64,000 bases of DNA from Candidatus Poribacteria bacterium (GTDB lineage Bacteria; Poribacteria; WGA-4E; WGA-3G). The notes beneath the pieces are model-generated. The model ran no database searches, was not told the DNA's origin, and saw nothing but the letters and a program-made list of their open reading frames with translations. The translations under genes and the position numbers were made by a program. The stretch spans positions 1-64,000 of the forward strand of contig JAJEEK010000111.1 of NCBI GenBank assembly GCA_022821065.1, read 5' to 3'. Numbering within the stretch: position 1 is the first letter of the stretch; each line of letters begins with the position of its first letter. This document shows positions 1-64,000 of the stretch, one piece after another.

Positions 1-1
1 G

Positions 2-232
2 TATTTATGTCCACGGCTGTCTACTTCAGACGTTGTTGTTCTTGATAATGCGAGGATCCACAAGACGCGTCGGACGCGTGAGTTGATAGAAGCATCGGGA
101 GCAGAGATATTGTTTTTGCCACCTTATTCACCCGACTACAATCCGATTGAACACGACTTTGCGAATATCAAACGTCTCAGAGAATACAATGCTCATAGAA
201 CCATTGATGAAGTCATAAACATGTATCTTTAA
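2..232 (+). CDS. IS630-family transposase, 3' end only (partial)
   Basis: The frame is open from the window edge to TAA at 230-232 and gives about 76 residues, the C-terminal part of a DDE transposase. It contains the block VVLDNARIHKT, in which D is the second catalytic aspartate, followed by LPPYSPDYNPIEHDF, in which E is the last catalytic glutamate, the pattern of the IS630/Tc1-mariner (DDE_3) group. The N-terminal part lies outside the window. The right end of the element is probably within the next tens of bases (CTATAG near 244), but without the left end this cannot be confirmed. Confidence 0.85.
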   Translation, partial: YLCPRLSTSDVVVLDNARIHKTRRTRELIEASGAEILFLPPYSPDYNPIEHDFANIKRLREYNAHRTIDEVINMYL

Positions 233-356
233 TTCTAATGTTTACTATAGTTGTCAGTACGCAATCGTCTGCCTATGAGGACGGAATGTTTATAGAAACC
301 TAATTTAAAGTATAGCACATATAGCAGCAGATGTCAAAATGGTTTTCAGGCATCAG

Positions 357-520
357 CAGAGCCGTTTAGTTTACATATCTGCTTTATATATGTATACGAT
401 TTCCTCTGTAGGAGCGAGTGTTTTTGCTTAAGAAATCCGCAGAAATACCCAAGCAATCCGCAGAAACACCCTATCAAAAACACCCCCAGCAAAAACGGTA
501 TTTCTTCTGCTCTCGATCTT
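357..520 (+). repeat. REP/MITE-like element with long hairpin core (copy 1)
   Basis: The stretch 233-616 holds no gene. From 357 it matches the left end and body of the 143-bp MITE at 49223-49365 (TTTAGTTT, ACATAT, CTTTATAT, then GTAGGAGCGAG at 408-418). The complementary arm (CTCTCGATC) follows at about 510-518, so about 90 bases sit in the loop. That loop has its own inverted repeat (GTTTTTGCT / AGCAAAAAC) and a direct repeat around AATCCGCAGAAA. The 408-520 part recurs in reverse complement at 14904-15016. The right terminus was not resolved. Confidence 0.75.
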
Positions 521-568
521 CGTACCCATAAGATTACAAGACAAGTTCTTTTATAAAACTCACGTTCT

Positions 569-601
569 TTAACTGAGTACTGATAACCAGTACTCTGGCA
601 A
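569..601. repeat. heptad-type intergenic repeat
   Basis: Short run of AACTGA / TACTGATAACCAGTACT-type sequence belonging to the degenerate CAGTTAT heptanucleotide family found in most larger gaps of this window. It lies just upstream of the livG promoter. Confidence 0.5.
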
Positions 602-616
602 CCATCAAAAAACTAA

Positions 617-646
617 TTGACTTGCACCTTTTAATTGAAGTATACT
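617..646 (+). promoter_or_regulatory. sigma70 promoter of livGF
   Basis: TTGACT at 617-622 and TATACT at 641-646 are separated by 18 bases. Transcription would start near 652, about 27 bases before the livG start chosen here. It also rules out the upstream ATG at 622, which overlaps the -35 box. Confidence 0.65.
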
Positions 647-678
647 TTAAACACAGAGACCTTGATGAGGAGACAAGA

Positions 679-1458
679 ATGAAAAACACGCCTATACGGC
701 TGCTCGCGACGAATGGACTTAGTCGGCATTATGGTGGGGTTATCGCGTTGTCGGAAGTGACAATGGCGGTGCATCCTGGACAAATCTTCAGCCTAATAGG
801 TCCAAACGGTGCCGGTAAAACGACACTTTTTAATTGCGTCACTGGACTTGATAAACCGACGTTCGGGACTATTGAATTCTTAGGTGAGCCAATTTCTGGA
901 CTACGTCCGGACGAGGTCACGGCACTTGGTATCGGTAGAACCTTTCAAAATATACGGCTCTTCGCGGATCTGACAGTCCTTGATAACGTCAAAATCGGGA
1001 GACATCCGCGAACGAAAAGTACATTCATCGGTGCAGTCTTCCGTACGCGGCGTCAAACATTGGAAGAGGCAGCTATTACCGAACGGGCACACGAGATGTT
1101 GACGTTCGTCGGGTTAGATGAACTCAGCGATCAAACAGCCGGTAACCTCTCCTACGGCGACCAACGACGCGTCGAGATTGCGCGAGCGTTGGCGACTGAA
1201 CCGAGACTCCTGCTCCTTGATGAACCCGCCGCCGGAATGAACCCGCAAGAAACACAAGAACTCATTGATCTCATCTATGCAATACGCGAACAAGGTGTGA
1301 CTGTCCTCCTGATTGAGCATGATGTCAAACTCGTCATGCAAATCTCGGATTGGGTGACGGTTTTAGATCATGGCGAGAAAATCAGTGGGGGAGAACCTGC
1401 AGACGTACAGAACGACGAACGCGTCATTGAAGCCTATCTTGGCGTGGCGGATGAATAA
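679..1458 (+). CDS. livG: Branched-chain amino acid ABC transporter ATP-binding protein LivG
   Basis: This 259-residue cytoplasmic ATPase would power import of branched-chain amino acids or a related substrate (HAAT family). Walker A is GPNGAGKTT, the ABC signature is LSYGDQRRVEIARA, Walker B is LLLLDEPAAGMNP and the switch histidine lies in LLIEHDVKLV. AAGMNP after Walker B and the length are typical of LivG rather than LivF. The start at 679 has GAGGAG six bases upstream (667-672). It is followed two bases downstream by livF. The permease (livHM) and binding protein are not in the window, so the true substrate is unknown. Confidence 0.9.
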   Translation: MKNTPIRLLATNGLSRHYGGVIALSEVTMAVHPGQIFSLIGPNGAGKTTLFNCVTGLDKPTFGTIEFLGEPISGLRPDEVTALGIGRTFQNIRLFADLTVLDNVKIGRHPRTKSTFIGAVFRTRRQTLEEAAITERAHEMLTFVGLDELSDQTAGNLSYGDQRRVEIARALATEPRLLLLDEPAAGMNPQETQELIDLIYAIREQGVTVLLIEHDVKLVMQISDWVTVLDHGEKISGGEPADVQNDERVIEAYLGVADE

Positions 1459-1460
1459 CT

Positions 1461-2165
1461 ATGCTTGAACTTAGAGACATTCATACCTATTACGGCAATA
1501 TCCGAGCTGTGCGCGGGATTTCGCTGACTGTTAACGCTGGCGAGATGGTCTGTTTAATTGGCGCGAACGGTGCCGGAAAATCGACGACACTCATGACCGT
1601 TTCCGGTATTCATACACCGACTAACGGTAATATCCATTTTGAGGGACAAGATATAACAGAGACTTCAGCGGAAGATCGCGTCGCACTCGGCATCTCACAG
1701 GTACCGGAAGGACGGCTCATCTTCTCCGATATGACTGTCCTTGAAAACCTTGAACTCGGTGCCTATAAGCGAAACGATAAGGATGGTATCACGGCGGATC
1801 TTGATAAGATTTTCCAGTTCTTCCCAGTCCTCCAAGAACGCCAGAAGCAGCGCGGCGGCAATCTCAGCGGCGGTGAACAACAGATGTTAGCGATAGGACG
1901 TGCACTGATGTCACATCCGAGACTCCTACTGCTTGATGAACCCTCCTTAGGACTTGCCCCTCTCATTGTTAAGCAAATCTTTGAGATCATTGAACAGATC
2001 AATACTGACGGCACAACGGTGCTACTCGTTGAACAGAACGCACAGATCGCGTTGCAAGTAACCGACCGCGGCTACGTCATGGAAACCGGTGAAATTACAA
2101 TTGAAGGCACCTCTGCCGACCTGTTAGCCGATGAACGCGTCCGACAGGCGTATCTGGGTGAATAG
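1461..2165 (+). CDS. livF: Branched-chain amino acid ABC transporter ATP-binding protein LivF
   Basis: The 234-residue second ATPase of a LivFG pair carries Walker A GANGAGKST, signature LSGGEQQMLAIGRALM and Walker B LLLLDEPSLGLAP. The segment GISQVPEGRLIF is typical of LivF. It starts two bases after the livG stop, so the two are very probably translated from one mRNA as a heterodimer. The length is normal for the family. The transported compound cannot be told from the ATPases alone; urea and amide systems use the same architecture. Confidence 0.9.
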   Translation: MLELRDIHTYYGNIRAVRGISLTVNAGEMVCLIGANGAGKSTTLMTVSGIHTPTNGNIHFEGQDITETSAEDRVALGISQVPEGRLIFSDMTVLENLELGAYKRNDKDGITADLDKIFQFFPVLQERQKQRGGNLSGGEQQMLAIGRALMSHPRLLLLDEPSLGLAPLIVKQIFEIIEQINTDGTTVLLVEQNAQIALQVTDRGYVMETGEITIEGTSADLLADERVRQAYLGE

Positions 2166-2335
2166 TTATCAATACGGTTTTCTACGAAAACCTTTCGGTT
2201 CTCAGTACTCAGGACTCGGTTTTCAGTTAGGAGATGTTGTGGTTAATCAGATGTCTCGTTAATCAGATGTCTCTTTAACTGATGACTGAGTACTGAGAGG
2301 GGACGTAGGTGCCGTCCTGTTAACTGACAACTAAA
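2166..2335. repeat. heptad-type repeat block with hairpin
   Basis: The gap between livF and lgt is almost wholly repetitive. A hairpin at 2173-2196 (GGTTTTC / GAAAACC, loop TAC) recurs in reverse complement at 12928-12953 and 39598-39623. It is followed by degenerate CAGTACT/CAGTTA heptads and by two copies of TTAATCAGATGTCTC. No promoter was recognised here. Confidence 0.7.
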
Positions 2336-2353
2336 ACAGGAGAACAAATTTCA

Positions 2354-3184
2354 ATGTACCCGACGATTGTCGATTTCGGTCCGTTCGGTATCCATAGTTT
2401 TGGACTGATGATAGCGACGGCGTTTATTACGTCTGCATTTGTGATACAACACGAGTTAAAACGCCGCGGATTCGTACCGGATGTCGCACAGATGATCGTC
2501 TTCGCAGCGGGTATCGGTGGTATCGTCGGCGCGAAAATCTATGCAGCACTCTTAGACGGTCAGTTCACGTTTGCAGAGCTCTTCTCAACGAGTGGGCTGG
2601 TCTGGTACGGCGGTTTCATCGGCGGTTGTCTCGGAGTCCTCATCATCGTCCTCCGTTCGCCGAACCCGACGCTTGCAACGATTGATATTATCGGACCCGT
2701 GGTGCTTTTGGGGTACGGGATCGGACGGATCGGTTGTCTCTTGGCAGGCGATGGTGATTACGGGCCGCCGTCGGATTTACCGTGGGCGATGGCGTTCCCG
2801 AACGGCACAGTCCCAACGGACGTACCAGTGCATCCAACCCCAATCTATGAAACGCTGATGTCGTTTACATTCTTTGGTATCCTCTGGGCGCAGCGTCTGA
2901 AGTGGGAAGCGTTTCAAGGCTTATTGTTCGGGGCAAGTCTGATTTTATTAGGTGTTGAACGTTTTATAGCGGAGTTCTGGCGTATCACGCCGCGGGTATT
3001 CGGTTGGATGACAGCGGCACAGATTTTTAGTATTATAGCATTTATCGTTGGTATTGTTATTGTGTTCTGGGCGCGTTCGCGTCCGCCGGTGGTCCCTGAA
3101 GCCGTGCCTGCCGTTGGAAATGGGACGATAACCAAAGCATCGGAATCGGCATTACCAACACGCAAACGCCGTAGGCGCCGGTAA
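2354..3184 (+). CDS. lgt: Prolipoprotein diacylglyceryl transferase
   Basis: This integral membrane enzyme (276 aa) transfers diacylglycerol from phosphatidylglycerol to the lipobox cysteine of prelipoproteins, the first step of lipoprotein maturation. Hydrophobic segments alternate through residues 10-240. The Lgt signature region is present as GRIGCLLAGDGDYG, with the conserved arginine, and VHPTPIYE carries the His-Pro and Tyr seen in the family. The C-terminus ends in an arginine/lysine-rich cytoplasmic tail. The start at 2354 is preceded by AGGAG. The window encodes at least two likely lipoprotein substrates (19771 and 20559). Confidence 0.9.
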   Translation: MYPTIVDFGPFGIHSFGLMIATAFITSAFVIQHELKRRGFVPDVAQMIVFAAGIGGIVGAKIYAALLDGQFTFAELFSTSGLVWYGGFIGGCLGVLIIVLRSPNPTLATIDIIGPVVLLGYGIGRIGCLLAGDGDYGPPSDLPWAMAFPNGTVPTDVPVHPTPIYETLMSFTFFGILWAQRLKWEAFQGLLFGASLILLGVERFIAEFWRITPRVFGWMTAAQIFSIIAFIVGIVIVFWARSRPPVVPEAVPAVGNGTITKASESALPTRKRRRRR

Positions 3185-3252
3185 TCGGCTGATAACCAAT
3201 AGCCATTATATACCTTAATTAAAAGAAGCGAAAAAAGGATACGAAAAAACAC

Positions 3253-3990
3253 GTGCAAACAAAACGGATCTGCCTCTGGTCAGGACCGCGGAACGTTTCT
3301 ACTGCGGTCATGTACGCGTTCGCGCAACGCAGCGATACGCAGGTCATTGACGAACCACTCTATGCACACTATCTCTACAGAAAATACGGGGCCGATGCTA
3401 CCAATAGCACGCACCCCGCTACTGCTGAAGTCCTGGCATCTATGTCCACGGATGAGACGGTCGTGATTCGCGATGTCATTCTCGGTCCGTGCGACAGACC
3501 TGTGTTGTTCATGAAACAGATGGCGCACCACCTCATTGATATAGATCTCAATTTCCTACAACAGACCCACAACGTTTTTCTAATTCGAGACCCGCGCGAG
3601 ATGCTCCCGTCGCTTGCGAAAGTCATCGGCACGCCGACGCTCGCGGATACCGGACTGAAAACACAACACGATCTGTTAATCTCACTCCGTGCTACCGGTC
3701 AATTGCCACCGATTCTCGATGCGCAGTTGCTTTTAGAGGATCCGCGTGGCGTTTTGGCGCAGCTCTGTCAACGGCTCGGTTTGGCGTTTGAAGGCTCGAT
3801 GTTATCTTGGGAGACGGGTGGTAACCCTGCCGATGGAGTCTGGGCACCGTATTGGTATACGAATGTGCATCGGAGTACCGGTTTCGCGCCGTATCGTCCG
3901 AAATCGGAGCCGTTTCCGTCGGAATTGAGAGAGGTATTATCCGAATGTTCGCAGTATTACAAAGCACTTCGCGCCGATGCGATATGTTAA
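3253..3990 (+). CDS. Sulfotransferase-like family protein
   Basis: The 245-residue cytoplasmic protein opens with CLWSGPRNVSTAVMYAFAQ, which resembles the 5'-phosphosulfate-binding loop of PAPS sulfotransferases in the divergent group with GPRNVST. VFLIRDPREMLPSL corresponds to the 3'-phosphate-binding region (R-D-P). The probable start is GTG at 3253, with AAGGAT about 12 bases upstream. Sulfonation of a small molecule or glycan is the likely activity; the acceptor is unknown. It stands alone, and a GCTGTCAGCC-type repeat follows its stop. Confidence 0.6.
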   Translation: MQTKRICLWSGPRNVSTAVMYAFAQRSDTQVIDEPLYAHYLYRKYGADATNSTHPATAEVLASMSTDETVVIRDVILGPCDRPVLFMKQMAHHLIDIDLNFLQQTHNVFLIRDPREMLPSLAKVIGTPTLADTGLKTQHDLLISLRATGQLPPILDAQLLLEDPRGVLAQLCQRLGLAFEGSMLSWETGGNPADGVWAPYWYTNVHRSTGFAPYRPKSEPFPSELREVLSECSQYYKALRADAIC

Positions 3991-4036
3991 TTGCTGTCAG
4001 CCCATAACCGACAGTTGTCGGCTGACAGCTAAAAGC
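3990..4036. repeat. GGCTGAC-type heptad repeat
   Basis: The sequence is built from GCTGTCAGCC, CCGACAGTTGTCGG and GCTGACAGCT, so it can fold on itself. It separates the convergent sulfotransferase-like and UPF0182 genes. The same family recurs at 20476, 25631, 28980, 37950, 45933 and 48148. Confidence 0.65.
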
Positions 4037-4039
4037 CAT

Positions 4040-7000
4040 CTACCTATCCCCCGGTGCCTTCATCATATTCATCATCTGTTCTATGATCTGCCGCCTTTGC
4101 GCTGCAGTTGACGCATCGAGCTGCTCAAGCTGCTGGCGAAGTTCGTCCATCGTTTTCGGTTTCTCACCATTCTTCGCTTCGCCATTTTCGGATTCACCGT
4201 TTACCGGTAACCCGAATATCAAGAAATTCAACGCTTCATCGAAGGTTTTTGCAGGCACAGCGTCGAGCTCATTCGCACCTGACTTCAAGATAACCATCTC
4301 TAATTTCGGTCGCCGCGGCTTGCTATCGTCACCCTCGTCCTTCTCACCTTTCTTCGACTTCGTTTTTTTCGCTTGTAGGTAGATCGCTTCAAGATAAAAC
4401 AGTGCGTCTTCAACGGGGATGATCAACAGATTTCCGCGAATCACATCGTTCGCTTCTCGCCAATCCCGCAGCTGACGTGTCGTATTTTTATTGATGTCGT
4501 CCTCGACCTGCGTAGGACCAGCGACACCGGCATTTTCTGGCAACACATAAATGATACGTTCACCGTAGTGCGGTGGATCGCAACGTGTGACCATCCACGC
4601 CTTCAACTGTTTCTCCCGAGCCCGCGGTGCGAACGGAATCACATTCACAAATTCGATCTCCGACTCACCCGGCAACTGCAGCATCGCGTAGTACGGCATC
4701 ATCTCCTGATCCGGGTCCGAGGTATAGTACGCCTCTTTCGGAATCGACCACGGATTCGTCTTGTTATAGAAGCCGATTGCTTGCTGGTAGTATTTGCCGT
4801 ACAGGGTCGCTTGGATGCGCGTCAGATAATCCGGATACCGCAGATGCGCCGCCAAACCCTCTGGCATTTCGGAGAGCGATTTAAAGAGACCCGGAAACCC
4901 TTTCTGATACGACGCTATGACCTCTTCACCCTCCTTCACGGCGTAGAAATTCACCGCACCCGTATACGCATCAACGACAGCGACACCGGAATTGCGGATA
5001 TAGTTGAACTTATCGAAATCCGGCTCGTCGTACGGGTCAATACTCGATTCCGAGAGTTGCGTCTGATCGTCGCTATACTCCTGTGAGTTCGGATAATATC
5101 GGCTCGTCACGTAGAAATCAATGATCCAGTAGAGTTTGCCATTATTGATGACGATATATGGGTCGGGGTCGTAGTTGAGGAACGGCGCGATATAGGAGAC
5201 ACGATCCGAAACAAGTCGTTTGTCGCGTCGGGTACCAATCTTCCGGCGAAACATAATCCGACTCTCCGGTGTCAATTTTTCTGATATAAGTATCGGGAAG
5301 AAATCGAACCGAAGCGCAAAACACAACCGTCGGAACCAGCCGCCTATCGGGACACCGCCATCGCCTTTATAGACGTGCCGCTGCCACTCTGGTATTTCTT
5401 CAACCTCGTCAGTTTCCACCTCCGCTTCATGTCCGCCGCTCCCCGCATCGCTACGCGTATTGACAATCATATAGTTGCGGATCATCTCACCGTAGTAGAT
5501 TTGTGGGGACTCGACTTTCAGATCTTCATAGCCTTCGTAGTCTATCGGTGTATCCTTGACCCAAAGTTTCGGTAAACCTTCACCAACGAATTCGTTTACG
5601 GGGGCAACACAGACACCGTAGCCGTAGACGAATGTGTTCAGGTCCGTTTTCAACCGGTCCCACCCTATAATATCAGATTCCGGGTCGATCTCGCGTGCAG
5701 CAATTAGGACTTGCCGATACTCACCGTTAACGGTGTATCGGTCAACATCGGTGTACGGGTGGAAGTTGTAGTGCGGTTTAATCTGTTGCTCGCGGAGTGC
5801 CTCATATAGCACGCGCCGATCCCATATCTGTATATTCTTTTTAATCGCCGGGTTCTCCGTTATCATCTCCAATGTTGCGGGCCCGGGTTCAAAGTCTACG
5901 GTCCTAATGGTATCAAGTTCAAAGGCGCGGCGCGTCTCTTCAATGTGTTTCTGGAGGTAGGGCTGCTCTCTCGTGATCGGTTCCACGCGCATCCGTGCCA
6001 CGTGTAGACCTAACGGGTAGACATGAATCAGCAGTACATAGCCCAATCCCCAGACTGCTGCCGTTACGTACCACAACAACCGTCGTCTCCAGAAGAGGTT
6101 CAGCAGGATAACAACGGCGATACCGATGAGTACCCCGCAATAGATTTTCGTTGCACCGGCGAGGTGGAAGTCTACATAAAACAGCCCGTGCAGCGTCTCG
6201 AATCCGGTCGTCAAGGGTCGCGTATAAACCTTACCCCAGAGGTTCGCGAAACTACGCCAGCCTGAGACGAGCAGCAGCAGCAACCAGAGTGCCGTACCGT
6301 GGAAAATGATGTGCCGCTTTACCCGCGCCATCGTGTGCGCATCCCGACGATAGTAGAAATTATAGAGCAACCCGACGACAATGCACGTCACCCACAGCAG
6401 AATCTGTACCCAGAGGCTCAGCCACTTGTGCATTGGGTAACTAAAAAGGTAGAAATTCCGATCTTTCCCGAAGTGCAGCCCGTCTTCACCGACTGCAACC
6501 GCCGCATCGGGGCGGTTGAGGTATCGGACGACGGTATCATCGAGCAGGAGCATCGGTATCGCCATCAGAAGCGCAAGGACGATGGTGATACAAATGACAG
6601 TACGGTGGAACGAGAAGGTCTGCGTATGCGTCCACCGTCGGAAGGCGCGCGATTCTGGACACAGGACATTCGCAATCGCTGCGTTGATGTTCATGAACCC
6701 CGCAGCAACGACAAAGCAGAGCGTGAAGAACCCCCACCGAATCCGGTGAAGCCGCCAGAAAATGCCTTCGTAACCCAGAGATTCGTGCCATAGGTGTTCT
6801 GTATACAGGAACGAGAGTGGATAAAACATACTCGCACCGACGAGTCCACCGAACGTCCAGAGCAGGTATGCTTGGAGTTTACCAAAGCGGTCGCGGCGGT
6901 GATAATCGCCGCGTCGGTATCGGAAGATACCCCATATTAAGGCAACGCTAACGACAAACCCACTAAGGAGCAGCTGTGCAATAGCGATATTCGCTGACAT
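4040..7000 (-). CDS. UPF0182 family large membrane protein
   Basis: The protein has 986 residues. The first ~340 hold about seven to nine hydrophobic segments; the rest is a long soluble region, probably outside the membrane. The block around YGYGVCVAPVNEFVGEGLPK, followed by QIYYGE and NYMIVNTR, is the hallmark of UPF0182 (DUF4129-unrelated) proteins. The C-terminus is lysine-rich and acidic. The start at 7000 is backed by a perfect AGGAGGT and a promoter at 7029-7057. The function of the family is unknown. The length is at the upper end of the family. Confidence 0.85.
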   Translation of the reverse strand: MSANIAIAQLLLSGFVVSVALIWGIFRYRRGDYHRRDRFGKLQAYLLWTFGGLVGASMFYPLSFLYTEHLWHESLGYEGIFWRLHRIRWGFFTLCFVVAAGFMNINAAIANVLCPESRAFRRWTHTQTFSFHRTVICITIVLALLMAIPMLLLDDTVVRYLNRPDAAVAVGEDGLHFGKDRNFYLFSYPMHKWLSLWVQILLWVTCIVVGLLYNFYYRRDAHTMARVKRHIIFHGTALWLLLLLVSGWRSFANLWGKVYTRPLTTGFETLHGLFYVDFHLAGATKIYCGVLIGIAVVILLNLFWRRRLLWYVTAAVWGLGYVLLIHVYPLGLHVARMRVEPITREQPYLQKHIEETRRAFELDTIRTVDFEPGPATLEMITENPAIKKNIQIWDRRVLYEALREQQIKPHYNFHPYTDVDRYTVNGEYRQVLIAAREIDPESDIIGWDRLKTDLNTFVYGYGVCVAPVNEFVGEGLPKLWVKDTPIDYEGYEDLKVESPQIYYGEMIRNYMIVNTRSDAGSGGHEAEVETDEVEEIPEWQRHVYKGDGGVPIGGWFRRLCFALRFDFFPILISEKLTPESRIMFRRKIGTRRDKRLVSDRVSYIAPFLNYDPDPYIVINNGKLYWIIDFYVTSRYYPNSQEYSDDQTQLSESSIDPYDEPDFDKFNYIRNSGVAVVDAYTGAVNFYAVKEGEEVIASYQKGFPGLFKSLSEMPEGLAAHLRYPDYLTRIQATLYGKYYQQAIGFYNKTNPWSIPKEAYYTSDPDQEMMPYYAMLQLPGESEIEFVNVIPFAPRAREKQLKAWMVTRCDPPHYGERIIYVLPENAGVAGPTQVEDDINKNTTRQLRDWREANDVIRGNLLIIPVEDALFYLEAIYLQAKKTKSKKGEKDEGDDSKPRRPKLEMVILKSGANELDAVPAKTFDEALNFLIFGLPVNGESENGEAKNGEKPKTMDELRQQLEQLDASTAAQRRQIIEQMMNMMKAPGDR

Positions 7001-7028
7001 GATTCTTCGACCTCCTGATTGTTACACT

Positions 7029-7057
7029 ATTATAATATAATAGCACAACACGTTCAA
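7029..7057 (-). promoter_or_regulatory. sigma70 promoter of the UPF0182 gene
   Basis: On the minus strand TTGAAC (7057-7052) and TATAAT (7034-7029) are 17 bases apart. The expected start of transcription is near 7022, about 20 bases before the ATG at 7000. Confidence 0.6.
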
Positions 7058-7233
7058 ATTTAGCAAATAGTTGTCAGCACTCACAGCCAGAAAAAAACTT
7101 GCATTTTTTTGTAACCTTTTGTATACTAATAGTGTTAAGTACGGTAGGAAGAACCCGCATACCAAAACTGAGTCCCGTTGATAAGTGGATTTAGGGGTTC
7201 ATACCACCCGACAAAATTTTTTTCGGAATTAAT

Positions 7234-7262
7234 TTGACAAAACTTGCAAATATAGGTATAAT
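7234..7262 (+). promoter_or_regulatory. consensus sigma70 promoter P1
   Basis: TTGACA (7234-7239) and TATAAT (7257-7262) are spaced by 17 bases, an exact consensus. No intact gene follows until 8826. Confidence 0.6.
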
Positions 7263-7345
7263 TAACGCAAGGTAATGTGATTAGACGCAAAATTTTACCC
7301 GTTTTTGCCGATATTCGCACCAAACCAAATTTTTTGAAGAAAAAC

Positions 7346-7374
7346 TTGACATCGTATTACCAATGTGGTATAAT
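7346..7374 (+). promoter_or_regulatory. consensus sigma70 promoter P2 with extended -10
   Basis: TTGACA (7346-7351) and TATAAT (7369-7374) are spaced by 17 bases, with TGG before the -10 box. The 16 bases around the -10 are identical to those of the rpsU promoter at 13940-13968. Downstream lie REP elements and a decayed gene. Confidence 0.65.
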
Positions 7375-7468
7375 ATAGATACATAAGAGACTCAAGTTAT
7401 TGGACGAAGCACTCTGTGCTGGAATCCAGCAACCACTCTTACAACTAATTGCACGAAACAATACGGCA

Positions 7469-7566
7469 GTAGGAGCGAGTTCCGCTCGCGAACCCGCAAG
7501 GCAATCCGATTCGGTAGGAGTGAGTTTTAATCGCGATCTTGTAAAAACGAGTTCCACTCGCGAACC
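7469..7566 (+). repeat. cluster of REP-like GTAGGAGCGAG elements
   Basis: Three adjacent units: GTAGGAGCGAG with arm CTCGCGAA (7469-7492), a degenerate unit with GTAGGAGTGAG and TCGCGATC (7514-7539), and a half unit ACGAGTTCCACTCGCGAA (7546-7563). Each can form a short hairpin. The clustering resembles the paired REP arrangement known from Pseudomonas. Confidence 0.7.
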
Positions 7567-8216
7567 GAACCCGTAGCGGCGCACTAAAGTGGCAACCCTA
7601 AACCACCCAAACGCACCGCATCCCCAAAAATAGTTGACACGTTTCCGTAACTATTGTAGAATTCACAACGTTTATACAAAAGGTTTGGTTGTTTTTGTTG
7701 CAATCCATAACGCAATATAAGAACCAGGCCCTATTTTTCAAGCGTGCTTTGGAAATCATCATACAAGTCGTTGGGGGCAGTCCCTAACCGCACCGCGTTA
7801 GATAAATTTCTAAAATGCGCAAAAAGGTTAGTTCAGAATAGATTTCATCCCTGAATTTGTTCTTGCTTTTGGTTTTTATGGGAATTCCGCTAAAACGGTG
7901 TTCCGGCTGATGTAGAGTGGGAACACCCACAACGGCGTTCCCGAAAAGTTAATATTTTTGTTTTTGTTTTCTTAGGGGGAGAATAAATAAATGTAATTGT
8001 CAAAGAAATTGACATTTTCCTTTAAGACGTATTGCGGACTTATACCCCTCACGCCTTGTATCGCTATCCACCTAAATCTGCAGGCGGGGGTACCCGTGAC
8101 AGAAGCCACGATAAAACCGATCTGATTCGGAATAATAGCCTGCTGGTGGAGCGACGGTAAGACGGTGGACTCATAGAGTAAACCGCAGTGTTTTTGCTTG
8201 GGTGTTTCCCCTATGA
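7567..8216. other. gene-free stretch between REP cluster and pseudogene
   Basis: No intact reading frame is visible. A third promoter-like pair lies at 7634-7662. Near 7980 a GGGGGAG is followed at 7991 by ATG and immediately by TAA, which looks like a ruined start. Around 8188-8207 a GTTTTTGCTTGGGTGTTT fragment matches the loop of the REP/MITE elements at 419-508 and 14920-15005. I recognise no structured RNA family here. Confidence 0.5.
7634..7662 (+). promoter_or_regulatory. sigma70-like promoter P3
   Basis: TTGACA (7634-7639) and TAGAAT (7657-7662) are spaced by 17 bases. It is the third promoter in the same orientation within 430 bases. Confidence 0.5.
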
Positions 8217-8612
8217 AGCCGAAGCCCCTACCTTCACGTAGTGGGTGGTTTCACTAGAAAGGTTGACAACGCTAATCCCGTCGCCATACGCAATGTTGGA
8301 TTCACCGGTGTCGGTTACAACGTGGTACTGACAATGGCACAGAACGGTGAAAACCTCGGCTCTCGTGGTGTTGGTGCGTTTCTTGTATAGCTCTCCAGGT
8401 TCCGTCCGGAACATCTTGAGACTGGCGAAATCGTCGTCTGTTGGGTCACCGAATCCGAAATGAATAACGCAGGATTCAATATCCTCCTTAGTGATGCCGA
8501 AAACGGTGAATTCATCAAATTCTTCGGTCTGGAAACCCTATGCTTTAGCCTCCTTCCCCGTAAACGGACAATCTACAACTTGGAGCGAACTGAAATCACA
8601 AGATTAACTTAG
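8217..8612 (+). pseudogene. decayed C-terminal domain of a secreted surface protein
   Basis: One frame runs from 8217 to TAG at 8610-8612 but is cut by an in-frame TAG at 8388-8390 and has no start. Before the stop it reads AIRNVGFTGVGYNVVLTMAQ; after it RPEHLETGEIVVCWVTESE and NNAGFNILLSDAENGEF. The latter resembles the fibronectin-like C-terminal module of secreted proteins in this kind of genome (recalled pattern, not searched). After about 8540 the sequence no longer follows the pattern, suggesting a further frameshift. A promoter-rich region upstream and a terminator downstream suggest the remains of a once complete gene. Confidence 0.6.
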
Positions 8613-8637
8613 GGATACTCTAACTAACCTACCCGAA

Positions 8638-8680
8638 AGCTACAGGCGATGGACTCTGGTTCATCACCTGTGGCTTTTTT
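8638..8680 (+). terminator. Rho-independent terminator
   Basis: AGCTACAGGCGATG (8638-8651) pairs with CATCACCTGTGGCT (8662-8675) with one mismatch and one wobble, followed by a run of T. It ends the decayed region on the plus strand. Confidence 0.8.
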
Positions 8681-8688
8681 AGTAGTTG

Positions 8689-8760
8689 TTAGTATTCAGG
8701 ACGATTTTTTCGGAGAAAATTTTTCAGTCTGGTAGAAGGCTAATGTTTAACCGACAACTA
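8689..8760. repeat. heptad-type repeat with hairpin
   Basis: TTGTTAGTATTCAGG leads into a hairpin at 8699-8726 (ATTTTTTC, loop GGA, GAAAAT) ending in TTTCAG, then ACCGACAACTA. It is one of the variable-stem hairpins discussed in the findings. Confidence 0.6.
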
Positions 8761-8763
8761 CAT

Positions 8764-8792
8764 TTGACTTTCCCTCGAAAATATGGTATACT
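8764..8792 (+). promoter_or_regulatory. sigma70 promoter of the redoxin gene
   Basis: TTGACT (8764-8769) and TATACT (8787-8792) with 17-base spacing and TGG before the -10. Expected transcript start is near 8799, giving a 27-base leader. Confidence 0.7.
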
Positions 8793-8825
8793 AACATAAG
8801 GAAAACCAAATCAATGGAGGCACGT

Positions 8826-10658
8826 ATGAAATCGTATATAGCAATATTACTATTGACACTCACGCTGCCGCTTGGACTACAGGCAGCACCGGATTATACT
8901 ATCACGAATAAGCACCGCGTCATCCAAGAGGTATCGCTCAACCAGAATGACGTTCTCATCGGTACCAAATTGTCGCGCCTCAACTTCACGACGCTCAGCG
9001 GCGACACATATACCTTAGACAGTCTCGCCGAGAAGGGGCCCGTCGTTGCCGTATTTCTCGCAACCCGATGTCCCGTCGCACAACGCTATGGGATGCGCTT
9101 GAAACGGCTACACGCCGAATTCACAGGAAACGATAAATACACCACCTTTGTTGGTATCTACGCCAATGAAGAGGATACCCTTGACGATGTGAAAGCATAC
9201 ATCCAGAAAGCAGAATACACCTTCCCGATCGTCAAAGATATGACCGGTTACCTTGCCGAATTGCTCGGTGCCACGATGACTCCGCAGGCGATGATCGTTG
9301 ACACAAGCCGTACACTCCGCTACCGCGGTCCAATTGACGATAACCGCTACGAGACTCGTATCAAACATAACTACCTACGCGATGCTCTCCTCGCAACACA
9401 CACCGGCGACGCTATCCCGCTACAAGAGACACCGGCGTTCGGATGCACCATCCATCTCCCCGAATCGAGTCTCCCGTCTGAGGTTACCTATAGCGAACAT
9501 ATCGCCACAATACTCCAGAACAATTGCCAGACCTGCCACCGTCACGGCGAAGTCGCACCTTTCACGCTGACCGACTACGGCGATGCGAAGGCGTGGGCAA
9601 CTGAGATCGCTGTCTACACGCAATCGCGGCTCATGCCACCCTGGAAACCTGCACCCGGATACGGACACTTCAAGAATGAGCGACGGCTCACAGATAGCCA
9701 GATCGAATTAATCGCGCGGTGGGTAGACGCAGGCGCGCCTCCTGGGGACCTCAACGCTGTACCAAACGCCCCCAAATTCCATGATGATTGGGCACTCGGT
9801 GAACCCGATCAAATCTTTGAAATGCCCGTCGAATACGAAATTGATGCCGAAGGCGAAGACGAATACCGGCAGTTTATTATACCCACCAACTTTGAGACCG
9901 ATATGTATATCCAAGCGGTTGACGTACAACCCGGCAACCGGAAGACTGTCCACCACGTCATCCCGTACCTTGATGTCAACGGCGAAGCCCGTAAACTCGA
10001 CGCACAGGACCCGAAACCCGGCTACGTTACCGAGGGCACCGGTCCAGGATTTGACGCTGTCGGATCGCTCGGCGGTTGGGCACCCGGTGTCACACCGTCT
10101 GTCTTGCCCGAAGGGGTCGGCTACTTTTTACCCAAGGGCGCCGATATCGTCATGCAGGTACACTACTACCGTACCGGACACGTCGAATACGATCGGTCGC
10201 GGCTGGGGCTCTATTTCTCAAAGACACCGGACACAGCACCGCTCCACATCGGCAGTGCCATTAACTCCGAATTTGTGATCCCGCCCGGCGAGGCGTGGCA
10301 TGAAGTGTTAGCGGATCGGAACGTTAAGGAGGATGTCTATCTCTTAGGAGCGTGGCCCCACATGCATCTACTCGGACGCGACATGCGTCTCATCGCAAAC
10401 ACACCTGAAGGCGAAGCGCACGATCTCGTCTGGGTCAAGGATTGGGACTTCAATTGGCAGGATATCTATCACTATCAGGCACCGTTATTCTTGCCCGCGG
10501 GTACAAAAATTAATCTCGTCGCTCATTTCGACAATTCCGCAGAGAATCCAGCCAACCCGCACACCCCTCCCATCCCAGTAGGCTGGGGCGAAAAAACAAC
10601 AGACGAGATGTGTATTGGATTCTTCTACTACGTAAAAGCCAGCCAATTCTCACCATAG
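8826..10658 (+). CDS. Secreted redoxin / c-type cytochrome / copper monooxygenase-like fusion protein
   Basis: The protein has 610 residues with a signal peptide ending around LQAA (residues 1-21). Residues ~25-185 form an AhpC/TSA-like redoxin with a single motif cysteine in FLATRCPVAQ. Residues ~215-300 contain one heme-binding CQTCH, with methionine-rich SRLMPPWKP as a possible axial ligand. Residues ~340-610 resemble the copper type II ascorbate-dependent monooxygenase fold (VHHVIPY, MQVHYY and WPHMHLLG supply candidate copper histidines). The start at 8826 is fixed by GGAGG at 8816-8820. It probably works outside the cytoplasmic membrane; the substrate is unknown. Confidence 0.8.
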   Translation: MKSYIAILLLTLTLPLGLQAAPDYTITNKHRVIQEVSLNQNDVLIGTKLSRLNFTTLSGDTYTLDSLAEKGPVVAVFLATRCPVAQRYGMRLKRLHAEFTGNDKYTTFVGIYANEEDTLDDVKAYIQKAEYTFPIVKDMTGYLAELLGATMTPQAMIVDTSRTLRYRGPIDDNRYETRIKHNYLRDALLATHTGDAIPLQETPAFGCTIHLPESSLPSEVTYSEHIATILQNNCQTCHRHGEVAPFTLTDYGDAKAWATEIAVYTQSRLMPPWKPAPGYGHFKNERRLTDSQIELIARWVDAGAPPGDLNAVPNAPKFHDDWALGEPDQIFEMPVEYEIDAEGEDEYRQFIIPTNFETDMYIQAVDVQPGNRKTVHHVIPYLDVNGEARKLDAQDPKPGYVTEGTGPGFDAVGSLGGWAPGVTPSVLPEGVGYFLPKGADIVMQVHYYRTGHVEYDRSRLGLYFSKTPDTAPLHIGSAINSEFVIPPGEAWHEVLADRNVKEDVYLLGAWPHMHLLGRDMRLIANTPEGEAHDLVWVKDWDFNWQDIYHYQAPLFLPAGTKINLVAHFDNSAENPANPHTPPIPVGWGEKTTDEMCIGFFYYVKASQFSP

Positions 10659-10667
10659 CGAACGATA

Positions 10668-10690
10668 GGTGCGGTTTATAACCGCACCTG
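10668..10690. repeat. GCGGTT hairpin
   Basis: AGGTGCGGTT (10668-10677) and AACCGCACCT (10681-10690) form a perfect 10-bp stem with loop TAT just after the redoxin stop codon. Related hairpins follow the stop codons at 35754 and 59302. There is no T-run on the plus strand. Confidence 0.65.
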
Positions 10691-10801
10691 CATTTCCACG
10701 GTTGCGTCAATACCGCACTCAATAGTATTTTAGATTAAGGTTTTCGCATAAGTTCCGGGGCAATTTCAAACAGTGCCTACTTTTCTGTGGCCTGCGATCC
10801 A

Positions 10802-12043
10802 TCAAACCAAAGAACTAACCTTAACTTTCTCCAAATGGGCACGCTGCGATGCCTTCAGCGTATCCAACACACGGGCACCCGCCTCCGAGGATATACTCGC
10901 AACGAAATGCGCCGTCATCTCGCCTTCAACCGCCGAAACCAGTTCCGCTAATGTGATGTCCGACAAATCCCGTGCTGGCAGATAACCAGCTGTATCACCC
11001 TCCACTTCGTAGATCAAACTTGCCGACTTGAACCGCTCGAAATTCGCCTCCACAACGTCCTGTGAGACACCGGCACGTACCGACACCTGCTCCGCCGTAC
11101 ATGCCCCTTCACCCTTCGAAAACTGTTCCGCCACAACAAGAAATAGCGCAATAACCCCTGCGCTGTTCACATAACCGTTGCCACTGTGTTGCGACGGCAC
11201 ACGCGGCACACTTTCCTTACCCAAACGCTGAAACGCGTTCGCTACTTCCGCGCCCAGTAGGATAACCACCCATGTCATATACGTCCAGATAGCGAAGACG
11301 ATCAACAGTGCCATCGCACCGTAGATGTCGCTATAGTTTTTCCAGACAAGTCCAAAGTAACTTCCGAACGCGATCCGCGCCAGCTGGAACAGCGTCCCCG
11401 CGACTAGGGCACCGAGGAGCGCAGCACTCCACTTCACCGCAGTATTCGGCATCGCGAGGTATATCAGGAATAGTAGACAATAGACCAGCAGCCACGGGAA
11501 GATATGCGCGAACACCCAGTTCTTCGCAGTTAAAAAGAACAGCGAGATCAACAGCGGGCCCACCGTTAGTAAGGTATAGAAAACAGCATATTTCTGGAAG
11601 GCTTGCACGATCGGTAACCGACGTCGCGCACCCCAGATGTCGTTGAGATGCTGCTCCACTGAGATGAACAGCAGTGTTGAGACGAGCAGGAACAACAGAA
11701 AACCACCGATACCGAGTCCACCAAGATTTCTGTTGGCAAATGCTGAAAGTTCTGCTACAATTTCCTCAGCACCGTAGCGCGGTAAGAAGTTATCACGAAG
11801 TGCCACGATCAACGGCGAATTCGCATCCGTGACAGCACCGAATGTCTTCAAGAGGAAGAGCGCGACAGCCGATAACGGCACCAAGCACAGCAGTGTGTGG
11901 AACGCCAACGACGATGCCTGCTGAAGGCATTTATCCTCAACAAATTGATGCCAGATATTCGCAGCTAACCGCGCAGCGGATGTTCGTAAATCGCCGAGAT
12001 AACCCACATATTTTTCCGAAAGGTTGTTTATAGCCATACGCAT
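10802..12043 (-). CDS. YihY/BrkB family membrane protein
   Basis: The protein has up to 413 residues. About six hydrophobic segments span residues 40-290, with the family pattern SLAFHTLLCLVPLSAVALFLL near the N-terminus and WVVILLGAEVANAFQ after the last helix. The last ~120 residues form a soluble winged-helix-like region seen in longer members. Family function is unsettled (once called RNase BN, wrongly). ATG codons at 12043 and 12037 are the only early starts and neither has a clear ribosome-binding site. The start overlaps that of the divergent methyltransferase gene. Confidence 0.8.
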   Translation of the reverse strand: MRMAINNLSEKYVGYLGDLRTSAARLAANIWHQFVEDKCLQQASSLAFHTLLCLVPLSAVALFLLKTFGAVTDANSPLIVALRDNFLPRYGAEEIVAELSAFANRNLGGLGIGGFLLFLLVSTLLFISVEQHLNDIWGARRRLPIVQAFQKYAVFYTLLTVGPLLISLFFLTAKNWVFAHIFPWLLVYCLLFLIYLAMPNTAVKWSAALLGALVAGTLFQLARIAFGSYFGLVWKNYSDIYGAMALLIVFAIWTYMTWVVILLGAEVANAFQRLGKESVPRVPSQHSGNGYVNSAGVIALFLVVAEQFSKGEGACTAEQVSVRAGVSQDVVEANFERFKSASLIYEVEGDTAGYLPARDLSDITLAELVSAVEGEMTAHFVASISSEAGARVLDTLKASQRAHLEKVKVSSLV

Positions 12044-12743
12044 GACAAACTCGAAACCGGACCTGATCGCACGTGTGAAACACAGACTCAGACAAAACCG
12101 GTTCTTATCCTACCTCATTGGATGTCCATACCCTGCGCCGCGTTGGAACCGATGCGTCCGACGGTTAATCCGTCAACTCGGTCCAAACGCGAACATATTA
12201 GATCTGGGTGCCGGCAACCGCCGACACGCTGCTAACGTCATCAATCTCGAAATCGAAGTGACCCCAGAAGTTGACATCATCGCTGACGGGCATCTCTTGC
12301 CGTTCAAGGACAACACTTTCGATGCTGTAATCTCTGAAGCCGTACTTGAACATGTCCATTCACCAACTCGCGTTGTCTCGGAAATCTATCGTGTCTTGAA
12401 GCCCGGCGGCTATATCGGTATAGCCGTGCCGTTCCTACAAGGTTACCACGCCTCACCCCACGATTATCAGCGATGGACGGTGCCAGGCATTGTTCAACTC
12501 TGTTCCGAATTCTCCGAGATAGAGAGCGGGGCCTGTGCGGGACCAACGACATCTTTACACTGGATCTTCCGAGAATATATCGGGCTTGTCTTTTCTTTCG
12601 GTAGCCTCCTCGTTGCGAAGGCGATCTCTCTGATTATCGGTTGGTTAACGTTCCCGTTCTTACTTGTAGATGCGTTGCTCTCGCGGCACAAGCATGCCCA
12701 TATTTTAGCATCAGCCGTCTATTTTTTCGGAAAAAAAGAGTGA
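12042..12743 (+). CDS. Class I SAM-dependent methyltransferase
   Basis: The protein has 233 residues. Motif I is ILDLGAGNRR, the acidic ribose-binding residue follows in the next strand, and PFKDNTFDAVISEAVLEHV is the Methyltransf_11 motif with the post-motif histidine; VLKPGGYIGIAVP is motif III. The C-terminus carries a hydrophobic stretch (residues ~175-215), which suggests membrane association. Start 12042 (MTNSKPD) is preferred to the ATG at 12024. The acceptor is unknown. The 5' end overlaps the divergent yihY-like gene. Confidence 0.75.
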   Translation: MTNSKPDLIARVKHRLRQNRFLSYLIGCPYPAPRWNRCVRRLIRQLGPNANILDLGAGNRRHAANVINLEIEVTPEVDIIADGHLLPFKDNTFDAVISEAVLEHVHSPTRVVSEIYRVLKPGGYIGIAVPFLQGYHASPHDYQRWTVPGIVQLCSEFSEIESGACAGPTTSLHWIFREYIGLVFSFGSLLVAKAISLIIGWLTFPFLLVDALLSRHKHAHILASAVYFFGKKE

Positions 12744-12960
12744 ATAGTATTCAGCACTCAGTTGTTAGTTGTCAGAGTATTGGTTATCAGTTATCGGTAC
12801 GCTGCGCCTTCAGTTATCAAGTAAAGAGATATATTGTGGCAGGTACAGAAAATGTTCCCGACACAATGTGCTAACTGAGGACTGAAAGGTCGCGTAGCAA
12901 CCGTACTGAAAACTGTTATACTGTTAACTGAAAGGTTTTCGTAGAAAACCGTACTGAAAA
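12743..12960. repeat. long heptad-type repeat block with three hairpins
   Basis: Degenerate CTCAGTT / TATCAGT heptads stand in phase from 12758. Three hairpins of the ACG...TTTCAG family occur at 12797-12813, 12882-12906 (minus) and 12928-12953 (minus). The rest of the gap to 13044 is AT-rich and shows nothing else. Confidence 0.7.
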
Positions 12961-13044
12961 TAGGCAACTATTTTTTCTATCGGTATTATATCTTATTTTA
13001 TTATAGGATGTCAAAAAAAATATGTAATAGAGTTTAGTCGTGAG

Positions 13045-13077
13045 CAAAAAAAAACGGCGAGGTCTTCCAACCTCGCC
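13045..13077 (-). terminator. Rho-independent terminator after the dsRBD gene
   Basis: On the minus strand GGCGAGG (13077-13071) pairs with CCTCGCC (13062-13056), followed by a T-run (A-run at 13046-13054 on plus). It ends the rpsU-dsRBD unit. Confidence 0.85.
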
Positions 13078-13112
13078 AGCGAGAAAATATGATATAGGCG
13101 ACACACACGACG

Positions 13113-13640
13113 CTACCGAAATGTAATATTATCCATTTCCGCTTCCGTAAGCAGATCCCTCAAGATCTTCAACGTTAATGTGGAGAGTTTATTTGAAAAC
13201 TCCGCATCCGTGAGCGTCCGATACCGCGACGGCTGTGCCGATGTGAGCCGTTCATTCGCAATCGTTAGTGCGGTCGATAAGAGGGGCATAGGGACCTCAA
13301 CCGGTTCGGATACTGCGATAGACACATCTTCTGTTTTAGGGGCAGACACCGTTGTCGTTTCTACGATTTCACCTGCCAGAAAACTTTCGCGGCGCGAATC
13401 GATTTCGGCTAACACCTGCTGTGAAGCGATCTGGTGTGCAAACTTTTTGGAACCGGTGACAGGTTCCGGGGTCTCATAAACATGGTTACCGTAGGACACT
13501 TTTACCTGCCATTGTGGCGCATCCGCCGGACCGAGTTGCGTTTCGGTATATCTCGGCTGATCCAATCCACGTTCCTGACAGTATTGAATCAAAAGTCCTT
13601 TATAATTTTCCGAAGCTCCACCATTAGCCGTATTTGTCAT
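13113..13640 (-). CDS. Double-stranded RNA-binding domain protein
   Basis: The protein has 175 residues. Residues ~12-80 match a dsRBD: NYKGLLIQYCQERGL, then the middle strands with QWQVKVSYGNHVYE, then GSKKFAHQIASQQVLAEI, which carries the KK-x-A-x2-x-A helix that contacts RNA. There is no RNase III catalytic domain, so it is a stand-alone binder. The rest is low-complexity with a short helical tail. It starts 21 bases after rpsU with AAAGGAC upstream and shares the rpsU promoter, hinting at a role in translation or rRNA handling (inference). Confidence 0.75.
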   Translation of the reverse strand: MTNTANGGASENYKGLLIQYCQERGLDQPRYTETQLGPADAPQWQVKVSYGNHVYETPEPVTGSKKFAHQIASQQVLAEIDSRRESFLAGEIVETTTVSAPKTEDVSIAVSEPVEVPMPLLSTALTIANERLTSAQPSRYRTLTDAEFSNKLSTLTLKILRDLLTEAEMDNITFR

Positions 13641-13660
13641 ATATGCGTCCTTTTGTTACT

Positions 13661-13891
13661 TTAATAGGATCCGCGTCCGTTATAGCCGTTTGAATGATCG
13701 CCTGATTTGCGCGGCTTAACTTTCCGCTGCCGTTTCATTTCGATTCTACGACGTTTCTCGCTCGGCTTCTCGTAGAAACTCCGTTTTTTGATTTCTGTAA
13801 CGATACCGGCTTTACCGCACATCTTTTTAAACCGTGCCAGCGCACGATCAAACGCTTCCCCTGAGTCTACGCTTACTTCTACTTGTACCAT
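13661..13891 (-). CDS. rpsU: 30S ribosomal protein S21
   Basis: The 76-residue protein begins MVQVEVSVDSGEAFDRALARFK, continues with KKMCGKAGIVTEIKKR and ends with SEKRRRIEMKRQRK, all as in bS21, which lies near the anti-Shine-Dalgarno region of 16S rRNA. The C-terminal tail (KPRKSGDHSNGYNGRGSY) is longer and more Gly/Asn-rich than in most members. Start 13891 has GGAGG upstream; a longer frame from 13951 would run into the promoter. First gene of a two-gene unit with the dsRBD protein. Confidence 0.93.
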   Translation of the reverse strand: MVQVEVSVDSGEAFDRALARFKKMCGKAGIVTEIKKRSFYEKPSEKRRRIEMKRQRKVKPRKSGDHSNGYNGRGSY

Positions 13892-13939
13892 TGCTCTAAG
13901 CCTCCGTTGTGAGTCTGGAATTGTATAAGTACTGTGTAT

Positions 13940-13968
13940 ATTATACCACATTTTAAAGGCAATGTCAA
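13940..13968 (-). promoter_or_regulatory. consensus sigma70 promoter of rpsU
   Basis: On the minus strand TTGACA (13968-13963) and TATAAT (13945-13940) lie 17 bases apart with TGTGG before the -10 box, as in P2 at 7346. Confidence 0.85.
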
Positions 13969-14016
13969 ATATTTCTGGGGCAGTAGTTTCAGGTAACTGT
14001 AACGCAAGTTACCACC

Positions 14017-14045
14017 TTGACATTTTATCTAAAACCCGTTATACT
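14017..14045 (+). promoter_or_regulatory. sigma70 promoter of the TauE/SafE gene
   Basis: TTGACA (14017-14022) and TATACT (14040-14045), 17-base spacing. The predicted transcript begins near 14052, only about 20 bases before the proposed AUC start, so the leader is very short. Confidence 0.75.
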
Positions 14046-14071
14046 CAACAAAGAAAAAAGGAGGCATTACT

Positions 14072-14827
14072 ATCTACGAAGTTCTTATCCTCTGCTTCGG
14101 GGCATGGCTCACCGGTGTCAGCAAAGCCGGTTTCGGCGGTGGTATCGGTATGATCGTAGTCCCGCTGTTCACGCACTTCCGGAGTGCAAAAAACGTCATC
14201 GGTTTGATGCTCTTGCTCCTTTTCTCAACGGATGTTTTCTCGCTCCGACATTACTGGCGACGTTGGCACCAGCAAAGCGTCACACGACTTATCATCGGTT
14301 CTATTCTCGGTATCGCCTTGGCAAGTCTCATTTTAAAAGACATCTCCGATGCTCATCTGACAAAGGTGATCGGTGGGGTCGCCTGCCTCTTCGCAATCTT
14401 GGAGTTCCTGCGTCCGCACTGGCAACCGCTGCTCGGAGATTCACATCCATCGATACCTGCAGCACTCCAATTCAAGGTGTGGCAAGGACTGTTGGCGGGA
14501 CTGCTTGCAGGTGCTTTCTCGACCCTTGCACACATGGGTGGACTTGTCGTCGTCATGTATCTCCTCCCGCAACGTCTCAATAACACCGCCTTCGTCGCTA
14601 CAACGACTGCCACCTACTTCATGTTGAACCTCATCAAAATACCGTTTTATTACCGTCTCGATCTTTTCTCGTGGGAGATCTTGATTGAAGCCGCCGCACT
14701 TTTGCCCTGCATCGCCCTCGGCGTACTAACAGGCATCGCACTGAACAACCGCGTCCCGGAACGCCTCTTTTCGAGAATTGTACTCTTCTTCCTATTCGCC
14801 ACAGGCTTACATCTGCTTTTTAGTTAG
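14072..14827 (+). CDS. TauE/SafE family sulfite/anion exporter, apparent AUC start
   Basis: The membrane protein of about 251 residues has 7-8 hydrophobic segments. The N-terminal family motif is ILCFGAWLTGVSKAGFGGG, followed by a second half with HMGGLVVVMYLLP. Members move sulfite, sulfoacetate or similar organosulfur anions. The frame has no ATG, GTG or TTG between the stop at 14030-14032 and the ATG at 14150, which would remove most of the first helix and the GFGGG motif. AAGGAGG at 14058-14064 lies seven bases before ATC at 14072; ATT at 14066 is too close. The start is therefore given as ATC, with modest confidence; a sequencing error is the alternative. Confidence 0.7.
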   Translation: MYEVLILCFGAWLTGVSKAGFGGGIGMIVVPLFTHFRSAKNVIGLMLLLLFSTDVFSLRHYWRRWHQQSVTRLIIGSILGIALASLILKDISDAHLTKVIGGVACLFAILEFLRPHWQPLLGDSHPSIPAALQFKVWQGLLAGLLAGAFSTLAHMGGLVVVMYLLPQRLNNTAFVATTTATYFMLNLIKIPFYYRLDLFSWEILIEAAALLPCIALGVLTGIALNNRVPERLFSRIVLFFLFATGLHLLFS

Positions 14828-14860
14828 TTTTCAGTACGGTCTCAGACCCAGGGCCTGTAG

Positions 14861-15070
14861 GTTCGGTTTGATGAAGTTTAAGAAAATATTTCGGTAATTA
14901 TTGGACATCGCGAGCACAAGAAACACCGTTTTTGCTGGGGGTGTTTTGGGTAGGGTGTTTCTGTGGATTGCTTGGGTATTTCTGCGGATTTCTTAAGCAA
15001 AAACACTCGCTCCTACAGCAAGAGGTTATCGTATTACCGAATTAAATTTTTAAACTTCATCAACCGCACC
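14861..15070. mobile_element. MITE-like element with 32-bp terminal arms and REP core
   Basis: Outer arms 14864-14896 and 15034-15066 are near-perfect inverted repeats (GATGAAGTTTAA, then TTCGGTA). Inside, in reverse orientation, is the long REP hairpin (arms 14904-14916 and 15006-15016) that matches 408-520. No coding capacity. The remainder of the gap to 15292 contains a further GTTTTTGCTGGGGTGTTT fragment at 15189 and a GGTTCCCTAACCGAACC dyad near 15212. Confidence 0.75.
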
Positions 15071-15292
15071 GGATTCTACACAGGAACCCTGAAACCTTCA
15101 AAACCTCTTGAGATATTTCTCGTGACCCTATATAATACGATCTATAGTGAAACATAAAAATAAAGAGGCACTTTCATCCGCCGGTAGGGTTTTTGCTGGG
15201 GTGTTTCTTCACGGTTCCCTAACCGAACCTACATATGCTGTCCTATTAATTCTAAACTTTATTATTAACAACACAAACGAGGTCAAAAAACA

Positions 15293-16270
15293 ATGCGTTT
15301 AAAATGGGGCGTGCTCGGCGCGGGAAGCGTCGCCCAACGTCGTGCAATGCCAGCCATCCAAAAAGCGGACGGTGCGGAACTCCACGCCCTCCTCTCACGA
15401 GACACCGAACGCGCGGAACAACTCGCGCGCGAACACGGCGCAACCAACGCCTATACCACCGTTGACGCGCTCCTCACAGACGACGCACTTGATGCAATCT
15501 ACGTCTCAACACCCGTCCACCTCCATTGCGAACACGTCATCGCCGCCGCAGAACGCGGTTTACATGTACTCTGCGATAAACCCATGGCACTCACGCCACG
15601 CGAATGTCGTGAGATGATCGCTGCCTGCGATGCCAACAGTGTACATCTACAGGCCTGTTTCCTCTTCAGGTTCCACTCCTGTTTCCAGCATATCCGAACA
15701 TGGATAGACAATGGACGGTTCGGGCAGATCGTCCACGGACGGATGCCGTTCCTTAAATATTACGAACTCGCACCCGATGAATGGCGTGCACAACCCGATC
15801 TCGGCGGCGGCGGATGCTTCATGGATCTCGGTCCGCATAGTGTTGATCTGCTCCGATATCTTATCGGTGAGGTGAACGCTGTCAGCGCGTTCTATAGTCG
15901 TGCCACGCAAGGTACCGCTGTTGAAGACACCGGGGGTATCTTCTTACGTTTTGATAACGGCGCACAAGCGTTCACAGACCTCAGCTTCTCAGTTTCACAG
16001 TGCGACATCGTGTTTGAACTCTACGGAACAGATGGTGCCGTCTGGGTCTACAACGACGACGGTTGGAAAATCAAGACCTATTTCGGAGAAGATAAGCAGT
16101 TGATCCCCTCTGGATACGAGGATCTCTATCAGGCCCAGTTTGAACATTTCGCTGACTGTGTAGAGCGTGGCGTACCAACAATCGCATCGGGAGCAGACGG
16201 ATTACGCGCAAGCGAGATACTCGCCGCCGCATACCGTTCCGCCGAAACTGGACGCACTGAGTGCTGTTAA
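15293..16270 (+). CDS. Gfo/Idh/MocA family NAD(P)-dependent oxidoreductase
   Basis: The protein has 325 residues. The N-terminal Rossmann fold opens with WGVLGAGSVAQRRAMPAI. The family motif follows as VLCDKPMAL, where the lysine of the C-[DE]-K-P motif is catalytic. The C-terminal half is the mixed-sheet substrate domain, with GGGCFMDLGPHSVDLLRYL providing the G-x-x-D-x-x-x-H motif. Members oxidise or epimerise sugars and inositols; the substrate is open. GAGG upstream supports the start at 15293. It is monocistronic. Confidence 0.88.
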   Translation: MRLKWGVLGAGSVAQRRAMPAIQKADGAELHALLSRDTERAEQLAREHGATNAYTTVDALLTDDALDAIYVSTPVHLHCEHVIAAAERGLHVLCDKPMALTPRECREMIAACDANSVHLQACFLFRFHSCFQHIRTWIDNGRFGQIVHGRMPFLKYYELAPDEWRAQPDLGGGGCFMDLGPHSVDLLRYLIGEVNAVSAFYSRATQGTAVEDTGGIFLRFDNGAQAFTDLSFSVSQCDIVFELYGTDGAVWVYNDDGWKIKTYFGEDKQLIPSGYEDLYQAQFEHFADCVERGVPTIASGADGLRASEILAAAYRSAETGRTECC

Positions 16271-16288
16271 CTGACACCCCAAAATACC

Positions 16289-16367
16289 TGTGCCAAAATG
16301 GCACACATTACCCGCCTGTCTCTTGGTTGCGACATATTGTCGCAACCAAAAACCTGCCAAAATGTCA
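16289..16367 (+). promoter_or_regulatory. three dyad operators upstream of groESL
   Basis: Three palindromes share the core G[AC]CA-N3-TG[GT]C: TGTGCC..GGCACA at 16289-16305, a perfect 12-bp arm dyad (TTGGTTGCGACA / TGTCGCAACCAA, spacer TAT) at 16323-16349, and TGCCAAAATGTCA at 16355-16367. They lie about 60-135 bases upstream of the sigma54-type promoter, the usual place for an enhancer-binding activator. No CIRCE element is present. Confidence 0.7.
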
Positions 16368-16408
16368 CGTTTTCCACCTCGACCTTGATAATATAAGGGT
16401 TTTAAACA

Positions 16409-16426
16409 TTGGCATGAAACTTGCTT
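16409..16426 (+). promoter_or_regulatory. sigma54 (-24/-12) promoter of groESL
   Basis: TTGGCATGAAACTTGCTT has GG (16411-16412) and GC (16423-16424) separated by exactly 10 bases and matches TTGGCAyG-N4-TTGCw almost perfectly. Transcription would begin near 16436, giving a leader of about 110 bases that contains a small hairpin (GACGGTATTTTTCTACCGTC). Confidence 0.75.
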
Positions 16427-16547
16427 ACATATTATCGAAGGATCTTAGGACGGTATTTTTCTACCGTCTTCTGCTAAAATAGATAAGGCGGAAGCAGATA
16501 CGCTTCGCCTACAACTTTCATGCTAAATTATGGAGGAATTCAACGAC

Positions 16548-18480
<1,933 letters not shown>

Positions 18481-18499
18481 ACCGCTGAACTCCAATCAA

Positions 18500-18528
18500 A
18501 AGGCGCGTTGCATAAGCGCGCCTTTTTT
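18500..18528 (+). terminator. Rho-independent terminator after groEL
   Basis: GGCGCG (18502-18507) pairs with CGCGCC (18517-18522), followed by six T. A-rich sequence before the stem may let it also serve the convergent glycosyltransferase gene. Confidence 0.85.
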
Positions 18529-18542
18529 ATTTCTTTCTTAAC

Positions 18543-19667
18543 CTACCGCAAAAACTGCTCACATTCCCGAAGCACCTGCTCAACCCCAATCGTCCACATA
18601 CATGGTGATGTTCCATCTGGTAACGCTTGGCAGCCGTATTCGAAACCCAAATTCAGACACGGGCTGCACGGCATCTCCGCACGAACGATCCCCACATCAC
18701 AATTCCAGGGGCCCCATTGTGCAGCGTTCGTCGGACCGTGCAATCCGATGACCGGTGTCCCCGTCGCTGCTGCGAGATGCATCGGACCACAATTTCCGCT
18801 CACCACCAAGGCCGCATCCGAAAAGAGTGCCGCAAGCTGATTAACATCTGTCCGACCTGCAAGGATAACCGCTCGGTGTTGCGTCTGCGCCGCGATCTGT
18901 TCCGAGATATTGACCTCATCGGGCGCGCCTGTCAAAACGATTTGCACACCGAACCGTTCGACGAGTGTGTCTGCTAAGGCGACATAGTTTTCTGGGGACC
19001 ACCGTCTACGCGGTTCACTACGCCTTCCCGCCTCTGGGTGTAGTGCCACGAGCGGCGTATCAGGCAGCACTTGTTCCTGAATCAATGTTTCACGTACCCA
19101 CGTCCGTGCTACCAAATCGCACCACACTTCGAGATCGAACGCCTGTACCGGACACCCCAGTCGGGCTGCGATGTCCAAGAAGTTCCGGACTTCGTGCCGT
19201 CCTTGGATATGCGGCACTGTCTCTGTGAAGAGAAAATGGCGGTGCTGTCCTTTCGTCTGAAACCCGATACGGACCGGGGCACCTGTAGCGTATGTGAGGA
19301 GCGCGCTCAATCGGGGCCAATGCTCCAAGTCGATTGCCCAGTCGAACTGTTCGCTACGGAGCGGCGTAAGCATCCGATACACCGGCATCTCAAACTGGAT
19401 ATGCTTATCGATATACGGACAACTTGTGAGATAGTTCAGATTGGTGCTTGATGCTAACATCGTAATTTCAGCGTCGGGGAAAGCCTGCCGGATTGCACGG
19501 ATAGTCGGGACAGCCAAGATGGTATCCCCTAATGCTGAGAGTTGAATGAAGAGGATCTTTTGCGGAGAGTGCGGCACCCGAACACGTCTGCAAAACAGGC
19601 TCAGCAGACCACACAGGGGGATGCCCACGTAACGGTCTAAGTATTGTTGAAAAGGATTGGATTGCAT
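18543..19667 (-). CDS. Glycosyltransferase family 9 (heptosyltransferase-like)
   Basis: The protein has 374 residues with the GT-B fold of ADP-heptose:LPS heptosyltransferases. The N-domain has ILFIQLSALGDTILAVPTI; the C-domain has VALHPEAG and VVSGNCGPMHLAAATGTPVIGLHGPTNA, the nucleotide-sugar pocket. A cysteine group near the C-terminus (CSPCLNLGFEYGC, then SPCMW) is also typical. It would act on the inner membrane face in lipopolysaccharide or glycan assembly, supporting a two-membrane envelope. No sugar-nucleotide or LPS genes are adjacent. Confidence 0.85.
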   Translation of the reverse strand: MQSNPFQQYLDRYVGIPLCGLLSLFCRRVRVPHSPQKILFIQLSALGDTILAVPTIRAIRQAFPDAEITMLASSTNLNYLTSCPYIDKHIQFEMPVYRMLTPLRSEQFDWAIDLEHWPRLSALLTYATGAPVRIGFQTKGQHRHFLFTETVPHIQGRHEVRNFLDIAARLGCPVQAFDLEVWCDLVARTWVRETLIQEQVLPDTPLVALHPEAGRRSEPRRRWSPENYVALADTLVERFGVQIVLTGAPDEVNISEQIAAQTQHRAVILAGRTDVNQLAALFSDAALVVSGNCGPMHLAAATGTPVIGLHGPTNAAQWGPWNCDVGIVRAEMPCSPCLNLGFEYGCQALPDGTSPCMWTIGVEQVLRECEQFLR

Positions 19668-19678
19668 AGGAGTTTCCA

Positions 19679-19768
19679 GGGCGATTTTTCTGCGAAAAAT
19701 CTTTCAGCACTCAGTTGTCAGTTAAGAGACGATTTGTGTCAGAAAAATATGACTGAGTCCTGATAACC
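19679..19768. repeat. heptad-type repeat with GATTTTTC hairpin
   Basis: Hairpin 19680-19706 has stem GATTTTTC / GAAAAATC with loop TGC and ends in TTTCAG. CACTCAGTTGTCAGTTAAG heptads follow. Confidence 0.65.
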
Positions 19769-19770
19769 AA

Positions 19771-20442
19771 CTAATCGCTGTCCGCCGTCGTGTATCCATA
19801 CAACTCAATCTCTGCGATCTTCGCGAGTGCTGTCGTCGGACCTTTGAGTTTGTAGACAATACGTCCGCGCCGTGTATTGCCGTCCGGTGTTTGTCTGTTT
19901 TCGCGATCGAGTTGTAGGTTCTCTCGGCGTGCCGCTGCATCGTCTGTCGTCTGTCGGACCAATACCTTAATACTTACGGTTGTGACGACCTTGTTAAGTC
20001 GGATATCAATCACCCGATCCTTATTCGTTCGCTGATCATAGATTTCCTCCCACTCTCCGAGCGAGTTCAACGCTTGCACCTCGAACTCCTGCAGATTCGA
20101 TGAATGGATGACGATCCGATAAATCGACCGCTTTTCCGGTAAATGGACGAGTGCCTCTGATGGCACATCAAGGGTCGCCGCTTGGAGAGCATGGCTCTGC
20201 TTGCGTTGTGACTGACCGACGGTCTCTATTTTACCATCAATGAATGCTGGATCGCTGGCAGCGACACCCGGTTGGAGCGCATAGTTCTCGCTCCATTCCT
20301 GTCCAAGAACACAACCCGAACAGAGGCACATCAATCCGAGCAACGGTAATATGTAAATCAGCCGAATACTTTTTTCCTGTTGAGGTTTCTGCCACCATCT
20401 TCCATAAATATTTCTGAAATTGAATATATTACGCATCTTCAT
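19771..20442 (-). CDS. Putative lipoprotein with discoidin-like domain
   Basis: The protein has 223 residues. After a basic start, a hydrophobic segment (residues ~25-43) ends in CLCSGC, an imperfect lipobox (Cys where Leu is usual at -3). The remainder resembles a galactose-binding/discoidin fold: IYRIVIHSSNLQEFEVQAL and EWEEIYDQ, then a strand pattern ending in AKIAEIELYGY, the usual close of an F5/8-type C domain. It would be an exported, lipid-anchored binding protein. Ligand unknown. A repeat block lies on each side; it is probably monocistronic. Confidence 0.6.
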   Translation of the reverse strand: MKMRNIFNFRNIYGRWWQKPQQEKSIRLIYILPLLGLMCLCSGCVLGQEWSENYALQPGVAASDPAFIDGKIETVGQSQRKQSHALQAATLDVPSEALVHLPEKRSIYRIVIHSSNLQEFEVQALNSLGEWEEIYDQRTNKDRVIDIRLNKVVTTVSIKVLVRQTTDDAAARRENLQLDRENRQTPDGNTRRGRIVYKLKGPTTALAKIAEIELYGYTTADSD

Positions 20443-20475
20443 CTCCGATTCTGCTTGTTAATCACTATCGAACCC

Positions 20476-20556
20476 ATTAAAACAATAGCCGACTACCGAT
20501 AGATAACGGCTAACTTCTGACACCTGAGTTCTGTTAACTGAAAACTATTAACCGAT
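20476..20556. repeat. mixed heptad repeat block
   Basis: AATAGCCGACTACCGATAG and AACGGCTAACTTCTGAC-type sequence is followed by CTGTTAACTGAAAACTATTAA, so both heptad families occur side by side between two minus-strand genes. Confidence 0.6.
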
Positions 20557-20558
20557 GC

Positions 20559-21611
20559 TCACCTTTGCCTCTGATTTCGATTCAATCGCTTCCGATTTTG
20601 GTTCAATCCCTCAATATATTTAATGATGTCTGCTTTCGTCAAGTGTTGGACTTTAAAATAGAGGTTCCGAAAGAACGGCACGAGGTCTTCACCCGCTGCC
20701 TGGCTAAAATAGTAGACGAGCATGCTTGTCGGCATCAAGTCCTCTAATTGTTGATGAAGTCCGTCGGCTTCCATTAATTTGAAGACCTTAATGTAAAAAT
20801 CAGGACCGTATCGTTCCCACAATTCAGCCACAATCGTATAGGCGTAGCTATACCGCCACTGTGTCAGCGGACTGTTCTCCGAATGTCCACCCCAATTTTC
20901 GAGTTCATTAACACCGTTGATATCGATGCGGGCATCTGCCTTGAGGCTATCAAATTTCCCATGTAAGCCACCACTCACATACTCCGTTTGAATCAAGACA
21001 GCGATGCCTTCCGAAAACCAGACCGGTAGATAATAGATATTTGTGAAAGCGTGTGTCAGTTCATGGGCACGGACTCCTTGCTTTTCATACATCTGCATCG
21101 GGAAGTCCATCTTTATGCCTGTAATAGATTTCACATATCGTCCATCCTGCATACCGCTCCTGTACTGTGTCGTCGTAAACGCGCCGAGTCTACTATCTCT
21201 ATACTTGTCATGTAATGTTACGTGAATCTGATGCTCTGGATGGAACCCGAAATGTTTGTGCATCGCCTCGTAAAGACTTTCCATATAGATGAGTGCACTT
21301 ACCCCAAATTCCGTGCGTTCGGTGATCTCATCAAACGCTGGCAGCTGCAGTAAATCTTCAGCAAATTTAATCGTATAGTGATCGCTCTCGCCAAACAAAG
21401 CACCCGGTTCGATGTTATCCTCATCAATTTCGGATTTTGGCGACTGAAGCATCAGTGAACTCGCGTTCCGTTCTTCAAGGAGTCGTTTCTCACGACGCTG
21501 CCGTGCCTCTTCAAGTGCTGCACACCCATTGAAAACGAATGCCGCAACAAGCAGCATCGGTATCACGCACCAAAAAGTCGCAATAAAGGATCGTCTGTTT
21601 TTCTGTCTCAT
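20559..21611 (-). CDS. Lipoprotein zinc metalloprotease-like (peptidase MA-like)
   Basis: The protein has 350 residues. A signal peptide ends at VFNGC (lipoprotein, cysteine near residue 29), followed by a charged helix. HELTHAF near the middle is an HExxH zinc motif, and about 15 residues later WFSEGIAVL supplies the downstream glutamate of gluzincin-type peptidases (peptidase_MA). The C-terminus is arginine/asparagine-rich. Start 21611 has GAGAGGAG upstream; a longer frame from 21683 would overlap the sulfatase-like gene. It follows that gene by 13 bases, so the two are probably one operon. Confidence 0.7.
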   Translation of the reverse strand: MRQKNRRSFIATFWCVIPMLLVAAFVFNGCAALEEARQRREKRLLEERNASSLMLQSPKSEIDEDNIEPGALFGESDHYTIKFAEDLLQLPAFDEITERTEFGVSALIYMESLYEAMHKHFGFHPEHQIHVTLHDKYRDSRLGAFTTTQYRSGMQDGRYVKSITGIKMDFPMQMYEKQGVRAHELTHAFTNIYYLPVWFSEGIAVLIQTEYVSGGLHGKFDSLKADARIDINGVNELENWGGHSENSPLTQWRYSYAYTIVAELWERYGPDFYIKVFKLMEADGLHQQLEDLMPTSMLVYYFSQAAGEDLVPFFRNLYFKVQHLTKADIIKYIEGLNQNRKRLNRNQRQR

Positions 21612-21624
21612 GATGCTCCTCTCT

Positions 21625-22992
21625 TTAGAGCGGTACCGCTTTCGATTTATCGCCGATGCGGCGCATGGTAATTTCTTGTTCAACTGTCGGATCGGGGAGC
21701 CCTGTCTCGGCGAGTCGGCGTTCCAAGAAAGCCGCCATATCCGCTTTCAGACGCGCAACGACTTCGTCCGCCTCCTCAGCAAGATTATAGACCTCGTCCG
21801 GATCCTCCTCAAGGTCGTAGAGTTCCAATTCCGGCGTGTTATAAACGGTAGGCGTGCCACCGGTCTCAACGATAAGTTTCCATTTCCGCGTCTGCCATCC
21901 GCGTTTCTTCATCCATCCGCACTCCGTTAAGTAGACTGCCTCCGTTGTACCGTCATGTATGCTGTTCTCCATCAACAGACGCAGACTTACGCCTTCCATC
22001 TTTTCACGTTCCGATATGGACTCTAAACCGGCGTAGTCGAGAATCGTCGGCGCGATGTCGGTGAGACGCACGAGACCGTCGAGCCGCTGCCCTTCCGGCA
22101 GAAGTGCTGGACAGTGCACAATCAGTGGTACGTGACAGTTCGTTTCGTAAAGTCCGTGGTGATCGTACCAGAGTTCATGCTCGTCGAGCTCTTCACCGTG
22201 ATCCGCCGTAATGATGAGCAGTGTCTCCTCAAATTGATCGGAGTCTTGTAGATACCGGAAAAGCTGCGCAAGACACGCATCCAGATAGGCAATAGAGGCA
22301 TCGTACTGCGCGTTGACATACTGCCGATCTCGCCAGAGCCGTTTCTTCGCAATATTATCCGGGTCTGTTGGGTCCGGTGTACACATCCACTGCCGGAAAT
22401 AGTCCGTGAAAGGCTCACATGCGTAGACTGCATCCATACTCCGGTTGTTCGAATCACATTCATCGCCGCTATAGAACATCCGTTCAAACGGGAGCGGTGG
22501 ATGATACGGTGTATGCGGATCCCAGTAGTGGAGGAACGCGAACCACGGTCTATCCTGCGCTTGTGCGAGGTCTAACAACTCCATCGCTGTCTGATTGACC
22601 GCTTCCGCCTTTCGCGCTTTACGGAAACCGCTCTCCCATTGATAGCCTCGGTACTGATTTTCAGGGAAACCACGCTGGAACCAGCGTCCCAAATTGTCCG
22701 CAGCGACAGTAAAGTACCCAGCCTCACTTAGCAACTCCGGTATTGTATTAACGTCTGTCGCTAAATTCAGTTTACCACCCTGTGTGATAATTTGGTGCGA
22801 CAAGACATCCTTACCGGTGAACATCGTGGTATGTGCAGGATGCGTCGGGATATGTGGGCTGATACACTTCTCAAAAAGCACCGATTTTTCCACCAACGCA
22901 TCAAGATGCGGCGTTGTTAGATGATAGTGACCATAACAACTCATACTTGAGGCTCGGAGCGTATCGAGTGAGATGAGGATAATATTACGCAA
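21625..22992 (-). CDS. Sulfatase/alkaline phosphatase-superfamily hydrolase lacking the formylglycine cysteine
   Basis: The protein has 455 residues. NIILISLDTLRA near the N-terminus gives the metal aspartates, TADHGEELDEHELWYDHHG the second metal site, and VPLIVHCP the strand before it. The segment aligned to the sulfatase signature C-x-P-S-R reads THPAH, so Cys is replaced by Thr. That fits a phospho- or other ester hydrolase using Thr, or a sulfatase-like enzyme of unknown mechanism. No signal peptide is evident, so the location is uncertain. First gene of a unit with the metalloprotease-like lipoprotein. Confidence 0.8.
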   Translation of the reverse strand: MRNIILISLDTLRASSMSCYGHYHLTTPHLDALVEKSVLFEKCISPHIPTHPAHTTMFTGKDVLSHQIITQGGKLNLATDVNTIPELLSEAGYFTVAADNLGRWFQRGFPENQYRGYQWESGFRKARKAEAVNQTAMELLDLAQAQDRPWFAFLHYWDPHTPYHPPLPFERMFYSGDECDSNNRSMDAVYACEPFTDYFRQWMCTPDPTDPDNIAKKRLWRDRQYVNAQYDASIAYLDACLAQLFRYLQDSDQFEETLLIITADHGEELDEHELWYDHHGLYETNCHVPLIVHCPALLPEGQRLDGLVRLTDIAPTILDYAGLESISEREKMEGVSLRLLMENSIHDGTTEAVYLTECGWMKKRGWQTRKWKLIVETGGTPTVYNTPELELYDLEEDPDEVYNLAEEADEVVARLKADMAAFLERRLAETGLPDPTVEQEITMRRIGDKSKAVPL

Positions 22993-23014
22993 ATTTTTAC
23001 CCCTTTATTCGCTG

Positions 23015-24160
23015 TTAATTCCCTGCTGCAGCCTCTGCCGTATTGCTCTGTGCCGCACGGATCGCCTCACACAGATACGTAATCCCTTCAGGAACGTCAT
23101 CAACGTGGCAGTATGCATACGCCAGCCGGATTGCTTTCACCGGTTCGTTCGCATAGTGGAACGCGCGTCCGTTACTATAGCCGACACCTTTCGCCGATGC
23201 TAACCGTTGCAACTTCTCCATATCCGTTGTCTCCGGCAGGTCTATCCAGAGGAACAACCCACCCCGCGGACGCGTCCACGTACAGAGGTCGCTGACGTGT
23301 TTCTCAAGCGTATCCGTCACTGCCCGACACTTCGCACCCACAGCAGCGTTCGTCTTCACGAGATGCGTTTCGAGGTGTTCCATAAAGAATTCAGCAACAA
23401 TTGCACTCGCCAACGCACTCGTCCCACCGTCCCATCGGTTCTGGTGGATCTGACCGTAATACGGTTGTCTCGCCACGAAATAGCCTTGCCGAACCCCGGC
23501 ACCTAAGATTTTAGAGAACGTCGCGATGAAGATGACCCGATTTGCAGTGTCTAATTTAAAGAGCGATGCCGGTGTCGGTGTCGATGTAAAGTCGATATCG
23601 CCGTAGCAGTCGTCCTCGACAATCAGCGTGTCGTATTCTTCCGCGAGTAACAGCATCCGTTTCCGTCGTTCCAACGAGAGGATCGCGCCCGTCGGGTTCT
23701 GATGGTTCGATGTCGTATAGATCAAAGATGGACGGATATTTTTCGCTCTCAACGCCTTAAGCTTTGATTCCAGGGCATCCATATCCATACCGTCGATATA
23801 GTCCATTGACACACCTTCAATGTTCGCCTTGAAATGCCGCATGATACCTAAAGTACCGCTATAGGTATATTCCTCAGTTAGCACCGTATCACCCGGATTA
23901 ATAAGCGTCCCAAGCACAAGTTCGAGGGCCTGCATGGAACCAGAGGTGATTGAGATGTTATCAATCGGCAGTGGCACACCCTCACGCCGTTCAAACCGCA
24001 TAGAGGCGAGTTCACGCAGACCGCTGTACCCAGATTCACCCGGATAGTTGACCAAATCGCCACCTAACTTCCGAAGTGCTTTCTCACTCGCAGCGATAAG
24101 TCCCTCTGTCGGGAACGTATACGGATCTGGACGACCGCCTGTAAAAGCAAAGTCTTTCAT
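23015..24160 (-). CDS. PLP-dependent class I/II aminotransferase (LysN/MocR-like)
   Basis: The protein has 381 residues. NYPGESGYSGLRELASMRFERREG and ITSGSMQALELVLGTLINPGDTVLTEEYTY are typical of the 2-aminoadipate/aromatic aminotransferase branch. TTSNHQNPTGA follows, and the Schiff-base lysine lies in FIATFSKILGAGVRQGY. There is no winged-helix domain, so it is an enzyme and not a MocR regulator. Start 24160 has AGGAAGGAT upstream; the earlier ATG at 24184 includes that site. The amino donor and acceptor are unknown. Confidence 0.85.
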   Translation of the reverse strand: MKDFAFTGGRPDPYTFPTEGLIAASEKALRKLGGDLVNYPGESGYSGLRELASMRFERREGVPLPIDNISITSGSMQALELVLGTLINPGDTVLTEEYTYSGTLGIMRHFKANIEGVSMDYIDGMDMDALESKLKALRAKNIRPSLIYTTSNHQNPTGAILSLERRKRMLLLAEEYDTLIVEDDCYGDIDFTSTPTPASLFKLDTANRVIFIATFSKILGAGVRQGYFVARQPYYGQIHQNRWDGGTSALASAIVAEFFMEHLETHLVKTNAAVGAKCRAVTDTLEKHVSDLCTWTRPRGGLFLWIDLPETTDMEKLQRLASAKGVGYSNGRAFHYANEPVKAIRLAYAYCHVDDVPEGITYLCEAIRAAQSNTAEAAAGN

Positions 24161-24229
24161 AACATATCCTTCCTGTAGATTCATTCCTTTTGTTGAAAAT
24201 TATAGCAGACTTCACGAAAAAAAGCAAAC

Positions 24230-24302
24230 AGTTGTCAGTTCGGTTGTCAGGACTCAGTTATCTGCTGCCTTGTATGGGGGCCTGAGGACTGGCAACTGAT
24301 AA
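24230..24302. repeat. heptad-type repeat block
   Basis: CAGTTGTCAGTTCGGTTGTC, CAGGACTCAGTTATCTG and GACTGGCAACTGATAACC, between divergent genes and just upstream of the rimI promoter. Confidence 0.6.
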
Positions 24303-24312
24303 CCTCCAACCC

Positions 24313-24342
24313 TTGACAGCAATTCCTGCACTATGCTATACT
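24313..24342 (+). promoter_or_regulatory. sigma70 promoter of rimI
   Basis: TTGACA (24313-24318) and TATACT (24337-24342), 18-base spacing, TGC before the -10. It excludes a start at 24313 and supports the ATG at 24379. Confidence 0.7.
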
Positions 24343-24378
24343 TCACGCTATCTTAGACTTTTGTACAGGTTGATTGAT

Positions 24379-24861
24379 ATGACAGCCCGAAGCCCGCACC
24401 CTAACCTCACATTTGAACCGATGCATGCGGACGACCTACAGCAGGTTTTAGCCATTGAGAACCAATGCTTCGAGGATCCGTGGAGTGCTACCTATTTTAG
24501 GTTGTCCCTAAAGCGACCGAGATCGTCCGAATATTTTTACGTCGCACGGCGCGAACAGACCGTCGTCGGCTACATAATATTCTATATCCTTCACGAAGAA
24601 GCGCAAATCTTGAACATCGCTGTATTGCCTGCCTGTCAACGCCAAGGTATCGGCAAATATCTGCTCGCCTCAGCCTTGGAGATGATACAGTCTGATAGTG
24701 ATCGCGAAGTCTTTTTAGAAGTCGCTGTTGGCAATCTACCGGCGCAATATCTTTATCGAGAATTCGGGTTCCGCATCTGCGGCATCCGAAAAAACTACTA
24801 TGGACGCTATAAAGACGCTTACGTTTTACGCAAAGGAGCTAAAGAAGAAGATGCTACTTAA
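24379..24861 (+). CDS. rimI: Ribosomal-protein-alanine N-acetyltransferase-like GNAT
   Basis: The 160-residue GNAT protein would transfer acetyl from acetyl-CoA to the N-terminal alanine of ribosomal protein S18. It has the RimI beginning (EPMHADDLQQVLAIENQCFEDPWS), the acetyl-CoA loop NIAVLPACQRQGIGKYLL and the ending LYREFGFRICGIRKNYY, whose tyrosine region is characteristic. Alternatives within the GNAT family are possible because tsaB/tsaD are not adjacent. The last 11 bases overlap the isochorismatase gene, so the two are coupled. Confidence 0.8.
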   Translation: MTARSPHPNLTFEPMHADDLQQVLAIENQCFEDPWSATYFRLSLKRPRSSEYFYVARREQTVVGYIIFYILHEEAQILNIAVLPACQRQGIGKYLLASALEMIQSDSDREVFLEVAVGNLPAQYLYREFGFRICGIRKNYYGRYKDAYVLRKGAKEEDAT

Positions 24862-25630
24862 CCTCTTAAGTCACACAATTTCAGCGGTGCCGACACTATC
24901 CCTCTCAACCCGACGACAGGAAGCGCGAACTGTCGGAAGAAACGGTTGGCGCGTCATTGAAGAAGAGGCACACTGGAACCCCGCTGAAACAGCCATTATT
25001 GTTGTTGATATGTGGAACGAGCACTGGTCCTGGGGCGCGACTGAACGCGTGAATGTCATGGTACCACGCATGGACATCGTGCTCGGACGTGCAAGACAGA
25101 ATGGCGTGCAAATTATCCACGCGCCCTCCGATACGATGGATTTTTACGAAGAACACCCAGCGCGACGTTGGGTCCTTGAACTCCCACACGCCGAGCCGCC
25201 TGCCCAACGAGAGATGCCTGATCCACCACTACCGGTTGATGCATCCGATGGCGGCTCGGATACCGGCGAAGCCGAAAGCTACAAAGCCTGGCACCGACAG
25301 CACCCTGTCATTGAAATTCGCGACACGGATGCCATCAGCGACAACGGACAGGAGGTTTACAACCTACTCCACCACAAAGGCATCAAGAACCTCATCTTCA
25401 TGGGGGTCCACACGAATATGTGCGTACTCGGACGTTCTTTTGCGATTAAACAGATGGTGCGTTGGGGATTAAACGCCGTCCTCGCACGCGATCTCACCGA
25501 TGCGATGTACAACCCGTTCAAGCCGCCGTACGTTAGCCACGAAGAAGGCACACAGCTGATTATTGAATACATTGAGAAATTCTGGTGTCCAACAATTCTC
25601 AGCGGCGATCTAACAACCCCAAAGATGTGA
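24851..25630 (+). CDS. Isochorismatase-family cysteine hydrolase
   Basis: The protein has 259 residues. TAIIVVDMWNEHW carries the catalytic aspartate and GVHTNMCVLGRSFAI the nucleophilic cysteine of this superfamily (isochorismatase, nicotinamidase, N-carbamoyl hydrolases). The DxWNEH motif with several histidines allows metal binding as in nicotinamidases. An insertion of about 40 residues rich in Pro/Asp lies between ELPHAEPP and the next strand. Start 24851 has AAGGAG upstream and lies inside the 3' end of rimI. The substrate cannot be fixed. Confidence 0.8.
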   Translation: MLLNLLSHTISAVPTLSLSTRRQEARTVGRNGWRVIEEEAHWNPAETAIIVVDMWNEHWSWGATERVNVMVPRMDIVLGRARQNGVQIIHAPSDTMDFYEEHPARRWVLELPHAEPPAQREMPDPPLPVDASDGGSDTGEAESYKAWHRQHPVIEIRDTDAISDNGQEVYNLLHHKGIKNLIFMGVHTNMCVLGRSFAIKQMVRWGLNAVLARDLTDAMYNPFKPPYVSHEEGTQLIIEYIEKFWCPTILSGDLTTPKM

Positions 25631-25661
25631 AATAGCTGTCAGCCGTCGGCTAATGGCTATC
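25631..25661. repeat. GGCTGAC-type heptad repeat
   Basis: AGCTGTCAGCCGTCGGCTAA and TGGCTATCG between the stop codon and the terminator. Confidence 0.6.
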
Positions 25662-25664
25662 GAC

Positions 25665-25703
25665 AAAAAAGCCCGCGATAACAAAATTACCGCGGGCTTT
25701 TTT
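25665..25703. terminator. bidirectional Rho-independent terminator
   Basis: GCCCGCG (25671-25677) and CGCGGGC (25691-25697) are flanked by six A on the left and six T on the right, so the hairpin can end both the plus-strand isochorismatase unit and the minus-strand malectin unit. Confidence 0.9.
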
Positions 25704-25720
25704 GGGTTCAATGCGTAATC

Positions 25721-26368
25721 TTACTGACGATCATCTTTCAGTATACCCCACATCGTCGTGAGTTTCTGCTTCGGATCCACAGCAGTGCTTACAGCAGGCA
25801 CAGCCTCCAAAGCACTGAACATAGCGTTCAGGTCACCCGCACCCGTTTCAGCATTGCCAGCGAAATCGAAATCGAGGGTCCCATCGCTAACCTCAATCCC
25901 TGGATAGATTTTGATGTCAATTTCATGACTGCCCGGTGTCACATAGAGCGGTTCGACGTTCTCATCTTCAATGAAAATATCGAAGCCACGGTTATTCGGC
26001 GACCAGTGTTCACCCACGAGATACGTCACATCAAAAGTGCCGTTACCCGTCTTGAACTGATACTTCACAGTGTCAGGGAACTGTGCCCAACTGACAGCAT
26101 AGAACAGATCCACATCGTAGCCAGCGGCTTCCGCTTGTGCCTGTGCCGCCGCCGTCAACTCTGTTACCTCTGCTACCCGAGGTGCTTTTTCAATCCAGCC
26201 ACCCCACGATTGGTCTTCCTGCTGCGCACCACGCCAAACACGGCCCTGCGAATCCGTGAAGTCATCCGTCTTGCCGCCCCACACCCGGAACTCCTCCGCT
26301 GGTAGCAACGTCGGCACTGCAAGCACCGTGAATAAGAACGCTATCGTTAAAACACTAAAAAACCTCAT
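25721..26368 (-). CDS. Secreted malectin-like carbohydrate-binding protein 1
   Basis: The protein has 215 residues with a signal peptide (residues 1-24, ending LLPAEE). The mature part matches the malectin/di-glucose-binding pattern: FRVWGGKTDDFTDSQGRVWR, a central YLVGEHWSPNNRGFDIFIEDE, HEIDI and finally GDLNAMFSALE. The C-terminal tail KLTTMWGILK is shared with its neighbour. Start 26368 follows GGAGG. It is 59-70% similar by eye to the gene upstream and is probably its tandem duplicate. It would bind glycan outside the cell or in the periplasm (inferred). Confidence 0.65.
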   Translation of the reverse strand: MRFFSVLTIAFLFTVLAVPTLLPAEEFRVWGGKTDDFTDSQGRVWRGAQQEDQSWGGWIEKAPRVAEVTELTAAAQAQAEAAGYDVDLFYAVSWAQFPDTVKYQFKTGNGTFDVTYLVGEHWSPNNRGFDIFIEDENVEPLYVTPGSHEIDIKIYPGIEVSDGTLDFDFAGNAETGAGDLNAMFSALEAVPAVSTAVDPKQKLTTMWGILKDDRQ

Positions 26369-26388
26369 CAAAAATTGCCTCCATCTAT

Positions 26389-27042
26389 CTATTGATTTTG
26401 CCGTTCCGACTTCAGCGCACCCCAGGACGTCGTGACTTTCTGCTTCGGATCAACGGCTAATGCAGGAATCACCTCTATCCCGCTAAACATTGCGTTAAGG
26501 TCACCGGCACCCGTCGCCGGGTTACCAGCAAATTCGAGGCTCATCACATCATCTTTAACCTCAATACCCTCATATCGCTTAATATCGATCTCGTGGTTCC
26601 CAGGGGTCACATATTCCTCTTCAACAATCTCGTCTTCGATAATAATATCGAAGCCGCGGTTGTTCGGCGACCAGTGCTCACCCACGAGATACGTCACAGT
26701 GAACATGCCTTTGCCGGTATTCAGATCCATCTTGACTGTATCAGGGAACTGTGCCCAGCTGACAGCGTAAAAAAGCTCATTATCGTAGCCTTCATCTTTC
26801 GCCAGTTTTTCGGCATCCTTGGTGAGTTGTTGGACCTCCGCTACACGCGGCAGCTTTTCAATCCAGCCACCCCACGCTTCCTTCTCATTCTGTCCGCCGT
26901 GCCAGACACGACCTTCGGAATCTTTGAAATCGTCCACTTTACCACCCCATACCCGAATCTCTTCGGCAGGGACAGCGTCATAAACAATGGCTACCGTAGC
27001 GAATACGGCAATCAACACAACTAAAAATAGGCTTCGTAGCAT
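26389..27042 (-). CDS. Secreted malectin-like carbohydrate-binding protein 2
   Basis: The 217-residue paralogue of the preceding entry has the same order of elements: signal peptide (ending AVPAEE), IRVWGGKVDDFKDSEGRVWH, YLVGEHWSPNNRGFDIIIEDE, HEIDI, GDLNAMFSGIE and the tail KVTTSWGALK. Start 27042 is set by AAGGAGG, so the longer frame to 27108 is not used. It is the promoter-proximal gene of the pair, with a 20-base gap to its paralogue. Confidence 0.65.
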   Translation of the reverse strand: MLRSLFLVVLIAVFATVAIVYDAVPAEEIRVWGGKVDDFKDSEGRVWHGGQNEKEAWGGWIEKLPRVAEVQQLTKDAEKLAKDEGYDNELFYAVSWAQFPDTVKMDLNTGKGMFTVTYLVGEHWSPNNRGFDIIIEDEIVEEEYVTPGNHEIDIKRYEGIEVKDDVMSLEFAGNPATGAGDLNAMFSGIEVIPALAVDPKQKVTTSWGALKSERQNQ

Positions 27043-27130
27043 AATTTTCCTCCTTGGGTTGTACACAATAGGTACAAGTATGTTAAAAAAATAACACATA
27101 TATCTCACAAATTCAACTCTTTTTTCCGAA

Positions 27131-27236
27131 GTTATCAGTTGTCAGGACGCTGCGCTTTCAGTATTCAGTTAACACCTTGTGGAGGTTACTGTCCATATTC
27201 CGACCACAAGAGACCTCTTTAACTGAATACTGTTAA
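27131..27236. repeat. heptad-type repeat block
   Basis: AGTTATCAGTTGTCAGG, a short ACGC-TGC-GC hairpin at 27145-27161 ending TTTCAG, TATTCAGTTAAC, and a second group GAATACTGTTAAC close to the next stop codon. Confidence 0.65.
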
Positions 27237-28844
27237 CTACTCCTCCTCAATAACAATCCGCTGATTCACCGCTACATCCGTCAGCGTCTGCACAATCCCG
27301 CTCGGCCACTGGATGACAAGCTCATCTACTTGTGTATGATGTGCAAGCCCGAATTCGACATCGAGACTGCTCTGTGAGAGGTAGCTATCACCCGCTGTTA
27401 CCTGCTGCACCTGATGAAGATCACCTGCGCGCACTTTAACGACCGCACCGACACCGTCCCGATTGCTCACCGTCCCGACTGTACGGATCTGAAGCCAATG
27501 CTGCTGATTACCGCCATCGTTTCGGAGCAAACTCGGTTTCGCACCGCTGTTAACAACGAGTATATCCAGATCGCCATCGGCATCGTAATCCGCGACGGCG
27601 ACCCCTCTACCGACACCATAAGCGTCCGACTCGCGGAGACCAACAGCCTCGGAAACATCTGTGAAAGTGCCGTCCCCGTTGTTCTCCAGAAAGACATCTG
27701 CCTGTCCGTGTGCTTCCCATGATGCCGGATCGATATGTCCTGCGGAGAAGAAAATGTCCAGATCACCATCGTTATCCGCATCAAAAAACACTGTTCCCCA
27801 GCACGTTTTACCCAACCCGGATGCGAAGACCCCACTCTGCGCCGATACATCCCTAAAAGTGCCATCCGCGTTGTTGCTATAGAGGACGTTGTTTTCGTCC
27901 AACCAGTTCGTTATGAATAGATCGAAGTCACCGTCGTTATCATAGTCTCCCCAAGCAACCCCCATACCGCTTCGGATGTCGCCAGTCCGGCTCCTTGCAT
28001 CCGGACGGTTCGTATTCGTGAAAGTTAACTCGCCGTCGTTCCGATAGAGGATATTCTGGTCGGTATCATTAGCGAGATAGAGGTCAAGATCACCGTCAGC
28101 GTCGTAATCCGCCGTACCGACACCGAGCGTCAAATGGAACCCGCCGTTCACCTTGGCAGCATTCGTGATGTTGATGAATCCGCCGTCTCCTTTGTTTAGA
28201 TAGAGAATGTTCGCCTGTCCGAAGAAATCGTAAGGAAAAAAGACTTCATCGCCTTGCGGAACTTTGCTGTATTCGATATAGTTACCGATGTAGAGGTCGA
28301 GATAGCCGTCCGCATCGTAATCACCCCATGCGATGCCAGCACCGAAACCGTCGTCACCGATCCCGCCTGCCCCAGACGAGAAGCGTTTGAAGATCCCGTT
28401 CCCGTTATTCCGATAGAAGACATTTGCCTTATAGTTCGTGACATAGAGGTCAGCATCGCTGTCGTTATCGTAATCCGCGAAGGCACAACCCATTCCCCAA
28501 CCGGTATCGCCGACAGCCGCAGCATCCGTTACATCGCTGAAAGTGCCGTCGCCGTTGTTCCGATAAAGCGCGTTCTTCGGTAACACAGCATCTGGTGCCG
28601 GGCGCACTAAAGCACTGTTGACGATATAGAGGTCCAACCTACCGTCGTTATCGTAGTCTCGCCACGCTACACCAGAACCGACAAGTGCCGGCACGACACG
28701 GTGATCAATCCCACCAACGTGCGTAAAGTCGATACCTGATTGTTCAGTGACATCCACAAACCGAATATCGGCTGCGGAGCTGCTTGTGCCTGATATAAGT
28801 GTAAAAATAAAAACCGAAATCACATTCCCCAATCTATTCTGCAT
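27237..28844 (-). CDS. Secreted CRTAC1/ASPIC-UnbV beta-propeller protein
   Basis: The protein has 535 residues with a signal peptide (1-24). Seven or more FG-GAP/VCBS units follow, each with a calcium loop of type D-x-D-x-D-G-x-x-D (for example WRDYDNDGRLDLYIVN and ADYDNDSDADLYVTN). The C-terminal ~85 residues are the ASPIC/UnbV domain (NRDGVGAVVKVRAGDLHQVQ, ending VDELVIQWPSG). Such proteins are exported, calcium-stabilised and often adhesive; the function is not known. The start has GGAGAGG upstream. It is a single-gene unit. Confidence 0.88.
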   Translation of the reverse strand: MQNRLGNVISVFIFTLISGTSSSAADIRFVDVTEQSGIDFTHVGGIDHRVVPALVGSGVAWRDYDNDGRLDLYIVNSALVRPAPDAVLPKNALYRNNGDGTFSDVTDAAAVGDTGWGMGCAFADYDNDSDADLYVTNYKANVFYRNNGNGIFKRFSSGAGGIGDDGFGAGIAWGDYDADGYLDLYIGNYIEYSKVPQGDEVFFPYDFFGQANILYLNKGDGGFINITNAAKVNGGFHLTLGVGTADYDADGDLDLYLANDTDQNILYRNDGELTFTNTNRPDARSRTGDIRSGMGVAWGDYDNDGDFDLFITNWLDENNVLYSNNADGTFRDVSAQSGVFASGLGKTCWGTVFFDADNDGDLDIFFSAGHIDPASWEAHGQADVFLENNGDGTFTDVSEAVGLRESDAYGVGRGVAVADYDADGDLDILVVNSGAKPSLLRNDGGNQQHWLQIRTVGTVSNRDGVGAVVKVRAGDLHQVQQVTAGDSYLSQSSLDVEFGLAHHTQVDELVIQWPSGIVQTLTDVAVNQRIVIEEE

Positions 28845-28979
28845 TTAGCTGCCTCTCCGTGTATCCTCATCTGCTATTGACACCTATGGTTGCGGTTAGG
28901 GAACCGCCCCGGATTTCACCTATTATACACGAAACTCACTATTAGGTGAATCTTAATTATGAGTTGCCACAGAAATAGG

Positions 28980-29045
28980 CATCAGTCGCAGCCAACGGCT
29001 GTCGGCTAATCGCTGAATGCTGATGGCTGACAGCCGAAAGCCATA
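28980..29045. repeat. in-phase GGCTGAC heptad array
   Basis: From about 28996 seven consecutive 7-mers carry GCT or GCC at the same position: CGGCTGT, CGGCTAA, TCGCTGA, ATGCTGA, TGGCTGA, CAGCCGA, AAGCCAT. The clearest example of heptad phasing in the window. The rest of the gap 28845-29137 shows a GGTTAGGGAACC dyad near 28895 and no gene. Confidence 0.75.
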
Positions 29046-29137
29046 TTCCACTTTTAGTTGCAATTGACCTAAAAATGTGTTAAAATAAATAAAGGGTAAT
29101 GTGGTAAAAGCCAATCTTTGAGTGAGAGGGCCTGCAA

Positions 29138-29650
29138 GTGGAAATGTCTGTCTTAGTACTCAACGCAAGTTACGAAGCGATAAACGTTTGCAACCTCCGG
29201 CGTGCCATGAAAATGGTCTTCAAAGGCACCGCACAGACGGAAGAAGTCTCAGATGTCGAAATTAATTCACCAAGTGCTGCCGTGAAAGTACCGCACGTCA
29301 TCCGTTTGGTGAGATATGTTCACGTCCCACGGAGCGTCGTCAAGTTCTCACGTCGGAACGTTCTGGTCCGTGACCAGTACACGTGCCAGTACTGCCGCAA
29401 AGAGTTTCCGACTGTGCAATTGACACTCGACCATGTTGTACCTATCTCCCGCGGCGGCGAAACGACTTGGGAAAACGTCGTAACGGCGTGCAAAAAATGT
29501 AATAACAAAAAGGGGAGCAAAATGCTTCCTGAGACGCATCTGAAACTCGCGCGCCAACCCAAAACGCCGTCAATCTTAACGTATTTGCAACTCAACCGCC
29601 ATTTTCGCGGATGCCACCCGTCCTGGAGGAAATACTTATATATCAACTAA
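29138..29650 (+). CDS. HNH endonuclease
   Basis: The protein has 170 residues. Residues ~75-130 form an HNH module: CQYCRKEF and CKKCNN are the two zinc-binding CxxC pairs, and LTLDHVVPISRGGETTWENVV holds the catalytic His (LDHVVP) and the Asn. The N-terminal SVLVLNASYEAINVCNLRRAM is typical of stand-alone bacterial HNH proteins of unknown role. GTG at 29138 is chosen because GAGAGGG lies seven bases upstream; ATG 29144 is the alternative. rnpA begins four bases after its stop. Confidence 0.85.
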   Translation: MEMSVLVLNASYEAINVCNLRRAMKMVFKGTAQTEEVSDVEINSPSAAVKVPHVIRLVRYVHVPRSVVKFSRRNVLVRDQYTCQYCRKEFPTVQLTLDHVVPISRGGETTWENVVTACKKCNNKKGSKMLPETHLKLARQPKTPSILTYLQLNRHFRGCHPSWRKYLYIN

Positions 29651-29653
29651 GCC

Positions 29654-29998
29654 ATGCAAGATCCCGAAAAACTGAAAAAGCGCTGGGAGTTCCAACGCAC
29701 CTATCAGAACGGGCGTAAGTATTGGAACCCCAACTTTGTGATATACGTGCTAAATACCGACTTTAAGGGCCTCAGATTGGGAATAACCGTCAGCAAAAAG
29801 ACCGGAAAAAGTGTCCAGAGGAATCGAGTCAAAAGACTCATCCGTGAATCGTTTCGGCAATTACGTCCAAAAATAAAAATAGGATACGATGTCGTCGTCG
29901 TCGGTAGGACACCCGCATCTCGGCTCACGTGTCAGGAAGCGCGGAACACATTGGCACACCTGTTCCAGAAAGCCGGTATCTTAAACGCAAAGGATTGA
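29654..29998 (+). CDS. rnpA: Ribonuclease P protein component
   Basis: The 114-residue basic cofactor of the RNase P ribozyme, for 5' maturation of tRNA. LKKRWEFQRTYQNGRKY is the N-terminal motif and GKSVQRNRVKRLIRESFR is the RNR motif in the conserved helix; the ending VVVVGR is also typical. It opens the rnpA-yidD-yidC-jag-mnmE block. rpmH (L34) and dnaA, normally just upstream, are not present; an HNH gene stands there instead. No ribosome-binding site is near; coupling to the HNH gene is likely. Confidence 0.92.
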   Translation: MQDPEKLKKRWEFQRTYQNGRKYWNPNFVIYVLNTDFKGLRLGITVSKKTGKSVQRNRVKRLIRESFRQLRPKIKIGYDVVVVGRTPASRLTCQEARNTLAHLFQKAGILNAKD

Positions 29999-30187
29999 TA
30001 AATCAAACGCGCACACGAAAATAAAAACGCTGTTAGTTTTTACACGCTTTCACACGGTTTTGGGGAACCAAACCCAGTAGGAGTCGTCTCGAACCGCTCC
30101 AGTACTTTAGTGCAAACCTCGCATATCCCAAAACCGCTTTTTATTTACATCTACGGATAATAGCGGATATCGACAGAGGACAGAGTC

Positions 30188-30472
30188 GTGCTACATTCTA
30201 AGCAGCATCACGCAGACATAAAACAGCAGGAAAATCAGCCAGCAGACGATCCGCCACGCACAACAACGATGTTACTCACGTATCCGATCCGCATTTATAA
30301 ACGCTTTATCTCACCGTTGTTTCCTCCCTCGTGCCGTTTCTACCCGTCATGTTCGCAATACGCAATTGAGGCTTTAGAACGGTACGGGATGGTTAAAGGA
30401 TGCTGGCTAACAATTAAACGACTCGCAAAATGCCACCCTTATCATCCAGGGGGTTTCGATCCGCTCAAATAG
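30188..30472 (+). CDS. yidD: Membrane protein insertion efficiency factor YidD
   Basis: The protein has 94 residues. The core [31 protein letters not shown] with its cysteines and the ending [11 protein letters not shown] are diagnostic of YidD, which assists YidC-dependent membrane insertion. A 27-residue hydrophilic N-terminal extension precedes the core when GTG 30188 is used; ATG 30269 gives the usual length but has no ribosome-binding site. The 190-base gap before it holds a degenerate GTAGGAG repeat near 30071. Confidence 0.9.
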
Positions 30473-30512
30473 CGGACATCAAAAACATAAGAAATGAGGA
30501 GCACCTATTTCA

Positions 30513-32369
30513 ATGGGCGCACGCTACATTCTCGCATTGGTTCTAATGATTGTTGTAATGGTCGCATGGAGCCTAATCTACGGCAACCGATTCGCACCAG
30601 AACCCGATGAATCTGCAACGACCGAACAGACACCCGCAACATCAGACACAGACGAAGCAACGATCGAACCGACAACACAAGCAACATCCGATGGAGCCAC
30701 TGCACCCATCAGTCCCGATCTCTTTAAACAGGTTGAGGAGAGTCCAGATGATTCGATGGTCAACGTCCAAACCGATAACTATAGTATCGTCTTTAACGAA
30801 AAACTCGGAATCGCGAAGCAGTGGCGACTCAAACGTTTTCCAGATCGATCGGATCCAACAGGGACACATTTGAACCTGATTCCGGAGAACGCACTCAGCT
30901 GCCTCGCACTGAAGTTCGGAAGCGCGCAACTCGCACTTGATGCACTCCGCGCAACTTGGAAAGCGGATAAATCCGAAATCAACATCACAGGTGGACAGAA
31001 CACGGAGACACTCACTTTTACCACAACGATTGGTGACAAACTATGGGTCGCAAAGCAGTTCGTCTTCCACCCGAACACCTATTTCGTTGATATGACCGTC
31101 ACTTTCCAGAACGTCTCCGACGAACCGATCCTTATGGGCAGCAACGAACCCGCTAACGGTTATGAACTTCAGTGGGGACGCGGTATCAACGCCGACCTCC
31201 TCCCTTATGAAAAAAGGAGCGGTAAACGGGGACGACACGGCAAGGAAGGCGCGAAAGTCTATATCCACGACAGCAAACCGCAACGCGAAATCAAACCCGA
31301 GAGAGCTTTAGAGACTGTCCTCTGGGCAGGGATGGATAGCCAGTACTTCAGCGCACTGATGATTCCTGACGAGCAGATCGCAGCAACATATCGGCTAACA
31401 GAGACGCCACAAGCAAACACAGCATCCGATATCACCGTCATTGCACCGACAGAAACTGCATCACTCGTCGTACCCGGTTTTTATTTGCAACCGCAACAGA
31501 AAGATACGGATGTCTTTCGGCTCTATGTCGGTCCGAAGGACGATACCATCCTAAAAACGATAAAAGCGCCCAATACACAAGAAACGGCAGAAAACACTAT
31601 AAACCTGTCCAAAATTATCGACTTCGGGTTCTTCTCACCCATCGCATGGGGAATGCTCTGGGTGTTCAAAGGCGTTCACAATATCTTCGGGAACTACGGC
31701 ATCTCGATTATCTTATTGACGGCGCTCGTGAAAATCTTCTCTTACCCCTTCACGCATAAGGCGCATAAGTCGATGAAGAAGATGCAAAAACTCCAGCCGC
31801 AGCTCCTCGAATTGAAGGAGAAGTATAGGGACGATCCGCAGAAACTCAACCGCGCAACGATGCGCGTCTATAAAGAGAACGGTGTTAATCCACTTGGCGG
31901 TTGCATTCCGTGGCTACCGCAAATCCCGATCTTCTGGGCACTCTTTGCACTTTTGGGAAGCGCGGTCGAGCTACGCGGCGCACCTTTCCTGCTTTGGATT
32001 GATGACCTCTCAGCACCCGATACGCTCATCGAACTGCCTTTCACAATTCCGTTAATTATCACACAGATAGACGCGATACGCCTACTGCCGATTATCAACG
32101 GTTTGACAACTTGGCTCCAACAAAAATTCGTCGGAAATATGGCACCAGCGACCGACAACATGCAAGTAAAATTGATGCAATTCATGCCCCTCATCTTCAT
32201 CTTTATCTTCTATAACTGGGCGTCCGGGTTTGTACTGTATTGGTTATGCAACAACGTATTCACCGTCGCGCAACAGTATCTACAAAACCGATACGCAAAC
32301 GATGAAGACGAGATTGTAGTGGTCGATGGAAAAAAACGGAATAACGCCAAACAAAAACGGAATTCATAA
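30513..32369 (+). CDS. yidC: Membrane protein insertase YidC
   Basis: The protein has 618 residues and inserts inner-membrane proteins. An N-terminal helix (residues 3-24) is followed by an acidic Thr/Gln-rich linker and a periplasmic beta-domain (residues ~80-360), as in Gram-negative YidC. The conserved insertase core (residues ~365-590) has WGMLWVFKGVHNIFGNYGISII, KMQKLQPQLLELKEKY and the last helices, with the hydrophilic-groove arginine expected near the first core helix. GAGGAG precedes the start. Part of the conserved rnpA to mnmE unit. Confidence 0.95.
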   Translation: MGARYILALVLMIVVMVAWSLIYGNRFAPEPDESATTEQTPATSDTDEATIEPTTQATSDGATAPISPDLFKQVEESPDDSMVNVQTDNYSIVFNEKLGIAKQWRLKRFPDRSDPTGTHLNLIPENALSCLALKFGSAQLALDALRATWKADKSEINITGGQNTETLTFTTTIGDKLWVAKQFVFHPNTYFVDMTVTFQNVSDEPILMGSNEPANGYELQWGRGINADLLPYEKRSGKRGRHGKEGAKVYIHDSKPQREIKPERALETVLWAGMDSQYFSALMIPDEQIAATYRLTETPQANTASDITVIAPTETASLVVPGFYLQPQQKDTDVFRLYVGPKDDTILKTIKAPNTQETAENTINLSKIIDFGFFSPIAWGMLWVFKGVHNIFGNYGISIILLTALVKIFSYPFTHKAHKSMKKMQKLQPQLLELKEKYRDDPQKLNRATMRVYKENGVNPLGGCIPWLPQIPIFWALFALLGSAVELRGAPFLLWIDDLSAPDTLIELPFTIPLIITQIDAIRLLPIINGLTTWLQQKFVGNMAPATDNMQVKLMQFMPLIFIFIFYNWASGFVLYWLCNNVFTVAQQYLQNRYANDEDEIVVVDGKKRNNAKQKRNS

Positions 32370-32456
32370 TCTAATTGACAGCGCAAAGCCTCCACGCAGC
32401 CTTGCGCCGCACCCAGCGACTTCGCTGCCCGAAACGTTTAAAGGAGGATACCATCT

Positions 32457-33080
32457 GTGCAACACTATATTGAAACTGAAGGCGACACAGTGGAGGAAGC
32501 AATCGAAAACGCACTCAGCGAACTTGAGGCAACACGTGAGCAGGTTACAATCGATATCATCAGTGAGCCAACAAAAGGGATATTGAACTTCGGCGCGAAA
32601 CCAGCGAAAATCCGAGCAACGCTCAAACAAGATGTCTCCGCCGCACCTGAGACAATCCTAAAGGAAATTCTCTCCCGCATGGGGGTTGACGCAAAAGTTA
32701 AAATGGACTACGTTGACGGAAGCACGCACCTGAATATCCTTACCGACAGCCCCGCTTTGCTTATTGGGAAACATGGACAGACCCTTGACGCTATTGAACG
32801 TATTCTTAATTGTATCGTCAATAAAGTTTCGCTCGCGAAAAAACGGGTTTTTGTTGATACCGAAGGCTACCGAGAACGGCGAGAGGAACGGCTCATTGAA
32901 ATGGCGAATCAAGTCGCAGATAAGGTCAGATACACCGGCAGGGATGTTGTACTCGCCCCCATGTCCGCCCGCGACCGACGCATCATCCATGTTACGCTGA
33001 AAGCGGATGAGATCGTCTCTACTTACAGCCAAGGTGAAGGTGATATGCGCCGCGTCGTCATTACAACGCAACGACTGTAG
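32457..33080 (+). CDS. jag: Jag/KhpB RNA-binding protein
   Basis: The protein has 207 residues. Residues 1-50 are the Jag_N domain (TVEEAIENALSEL, GILNFGAKPAKI), residues ~70-145 a KH domain with PALLIGKHGQTLDAI (GxxG loop), and residues ~145-207 an R3H domain with the R-x3-H pair in DRRIIH. It binds RNA and, with KhpA in other bacteria, affects cell wall synthesis and division. Start is GTG 32457 with AAAGGAGG upstream. mnmE begins nine bases after its stop. Confidence 0.92.
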   Translation: MQHYIETEGDTVEEAIENALSELEATREQVTIDIISEPTKGILNFGAKPAKIRATLKQDVSAAPETILKEILSRMGVDAKVKMDYVDGSTHLNILTDSPALLIGKHGQTLDAIERILNCIVNKVSLAKKRVFVDTEGYRERREERLIEMANQVADKVRYTGRDVVLAPMSARDRRIIHVTLKADEIVSTYSQGEGDMRRVVITTQRL

Positions 33081-33088
33081 TTAATAAA

Positions 33089-34477
33089 ATGAAATTCCAC
33101 GACACGATCGCAGCGATCGCAACCGCACGCGGTGAAGCCGGTATCGGCATTGTCCGAGTCAGCGGATCCCTCGCAATACCAATCGCTGCTGAATTGTTCC
33201 AATCGCCGCGCAAAGTATCACCGACAGAACTGCCAACGCATACCCTTACGTACGGACACGTCGTTGATACATCGGCATCCGAGGCAGTTATTGACGAAGT
33301 ACTGCTCGGTGTCATGCGCGCGCCGAAAACCTACACCGGTGAGGACATTGTCGAGTTCAACTGCCACGGCGGAATTGTACCGCTCACGGCTGTTTTAGAC
33401 CTTGTGGTGAAAAGTGGCGCACGGATAGCGGAACCCGGCGAATTTACAAAACGCGCCTTTCTAAACGGAAGACTTGACCTCGCGCAAGCCGAAGCCGTAG
33501 CGGAACTCATCGCATCGAAAACCGATCTGAGCCGAAAAATCGCTATTCAGGCACTCGCCGGAAAACTCTCGGATACCGTCAACAATCTCAATGATCGGCT
33601 CGCAGCGCTCCTCGCAGAAGTTGAGGCATCTATCGACTTTCCAGAAGAAGACCTTGATTTCATGAAGGTAGAAACACAACGTGAAACCGCACGCTCAGTT
33701 CAGAACGACTTAACGACACTCCTCGAAACTGCTGCCGATGGTCGGCTTATCACGGAAGGCGTTAACGTCGCTATACTCGGTAAACCGAACGTCGGAAAAT
33801 CGAGCCTGTTGAACGCACTCGTCGGAACGACACGCGCAATCGTCACGGACATCCCGGGGACAACGCGCGATACAATCGAAGAGGAAATTAATATCGGTGG
33901 GATCCCCCTGAAACTCATTGATACCGCCGGAATCCGATCCACAGATGATGTCGTAGAGCAACAAGGGGTCGAGCGCAGCAAAGCCGTGCTTGATAGAGCA
34001 GAGCTACTACTGCTAATGTTCGACGCATCGCTACCGCTCAACGATGCCGATCACGAACTTTTACAGGTAGCGCAATCGTCGAAGGCGATTCTTATTCTAA
34101 ATAAAGTTGACCTACCGGTTGTGACATCGTCAACAGTACTCCTCACACACTGTCCGAAAAAACGAATCGTCGAGACGGTCATCCCCGACAGCAAAGGACT
34201 CGACAAGTTGAAAGCGGATGTCTGTGAGGTACTACTCGGTGGAGAATTCGTCATCGGTGAATCGCCGATTGTGACAAACGCACGCCACCAAGAGGCACTC
34301 CGACGCGCGAACGAAGCACTTGATTATGTCATAGAGAGCCTCGAAAACGGTATGCCACCGGAACTCGTCGCTGTTGATTTGCGTATTAGCCTTGATGGAC
34401 TCGGAGATATTGTCGGTAAAACGACAACTGAAGATATTCTTGATAGAATCTTCGCTCAATTTTGCGTCGGAAAATAA
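33089..34477 (+). CDS. mnmE: tRNA uridine-5-carboxymethylaminomethyl modification GTPase MnmE
   Basis: The 462-residue partner of MnmG modifies wobble U34 of tRNAs. The N-terminal tetrahydrofolate-binding domain begins DTIAAIATARGEAGIGIVRVSG. The G domain has GKPNVGKSSLLNAL (G1), TTRDTIEE (G2), DTAG (G3) and NKVD (G4). The C-terminus ends in CVGK, carrying the conserved cysteine of the C-[IV]-G-K motif. Last member of the rnpA block; mnmG is not next to it. Confidence 0.95.
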   Translation: MKFHDTIAAIATARGEAGIGIVRVSGSLAIPIAAELFQSPRKVSPTELPTHTLTYGHVVDTSASEAVIDEVLLGVMRAPKTYTGEDIVEFNCHGGIVPLTAVLDLVVKSGARIAEPGEFTKRAFLNGRLDLAQAEAVAELIASKTDLSRKIAIQALAGKLSDTVNNLNDRLAALLAEVEASIDFPEEDLDFMKVETQRETARSVQNDLTTLLETAADGRLITEGVNVAILGKPNVGKSSLLNALVGTTRAIVTDIPGTTRDTIEEEINIGGIPLKLIDTAGIRSTDDVVEQQGVERSKAVLDRAELLLLMFDASLPLNDADHELLQVAQSSKAILILNKVDLPVVTSSTVLLTHCPKKRIVETVIPDSKGLDKLKADVCEVLLGGEFVIGESPIVTNARHQEALRRANEALDYVIESLENGMPPELVAVDLRISLDGLGDIVGKTTTEDILDRIFAQFCVGK

Positions 34478-34580
34478 CGTTCGTTGGAAAAAACAAGAAA
34501 AAAGGAACTTTTATCGTGGCGCGGTGTGTCTATTTCTACTTGCAAGTGGAAGGCACTGCATCACAAAGGAGTTATGATTT

Positions 34581-34778
34581 ATGTTAGGAGCAAAACAACA
34601 GTGGTGCCCCCGTTGCCAGCGGCACGTCCAGACCGAGCAAAAACAGTCCAGTATCGGTAGACAGAAAGAACTCGTCAGAATTACTGTTACCTGCTTCAAA
34701 TGTCGGACAACACTATCAAGCAAAACAACCAGCGCAGCCGCACTCGAACAAAACGAAGACGCTACAACAGAAAAATAA
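34581..34778 (+). CDS. Small zinc-ribbon-like protein
   Basis: The protein has 65 residues. Two CxxC pairs, CPRC at residues 9-12 and CFKC near residue 38, would bind one zinc ion, making a small ribbon. The C-terminal third is polar and Thr/Ala/Glu-rich. AAGGAG lies 11 bases before the ATG. It sits between mnmE and the selenocysteine-type thioredoxin gene in the same direction. No function can be assigned. Confidence 0.6.
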   Translation: MLGAKQQWCPRCQRHVQTEQKQSSIGRQKELVRITVTCFKCRTTLSSKTTSAAALEQNEDATTEK

Positions 34779-34845
34779 GGTCCGAAACCTACGCACTGAT
34801 TGCTGACAGCAATTATCTACTCAAAACGAATCTAAGGAGAAAACC

Positions 34846-35754
34846 ATGTTTAATTCTGTTTCTCGCCGCACCTCACTCGGTGTCTTACTGTTGACGGTAG
34901 TCACAGTGTTGGCAACCGCCGCACACGCGGAAATCCAGTGGAGCGACTCAGTTGAAGAAAGTCTATCGAAAGCCGCAGAGACCGGAAAACCGATAATGAT
35001 GGATTTCTATACCGATTGGTGAGGGTTCTGTGATCGGCTGGATGCCGAAACGTTTACAGATGCCCGCATTATTGAGCTCGCTGAGAAGTTTATTCCGGTT
35101 AAAGTGAACCCAGAGATTACAGAACGTCCGATCAATGAGGAGACGCGAAGCCGATACGGGGTCGCAGCTTTTCCAGCAGTGCTGTTTCTCAGTCCTGATG
35201 GCGGTCTCATCCAAAAAGCTTCAGGATTCATGCTACCTGAACAGTTTTCACCGATTATGGAGTCTGCGCTGAAAAAAGAGGAAATCTTCATGGCGCAGCT
35301 CGCTGAACTCGAGAAAATGCCAGAAGATGCCAAACTTAACGCACAAGTCGCAATTACCTATTTTCAACGCATGCAGATTGAAAAGGGACTACCACTCAGT
35401 GAGAAAGCCATTAAACTCGACCCTAAAAATAGTACAGAGTTGATTCCAAACTTGCACAACCAACTTGGACTCGCTTATGCCACAAAGGGGGAAACCGCCG
35501 GAGACGCTAAAGAAATGGCGACGTACTACGAAAGGGCGATCACTCACTTCAAAACTGTGGTAGACAAATACCCTGACAGCGACCTTAATCAACCCGCCCA
35601 GTATTATCTCGGTGTTACGTATGCGCTCAGCTCGGATTATGACAGTGCTATCTCAGTCCTTGAGAAGTTAGTTCATCATACCCGCGACGAGAATATCAAA
35701 CAGAACGCCGAAGCGATGTTAACACGAGTAAAAGGGTTAGCAGGAACCAATTAA
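34846..35754 (+). CDS. Exported thioredoxin-like selenoprotein (UxxC) with TPR tail
   Basis: The protein has 302 residues when TGA at 35020-35022 is read as selenocysteine. A signal peptide covers residues 1-28 (TAAHA). KPIMMDFYTDW leads into U59-G-F-C62, exactly where thioredoxin-like proteins have CxxC, then DRLDAETFTD and the cis-proline region YGVAAFPAVLFLSPDG. The same frame continues without a break through a TPR-type helical tail (residues ~150-302) to TAA at 35754. AAGGAGA precedes the ATG at 34846. Alternatives are a nonsense mutation or sequencing error, but the position, the frame and the hairpin after TGA favour recoding. It would act in the periplasm as a reductase or isomerase. 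Confidence 0.85.
35027..35060 (+). promoter_or_regulatory. bacterial SECIS-like hairpin
   Basis: Directly after the TGA, UCUGU (35027-35031) pairs with ACAGA (35056-35060) and TCGGC (35034-35038) with GCCGA (35044-35048). The apical loop TGGAT has G at its second position, 18 bases after the TGA. This fits the general form of bacterial SECIS elements bound by SelB. Confidence 0.7.
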
Positions 35755-35776
35755 CAATCGCCAACCCCTTCCAGAA

Positions 35777-35812
35777 TTGAATAAGGCGCGGTTCTAACCG
35801 CGCCTTATTCAA
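35777..35812. terminator. perfect 17-bp dyad between convergent genes
   Basis: TTGAATAAGGCGCGGTT and AACCGCGCCTTATTCAA pair without mismatch around a 2-base loop (CT). It lies between the convergent thioredoxin and rsuA genes and can serve both; the A/T-rich outer arms replace a T-run. The inner GCGGTT/AACCGC links it to the hairpins at 10668 and 59325. Confidence 0.7.
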
Positions 35813-35817
35813 ACCAG

Positions 35818-36543
35818 TTAAAGCCCCATTAATGCCTTAATCTCCGACTCGGTCAGAAACCGATGCTGTCCTTGTGAGAGATTCCCCAACCCCAAATTGC
35901 CGATCTGTGTCCGCTTCAAACGGATTACCGGATGCCCGACCGTTTTGAACATCAGACGTATCTGCCGTTTTTTACCCTCGTGAATGACCATTTCAAACTG
36001 TGTTGACGCTGCATCTCTGCTCGTTTTTAAACGCTTAACCTTCGCTGGTGCTGTTTTTCCGCTCCGAATCGTGACGCCTTGACGCAACCGTTGAACTGCA
36101 GTGTCGTTCGGGACCCCCTTCACCCACGCCAAATAGGTTTTCTCAATCTCAGAGCTCGGATGTAGCAACCGGTAGGCGAAATCACCGTCGTTTGTGAAGA
36201 GGAGCAGCCCCTCTGTTTCTAAATCCAACCGTCCGACCGGATAAATGCTATCCGGAAGGGCTGCAACGAGGTTCATGACAGTCGGACGCCCGCGTTCATC
36301 ACGGCGTGTCGTCAAGTAGCCCGCCGGTTTGTTCAGCATCAGATAGAGGTGTTCCGTCAGCGGTTTGACCGGCTTCCCCTCAAAGACAACAGCATCCATC
36401 TCTACATCAATCGGATGTCCTGGAACGAAGATCGTTTCGCCGTTGACGGTAACCAACCCCGCACGGATACTCTTTTTCACCGCCCGACGAGAGGCGATGC
36501 CTGAGGTGGCGATATATTTTTCCAATCGCATCGTGCTAATCAT
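35818..36543 (-). CDS. 16S/23S rRNA pseudouridine synthase RsuA/RluB family
   Basis: The protein has 241 residues. The N-terminal S4 RNA-binding domain (MRLEKYIATSGIASRRAVKKSI) is followed by the catalytic domain with PVGRLDLETEGLLLFTNDGDFA, whose aspartate in GRLD is the nucleophile. The ending EGKKRQIRLMFKTVGHPVIRLKR is the KRQ-[IV]-R motif of this branch. RsuA and RluB/RluF cannot be told apart here. ATG 36543 overlaps the stop of the HAD gene by four bases (ATGA), so translation is coupled. Confidence 0.9.
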   Translation of the reverse strand: MISTMRLEKYIATSGIASRRAVKKSIRAGLVTVNGETIFVPGHPIDVEMDAVVFEGKPVKPLTEHLYLMLNKPAGYLTTRRDERGRPTVMNLVAALPDSIYPVGRLDLETEGLLLFTNDGDFAYRLLHPSSEIEKTYLAWVKGVPNDTAVQRLRQGVTIRSGKTAPAKVKRLKTSRDAASTQFEMVIHEGKKRQIRLMFKTVGHPVIRLKRTQIGNLGLGNLSQGQHRFLTESEIKALMGL

Positions 36544-37181
36544 TCCACGATCTGCCATCCGTTCTCTTTCGCTATTTTCCATAATCTCCGGTCAGGATTG
36601 ACGGCAACCGGATATCCAAACAACGCCAACTTATGAGCATCCGTATGATGATTGCCGTAAGCATAGGAGCGGCTGAGATCAAACCCATGCTCAGCTGCGA
36701 GTTGTTCTGAAAGTTTCGCCTTGTTTTCGCCATACGGGTGTAAACCGATCCGCTGTCCCGTGAACCGCCCATCATCCACTTCCAGTTCGTGTGCAACCAT
36801 CAAATCGGTTTGGAAATACTCATGAAAAGGTTGAACGAGGACCGACAACGAACCCGACATCAAAATAACCGTCCGCCCTTCGGCGCGGTGTACGTGAATC
36901 AATTCGGAGATATGCGGTGCGATGCTTGGACGCAGTGTATCAACGAAACAGCATCGCGCAATCTCGTGAACCGGTTGCACCGCCAAACCACGCAAGTAGA
37001 CTTTGTTCGTTTTCGCTACTGACAGCGACTTAACCTTCAGAAAGTGCGCAGTCCATGCCAATAGGTTCGCTGGCGGGATCTCACCCTGACTGAGTAGAGC
37101 CGACAGAAAAACCTGCTCTGAAGATTCACGGATAATCGTGCCGTCTAAATCAAAGATTGCACAGGTCTTATGTGATGTCAT
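36540..37181 (-). CDS. HAD-superfamily phosphatase (SerB-like, HAD-IB)
   Basis: The protein has 213 residues. Motif I is IFDLDGTI, with the nucleophile and the acid/base aspartate; motif II is VILMSGSLS; motif III is in the region ENKAKL; motif IV is SYAYGNHHTDAHKL, where the usual GDxxxD is changed to GNHHTD. The cap domain is helical (residues ~15-85). It may dephosphorylate a small metabolite such as phosphoserine. It lies between pdxJ and rsuA with 4-bp overlaps at both ends, so all three form one operon. Confidence 0.8.
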   Translation of the reverse strand: MTSHKTCAIFDLDGTIIRESSEQVFLSALLSQGEIPPANLLAWTAHFLKVKSLSVAKTNKVYLRGLAVQPVHEIARCCFVDTLRPSIAPHISELIHVHRAEGRTVILMSGSLSVLVQPFHEYFQTDLMVAHELEVDDGRFTGQRIGLHPYGENKAKLSEQLAAEHGFDLSRSYAYGNHHTDAHKLALFGYPVAVNPDRRLWKIAKENGWQIVE

Positions 37182-37930
37182 TTTATCTGCTGCCCCAGCG
37201 CACGTCGGTACGCTTTCACAGCAGCTTCCATGCCGATATAAAGCGCGTCTGCCATGAGATGATGCCCGATAGAAACTTCGAGGAGTCCCGGTAACTTCTG
37301 CATCAACGGCAGGTTATCGAGGTTCAGATCATGTCCAGCGTTGACCCCAAGCCCTAACTCGACTGCCTTTGCCGATGCGGTTTTCAACAACCCGAATTCG
37401 CGTTGGATTTCTGCCTCCGTTTCTGCCATCGCATAAGGCGCGGTGTAGAGTTCGATCCTGTCCGCACCGATGTCAAGCGTTCTCGCTATCTGTTCAACCT
37501 CCGTTCCACTGAACAGGCTCACACGGATGCCCGCATCCTTCAACGCTGCGATGATCGGTTTCAGCAGATCGCCGTCTTTACGAATATCCCAGACAGTATG
37601 GCTCGTTATCTCACCTGCCACAACGGGAACGAGGGTGCATTGCGTCGGTTTCGTGCGGAGTACCATATCAATGAGGTCCGGTCTCGGATCGCCTTCAATA
37701 TTATATTCGATTGTGGGTGTTTTTTGTGTATTGATTTCTTTTAACCGTTCAGCGATGTCCGTAACATCTTTAGGTGTGATATGGCGTTCATCTTCACGCG
37801 GGTGCACGGTGATACCTTGCGCCCCCGCAGCGACACAGGTATCCACAGCCGTGAGCATATCCGGAATATCACCTCCCCGTGAATTTCGCAACGTCGCAAC
37901 TTTATTGACATTGACACTCAGGGCAATCAT
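37178..37930 (-). CDS. pdxJ: Pyridoxine 5'-phosphate synthase
   Basis: The 250-residue TIM barrel condenses 1-deoxy-xylulose 5-phosphate with aminoacetone 3-phosphate to pyridoxine 5'-phosphate. LSVNVNKVATLRNSRGG is the N-terminal signature; GAQGITVHPREDERHI and the late GLGVNAGHDLN and VSIGHHLMADAL carry the active-site Glu and His. AAGGAG precedes the start. First gene of the pdxJ-HAD-rsuA unit. It shows that vitamin B6 is made by the DXP-dependent route. Confidence 0.95.
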   Translation of the reverse strand: MIALSVNVNKVATLRNSRGGDIPDMLTAVDTCVAAGAQGITVHPREDERHITPKDVTDIAERLKEINTQKTPTIEYNIEGDPRPDLIDMVLRTKPTQCTLVPVVAGEITSHTVWDIRKDGDLLKPIIAALKDAGIRVSLFSGTEVEQIARTLDIGADRIELYTAPYAMAETEAEIQREFGLLKTASAKAVELGLGVNAGHDLNLDNLPLMQKLPGLLEVSIGHHLMADALYIGMEAAVKAYRRALGQQIK

Positions 37931-37949
37931 CTGTTCTCCTTTAATCGTT

Positions 37950-38010
37950 TTCGGTAGTTTTCAGCGATTCGCCATCTTGTTGACTGCTGATAGCCGATGG
38001 CTGACGGCTA
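37950..38010. repeat. GGCTGAC-type heptad repeat
   Basis: TTTTCAGCGATTCGCC, then GACTGCTGATAGCCGATGG and CTGACGGCTATC, filling the gap between pdxJ and the downstream end of the glutamate dehydrogenase gene. Confidence 0.65.
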
Positions 38011-38011
38011 T

Positions 38012-39433
38012 CTACGGAAAAATTCCCAGCTGCATATACGACTGCGCGATTCTATGGATCGCATTGATGAATGCCGCTGTTCGGCAATCCACGTCATCAT
38101 TTTTATTTTTGTGCTGCATACGGGTCTCACGCAGTTCCTGATAGGCTCTTATCATTGTATCTTGAAGTCCGGAGTTCACCAGATCTTCTTCATCGGCACC
38201 GTGTATTAACTGCCGCTCGTCCTCCGAGAATTGATAACCGGTCGCTCTTTCAACAGCATGAAGCATGGTGCGCTGTGTGCTATCTTCAAACCGTTTACCG
38301 AGCCGTCCGAGTTGCACGTGCGAGAGATTCCGAAGCCACTCGAAATAGGAGACAGTGACACCACCGGCGTTTAGGTAGGTGTCCGGGATAATCATAATCC
38401 CGCGTTTTCGGAAAATAGCATCGGCGGCTGGTGTGGTGGGCCCATTCGCGGCTTCCGCAATAATATTGGCTTGAATCCGAGGCGCGTTCTCTCTTGTAAG
38501 TTGGTTCTCAAGCGCAGCCGGGACCAGGATATCACAGGCTAATTCTAAGCCAGCATTCGGCGTTTCAATAAGCTCAGCGTCAGGATACTCGCAGATGGAG
38601 CCAGTTTCGGCACGATGCGCCGCAACTTTCTCAACATCAAGTCCGTTCGGATTGTGGATTGCACCGTCTATCTCAATGATACCGATAACGCGGGCATCCA
38701 CCTCCATCAGAAACTTCGCCGCGTGATACCCGACATTCCCAAACCCTTGCACAACCACACTTTTTCCTTGTAGACCGGTTGTCAACCCAAGCGGCTTCAT
38801 ATCCTCTTCAATATTGCACACCTCTTCTAAACCGTAGACGACACCGCGTCCGGTAGCACCTCTCCGTCCGTGAATCCCGTTCTGTTCGATCGGTTTGCCT
38901 GTGACGCATGCGATGGCGTTAAGCTTATCTGGTGCCATGGTGGCATAAGTATCGAAAATCCACGCCATTTCGGTTTCACCCGTTCCGAAATCCGGTGCCG
39001 GCACATCTACCCCCGGGCCAATGTAATTTTTTTGGATCAATTCGTAGGTATAACGGCGGGTAATACGTTCCAATTCGCTCTCCGAGTACTGGCTCCTATC
39101 CAATTGGATACCGCCTTTCGCCCCACCAAACGGAACATCCACGATCGCGCACTTATACGTCATCAGTGCCGCGAGTGCCATGATTTCGTCCTCATCAACG
39201 AGCGTGCTATAACGAATCCCACCTTTCGTCGGGAGTTTATGGTGACTATGCTCCGCACGCCAACCGTGGATCGTTGCAATAGTCCCGTCATCCCGCTTAA
39301 GCGGAAACGTGAAATGACAGGAACTATTACAGATCTTTATCTGCTCCAGTAAACCGCGCGGGTAGTCCGTAAATCGCGCAGCCCTGTCAAAATCCGTATT
39401 CACTTTCTCGAAAAATGAGGGTTTCTCTACCAT
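38012..39433 (-). CDS. Glu/Leu/Phe/Val dehydrogenase (glutamate dehydrogenase)
   Basis: The protein has 473 residues and reversibly deaminates glutamate (or a branched amino acid) with NAD(P). Substrate-domain motifs are [11 protein letters not shown] and [19 protein letters not shown], whose lysines bind the carboxylate and catalyse; the cofactor domain has [17 protein letters not shown] (G-x-G-x-x-G) and the distal [12 protein letters not shown]. The length fits hexameric enzymes. An N-terminal segment with CNSSC is unusual. The start has AAGG upstream. It is a single-gene unit. Confidence 0.92.
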
Positions 39434-39519
39434 AGTACTTCAACCTTACAACGCGTCTTTCGCACGCGGGGATGATGGCAGGCGCGGGTTTTGTCGCTAT
39501 CCACCAATAGTCTCTTCTC

Positions 39520-39545
39520 GTAGGAGCGAGCTGTGCTCGCGATCC
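39520..39545. repeat. short REP-like element
   Basis: GTAGGAGCGAG, loop CTGTG, CTCGCGATC: the same unit as at 49276-49300. Confidence 0.75.
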
Positions 39546-39579
39546 CTAAATCAGTTAAAAAACGCTGTCGGTAATCAAA

Positions 39580-39666
39580 TGTCTCTTTAACTAACAACTG
39601 AAAGGTTTTCGTAGAAAACCGTACGGATAGCTGTTAACTTTTATCGCTACGGATAGCTGTTAACTT
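39580..39666. repeat. heptad-type repeat with hairpin and tandem copy
   Basis: Hairpin 39598-39623 is identical over 23 bases to that at 12930-12953. It is followed by two tandem copies of TACGGATAGCTGTTAACTTT. Confidence 0.7.
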
Positions 39667-40527
39667 TTATCGCTGCCGAATAAATTTTTGCAAGCGTGCA
39701 TCCGCTTGGACCTCACCGACATATATATCACCGTGTGAATCCAACCATATCCCGTGTGGACATGCCAAGAACTCACCCGGGACAGTGCTCCCGCGTTCGC
39801 TACCCCATTGTGAAACGACTTCGCCGTCGAGCGTCATGATGCTAATCCGCTGCCCCAACTCAGCGATATAGACCAAATCGTCATCGTCGATATAGATCGT
39901 GTCGGGCTGCAGTAAGTCCCCCCACGCCTCAATATACTCACCGTCGAGTGTGAAGAACTGGATACGGTTGTTTTCCCGATCAGCAACCATAAGTCTGTTG
40001 CGTGGATCGACCCTGACGCAGTGCGGCAGATCGAATTCCCCGGGACCCGTGCCAGGTTGTCCCCACGATTTAATCAGTTCGCCATCGGGTGAGTATTTAT
40101 GGATGCAAGCGTTCCCATATCCATCGCTGATATACATCTCGCCGTCGGGACCAAGTGCCAGATCCGTCGGAAGGTTAAACGGTTCACCTTCACCCCCAGG
40201 GACATCGGGAGTTCCGAGCGTCATTAACAGCTCACCATCTGTAGTGAACTTACGTATGACGTGCGTTTCGCGTTCCGTACAATAGATATTATCATCGGCA
40301 TCAATGAAAATACCGTGTGCGTCCTTGAGGATGTCATCACCCCAGGAGTCAATAAAATTACCGTCTCTGTCGAAAACGACCATCGGATGCTCGCTTCGAC
40401 TATAGACATAGACGCGATCCTGCGAATCAACCGCGACAGCAGGAATCCAGCCGAATTCCCAACCCTCTGGCAGTGTCCACCAATTTTCTTCTACAGTATA
40501 CTGATGTGTTCCTTGTCCGAATACCAT
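39667..40527 (-). CDS. NHL-repeat beta-propeller protein (SMP-30/peptidyl-alpha-amidating lyase-like)
   Basis: The protein has 286 residues built of about six repeats with the pattern DSQDRVYVYSRSEHPMVVFD, DADDNIYCTERETHVIRKFT, GPDGEMYISDGYGNACIHKY and so on, i.e. a six-bladed propeller. No signal peptide is seen with the start at 40527, which has TAGGAG upstream; the frame could extend to 40590 but lacks a site. Such proteins bind or hydrolyse small molecules (lactones, N-hydroxyglycine); the role here is unknown. Confidence 0.75.
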   Translation of the reverse strand: MVFGQGTHQYTVEENWWTLPEGWEFGWIPAVAVDSQDRVYVYSRSEHPMVVFDRDGNFIDSWGDDILKDAHGIFIDADDNIYCTERETHVIRKFTTDGELLMTLGTPDVPGGEGEPFNLPTDLALGPDGEMYISDGYGNACIHKYSPDGELIKSWGQPGTGPGEFDLPHCVRVDPRNRLMVADRENNRIQFFTLDGEYIEAWGDLLQPDTIYIDDDDLVYIAELGQRISIMTLDGEVVSQWGSERGSTVPGEFLACPHGIWLDSHGDIYVGEVQADARLQKFIRQR

Positions 40528-40668
40528 AAATTTTCTCCTACACCGAAAAGAATTGGCATCTATTTTAACAGGTTCATCACGATTTCTCAAGCGAAATTTT
40601 CAGCCTTTTTTGACATTTTTTTTTCGACTTATGTTAAAATTCCGTAAAACCTTCCAACAGAGGTACGT

Positions 40669-41061
40669 ATGAATATGGAAAACGAACTCGCCAAAGAGAA
40701 AAAACAGATGTTGAGAAATTTTATGTGGGCGACGATATTTCAATTGAGCTTGCTCTTCGCTGCTCTCGGAATCCTATTTTATAGGCTGGTCCCTAATCTG
40801 CAAATCTCGCCTATTTCACCCGGTACAGAAAAGCTCCTTTTATTCTTTCTATCAATACTTGGGATCGCAGTACTTCTTACTTGGATATTTTGGTATAGAC
40901 CTGCTTTGAAAAAATATAAGAGAGAATATGAGAAAGAACTACAGATGTTTAAAAAATCGAAGTTGGGTCGAGCCCTTAAAGTGCTGCCATTTCTTATGAT
41001 TCTCTTAGGGGCTGTAATTGGTTGGTGTTTCTGGTATTTTGAAGACAGAATTTTCGGTTAA
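40669..41061 (+). CDS. Hypothetical three-helix membrane protein
   Basis: The protein has 130 residues. Hydrophobic segments lie at residues ~20-42, 60-80 and 105-125, separated by a strongly basic cytoplasmic loop (YRPALKKYKREYEKE). AGAGG stands before the ATG; a second ATG follows two codons later. The gene is more A/T-rich than its neighbours and uses AAA/AGA codons more, which may point to recent acquisition. I do not recognise a family. Confidence 0.6.
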   Translation: MNMENELAKEKKQMLRNFMWATIFQLSLLFAALGILFYRLVPNLQISPISPGTEKLLLFFLSILGIAVLLTWIFWYRPALKKYKREYEKELQMFKKSKLGRALKVLPFLMILLGAVIGWCFWYFEDRIFG

Positions 41062-41084
41062 ATAATGATGGGGCTATCACACCG

Positions 41085-44000
41085 TTAATCAACCAGAATC
41101 TGATTAAAGAGCGAACGCGTCATCTCCGTCCATTTTCCATAATCCCTCAGAAATGCATCCACAATAGATGTCCCTTCGGTTTCCTCATATTCGAGTCGTC
41201 GCGCGAGCTGCACCAATTCCGTTCGGTTTTTCGGAAGCGCGTCAAGGGCGCGATCGTGCACAATCCGCAACGCGTTCTCAACGCGTCGAAGATATAGGTA
41301 TGCCTCCGACAGTTCGTCATGCTGCGCCGCAGTCAGCACGCCGATGTCGTGTAATCTCGAAATCGCGAGTGGTGTGTTTTGTACACGGACAGACGGGGCT
41401 TTTCCACCATGTACGAGTTGAAGCGTTTGCACAGCGAATTCAATATCAACGAGCCCGCCGTATCCCGATTTGACATTCGCAATCGGTGTCTGCGTTTTAC
41501 TGCGTCCTCTGCGTCGGGAAGTGGGTCTGCGTGTGGCTTGCGCCTCCTTCCGTTTCCGGGTATGTACAATCTGCTCGATCTCCTCAGATGTAAGTGAACC
41601 ACCATAGCAGAAGCCGTGTGCAATTTCCAAAAATCGGTTCCCGACACCTTCGATGTCGCCAGCGACAACACGCGCACGCGTTAACGCCTGACGTTCCCAG
41701 ACCTCGCCAGTGTTATCGTAATAATTCTGGTATCCCGCCAACGACAGTGCAATCGCACCCCCCGCTCCATGCGGACGGAGCCGGAGATCGACTTCGTAGA
41801 TACCCATTCCCTGACTACCAGCAAGGCGGTTTACCAATTCCAACCCGACAGCCGCAAAGAACTCGACATTTGGCATGCCTTCTGTCGTTTCGCCATCTTC
41901 CGAATAGACGTACATCACATCTAAGTCTGAGCTAAAATTCAGTTCGCGTCCGCCGAACTTACCCATTCCGACAATAGCAAGGGTTGCCGGTGTACCGTCA
42001 GGGTTCAGAGGCGTGCCGTGTTCCTCGCAAAGTTCGGCTTCAATTTCGGAATAGATCGCTTGCAACACAGCCTCTGCCACATCGGAAAGTTCTTCCGTTG
42101 TCGTCGGGAGCGTCGCATTGCCGAGGATATTCCGTAAGGCGATCCGCCAAATCTCGTCGTTCTTATACCGCCGCAGCATCGGAAAAGCTCTACCCGCCGG
42201 TGCCTCCGCAACAATTTGCAACGCCTCCGCCTGTTTCTCAGCGAGCGTCTTCGTCCGTTCCACCAACGTCGGTACCGTTAGTAAATCAAAGAGTTCCGGA
42301 CTCGCTATAAGCATATCGGCGAGGTAGAGACTCGTACCACAAACACGCGTGAGTGCTTCCAGCGTTGACGGTTTCTCGGCGAACATCGTGTAGTAGCTAC
42401 TCCGCGCACCGACCTTATCCGTAAATGCTGAGAGATAGCGGAGTGCCATGTCCGGGTTCGGGGATTCACGTAAAACGTTTAAGAGCGTCGGGGCCAGCTT
42501 GAAGAAGGTACGTCTGACACTCGGTGAGAATTGGATCCCTTCACCGCCGTTCGCAAGCCGTCTGAGAAGACGCTGCGACTCCCGTACGTTTTCAAAACGG
42601 AACTCGCTTAAAAACGTTTCTAACTGCTTCGGATCCTCTTCGGAAAGCAGAACGCTGATGTCGAGTCCGTCTTCGGACTCTATTGTCGTCGCTGTAATCT
42701 TCTGGAAAATGGCGCGCACACGTTCGGTATGGGCACGATAGTCCTTCCGAAATGCTACCAATGCATCCGTCTCTGGTGTGTGCTGGTAGCCGACACGTCG
42801 CGCAAATTCACGCGCTTCAGTCTCTCTCTCAGGGACTGTGTATCGTTGTTGATCCGCTTCAACTTGGATACCGTTCTCAACGGAACGTAGGAACCGATAG
42901 GCAGCCGCGAGCGCGTCCGCATCCTCCCCAATAAGCAGTCCGTTCTCTTTGAGTGCCGAGATCGCTTCCAGCGTGTTGTGTGAACACAACGATTTCCGCT
43001 TCGCACCGTGAATCATTTGCAGACATTGCACCGTGAACTCAATATCACGGATACCCCCCGGACCGAGTTTGACATGTTTTTCGAGATTCGTACCTTCACC
43101 GACGAGCCGCTCCTCTATCCGGACTTTGGTACGTCCGATGTCCGCCTTAATTTCGCCGAGCGTAACACCGTCCAAGTAGCGTTGATACACGAAGGGTTGG
43201 ATCATGCGGATAAATTCGTCACCAAACGCCATATCGCCAGCAACCGGACGCGCTTTGATTAACGCCTGACGTTCCCACAGATCCCCCCAACCTTCGTAGT
43301 AACTTTCGTAACTCTCCATCGAACGGATAATCACACCCGCACTGCTTTCCGGACGCAGACGGATGTCAACCCGAAACACGTAACCCTCTGGCGTAATCTC
43401 GCTCATCGCCTTGATGATGAATTCGCAGAATCGCGCAAAATACTCGCTGTTTTCGGTGCCGGTATCCGTTTTTGCGTCGTCCGAGTATACGAAGATAAGG
43501 TCGATATCCGAGCTGAAGTTCAGTTCATAGCCGCCTAATTTCCCCATACCGATGATCGCGAAATGGCACGGCGCGTCGCCGTCTTCATTCAGCGGCGTTC
43601 CGTACTTCGGTTGCATAACTTGATCGCGTCCGATCTCGTAGCAGTGTTGCAACGATGCCTCTGCGAGATTGCTCAATTCCCAAGTCGTTGTTTTGACATC
43701 TACCGCCTTAAGCAGATCGCACAGTCCGATACGGAGTGTCTCACGCCGTTTGTAGCGTCGAAGCACACGGAGTTTCTGTTCCACCGACTCGAAATACGAA
43801 AGCGAGCGAGCAAGCTCTTCGTACATCATCTCGGAAGTCTTCACCGTCCCCATCACATTCGCGTCGATGATGTCATAAAAATATTCCGGGTTACGGATGA
43901 GGGTTTCAGACAGGTATGTAGACGCACCGAAACAGAAAATAACTGGATCCAAAAGGAACGGAGCGTCTTGTAGGAGGCGGTAGAGCCATCTACGATTGAA

Positions 44001-44252
44001 CACGACTTGCGCGAATCGGGAAAAATGATTGAGTGACGCTTCAGGGTTCGGTGAATTGAGGGAGGCTTCTAACACGGGAATGACGATTTCTGAAAAGCGG
44101 GATTGGATGTCCGCATCGTCCGTGGCGAGTTCTTGTAGACTGCGTACGATAGCGTCGTTATCCACGTCACCAGCACGCTCGGCAGCATCTGATAAGATTC
44201 GATGAATTTCTTCTTTCTGGTCTTGTGGAAGTGACAATTCTGTGTAATTCAT
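41085..44252 (-). CDS. glnE: Bifunctional glutamine synthetase adenylyltransferase/deadenylylase
   Basis: The 1055-residue cytoplasmic enzyme controls GlnA by attaching or removing AMP. It has two nucleotidyltransferase domains in tandem: GMGKLGGYELNFSSDIDLIFVY near residue 235 and GMGKFGGRELNFSSDLDVMYVY near residue 757, each with the D-x-D metal ligands. Each is followed by its helical GlnD-PII-type domain (RDIEFTVQCLQMIHG and VDIEFAVQTLQLVHG). The size is slightly larger than the E. coli protein. GAGGAGG precedes the start. Its presence implies GlnA regulated by adenylylation; glnA and glnB are not nearby. Confidence 0.95.
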   Translation of the reverse strand: MNYTELSLPQDQKEEIHRILSDAAERAGDVDNDAIVRSLQELATDDADIQSRFSEIVIPVLEASLNSPNPEASLNHFSRFAQVVFNRRWLYRLLQDAPFLLDPVIFCFGASTYLSETLIRNPEYFYDIIDANVMGTVKTSEMMYEELARSLSYFESVEQKLRVLRRYKRRETLRIGLCDLLKAVDVKTTTWELSNLAEASLQHCYEIGRDQVMQPKYGTPLNEDGDAPCHFAIIGMGKLGGYELNFSSDIDLIFVYSDDAKTDTGTENSEYFARFCEFIIKAMSEITPEGYVFRVDIRLRPESSAGVIIRSMESYESYYEGWGDLWERQALIKARPVAGDMAFGDEFIRMIQPFVYQRYLDGVTLGEIKADIGRTKVRIEERLVGEGTNLEKHVKLGPGGIRDIEFTVQCLQMIHGAKRKSLCSHNTLEAISALKENGLLIGEDADALAAAYRFLRSVENGIQVEADQQRYTVPERETEAREFARRVGYQHTPETDALVAFRKDYRAHTERVRAIFQKITATTIESEDGLDISVLLSEEDPKQLETFLSEFRFENVRESQRLLRRLANGGEGIQFSPSVRRTFFKLAPTLLNVLRESPNPDMALRYLSAFTDKVGARSSYYTMFAEKPSTLEALTRVCGTSLYLADMLIASPELFDLLTVPTLVERTKTLAEKQAEALQIVAEAPAGRAFPMLRRYKNDEIWRIALRNILGNATLPTTTEELSDVAEAVLQAIYSEIEAELCEEHGTPLNPDGTPATLAIVGMGKFGGRELNFSSDLDVMYVYSEDGETTEGMPNVEFFAAVGLELVNRLAGSQGMGIYEVDLRLRPHGAGGAIALSLAGYQNYYDNTGEVWERQALTRARVVAGDIEGVGNRFLEIAHGFCYGGSLTSEEIEQIVHTRKRKEAQATRRPTSRRRGRSKTQTPIANVKSGYGGLVDIEFAVQTLQLVHGGKAPSVRVQNTPLAISRLHDIGVLTAAQHDELSEAYLYLRRVENALRIVHDRALDALPKNRTELVQLARRLEYEETEGTSIVDAFLRDYGKWTEMTRSLFNQILVD

Positions 44253-44290
44253 CGTTCCTCCTCTATGTATACGACGCTACAATTAATGCT

Positions 44291-44320
44291 ATTTTATCAC
44301 ACTTTCCGCCTCCATTGCAA
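44291..44320 (-). promoter_or_regulatory. probable sigma70 promoter of glnE
   Basis: On the minus strand TTGCAA (44320-44315) and TAAAAT (44296-44291) with an 18-base spacer and TG before the -10. Confidence 0.4.
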
Positions 44321-44367
44321 ATTAATTTGCTATTGATTTATACCCTCAAGTCTGCTACGATATCCGC

Positions 44368-44586
44368 ATGCCACAATACGCACAACACGACATCACACAC
44401 GAAGGCGCAGTCAGTAACCCTTTCGCCTTCTTACTCGATGCCTGTGCCAAACAGGTGGATGCCACGCTCGTTCCGCAGTACCCGAACCCTACCGATCAAC
44501 CGCAATATATTGTAGACCTCATCGCCCGCGTCATCACCGTTAGCCTGAAAACGGTGGAGGTTGTGGGCGGATTGCCCGGCTTATAG
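44368..44586 (+). CDS. Hypothetical 72-residue protein
   Basis: The frame encodes MPQYAQHDITHEGAVSNPF and continues with a segment predicted helical (residues ~45-66). Codon use resembles that of neighbouring genes and the next gene begins 14 bases later, so it is probably real and co-transcribed with the HicB-like gene. There is no clear ribosome-binding site. It does not show the dsRBD-like HicA toxin pattern. Function unknown. Confidence 0.45.
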   Translation: MPQYAQHDITHEGAVSNPFAFLLDACAKQVDATLVPQYPNPTDQPQYIVDLIARVITVSLKTVEVVGGLPGL

Positions 44587-44600
44587 AGGAGTTTTTCTTT

Positions 44601-44786
44601 ATGAAAACGCAAAAGTACATTTATTGGCAAGATGAGGACATGTTTCTTGGCTACCTTGAGGCATACCCCGATTATTGGACGCAAGCGGAAACATTAGCAG
44701 CACTTGAGGAAAATCTTCTTGACCTTTACACTGAACTCACGAGCGGCACTATCCCGTGTGTCAGAAAGGTCGCGGAATTACAATAA
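44601..44786 (+). CDS. HicB-like antitoxin domain protein
   Basis: The protein has 61 residues. The sequence YIYWQDEDMFLGYLEAYPDYWTQAETLAALEENLLDLY matches the partial RNase H fold of HicB/UPF0150 proteins, including G-Y-L-x-x-x-P-D and the T-x-x-E-A-L-x-N-L pattern. It lacks a C-terminal DNA-binding domain, and no HicA partner is adjacent. GAGGAG precedes the start. It may be an orphan antitoxin-like regulator or pair with the hypothetical gene just upstream. Confidence 0.7.
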   Translation: MKTQKYIYWQDEDMFLGYLEAYPDYWTQAETLAALEENLLDLYTELTSGTIPCVRKVAELQ

Positions 44787-44790
44787 CTGC

Positions 44791-45804
44791 CTAACGGATT
44801 CGATACTGTTCAACCGCATCCATATCAAGATGGATACCCAATCCCGGTGCATCTGTCAAATTGATTGCGCCGTTAGAGAGATCCATACTCCCGCCAGAGA
44901 GGTCGTCGATACGGATATGTGGGAGTTCGTCAATCGGCATCGTGCAGTTTGGTATTGTACATGCAATATGTGCAGCGAAGGTCGAAGCGACGCATGAACC
45001 GAAAGCGAAAATCTGCACCCAGATCGGCAGATCGGCAGCTTCAGCGACAGCAGCACTCTTACGCAATCCAGCGACGTTCCCGGCCGTATTGATCGCATCC
45101 ACTGCCTCTGCGCGGATGTTCCTTAAAATCTCTTGCGCTCCTCCGATATGCCGAGCGACAGGCACCTCCACTTTCTCCCGCATCTCACGATACCAAGATA
45201 AATCCTCAAATCGGATCGGGTCTTCATACACCTCAATATTATACGGAAGCAGTTCCTCTGCGAGTCGGAGTCCAGTCTCCAGGTCTCCGAATTCTGTGTT
45301 CGGATCGACGCGAATCTGGAAATCCGGTCCGCACGCCGCTTCCGTTAAGCGTGCCGTTTCAACGATAGTCGCCTTCCGAGCCTTAAGTTTATGCACCCGA
45401 AAACCGAGGTTCGCGGCGCGTTCCGCCTCCGCTGCTGTTACTTCCGGCGGCATCGGTGGCGACCAGTAGGCGAGTTCTACGCGATCCCGATGTTTCTCGC
45501 CGATGAGTTTATAAGCAGGTACACCCAATGCCTGGCCCGCCAAATCGTAAAAAGCCGACTGGAAGGTAAACGACTCGGACGAAAGATCGATATCCCAGAG
45601 GTTTTTGCCGACATATCTTTCAGCGATCGCAGCGGCTTGATCCGTAATATTGCTATTCAGCGAATTGCTCTCACCTAAACCCGTCAACCCTTCATCGGTG
45701 TGTACCCAGACCAACGTTGTCGGGTATTCCATATCTCGGTGTTCTCGGATTGCAGGAATAAAAGGGATGGAAACGGTGCGGTATTCAAAGCCTGTAATTT
45801 TCAT
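44791..45804 (-). CDS. Enolase-superfamily (mandelate racemase/MLE) enzyme 1
   Basis: The protein has 337 residues. The capping domain (1-120) is followed by the barrel. VHKLKARKA carries the K-x-K bases, RVDPNTEF the first metal Asp, VYEDPIRF the Glu of the second, and the third ligand and partner base lie in the VARHIGGAQEIL region and later strands. Such enzymes abstract the proton alpha to a carboxylate (dehydratases, racemases, cycloisomerases). AAGGAG precedes the start. It lies near a second member at 46951, which suggests sugar-acid breakdown. Confidence 0.85.
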   Translation of the reverse strand: MKITGFEYRTVSIPFIPAIREHRDMEYPTTLVWVHTDEGLTGLGESNSLNSNITDQAAAIAERYVGKNLWDIDLSSESFTFQSAFYDLAGQALGVPAYKLIGEKHRDRVELAYWSPPMPPEVTAAEAERAANLGFRVHKLKARKATIVETARLTEAACGPDFQIRVDPNTEFGDLETGLRLAEELLPYNIEVYEDPIRFEDLSWYREMREKVEVPVARHIGGAQEILRNIRAEAVDAINTAGNVAGLRKSAAVAEAADLPIWVQIFAFGSCVASTFAAHIACTIPNCTMPIDELPHIRIDDLSGGSMDLSNGAINLTDAPGLGIHLDMDAVEQYRIR

Positions 45805-45932
45805 GATGTATCTCCTTGAAGTAAAATCAACGTCAGTTTACCGGTGCAACTTGTTCAGGAGAAATGATTTGGAAAATAGTAGCACATTCATTAAAAAGAA
45901 TAAAGAAAATTAAACCTGAACCTAATAACGAA

Positions 45933-45975
45933 TTGCTGACGGCTGACAGCCGATGGTTTCCGATGGCTACCTACA
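45933..45975. repeat. GGCTGAC-type heptad repeat
   Basis: GCTGACGGCTGACAGCCGATGG followed by CCGATGGCTAC, between divergent genes. Confidence 0.65.
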
Positions 45976-45984
45976 AAATCCTGC

Positions 45985-46013
45985 TTGCTATTAACGTTAC
46001 ACTGTGCTAATAT
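45985..46013 (+). promoter_or_regulatory. sigma70 promoter of the isomerase/enolase genes
   Basis: TTGCTA (45985-45990) and TAATAT (46008-46013), 17-base spacing, TGC before the -10. Confidence 0.5.
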
Positions 46014-46044
46014 ACCGTAAAAGTTTCAAAGGAGATATACGATT

Positions 46045-46914
46045 ATGTTTAAACTCGGCGTTATCGGCGACGAAGTCTCACAGGATTTCGCCACCGTTGT
46101 CAATTTTGTGAAAGATTTCAATCTACACTCCATCGAAATTCGGTCTGTCTGGGATAAACTCCCGCATCAACTCACCGACACCGACATCGACGAGATGAAG
46201 CGTCTGCTCGACGGCACTGCCATCGAAATCATCGGCGTTGCGTCCCCATTTTTTAAATGCGATATGGACAACGCTGAAGAGCGGAAAGAACACCTTGATA
46301 TCCTCAAAGGATGTATCCGTACAGCAAAGGCGTTTGATGTAAACCTCATCCGCACCTTCGTCTTCTGGGATACCGGCGAGACCGTGGAACGTTGGGATGA
46401 AATTATCGCTGCTTACGACGAGCCGCGTCGGATCATAGATGGCGAAGGCATCGTCCTCGGCATGGAAAACGAATCCACAACCTCGCTCAGCACCGCCAAG
46501 CTCACAGCGGAATTTATTGAACAGATCGATTCCCCGAACATCCGCGGCATCTGGGACCCTGCCAACGAAGCGCATGCCACAGGCGGCGAAACCCCATACC
46601 CTGATGCATACAATCGCATGAAACCGACAATGATCCACGCGCACCTCAAGGACGCAGCGCCGAGTCCCGATACCGGCGAAATGGAATCCGTTCCCGTCGG
46701 AGACGGTATCATCGACTGGCAAGGGCAGCTCCAAGCCTTTATTGATGACGGTTATCAAGGGCACCTCTGCCTCGAGACGCATTGGCGACCGACACTCAAA
46801 ATTGACGATGCTATCCTCAACAGACCGGGTGGACAAGCGTTCTCAGAAGCCGGTGAAGAAGCCTCCCGTATCTGCGTCGAAAAATTAATGGCGATGATTG
46901 AGAACTTACAGTGA
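46045..46914 (+). CDS. Sugar phosphate isomerase/epimerase (xylose isomerase-like TIM barrel)
   Basis: The protein has 289 residues. LGVIGDEVSQDFATVVNFVKD opens the barrel; GMENESTTSLST gives a metal Glu, WDPANEAH the next ligands (Asp/His), MIHAHLKDA the histidines and HLCLETHW the last glutamate, the layout of AP_endonuc_2/hexulose-isomerase-type enzymes. AAGGAG precedes the start. The next gene (enolase-superfamily) starts 36 bases after the stop in the same direction, so they probably act in one carbohydrate pathway. Confidence 0.82.
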   Translation: MFKLGVIGDEVSQDFATVVNFVKDFNLHSIEIRSVWDKLPHQLTDTDIDEMKRLLDGTAIEIIGVASPFFKCDMDNAEERKEHLDILKGCIRTAKAFDVNLIRTFVFWDTGETVERWDEIIAAYDEPRRIIDGEGIVLGMENESTTSLSTAKLTAEFIEQIDSPNIRGIWDPANEAHATGGETPYPDAYNRMKPTMIHAHLKDAAPSPDTGEMESVPVGDGIIDWQGQLQAFIDDGYQGHLCLETHWRPTLKIDDAILNRPGGQAFSEAGEEASRICVEKLMAMIENLQ

Positions 46915-46950
46915 CCGTAACCTTGTTTAACCGCAAGGAAAATTTAAAAA

Positions 46951-48036
46951 ATGAAGATAACAGCAGTTCGCACATCTCTTTACGACATCCCGCCGCAAGT
47001 CGAACGGGTCGATGCCATTCAAACCTTTGTTTCTATGGAGTTCCCTTTCATCGAAATAGAAGATGAAGACGGGGTCGTCGGTACTGGGTTCTCCTACACT
47101 ATCGGTAAAGGTGGTGAAGCGATTAAGCAGATTATGGATGCCTACCTCACGCCGATCCTCCTCGAAGAGGACGCTTCCAACATTGACCGAATATGGAACC
47201 GGATGTGGATGGAGACGCACTGGGTCGGCAGAGGCGGTATCGTCGGTTTAGGCATCGCAGCGGTGGATATCGCGCTCTGGGATCTCATGGCAAAGCGCGC
47301 TGAATTACCGCTTTACCAACTCCTCGGTGGCGCGAGAGCCGAAGTTCCCGTCTATAATACAGACGGCGGGTGGCTCCATCTCTCCGAAGCCGAACTCGTC
47401 AGGCAGTCTGTCGAATTTGTCGAGCAGGGATTCAAGGGTATCAAGATTAAAGTCGGGCGCGACAGCCTCCACGAAGACGTAGCACGAATCTTCGCCGTTA
47501 GGAAAGCCATTGGACAAGACCCCTACCTCATGATTGATGCCAACATGAAGTGGAACGCACGCGAAGCCATTCAACTCGCATGTCGCGTCGAAGAAGCCGA
47601 CCTCTTCTGGTTCGAGGAACCCATTGAAGCAGATGACGTGGATAGCCACGTCGATTTGCGAGAGAAAACCACCATCCCGATCGCTATCGGTGAAACGATT
47701 TACAATAAGTATGTCTTTAAGGAGTACATCGCACAAGGTGCAGCGGACATCCTACAACCCGATGCCGTCCGTGTCGGCGGCATCTCTGAGTGGATGAAGG
47801 TCGCGCATACAGCAGAATGTTTCGGACTTTCCGTGTCCCCGCACTTCTTGATGGATTTGCACGTGCATCTCTCCGCTGCGGTACCGCATTCGCTCTTTGT
47901 CGAATACATCCCCTCGTTTGATCCGGTACTTGAGGATACCTTAACGCTCAAAGACGGGCACTTTTCGCCACCGGAACGTCCCGGACACGGCATTTTGTTC
48001 AATAAAGAGAGACTCGCGGTGTATCAAATATCGTAG
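46951..48036 (+). CDS. Enolase-superfamily (mandelate racemase/MLE) enzyme 2
   Basis: The protein has 361 residues. GFKGIKIKVGRDSLHEDVARI has the K-x-K catalytic pair, MIDANMKW the first metal Asp, WFEEPIEADD the second Glu, IAIGETIYNKY the third Glu and PDAVRVGGISEW the following strand; the late SPHFLMDLHVH offers the catalytic histidine. This is the mandelate-racemase subgroup, often acid-sugar dehydratases. It is downstream of the isomerase gene and distinct in sequence from the enzyme at 44791. Confidence 0.88.
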   Translation: MKITAVRTSLYDIPPQVERVDAIQTFVSMEFPFIEIEDEDGVVGTGFSYTIGKGGEAIKQIMDAYLTPILLEEDASNIDRIWNRMWMETHWVGRGGIVGLGIAAVDIALWDLMAKRAELPLYQLLGGARAEVPVYNTDGGWLHLSEAELVRQSVEFVEQGFKGIKIKVGRDSLHEDVARIFAVRKAIGQDPYLMIDANMKWNAREAIQLACRVEEADLFWFEEPIEADDVDSHVDLREKTTIPIAIGETIYNKYVFKEYIAQGAADILQPDAVRVGGISEWMKVAHTAECFGLSVSPHFLMDLHVHLSAAVPHSLFVEYIPSFDPVLEDTLTLKDGHFSPPERPGHGILFNKERLAVYQIS

Positions 48037-48147
48037 TCAGAATTGACGCACCTCTCGCAGTCGAGGTTGCACCCTCTCCTGACGCACCTAATACGTAGAA
48101 AAGTGCGTAAGCCCTGTCAGTATAGGAATAGACTGTGCTTGCGACAA

Positions 48148-48186
48148 CTACTGACAGCCGACGGCTGATGGCTGACGGCTGTTCCA
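48148..48186. repeat. GGCTGAC-type heptad repeat
   Basis: ACTGACAGCCGACGGCTGATGG followed by CTGACGGCTG immediately upstream of the SDR gene. The stretch before it (48037-48147) has a GTGCGTAAGCCCTG segment similar to the end of the element at 51683-51799. Confidence 0.65.
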
Positions 48187-48206
48187 CACTGTCTTGAGGA
48201 AGAACC

Positions 48207-48917
48207 GTGAAACTTGAAAACCGTATCGCAATTATTACAGGGGGCGGACGCGGCATCGGTCGCGCAACCGCCATCGCATTCGCTAAAGAAGGTGCTGACG
48301 TTGTCCTCGCTGCACGGACGGATACCGAGATAGCCGCTGTTGCTAAAGAGGTGACGCAACTCGGCAGACGCGCACTCGCTATTACAACCGATGTCCAATC
48401 GAAAGCCTCTGTTGATGCTATGGTATCCCGGACACTCGACATCTTCAAAAAGGTGGACATCCTCGTCAACAACGCAGGCGTGGCGATCCACAATCCAATT
48501 CCGAAGATTCGCGAAAAGGACTGGGATTTAACAATGGCAGTCAATCTCAAAGGCGTATTTCTCGGCACACAGGCAGTCTTCAGCCAGATGTGTGAACAGA
48601 AGTCCGGGCACATCGTCAATGTCTCCTCAGTCTCCGGCAAATTTGGACATAATAACGGCGGCGCGTATTGTGCCTCCAAATTCGCCGTTATCGGGTTCAC
48701 CGAGACGACGAACAACGAAGGGAGACCGCACGGCGTGAAAGCCTCAGTCGTCTGCCCGGGTCCTGTGGATACCAAAATGCGCCGCGATAACCATCCAGAT
48801 GATGTAATTGAACATCTCACGCTTCCAGAGGATGTGGCGGATTTAATCCTGTTTCTCGTGACACAGCCACCCCGCGCACATACGCTCGAAACTGTTATCC
48901 GAACACCTTTGATGTAA
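48207..48917 (+). CDS. Short-chain dehydrogenase/reductase
   Basis: The protein has 236 residues. The Rossmann motif is ITGGGRGIGRATAIAFA (T-G-x3-G-x-G); LVNNAGV stabilises the sheet; the catalytic serine is in NVSSVSG, and Y-x-x-x-K is YCASK. Start is GTG 48207 with GAGGAAG upstream. The C-terminus (ETVIRTPLM) is short, and its stop codon lies inside a 43-bp repeat that recurs at 49581, so the 3' end may have been reshaped. It is similar to 3-oxoacyl-ACP reductases and sugar dehydrogenases; the substrate is not determinable. Confidence 0.88.
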   Translation: MKLENRIAIITGGGRGIGRATAIAFAKEGADVVLAARTDTEIAAVAKEVTQLGRRALAITTDVQSKASVDAMVSRTLDIFKKVDILVNNAGVAIHNPIPKIREKDWDLTMAVNLKGVFLGTQAVFSQMCEQKSGHIVNVSSVSGKFGHNNGGAYCASKFAVIGFTETTNNEGRPHGVKASVVCPGPVDTKMRRDNHPDDVIEHLTLPEDVADLILFLVTQPPRAHTLETVIRTPLM

Positions 48918-48955
48918 AGTTGAAAACAACAAGGTTGAAAAAAGATAAAAGTAAC
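48912..48955 (+). repeat. direct repeat, left copy
   Basis: ATGTAAA-GTTGAAAAC..AAGGTTGAAAAAAG..AAAAGTAA matches 49581-49623 over about 43 bases with few differences. The pair flanks about 625 bases. The left copy includes the SDR stop codon. Confidence 0.7.
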
Positions 48956-49136
48956 TTGGTGATTAACGGGCAATGAATTGTCCTACTACGAACGGTTTTG
49001 CTTGTAGTCGGGCAATTTATTGCACGTTCAGAAATTACCCGATTAATAAATAATCTAAGTTGCCACCTTGTAGCATGAGGCACGTCGCATCTGGGCGAGT
49101 ACGCCGCAAGTTAGGTCGTGCCTCTTCGCTTCGTAT
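48956..49136. other. repeat-rich gap with GGGCAAT and GAGGCACG inverted repeats
   Basis: A GGGCAATGAATTG / GGGCAATTTATTG pair (48968-49024) surrounds CTACTACGAACGG..TTGTAGT, and GAGGCACG (49077) pairs with CGTGCCTC (about 49117). No gene is visible. Confidence 0.4.
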
Positions 49137-49576
49137 AATGAAATTACTACATTTTTCTAACCCACCCCTTATCTCCTAAAGTATTTTCAAGCAAAATTAG
49201 CGGTTTTTATGGCTATAATTTGCAGGGCTATTTAGTTTTACATATTCACTTTATATGTATGAATATGATTTCCCTGTAGGAGCGAGCTGTGCTCGCGATC
49301 TTTCAAAAAAACGTTGACTTATGTCAACCAAAACCAAGACCGGAACCGAAAACTAAATCGTCCTGTATAATTTGCTTTTCCCTGAAAGTATCCCATACGT
49401 TGTAGTTAGATATAGTTTTTTTATTTTATGTTTGATTAAAAACAATATTTGACCTATGATAACTGAACAAGTGTGTCAAGTGCCTCGCGATGCGTCGCGA
49501 GGCGCAGTGTGAAACGGATATCAAACATTCGCTCCACCAGTTAACGATTGACTACGGTTTATTCTCAAACTCACGT
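49137..49576 (+). repeat. dispersed ~285-bp repeat, copy 1 (split by a MITE)
   Basis: Matches 62922-63194 in reverse complement along its whole length: AATGAAATTAC, CAAGCAAAATTAG, CTGAAAGTATCC, GTTAGATATA, GATATCAAACATTCGCTCCA and TTCTCAAACTCACGT recur in order. Copy 1 contains an extra 152 bases (MITE plus target duplication) and a GCCTCGCGA / TCGCGAGGC palindrome near 49484 not in copy 2. Confidence 0.8.
49223..49365 (+). mobile_element. 143-bp MITE with REP core and 9-bp target duplication
   Basis: The ends match in inverted orientation at 15 of 17 positions (CAGGGCTATTTAGTTTT versus CAGGACGATTTAGTTTT). TATAATTTG flanks it at 49214-49222 and 49366-49374; the uninterrupted repeat near 63110 has the site once. 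It carries the GTAGGAGCGAG / CTCGCGATC hairpin at 49276-49300. No coding capacity, so it must be moved in trans. Confidence 0.85.
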
Positions 49577-49580
49577 TTTA

Positions 49581-49623
49581 ATGTAAACTTGAAAACAAAC
49601 GAGGTTGAAAAAAGAAAAGTAAT
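49581..49623 (+). repeat. direct repeat, right copy
   Basis: Partner of 48912-48955. The remaining 220 bases before the WD40 gene show no gene. Confidence 0.7.
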
Positions 49624-49848
49624 GCCGTCAATCTCTGTGCTGAATTAATTCTGGCATGTGTCTAAAAAAACGAAGCGAAAATCGTTTGTGCATCCCGTCA
49701 TAGGTAACTTTATTTTGCGTTTTGGCAGGGAGGTTTCCAAGCAAAAGTCTTTCGCCCCAACTCGGAAAATGCTTATTTTGAAATAGGCATGTCTTGAATT
49801 GCACACGGAGGTGCACCCATAAAAAATCAAAAAGGAGTTCTGAACATA

Positions 49849-51663
49849 ATGAAAAACATTGTCCTTTTACTCACATTCACTGCACTCTGTGCCACACTGA
49901 TCGGTCCGCAATGCAGTTTCGCCCAGACGTTTATTGATGGACAAATGCCTGATACTTTTTTAGCCGGACACACGAATTGGGTCAATAGTGTTGCTTTCAG
50001 TCCTGATGGCAACACAATCGTAAGTGGAAGTGGGGACGCTACGATCAAACTTTGGGATGTTGAAACTGGCACTCTTAAAGCCACACTGGAGGGACACGAG
50101 CAGCCAGTCAATAGTGTTACTTTCAGTCCTGATGGCAACACTCTTGCAAGTGGAAGTTGGGGTGATACGATCAAATTGTGGGACGTTACCTCCGGCACTC
50201 TCAAAGCAACATTGGAAGGACACACGGATAATGTCAATAGTGTTGTTTTCAGTCCTGATGGAAACACAATTACAAGTGGAAGTGGGGACGCTACGATCAA
50301 ACTGTGGGACGTTGCCACCGGCAGTCTTAAAACCACACTGGAAGGACACGAGGGTTCGATCGAGAGCGTTGCTTTCAGTCCTGATGGAACAATGCTCGCA
50401 GCTGCAAAGGGTGTCGCCATCGAACTTTGGGACGTCAGCACAGGCACACTCGAAAATCGGTGGATAACAACAAAGCGGTCTCGGACAGCGAAGTATTTTT
50501 TCGATGTGCCTAAGGGGCGTGGTTTCAGAGATAGCAAGAGTATTTCTTATAGGGTCAACGCTATAGCGTTCAGTCCTGATGGAAAGACAATCGTAACAGG
50601 TGGAACGGAAACCATCTATTTTCAGTTTGATAGTGTTGATGAAGATGAATTCACGGCACTTTTATCGGAATTTCAACTCATAAATTATGATAATTTCCCA
50701 TTTGAAGTTTACCGAGATGATAGAGGTTCAAATTCTTTCGTTACCTTTACAGCCGTAAATGGTATCATAGGCTTATGGGATGTCGCGTCGGGAACCCTCA
50801 AAGCCACATTGAATGACGCTTTGAAGGGACACATGGGTGGTGTCGATAGTGTATCTTTTAGCCCTGATGGTAGAACGTTGGCAAGCGGAGACGGGGATGG
50901 CCTAGTTCGATTATGGGACATTACGCATCAGCCCAAAACTCCAAAAGCCACGCTCAGCGATCATAGGGGCTCGGTTTATAGTGTTGCTTTCAGTCCAGAT
51001 GGAACCCGCCTTGCAAGCGGTTGTGGAGATAGGAAGGTGCGACTGTGGACGGCTCTACCGCCTGCTAATAACGATGGGGTCGTGAATATAGCAGATTTGA
51101 TAGAAGTTGCCCAAAATTTCGGACAGGTCGGAGAAAATAACGCTGACATCAACGGAGACGGAATCGTCAATATAGTTGACCTCATCTTGGTTGCTGTGGC
51201 ATTGGGTGAAGTTGCTGCCGCGCCGGCTGCACATGCAGAAGTGCTTTCAATGCTCGCTGCGAAAGATGTCGCCGAGTGGCTCATCGAAGCCAAGCAACTT
51301 CAAACTGAGGATCCCCTTTATCTTCGCGGTATCCGAGTGCTTGAACAACTCCACAAAGCGTTGACACCTACGCAAACAGTATTACTCGCGAACTACCCAA
51401 ATCCGTTCAACCCTGAAACTTGGATACCCTACCAGCTCGCCAAAACCACAGATGTTACTTTCAGAATCTACACGGCTAATGGTGAGATCGTCAGAACAAT
51501 ACAACTGGGAAATATGCCAGCAGGAAACTATAAAAACCGAAGTCGCGCGGCATACTGGGATGGGAAGAATGAAGTCGGCGAACCCGTCGCAAGTGGACTC
51601 TACTTCTATACACTTACCGCAGGAGATTTCACCGCAACCCGGAAGCTGCTCATCAGAAAATAG
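49849..51663 (+). CDS. Secreted WD40-dockerin protein with FlgD/T9SS-like sorting domain
   Basis: The protein has 604 residues with a signal peptide (1-26, ending FAQ). WD40 units of type HTNWVNSVAFSPDGNTIVSG..IKLWDV begin at residue ~40; at least six are seen, with a 90-residue insertion after the fourth. Residues ~406-455 are a dockerin type I-like pair of calcium loops (NNDGVVNIADL and DINGDGIVNIVDL). Residues ~513-604 (NYPNPFNPETWIPYQL, ending FTATRKLLIRK) are the FlgD-Ig/T9SS type A-like C-terminal domain. It is probably displayed on the cell surface. AAAAAGGAG precedes the start. Confidence 0.88.
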   Translation: MKNIVLLLTFTALCATLIGPQCSFAQTFIDGQMPDTFLAGHTNWVNSVAFSPDGNTIVSGSGDATIKLWDVETGTLKATLEGHEQPVNSVTFSPDGNTLASGSWGDTIKLWDVTSGTLKATLEGHTDNVNSVVFSPDGNTITSGSGDATIKLWDVATGSLKTTLEGHEGSIESVAFSPDGTMLAAAKGVAIELWDVSTGTLENRWITTKRSRTAKYFFDVPKGRGFRDSKSISYRVNAIAFSPDGKTIVTGGTETIYFQFDSVDEDEFTALLSEFQLINYDNFPFEVYRDDRGSNSFVTFTAVNGIIGLWDVASGTLKATLNDALKGHMGGVDSVSFSPDGRTLASGDGDGLVRLWDITHQPKTPKATLSDHRGSVYSVAFSPDGTRLASGCGDRKVRLWTALPPANNDGVVNIADLIEVAQNFGQVGENNADINGDGIVNIVDLILVAVALGEVAAAPAAHAEVLSMLAAKDVAEWLIEAKQLQTEDPLYLRGIRVLEQLHKALTPTQTVLLANYPNPFNPETWIPYQLAKTTDVTFRIYTANGEIVRTIQLGNMPAGNYKNRSRAAYWDGKNEVGEPVASGLYFYTLTAGDFTATRKLLIRK

Positions 51664-51682
51664 TATCAAATGACCTTATTAT

Positions 51683-51799
51683 GACTTACGCAGGTTGCTC
51701 TTTTGTAGCATAGGCTGTTAGCCTGTGCCCTAAGAACGTCTTTGTCTTTTGAGAGTTCACCCGCTAACAGAGCGTCATATCGTCAAAATTGCGTAAGTC
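51683..51799. repeat. 117-bp element bounded by GACTTACGCA inverted repeats
   Basis: GACTTACGCA (51683-51692) and TGCGTAAGTC (51790-51799) are perfect 10-bp inverted ends. Inside is a TAGGCTGTTAGCCTGT dyad. The element is non-coding and MITE-like, situated in the gap between the WD40 and Rpn genes. Confidence 0.7.
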
Positions 51800-51839
51800 C
51801 TGCTTATAATAGTTGGAATGCTGATAGCGGTGATTTTCT

Positions 51840-51868
51840 TTGACAAGGCCGGTGAAGTGTGTTACACT
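51840..51868 (+). promoter_or_regulatory. sigma70 promoter of the Rpn gene
   Basis: TTGACA (51840-51845) and TACACT (51863-51868), 17-base spacing. Confidence 0.55.
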
Positions 51869-51943
51869 CTATAATATAAGTTGGAGATATGAGTTGGATG
51901 CGTGCGTCCCAGGAGGGGCAGGCGTGTCTGAAAAGGCGGGTGC

Positions 51944-53008
51944 ATGTTCACAGAAGAAAGCCTTCAGGAGTTGTCAAATGTCTCAAGCAGCCACTTCCCC
52001 GATAGGAGTGCGAAATGGTTGATACGTCAGCGCGAACACCTCCAAGCGTTACTTGAAATGCTTGCCGGTGAGATCGCCGACGCACTTGACTTTGAGCGCG
52101 TAGAGCAACTCAACCGAAGTTTCATCTCCGATGAACTGCGGACACAAGAATCGGATATGATCTTCAGTGTGCCGTTTCGGAACCCGACACCGAAGTGTGA
52201 GGAAGTGATCATCTATATCCTCATAGAGCACCAATCCACTGTCGACCCGTCCATGGAGCTTCGGCTGCTCTCTTATATGACGCAGATATGGATGGAGGAG
52301 CGGCGCTCTTGGATAGAGCGGAAACTCCCCAAAGCGGAGTGGCGGTTGACCCCGATTGTGCCGGTTGTGTTTTACACAGGCACCGGAGCCTGGAAGTCGC
52401 CGTTTTCTCTGACGGCTCTCATGGACCTCCCTGAAGGCCTCAAACGGTTCGTCCCGACCTTCGACACGCTGTTTCTTGATGTGAAAGCTACAGCCTCTGA
52501 TAAACTGACACAAACAGGGCACCCTTTGGGATGGTTGTTGACCGTCTTGCGACAGGAGCACTCCGATCCGTCCGCCATGCGACAAGCGCTCCTTGACGCG
52601 TTAGCCGGACTCAGAGACTTGCACAGACAGGACAGGGAGGCATATACGCGCGCCATCTTATACCTCTTCCACCTCATCCTGCACCGCAGGGAAGCAGGCG
52701 AACATCAAGACTTACTTCGTATCCTCACTGAAGAGCATACACAGAATCAGGAGATCGTAACCATGGCAGCTTCTATCATTGAACTCAGCGAACAACGCGG
52801 CGAACAACGCGGCATTCAGAAAGGGTCGCGTCAGACGAGTATCGAAAGCACACTCGCCATCCTCAACACCCGATTCTCAGACGTTGACATTGACACACTT
52901 ACGCCAGCACTCGAAGCCATTGAAGACCTCAATCGGCTCAAGCAACTCAATCTTGAGGCATCTTTAGTTGAGAGTTTTCGAGCCTTTCAAGAACGTTTAC
53001 AGGCTTGA
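51944..53008 (+). CDS. Rpn family PD-(D/E)XK nuclease / putative transposase
   Basis: The protein has 354 residues. ESDMIFSVPF gives the catalytic Asp and VIIYILIEHQSTVDPSMELRLLSYM the E-x-[KQ] motif of the RpnA/YhgA (transposase_31) family, which in E. coli promotes RecA-independent recombination. LTPIVPVVFYTG is also conserved. The region around EQRGEQRGIQKG is a short repeat often found in these proteins, followed by a C-terminal helical bundle. A weak AGGCGGG precedes the ATG. tatD follows. Confidence 0.85.
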   Translation: MFTEESLQELSNVSSSHFPDRSAKWLIRQREHLQALLEMLAGEIADALDFERVEQLNRSFISDELRTQESDMIFSVPFRNPTPKCEEVIIYILIEHQSTVDPSMELRLLSYMTQIWMEERRSWIERKLPKAEWRLTPIVPVVFYTGTGAWKSPFSLTALMDLPEGLKRFVPTFDTLFLDVKATASDKLTQTGHPLGWLLTVLRQEHSDPSAMRQALLDALAGLRDLHRQDREAYTRAILYLFHLILHRREAGEHQDLLRILTEEHTQNQEIVTMAASIIELSEQRGEQRGIQKGSRQTSIESTLAILNTRFSDVDIDTLTPALEAIEDLNRLKQLNLEASLVESFRAFQERLQA

Positions 53009-53052
53009 GAACGTGTCAGATCCGTCGCGAATATGAGGCAGTAAAGGTCGGA

Positions 53053-53817
53053 ATGTTTATTGATTCACATGCACATATCCAACTCTTGCAATTCAATCGC
53101 GATCGAGACGCGGTGCTAAGACGCGCACACGAAGCCGCAGTCTCCAATATCCTCGTCATCGGTTTTGATATGGAGACCAGTCTCGGCGCAGTGGAATTGG
53201 CTGAGAAACATACGCACATCTACGCCACCGTCGGCATGCATCCACACGACGCAAAAGACCTAACACCCGATGCCCTAAAAACCTTTCGCGAACTCGCCGC
53301 ACACCCGAAGGTGATTGCGCTCGGCGAAATGGGATTAGACTACTACCGCAACCTCTCACCGCGCCCCGTACAAAAAGTTGCGTTTGAACAACAGTTGGAC
53401 CTCGCCGAAGAGTTGCAGATGCCCATTGTTATCCACAACCGTGATGCCTATATGGACATCCTACCTATCTTAGAAGCGCGACGCGGGCGAATCCGAGGGG
53501 TGCTACACTGCTTTACCGGTGATGTCGCGTTGATGCATAGAAGCCTCGCTATCGGATTCCATATCGGTATCGGTGGCATCGTAACCTATAAAAACGCAGC
53601 GGATGTCCAAGCCGTCGCGCGAGAGGTACCTAAAGATCGACTCCTGATAGAGACAGATTGCCCGTGGTTGGCACCACAATTTCGGCGTGGCAAACGGAAC
53701 GAACCGGCGTACGTCCGTGCCGTAGCAGAGAAGATCGCTGAACTCCGCAATACCTCTATAGAAACAATCGGTAAAATCACAACAGAAAATTTCAGGACCG
53801 TCTTCAAATCAGCATGA
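53053..53817 (+). CDS. tatD: TatD-family metal-dependent DNase/hydrolase
   Basis: The protein has 254 residues. The N-terminal MFIDSHAHIQL holds the first metal histidines, GEMGLDYYR the glutamate, IVIHNRD and LHCFTG the next histidines, and ETDCPWLAP the late aspartate. It is a 3'-5' exonuclease or peptidyl/aminoacyl hydrolase in other bacteria. Start 53053 (AAGG upstream) agrees with the family; a longer TTG-initiated frame from 53005 is rejected. The last 4 bases overlap the permease gene. Confidence 0.92.
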   Translation: MFIDSHAHIQLLQFNRDRDAVLRRAHEAAVSNILVIGFDMETSLGAVELAEKHTHIYATVGMHPHDAKDLTPDALKTFRELAAHPKVIALGEMGLDYYRNLSPRPVQKVAFEQQLDLAEELQMPIVIHNRDAYMDILPILEARRGRIRGVLHCFTGDVALMHRSLAIGFHIGIGGIVTYKNAADVQAVAREVPKDRLLIETDCPWLAPQFRRGKRNEPAYVRAVAEKIAELRNTSIETIGKITTENFRTVFKSA

Positions 53818-54932
53818 AGAAGCTAAATCTCCGTATGTATGCGATGGTGTTTGCACTCGTCTGTGTCTGGGTGATTTTCACACTGCTGACGAGCGGCACC
53901 TTTCTCAGCACTCGGAACCTGTCCAACCTTTCCCGTCAAGCTGCCGTCACAGCTATCCTCGCTGTCGGTATGACGCTTGTCATTGTCTCCGCTAATATTG
54001 ACCTGTCTGTCGGTTACGGTGCCGGATTGCTCGGTGCGATCGCAGCGATTGTGCATGTTAGGTGGGGGCAATCGATTCCAGTAACACTTCTCATCGTTGT
54101 CTGCATCGGCATCCTGATGGGACTGATGCAGGGTTACCTCGTCGCATATCAGCGGATCCCGGCATTTATCGTCACGTTGGGCGGGTTTCTGGCGTATCGA
54201 GGCTTGATGCTCGCATTTACCAAGGGTGAGACCATCTTGCTCCCCGACAATTGGCTTAAGGCGATCGGCAACGCCTACCTCTCCCCGACACTCGGATGGG
54301 GACTTATGGGTATCGGCATCGGTATCAGTGGTTATCGCTTCTATCGACAACGCACTGCACGGTTACAATACGGAAACCCGGAGCAAACGTCGCTGCCTAT
54401 GTTCCTATTGAAAGTCGCTGGGGTTTCGGCACTCATCGTTGCGTTCATCACCGTGATGAATACTCATAAAGGGGTCCCGTTCCCCGTCTGTATTCTTTTT
54501 GGATTGGCGTTCGTATTTCATTTTATCGCCAATCACACCCGTTTCGGACGTTACGTCTATGCAGTCGGCGGCAATTCAGAGGCAGCGTACCTCTCTGGGA
54601 TCAACGTGCGCGGCGTTACGTTACGTGTGTTTGCGACGATGGGTGCATTGATGGCGATCGCCGGTGTTGTCATGACAGCACGCGTCGGAAGTGCGAGTCC
54701 AGAAGCCGGACGCTTGTTGGAGTTAGATGCCATTGCTGCGTGTGTGATCGGGGGTGCCAGTTTAATGGGTGGACGTGGGAGCATTTTCGGTGCAATCTTA
54801 GGGGCATTCGTCATGGAGAGCCTCAATAACGGCATGAGCATGGCAAATATGGATGCCTCATGGCAGGATATAATCAAAGGTGTGGTACTCGTCGCAGCCG
54901 TCGGCTTTGACATGGCATCACGACGGCGATAG
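53814..54932 (+). CDS. Sugar ABC transporter permease (RbsC/XylH family)
   Basis: The protein has 372 residues with about ten membrane helices. VGMTLVIVSANIDLSVGYGAGLLGAIAAI is the family signature, and GGNSEAAYLSGI plus GGASLMGGRGSIFGAILGAFV are the cytoplasmic and late conserved segments (BPD_transp_2). The longer middle region resembles XylH. Translation is coupled to tatD (ATGA overlap). The ATPase and sugar-binding protein are not adjacent, so it must pair with subunits encoded elsewhere. Confidence 0.88.
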   Translation: MKKLNLRMYAMVFALVCVWVIFTLLTSGTFLSTRNLSNLSRQAAVTAILAVGMTLVIVSANIDLSVGYGAGLLGAIAAIVHVRWGQSIPVTLLIVVCIGILMGLMQGYLVAYQRIPAFIVTLGGFLAYRGLMLAFTKGETILLPDNWLKAIGNAYLSPTLGWGLMGIGIGISGYRFYRQRTARLQYGNPEQTSLPMFLLKVAGVSALIVAFITVMNTHKGVPFPVCILFGLAFVFHFIANHTRFGRYVYAVGGNSEAAYLSGINVRGVTLRVFATMGALMAIAGVVMTARVGSASPEAGRLLELDAIAACVIGGASLMGGRGSIFGAILGAFVMESLNNGMSMANMDASWQDIIKGVVLVAAVGFDMASRRR

Positions 54933-55033
54933 GAGACAAAATCGACTCTTTTTATTTTTTTAAACCCTTCCCCTCAAAATTCCCCTCTTTATAACTACAG
55001 TCTAATTGGTAAAATCTAATTGGGAAGTTACTT

Positions 55034-58000
55034 ATGCGATACGATTCATCGATATATACGGATCTGACAGATGAAGAACTCATCCAGCGCGTGCGAGACG
55101 GAGACGAGGCAGCGTTTGCACAACTTGCATCCCGCCATAGCTCAAGGATATGGCAGATGGTCGTCTCACACTCCCGCCAAATCCGCGATGCTGAAGAGAT
55201 CTTTCAAGACATTTGGGTGGCAGTCTGGGAAAACATCAGAGGCTTGCGCGAAGTTGGCAGTTTCGGTGCTTGGCTCCGAAAAATAGCCTACACCACTTGC
55301 AGAAGATACTACGCCGCAAAGGCGCACAGCAGAGGCGAAATCCTTCAGAGCGCGGAGAAACTCGCAGAGACGATTGATCGGGATGTGCTTGCCCGTACGC
55401 GTGAAATAGAACTTCGCACCGCTGTAACAGAAGCCGTGCATCACTTACCGGAACGGGTCCGCGCCGTTGCAGTGTTGTACTACTTAGAGTTGTGGACTGT
55501 CAACGAAATCGCAGAGGAACTCGGTCTGGCGACGGGGACCGTCAAGACAAAACTCCGCCAGATTCGCACGCTTTTACGTGAGGAATTTGGCGTTGAAGAG
55601 GTTAAGAGGGGAACAACTATGGCACGTGAAAAAGAGGTATCCAAACCGATACGAGACAAAATTAAGATTTTCGGGGTCGGTGATGCCGGTGGCAATGTCA
55701 TCAAACGGATGATGACATCTGATTGGAAAGAAGTGGAATTTTATGCTGTGAATACAGACCTGGAAGCACTCCGCACGTGTGAGGGCGCAACGCAAATACA
55801 GATCGGCGTTGACACCACACAAGGATTTAGTGCAGATGCGAATCCTGAGGTCGGTAGAAGTGCCGCTGAAGAAAATCTGGAGATACTTGACGCTGCCCTC
55901 GCAGACGCGCGGTTGGTTTTCGTTGTCGCAGGTATGGGCGGCGGAACGGGGACAGGTGCCGCACCCGTGATTGCATCCGTCGCAAAAGAACACGAGGCTT
56001 TGACAATTGGTGTTGTAACGCGTCCCTTTGATTTTGAGGGACAACGCCGCGCCGAACAAGCAGAATACGGATTTCAAGAACTTCAAGAGCACGCAGATGC
56101 TGTCATTGTAGTGCCAAATCAGAGGCTCCTGGATACAGTTGATGTCGAACCTTCACCGAGCGAAGCGTTCCGTATGAGCGATGAGACGGTGCTACGCGGT
56201 GTTAAAAGTGTTGCCGACATTATTATCGAATCAGGTGAAGTTAACGTTGACTTCGCCGATATACAGTTGGTCATGCAGGATGCTGGCACGGTGTTGATGG
56301 GTACAGGACAGGCGAACGATAAAAGTCGGGCGAGAATCGCCGCACGGAATGCTGTCTCGTCCCCACTCTTAGATGGTCAAAAAATGGAGAATGCACCTGG
56401 AATGATTGTCAACATCAGCGCGCCGCCAGATTTCATGATGAATGAATTGGATGCGGCGATGGATGTCATCAAAAATGTCGCGCCCGATGCGGTAATTATC
56501 TTTGGACTGGTTTATAGAGATAACGAGCCTGAATCTGAAGACACGGTTGATGTCACTGTCCTCGCAACAGGAATTGGCATCCAAGGTGGACAGACTGCTA
56601 CACCCTCTACACAGCAACGAGACAGCACCTCTCCCGACGCTGGTCCTTCTGTGCCTTCCAAAACCGGTTCCGAATTTGTTCATCTACATAACCATAGCGA
56701 GTATAGCATACTCGACGGCGCGTGCCGCATCGGCGATATGGTAGACTGGGCAGTTGCACATAGCGTTCCCGCTGTCGCACTGACCGATCACGGAAATATG
56801 TTCGGCGCGTGGGAGCTCTACAACAAAGCGACGGATGCTGGGGTCAAACCGATCATCGGGTGTGAAGTTTATGTCGCACCCGGTAGCCGAAAGACACGTG
56901 AGCTGGATCAGGACGGTCCTTATCATCTCACACTGATCGCCGAGGATGTAACGGGTTACCAGAACCTCTTGGAATTGGTGTCGCTTGGCTACACAGAGGG
57001 GTTCTATCGCAAGCCGCGTATTGACATGGAAATCTTGCGTGAACACCGAGACGGCATTATCGCGCTAACAGGGTGTATCCAAGGACAGGTGCCGCAACTC
57101 ATTTGCGCGGATCGGCGCGACAAAGCGATCCAAAGCTTCAAAACGCTGATGGAGATCATAGGACAACACAACCTCTATGTTGAGGTGCAGAACCATTACA
57201 TTGACAAGGAACTTGAGGCGTATCCGGTGATGGTGCAGTTAGCGAAGGAGTTCAATCTTCCGATCGTCGGCACCAACGACTGCCACTACCTCCGCAAGTC
57301 CGACCACAGCATGCACGATGTGCTTCTCTGCATCCAGACGAAGAAAACTGTCAACGATCGAGACCGAGTACGGTTCGACAACCATTTCTACTTTAAAAGC
57401 GTTGACGAGATGCGGGAAGCACTGAAGGAGTACCCGCCAGAGGCTATCAGCAACACATTTGAAATTACGAATCGGTGCAATCTTGAACTCGACTATCAAC
57501 GCGATCCGATGCCGAAATATAAGCTCCCTGAAGAGTACACACACGACAGTTATCTTCGGGAATTGTGCTACCGAGGCTTGCGCGAGAAATATGGTGAACT
57601 CTCTGAGCCGATACGGCAGCGGATTGATTACGAGTTGGATATTATCAAACAGACCGGACACGCCAACTATTTCCTGATTGTCGGGGATTATGTCAATTAT
57701 GCCCACAAACAGGGATACCCGCTTTCTGCCCGGGGGTCTGCCGCCAGTAGTCTCGTACTGTACGCACTCGATGTAATCGGTTTCAATCCCGTAGATCACG
57801 GTTGTCTGTTTGAACGCTTCTTAAACCTTGAACGTCTCGCACCACCGGATATTGATATCGATTTCGCCGACCGCGCCCGTGAGTCTATCATTGAGTATTT
57901 GGCGAAAAAATACGGTGCGGATTCCGTCGGTAAAATCGCCACCTTTGCGACATTGGGGGCGAAAGCCGCTATCAAGGATGTCGGTCGCGCACTTGAAATG

Positions 58001-59302
58001 CCGCTCGAAAATGTCCAAAAATTAACGGAGTTGATTCCACCGATGCCGGGTATCACGCTTGATGATGCTTTGGAACAGGTGCCGGAATTCCAAGCACTCG
58101 CTGAACTCCCTGAAAATAAAACGTTAATTGAGATGAGCAAAGCTGTTGAAGGCATGAAACGACACGTCTCTTGTCATGCTTCCGGAATCGCGATTTCAGA
58201 CGGTCCTTTAACAAATTATGTCCCGCTCTTCAAGGATAGACACGGACAGATCGCCACGCAGTTTGAAGGCAAATCCGTTGAAGATGTCGGTATCGTCAAA
58301 TTCGATTCCCTCGGTCTACGGAGCCTTACTGCAGTACACGACTGCCTCCAGATGATTAAGGCGAATCGCGGTACCGAGATTAAACTCGAAGAGATTCCGT
58401 TTGACGATAAAGAGACCTATTCACTGATTGGTAACGGTCTTGTTGATGGCTTGTTCCAGTTAGAGGCATCGCGTGGTATGTATCGGGTTGTCACGGAACT
58501 CAGACCCGACAATTTTGAAGAGTTCTCAGCAATCGCCGCACTCTATCGTCCAGGGCCAATAGAAAATGGAGACCTCCAAGACTACATAGATCGGAAGAAT
58601 GGGACCCAACCGATAATATACGAACATCCTTCGTTTGAGGGAGCACTCAGAAGCACCCGCGGTGTGTGTATCTATCAAGAGCAGGTGATGCAGATCGCAC
58701 ACGATGTGGCAGGCTTTACATTCACTGAAGCGGATGTCTTCCGTAATGTAATAGGGAAACGGAATGAAGTGTTGATTGAAGAACAGCGTGAGAAATTCGT
58801 TAACGGTGCAATGAAAAAAGGGCTCGCTAAAGGTGAAGTTGAAGCGATATTTGACTGGCTTGAATCTGTCGGTGCTTATGCCTTTAACAAGTCACACACG
58901 GTCGCTTACTCGATGTTAGCATACCGTATGGCATACCTGAAAACGCACTACCCGCACGAGTTTATGGCAGCGATGATGACCGGCGAGTCAGGATCTGCCG
59001 AGAAAATCGCGCGTTACCGCTCCGAATGTGCAAAACTCGCTGATTTTTTGGGTGTAGATATTGCTCTGCTCCCGTTGGATATTAATAAGAGTCAGAAGAG
59101 CTACACTGTAGAGGGTAACGGTATCCGTGCTGGATTTATCGCTGCTGAACGGATTGGAAATGAAGTGATAGATAAGATTTTAGCGGAGAGAGAATCCGGT
59201 GGTGCTTTCGTTTCACAGCAAGATTTCCGTGCACGGGTGGATGGCGTGGATGAGCAGATGGTTACGAGTCTCGTTAAAAGCGGCGCGTTTGACGCTGTCT
59301 AA
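55034..59302 (+). CDS. Fused ECF sigma factor - FtsZ - DNA polymerase III alpha (DnaE)
   Basis: One uninterrupted frame of 1422 codons. Residues 1-195: ECF sigma factor, region 2 with DAEEIFQDIWVAVWENI and region 4 with LPERVRAVAVLYYL and GTVKTKLRQIR. Residues ~205-516: complete FtsZ GTPase core with GVGDAGGN at 214-221, GMGGGTGTG at 300-308 and T7 loop NVDFAD at 404-409. Residues 517-546: Thr/Ser/Pro/Gln-rich linker. Residues 547-1422: DnaE PHP domain with HLHNHSEYS, LTDHGN and GTNDCH, then the polymerase with PDIDIDF (D939, D941, D943) and KFDSLGL (D1091). It ends after the helix-hairpin-helix region, so the clamp-binding, OB and tau-binding parts are missing. An internal ATG (55619) may give FtsZ-DnaE without sigma. 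Either a novel fusion or a chimeric assembly. Confidence 0.85.
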   Translation: MRYDSSIYTDLTDEELIQRVRDGDEAAFAQLASRHSSRIWQMVVSHSRQIRDAEEIFQDIWVAVWENIRGLREVGSFGAWLRKIAYTTCRRYYAAKAHSRGEILQSAEKLAETIDRDVLARTREIELRTAVTEAVHHLPERVRAVAVLYYLELWTVNEIAEELGLATGTVKTKLRQIRTLLREEFGVEEVKRGTTMAREKEVSKPIRDKIKIFGVGDAGGNVIKRMMTSDWKEVEFYAVNTDLEALRTCEGATQIQIGVDTTQGFSADANPEVGRSAAEENLEILDAALADARLVFVVAGMGGGTGTGAAPVIASVAKEHEALTIGVVTRPFDFEGQRRAEQAEYGFQELQEHADAVIVVPNQRLLDTVDVEPSPSEAFRMSDETVLRGVKSVADIIIESGEVNVDFADIQLVMQDAGTVLMGTGQANDKSRARIAARNAVSSPLLDGQKMENAPGMIVNISAPPDFMMNELDAAMDVIKNVAPDAVIIFGLVYRDNEPESEDTVDVTVLATGIGIQGGQTATPSTQQRDSTSPDAGPSVPSKTGSEFVHLHNHSEYSILDGACRIGDMVDWAVAHSVPAVALTDHGNMFGAWELYNKATDAGVKPIIGCEVYVAPGSRKTRELDQDGPYHLTLIAEDVTGYQNLLELVSLGYTEGFYRKPRIDMEILREHRDGIIALTGCIQGQVPQLICADRRDKAIQSFKTLMEIIGQHNLYVEVQNHYIDKELEAYPVMVQLAKEFNLPIVGTNDCHYLRKSDHSMHDVLLCIQTKKTVNDRDRVRFDNHFYFKSVDEMREALKEYPPEAISNTFEITNRCNLELDYQRDPMPKYKLPEEYTHDSYLRELCYRGLREKYGELSEPIRQRIDYELDIIKQTGHANYFLIVGDYVNYAHKQGYPLSARGSAASSLVLYALDVIGFNPVDHGCLFERFLNLERLAPPDIDIDFADRARESIIEYLAKKYGADSVGKIATFATLGAKAAIKDVGRALEMPLENVQKLTELIPPMPGITLDDALEQVPEFQALAELPENKTLIEMSKAVEGMKRHVSCHASGIAISDGPLTNYVPLFKDRHGQIATQFEGKSVEDVGIVKFDSLGLRSLTAVHDCLQMIKANRGTEIKLEEIPFDDKETYSLIGNGLVDGLFQLEASRGMYRVVTELRPDNFEEFSAIAALYRPGPIENGDLQDYIDRKNGTQPIIYEHPSFEGALRSTRGVCIYQEQVMQIAHDVAGFTFTEADVFRNVIGKRNEVLIEEQREKFVNGAMKKGLAKGEVEAIFDWLESVGAYAFNKSHTVAYSMLAYRMAYLKTHYPHEFMAAMMTGESGSAEKIARYRSECAKLADFLGVDIALLPLDINKSQKSYTVEGNGIRAGFIAAERIGNEVIDKILAERESGGAFVSQQDFRARVDGVDEQMVTSLVKSGAFDAV
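55604..55621 (+). promoter_or_regulatory. internal ribosome-binding site and ATG at the FtsZ boundary
   Basis: AAGAGGGG (55604-55611) lies seven bases before an in-frame ATG at 55619-55621, exactly at the sigma/FtsZ junction. It would allow a separate FtsZ-DnaE product. No such site exists at the FtsZ/DnaE junction near 56669. Confidence 0.55.
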
Positions 59303-59324
59303 ATTTTGAAATCCGATTCCCGTA

Positions 59325-59345
59325 GGCGGGGTTTCTAACCCTGCC
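59325..59345. repeat. GGGGTT hairpin
   Basis: GGCGGGGTT (59325-59333) pairs with AACCCTGCC (59337-59345), one wobble, loop TCT, 23 bases after the fused gene. Third member of the hairpin group at 10668 and 35777. Confidence 0.6.
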
Positions 59346-59398
59346 AATTCCTTAAAATAACGGATACGGATCTGGACAAATGGTGCTGTCTAATGAGG

Positions 59399-60736
59399 CT
59401 ATCTTGCCAGGTTCCGCGCCTCTTTGAACTTCTCTTTCGCAAATTGACCCCATTCTTTCATCTTTTCGTTGCGGACTTCCGGGTCCTTCCAAGCACCACC
59501 CGCCAATTCCATCGCCTCTCCTTCGGTTATCGGCATCTTCGTTAAGATCGCAATCGCCGCGTCCCGCTTTGCTGGATCTTTACTCTTCTGGATCGCTTTC
59601 CACGCATTGACGAGATCCTTATGTGAATCAATAATCAGCGTACCGAAAAGGTCGTTGACAATGTTCCAACGGGTGCCGCCTTTGTCTGAGTCGTATTGAA
59701 ACGGGGAACCTTCCATAGCGAATGGATTCGGGACGATACATCTTTCACCGAGTTTATCATAAAGTGCTGGCAGGACGCTCGCTCGGTTTAGACCACCTTT
59801 CCATTTAGGTCCCTCAGCATCCGTATCTCGGAGCATCCAGAGCTTCTGCGCATCTGCCGATAAAACGAATTCGAGAAACTTTTCAGCGACGGACAGGTTC
59901 GGCGCGCCCTTGAGGATAGCGATCGGATCCGCTGTGACGACCGCACCGTCAGCCGGAACAACGTACTTAATCTTATCAGCACCGACGACAGCGATTTGGC
60001 CGTACGCGTAAAAGTCAATTGCAAGCCCGTAAATGACCTGTCCGGCGACAACGTCTGTCGGGATAGCGTTAGCACCGGCGGAGAAACCGCGTACATTCCC
60101 GCCGATCTTTGTCAAGAGCGCGAACCCCTCTTCCCAGCCGAGGGTTTGAAGAATGATCTCATAGACCATGTGTGCAGAGCCGCTCTCTCTCGGATCTGCC
60201 GCACCAATTCTCCCGATCAATTCCAAGTTACCCAGATCCTGCCATGTTGAGACTTTGGGAAGTTGCAACAGTTCTCGGAGTTCCTCATTGTACATGATAC
60301 CGAAGCTCGATAATGCTGCACCGTACCAACGATGTTCGGCATCGTAGAGCGGAATCCCCTGAAACGATTGCATCATCTGCTCAAGTTGTGTTCCCGGTAG
60401 TTTGTAGGCGTGGAGCCATCCCATGTTCGAGAGACGGAGATAGTTATCAGTGCCACCTCCAAAGAAAATATCGATACCGATGCCATCTGGAACACGTTTA
60501 AATTCCGATTCAATAAACCGATAGTTAGAAGAGGTACCACCGACATCTCGCCAATCCGTTTTGACGCTCCTACCTGTTTCTGCTTCGTACCATTTCTCGA
60601 AATTTTTACCAAATTCCGTTTCAATGCCCTCTGGGTGCGGAGAGATAATGATGAGTTCGTCTTGAGCGAGTGAGAGCACCGGTAGTGCTAAAAGACATAA
60701 TATTATCGTCAGGACCAGGGGCTTAAAGTAAGACAT
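59399..60736 (-). CDS. ABC transporter periplasmic substrate-binding protein
   Basis: The protein has 445 residues with a signal peptide (1-24, ending SLAQ). The mature part is a type II periplasmic binding fold: ELIIISPHPEGIETEFGKNFEKWYEAETG at the start, GIDIFFGGGTDNYLRLS, YNEELRELLQLPKVSTWQDL and GQVIYGLAIDFYAYGQI, close to the iron(III)/thiamine/2-aminoethylphosphonate-binding group. The histidine-proline after the first strand suggests an anionic or metal-complex ligand. AAAGGAG precedes the start. The permease and ATPase are not in the window. It is downstream of the M23 peptidase gene. Confidence 0.8.
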   Translation of the reverse strand: MSYFKPLVLTIILCLLALPVLSLAQDELIIISPHPEGIETEFGKNFEKWYEAETGRSVKTDWRDVGGTSSNYRFIESEFKRVPDGIGIDIFFGGGTDNYLRLSNMGWLHAYKLPGTQLEQMMQSFQGIPLYDAEHRWYGAALSSFGIMYNEELRELLQLPKVSTWQDLGNLELIGRIGAADPRESGSAHMVYEIILQTLGWEEGFALLTKIGGNVRGFSAGANAIPTDVVAGQVIYGLAIDFYAYGQIAVVGADKIKYVVPADGAVVTADPIAILKGAPNLSVAEKFLEFVLSADAQKLWMLRDTDAEGPKWKGGLNRASVLPALYDKLGERCIVPNPFAMEGSPFQYDSDKGGTRWNIVNDLFGTLIIDSHKDLVNAWKAIQKSKDPAKRDAAIAILTKMPITEGEAMELAGGAWKDPEVRNEKMKEWGQFAKEKFKEARNLAR

Positions 60737-60773
60737 TTTTTTTTTCTCCTTTTGCGATGTGTTTAATAAGCCA

Positions 60774-61730
60774 TTACGGTGAGAGCGTAGGTTCTTGGTT
60801 AAAGATAAACAGGATCGGGTTCATCCACTTTTCCTTTTCGATATCATAAATGCCGTAGTGGAGATGAGCCCCGGTGCTACGGCCAGTATTTCCGACATAG
60901 CCAATAATCTGACCACGTACCACTTCTTGATTAACTTTGAGACCCTCGGCATAGCCTTGCAAATGCGCGTACAAAGTTTTATACCCGGATACTTCATGGA
61001 TGAGTTCAATTGTATTTCCCAAATAGCCCTTCTTTTCAACCATGGCAACTGTGCCGTCGGCGACAGCGATCACAGGAACGCCGGCGCGGGTTTTAATATC
61101 CAACCCTTGGTGAAATTCACGGTTGTTCGTTAGTGGGTGGGTCCGCCAACCGAAGGGGGAAGAATACCAAAAAGCATGTCGCTCCCCGTTTTCTTGTTGG
61201 AGTTTCACCGGGAGAATCAAAGGATATCCGAAAAGCTGTTGTTGATAGGCGTTGATATAATCATGGAGAACCTGCAACTCTTCTTTCAGGATACTCGGTG
61301 TCAGTTTCTGCTGTGCTTGGGTATCAGGTGCGGCATCAGTGAACGCGGATATATCTGTCTGTTGAGACTCGAATTCTCCGAGAGATGCCGTAATATCAGA
61401 CTCGCCGCCTTGTCCGAGAATCCCTAAAGCCTCCTGAATCTTTTTTGTCATTTGCCGAATGCCGTTCATCTCCTCATTCACGGTAGCAAGTTCCAATTCA
61501 ACTTGGCGTTTTGCCTCCGTTAATTGTTGAATTTCTTTCTCCATGCGTATTTGTAACGCGTTTTCGGTACTGATTTTCTGCCGTTTTTGGAGGAGGCCAT
61601 AGGTGAAGCCGCCAATTGCTACAAGGAATAGACTAAGGGTAACGCAGGAGAGCAGCAATAGATGCCCTCGACCGATCACGTGCTGACGGACAGAATTTTT
61701 CTGAGATGACATGATAATAAGCGTATACAT
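60774..61730 (-). CDS. M23-family murein endopeptidase
   Basis: The protein has 318 residues: an N-terminal membrane anchor (residues ~22-48), a coiled coil (~52-100), then a LytM domain from about 185. FHQGLDIKTRAGVPV holds the first zinc ligands (His, Asp) and GAHLHYGIY the HxH motif, so all catalytic residues are present. It would cut peptidoglycan cross-links in the periplasm. AAGGAGA precedes the start. It belongs to a same-strand group with the 45-residue membrane protein and the CorC-like gene upstream. Confidence 0.9.
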   Translation of the reverse strand: MYTLIIMSSQKNSVRQHVIGRGHLLLLSCVTLSLFLVAIGGFTYGLLQKRQKISTENALQIRMEKEIQQLTEAKRQVELELATVNEEMNGIRQMTKKIQEALGILGQGGESDITASLGEFESQQTDISAFTDAAPDTQAQQKLTPSILKEELQVLHDYINAYQQQLFGYPLILPVKLQQENGERHAFWYSSPFGWRTHPLTNNREFHQGLDIKTRAGVPVIAVADGTVAMVEKKGYLGNTIELIHEVSGYKTLYAHLQGYAEGLKVNQEVVRGQIIGYVGNTGRSTGAHLHYGIYDIEKEKWMNPILFIFNQEPTLSP

Positions 61731-61844
61731 TTAACGGATTCTCCTTCCAATAAGGCTTGGGCGAAACATCAGTGTTTCCTTCCAAGAGTTAAAGACTTAT
61801 AGCCCCTAATTTAACCAACAGATACCTATCTTTGAACGAACCGT

Positions 61845-61982
61845 TTACAAGCGCGAAACGATCGCTGGCATTTTCCAGATGAGGATAATGATAGCACCAA
61901 GCAGGATGAGATACCACACGATCAACATTCGGACGCGGGTTCTCTTGAAAATGGAACGGCGCGGGCGTTTCAATTGACTCAC
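61845..61982 (-). CDS. 45-residue single-span membrane protein
   Basis: GTG at 61982 begins a short frame ending with TAA at 61845-61847. The sequence starts with a strongly basic segment (SQLKRPRRSIFKRTRVR) and then has one hydrophobic helix (LIVWYLILLGAIIILIW), so it should insert with the N-terminus inside. AAGGGG lies about four bases upstream, and the start is only 10 bases after the stop of the CorC-like gene, so it is likely co-translated. Family unknown. Confidence 0.6.
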   Translation of the reverse strand: MSQLKRPRRSIFKRTRVRMLIVWYLILLGAIIILIWKMPAIVSRL

Positions 61983-61992
61983 TTAACCCCTT

Positions 61993-62910
61993 TTACGTTT
62001 TTTTCGTAACCCGAATTTGGGAGATCCCGTACTTAAAAGCAGCCTCTATATTAAATTCAACGTCTTCATACACAGCTTTCTCACCTTTTTGTGGTAAGTG
62101 TCCGAGCAACATCAGGACAAAGCCACCAATCGTATCACACTGATCTGTGGGAATTCGGATGTCTAAGACTTTGTTAACATCAGCAATTAACATGCGTGCA
62201 TCGATACGCCAGTCGCTTGCGCCAAGTTTTTCAATGTGAGGTGTTGCCCGTTTGCGATTAGCTGCGACCTTGCCTATAATCCGCTCTGCAATATCTATCA
62301 ACTCTATGATCCCGACACAACTGCCGTGCTCGTTAACTACAATCGCGATCGGTATCTCGGATTGCCGCAGTTCACTCAATAAATCCGTAGCAGACTTCAG
62401 GGTAGGTACATAATTCACATCCTTCACGAATGACGATAAATCGTCGTCGTCATGCTCGCTTGTAAGTACCTCCATCACATCAACGACGCCGAGCAATTGG
62501 TCAACGCGCCCATTATAAATAGGGATGTAACGATAGTTGGAAGCGCGGCAGAGGGTGAGAACTTCAGCGGACGATGCCCCCACTATCAGCACGGCTGCTT
62601 CTGATAATGGCAACATCACTTCCTGTGCTGTTAACGTTTGCAACTCAAAAATCGCACTGAGTAATTGGGCTTCGGGCTCCGAAAACGCCTTAATATTTTC
62701 CAGAAGTAACTGGACGAGTTGTTCGCGAGATGGGGTCGTCTGCCGTCCTAAGCCCCCAAAGATCCCCTTTTTCCGGGGATTGGCTGCCTGTTCATCATAC
62801 GCAACAAGCGGCTTGGGCGTAACTAATTCTATGTTCCCGGTGTCTGGCTTTCTAACGACAGGCATGGGACCCTCTTTTTCTTCCGGAGGGGTTTTGGTAA
62901 TCTCGTTCAT
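61993..62910 (-). CDS. CorC-like CBS-domain protein without membrane domain
   Basis: The protein has 305 residues. Residues 1-60 are polar; LTAQEVMLPLSEAAVLIVG begins a CBS pair (to about 215) with YRYIPIYNGRVDQLLGVVDVMEVL and PIAIVVNEHGSCVGIIELIDI; the last ~80 residues form the CorC_HlyC domain (DWRIDARMLIADVNKVL). The membrane CNNM/DUF21 domain of such transporters is absent, as in CorC. Role in divalent-cation homeostasis is likely. The start lies 12 bases after dispersed repeat copy 2 and has no strong ribosome-binding site. Confidence 0.82.
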   Translation of the reverse strand: MNEITKTPPEEKEGPMPVVRKPDTGNIELVTPKPLVAYDEQAANPRKKGIFGGLGRQTTPSREQLVQLLLENIKAFSEPEAQLLSAIFELQTLTAQEVMLPLSEAAVLIVGASSAEVLTLCRASNYRYIPIYNGRVDQLLGVVDVMEVLTSEHDDDDLSSFVKDVNYVPTLKSATDLLSELRQSEIPIAIVVNEHGSCVGIIELIDIAERIIGKVAANRKRATPHIEKLGASDWRIDARMLIADVNKVLDIRIPTDQCDTIGGFVLMLLGHLPQKGEKAVYEDVEFNIEAAFKYGISQIRVTKKT

Positions 62911-62921
62911 AGTTTAGATCC

Positions 62922-63194
62922 ACGTGAGTTTGAGAATGAACCGTAGTCAACTGTTAACGTGTGGAGCGAATGTTTGATATCCGCTTCACACTGCTCCTCG
63001 CACCTCAATTGACACACTTATTCAGTTATGACAGGTCAAATTATTTTTGTTCAAACAGTAAAAAAGCATATATCTAACTATGAATTATAGGATACTTTCA
63101 GAGAAAAAGCAAGTTATATTTATAAAGATCCCTAATTTTGCTTGGAAATCCTTTTAGGCTAAGAAATTGGTTAGAGAAATATGGTAATTTCATT
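62922..63194 (-). repeat. dispersed ~285-bp repeat, copy 2 (uninterrupted)
   Basis: Reverse-complement match of 49137-49576 without the MITE. It fills the upstream region of the CorC-like gene. The remaining bases to 63241 show no other feature. Confidence 0.8.
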
Positions 63195-63241
63195 CCCTTT
63201 GTGGTTGCTGGCAAACGCAGCGTTCACACGTCTAATGAAGG

Positions 63242-64000
63242 CTAAGGTCTACCATAAGTCTCAGCAACGAGTGTGAGTTCCGTTTTTCCACCGAGCCCAG
63301 CAACGACGGGGAACGTTTTTTCACCCGGCTTCCCATCTCTCGGAACATACTTAACCTGCGGAGAGAAGTAGGCATACAGTGCTGTGTTCCGAGGGTTAGG
63401 AGTCGTGTTTGGACCGGAACCGTGTACCATCAAACTATGGAAAAACAGCGCACTTCCTGCAGAGAGTGGTACATCTGTCTGTTGCGCCTCAACCTCTTTG
63501 TGATCGGTAAGTTTAGCATCCTGTTCCCGTGCGATATTACCCCAAGACTGCATACCCCAGAGGTGGCTTTTCGGAATCACTTTGAAACATCCGTTCTCCG
63601 GCGTAGCATCGTTGAGTGCGATACTCACGGTAACAAGGTTCGGCGGCTCCATCGGCCAATATGCAGAGTCTTGGTGTAAACCGTGTGAGGACCCGTGAAA
63701 CGCGGGTTTGAACATCAGTGTGCTTCTAAAAAGCAGTAGGTCCTCGGATCCTGTAAGTTCTTGGATGACTTCAATGAGTCTCGGATGCTGTGCGAGATCC
63801 CGGAACACTTTAGAGTACTGCCGTGTGTTTTCTGCTTTCCGTAACACCGGCAGGTTGTCGCCTTGTGTTTCGTCTTTCGCAAACGGTTCACGTTGTACGT
63901 GGCGGCGGGCAATTTCCGCTCGTTCTTTTTCAGCATCGGCTTCGTGTCCCGCTGCGAACGCATGCAGCCGGTGGATCTCTGCTTGACATCTCTCGACCTC
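63242..64000 (-). CDS. Phytanoyl-CoA dioxygenase family protein (5' end outside window)
   Basis: At least 252 residues; the frame is open to the window edge, so the start is not seen (GTG at 63847 is internal). GLHQDSAYWP gives the HxD iron ligands, MVHGSGPNTTPNPR the distal His and the 2-oxoglutarate-binding Arg, and SIALNDATPENGCFKVIPKSHLWG is the PhyH family core. It is an Fe(II)/2-oxoglutarate-dependent hydroxylase; the substrate is unknown. Such genes are numerous in genomes of this type. Confidence 0.88.
   Translation of the reverse strand, partial: EVERCQAEIHRLHAFAAGHEADAEKERAEIARRHVQREPFAKDETQGDNLPVLRKAENTRQYSKVFRDLAQHPRLIEVIQELTGSEDLLLFRSTLMFKPAFHGSSHGLHQDSAYWPMEPPNLVTVSIALNDATPENGCFKVIPKSHLWGMQSWGNIAREQDAKLTDHKEVEAQQTDVPLSAGSALFFHSLMVHGSGPNTTPNPRNTALYAYFSPQVKYVPRDGKPGEKTFPVVAGLGGKTELTLVAETYGRP

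Follow-up and report, generated by a model that had tools for sequence, protein, structure and literature searches.

The Interrupted Reading Frame

The window analyzed here is a stretch of 64,000 nt from the forward strand of contig JAJEEK010000111.1 of a sponge-associated Candidatus Poribacteria (assembly GCA_022821065.1; 5.1 Mb in 124 contigs, 90% complete), and one of its reading frames raises the question of whether an in-frame TGA ends a gene or is read as selenocysteine (Sec). The frame, on the forward strand at 34846–35754, runs from an ATG at 34846 through 58 codons to a TGA at 35020–35022, then through 243 open codons to a TAA at 35752–35754. The TGA, in the context Y-T-D-W-TGA-G-F-C, is the only in-frame stop inside these 303 codons. 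A ribosome binding site (AGGAG, 34835–34839) lies 6 nt upstream of the ATG, followed by a signal peptide (MFNSVSRRTSLGVLLLTVVTVLATAAHA, 34846–34929) recognized by eye, with cleavage expected after AHA. The thioredoxin domain (34936–35256) exceeds the curated cut-off of 27 bits for both Thioredoxin_7 and Thioredoxin_2 (50.7 and 47.8 bits), and TPR-type helical repeats occupy 35323–35733. If the TGA is translated, the product is a predicted exported protein of 302 residues with Sec59 as the first redox residue of a UxxC motif (UGFC) and Cys62 (35029–35031), invariant in the alignment of orthologues, as the resolving residue. The original prediction, made from the letters of the sequence, had placed a single TGA in a clean frame at the first cysteine of a redox motif, with ribosome binding site and signal peptide upstream and thioredoxin and TPR parts downstream; direct reading, the domain profiles and a structural model bear this out. 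It had also anticipated that standard gene calling would miss the gene or start at 35104, and a standard-code ORF listing indeed gives only the fragment 35104–35754, from a GTG.

The closest named relatives, with proteins 86% identical, are Candidatus Poribacteria MAGs. Upstream is a block of genes named by sequence resemblance as rnpA-yidD-yidC-jag-mnmE (29654–34477, forward strand), and in most relatives with flanks read the gene is likewise found 3′ of this block. Further upstream, the minus strand at 27237–28844 encodes an exported protein of large size in which FG-GAP/VCBS-like D.D.DGD..L motifs recur.

Conservation of the TGA Codon

In a single genome, one stop in a clean frame is just what would be expected from a recent nonsense mutation or an error in sequencing. 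Orthologues were however found in 72 of the 73 genomes of the order examined, with TGA in all 72 and in 11 of 11 genera. In the 67 genomes where the codon position was read directly it is always TGA, in the same place, down to 34% identity. Because these genomes are independent, a sequencing error is excluded, including the misreading of a TGT or TGC that had been a concern at the outset. The part 3′ of the TGA also evolves as coding sequence: in a comparison of four close relatives, it shows a bias at third codon positions and contains no additional stop. Together these observations refute the idea of an error or a pseudogene, for which the remaining probability is negligible.

No Cys orthologue was found among the genomes of the order examined (67 with the codon read directly); Cys forms are confined to other phyla and to distant Poribacteria paralogues (L160, L163). 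Alignment with Cys homologues, one of the checks proposed originally, shows the TGA in the column of the first CxxC cysteine. The residues separating Sec from Cys vary among orthologues. Stop-free matches at E < 1e-20 are either pieces that do not span codon 59 or a distant, 28% identical protein in one genome (G070). In a phylogenetic tree, 23 sequences from the order form one clade (support 100/98), and about four Sec/Cys changes are required overall. Several genomes of one genus (e.g., G049, G050, G052, G054, and G056) have extra copies of the gene, also with TGA. The only genome of the order without the gene, G039, retains SelA and a Sec-type SelD; after its mnmE, in the place of the selenoprotein gene, is a gene for a VIT/VWA-like protein (L200).

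Other UxxC thioredoxin-TPR copies occur in Poribacteria (L113, L120, L127; e.g., SUDFC and SUYWC), all with TGA and some away from the mnmE locus. Sec forms of related thioredoxins were also seen outside the order, in MAG Bin_57_9, in a genome of the same class, and in a genome beyond the phylum (L129, L089, L090).

The SECIS Hairpin

Just downstream of the TGA is a stem-loop, CGGC-UGGAU-GCCG (35035–35047, forward strand; stem 35035–35038/35044–35047, loop 35039–35043), with its first loop G 18 nt 3′ of the TGA. A published model for bacterial SECIS elements calls for a loop of 3–9 nt, a stem of at least 4 bp, a G at loop position 1 or 2, 16–37 nt from the UGA, and a minimum free energy (MFE) of −7.5 kcal/mol or lower (PMC13188914). 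The present element agrees with this model on all four published constraints, with a 5-nt loop (UGGAU), a 4-bp stem (five with a U-A pair), a UGA-to-loop distance of 16 nt, and −8.2 to −16.8 kcal/mol: the 19-nt hairpin has an MFE of −8.2 kcal/mol, equaled by none of 200 shuffles, and the 45-nt element one of −16.8 kcal/mol, equaled by one of 200. The window has 138 TGA codons flanked on both sides by 30 or more open codons, and only that at 35020–35022 has such a hairpin after it.

The geometry is identical in every orthologue read, with the stem at nt 16–19/25–28 counted from the U of the UGA and the loop UGGAU, or UGGAC in two. Stem pairing across orthologues of the thioredoxin gene reaches 98% at the true register and no more than 59% at any of 12 shifted ones. 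Synonymous sites in codons 64–68, which make up stem and loop, are nearly frozen and form the most constrained 6-codon block of 250 in the gene (Arg CGG 60/61, Leu CTG 67/67, Asp GAT 65/67, Ala GCC 61/67, Glu GAA 50/50). In six genomes CAGC/GCUG replaces CGGC/GCCG, so that an A-U pair takes the place of G-C and the stem is kept at the cost of Arg64 becoming Gln; this change may have arisen just once, since the three of these genomes included in the tree branch next to one another, joined only at weakly supported forks. A possible lower helix (35028–35033/35054–35059, forward strand) can form, with 87.5% pairing across 12 sequences, but is weakly supported, covariation in this small 12-sequence test not rising above that of shuffles. 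An Rfam scan of the window gave no match over threshold. From folding, the published constraints and the frozen synonymous sites together, the hairpin fits a bacterial SECIS element as originally proposed.

These results also bear on whether there might be two products here, with a short peptide ending at the TGA and a second protein starting at GTG 35104, either as separate genes or with the TGA as a regulatory stop responding to selenium supply. The ORF at 35104–35754 is what gene callers give, and because readthrough of UGA is rarely complete, a truncated product probably forms to some extent. A split at this point, however, would divide the thioredoxin fold downstream of the strand with the active site, Cys homologues are continuous through it, and the RNA-level constraint lies directly 3′ of the TGA. 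An arrangement of two products is thus highly improbable as an explanation for the locus.

Selenocysteine Machinery

A search for sel genes, also suggested by the original prediction, found a complete set in the genome. The tRNA-Sec, with anticodon TCA (UCA), scores 76.4 bits, over the cut-off, and SelB (362 bits) is encoded on the same strand of the same contig, at a distance of about 180 nt. SelA is full-length (523 bits). SelD (362 bits; L018:1501–2424, genome contig C4) has an in-frame TGA of its own and reads K-C-A-G-U-A-S-K. Across the 84 genomes searched, SelD is over the cut-off in 71, nearly all with one internal TGA. When the two genes were compared by fixed geometry, the SelD SECIS stem was found at the same positions as that of the thioredoxin gene in most genomes, with loops CGGGU or CGGGG; the sliding-geometry control is less clean for SelD (0.86 paired, 0.77 at +3), so its support rests also on the classical Sec position of its TGA. 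Nine MAGs with the Sec thioredoxin have no full-length SelA match (G004, G013, G031, G035, G041, G050, G052, G057, and G072), most likely because of assembly gaps; in G035, fragments of SelA lie at the ends of contigs.

An open frame and a conserved TGA would, by themselves, fit equally well with a TGA read as a standard amino acid through a code change or a suppressor. Several observations speak for Sec instead: TGA is otherwise an ordinary stop here, closing 10 of the window's 43 long ORFs that do not overlap, and in these a further stop follows within 26 codons; the TGA in question coincides exactly with a catalytic Cys; the Sec machinery is complete and a SECIS element is present; and SelD has TGA in the classical Sec position. 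Insertion of a standard amino acid is accordingly rated even less probable than two separate products. Since no genome of the order in which the gene was found lacks either the TGA or the RNA signal, the gene very probably encodes a genuine Sec-containing thioredoxin-TPR selenoprotein (estimated probability about 0.96, from sequence data).

Protein Fold and Possible Function

An AlphaFold2 model built from a 28-sequence alignment (pLDDT 91.6, with low confidence in the signal peptide, as is usual) has a thioredoxin fold followed by helical repeats. The top Foldseek matches are YbbN, DsbD-gamma and DsbH, with TM-scores for the DsbD-gamma comparison of 0.7–0.8 over the thioredoxin domain, and sequence searches agree in pointing to DsbD-gamma and disulfide isomerases. 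YbbN/CnoX, a thioredoxin-TPR chaperone, has the same order of domains and is the top fold match with the best E-value, but its whole-chain TMq is just 0.27, indicating that the relative placement of the domains differs, and the present protein adds a signal peptide and Sec. The DsbD C-terminal (gamma) domain has a profile match at 1e-14, and the C-terminal part of TsoB, a rhodanese/DsbD-like selenoprotein, one at 7e-20. Neither family includes the present protein, which scores 54.1 bits against a cut-off of 330 for DsbD (NF001419) and 70.6 bits, in the C-terminal part only, against a whole-protein cut-off of 805 for TsoB (NF045694). Unlike both, it has no membrane domain and no rhodanese, and is a soluble, predicted exported domain with TPRs.

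Among known selenoproteins, Sec-containing thioredoxins (PF00085) likewise have UxxC in a thioredoxin fold, but the present protein is of the Thioredoxin_7/Thioredoxin_2 branch and predicted to be exported. The cataloged Thiol:disulfide interchange protein selenoproteins (PF13098; PMC13188914) share Thioredoxin_2, UxxC and an in-frame UGA with SECIS. By the catalog's description, which mentions no TPR fusion for them, they are set apart from the present family, an order-wide Poribacteria clade without a Cys orthologue.

We infer export, a reducing role and a partnership with DsbD. The ribosome meets the UGA at codon 59, where SelB-GTP-Sec-tRNA bound to the SECIS would insert Sec to give W-U-G-F-C. 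The signal peptide would then direct secretion, and the protein could work as a reducing periplasmic thiol-disulfide oxidoreductase, with Sec59 attacking a substrate disulfide or a sulfenate/peroxide and Cys62 resolving the intermediate. A membrane DsbD-type protein may re-reduce it, a candidate being the 624-aa DsbD_TM protein present in the genome, and the TPR domain might bind a substrate or partner. A reducing, DsbD-linked role is somewhat favored, though less surely than the presence of Sec. Even with Sec accepted, the protein might instead act as an oxidant/isomerase or a peroxidase, since thioredoxin-fold selenoproteins include peroxidases and isomerases and the two positions separating Sec from Cys are variable here; the nearest profiles and folds, the DsbD C-terminal domain and thioredoxin, are however both reducing, and these other activities seem unlikely.

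Significance for Poribacteria

UxxC thioredoxin-like selenoproteins are already a known class. A literature search on selenoproteins in Poribacteria found none described, and as far as the literature searched goes, the thioredoxin-TPR architecture of the present protein, the order-wide absence of a Cys form, and a link to SelA/SelB enrichment in sponge symbionts are new. A highly expressed thioredoxin reported from Poribacteria (PMC5087111) could not be tied to the present gene.

With this gene, an uncultivated phylum gains a well-supported selenoprotein family that has probably been overlooked. Gene callers using the standard code are expected to truncate it, and Poribacteria gene models at this locus need checking and correction. 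Sec is apparently obligate across one Poribacteria order, and its persistence without reversion to Cys over 72 genomes makes this family well suited to studying why Sec is kept. Slaby et al. (2017; PMC5649159) detected SelA and SelB genes in the majority of bins from sponge symbionts, whereas most of the relatives lacked them; the Poribacteria selenoprotein would give this enriched machinery a concrete client. Tentatively, an obligate Sec thioredoxin-TPR family might have been fixed at the base of the order and never have gone back to Cys, its periplasmic role being the main reason the symbionts keep SelA and SelB. If this is true, the selenium supply of the sponge would shape the redox biology of its symbionts.
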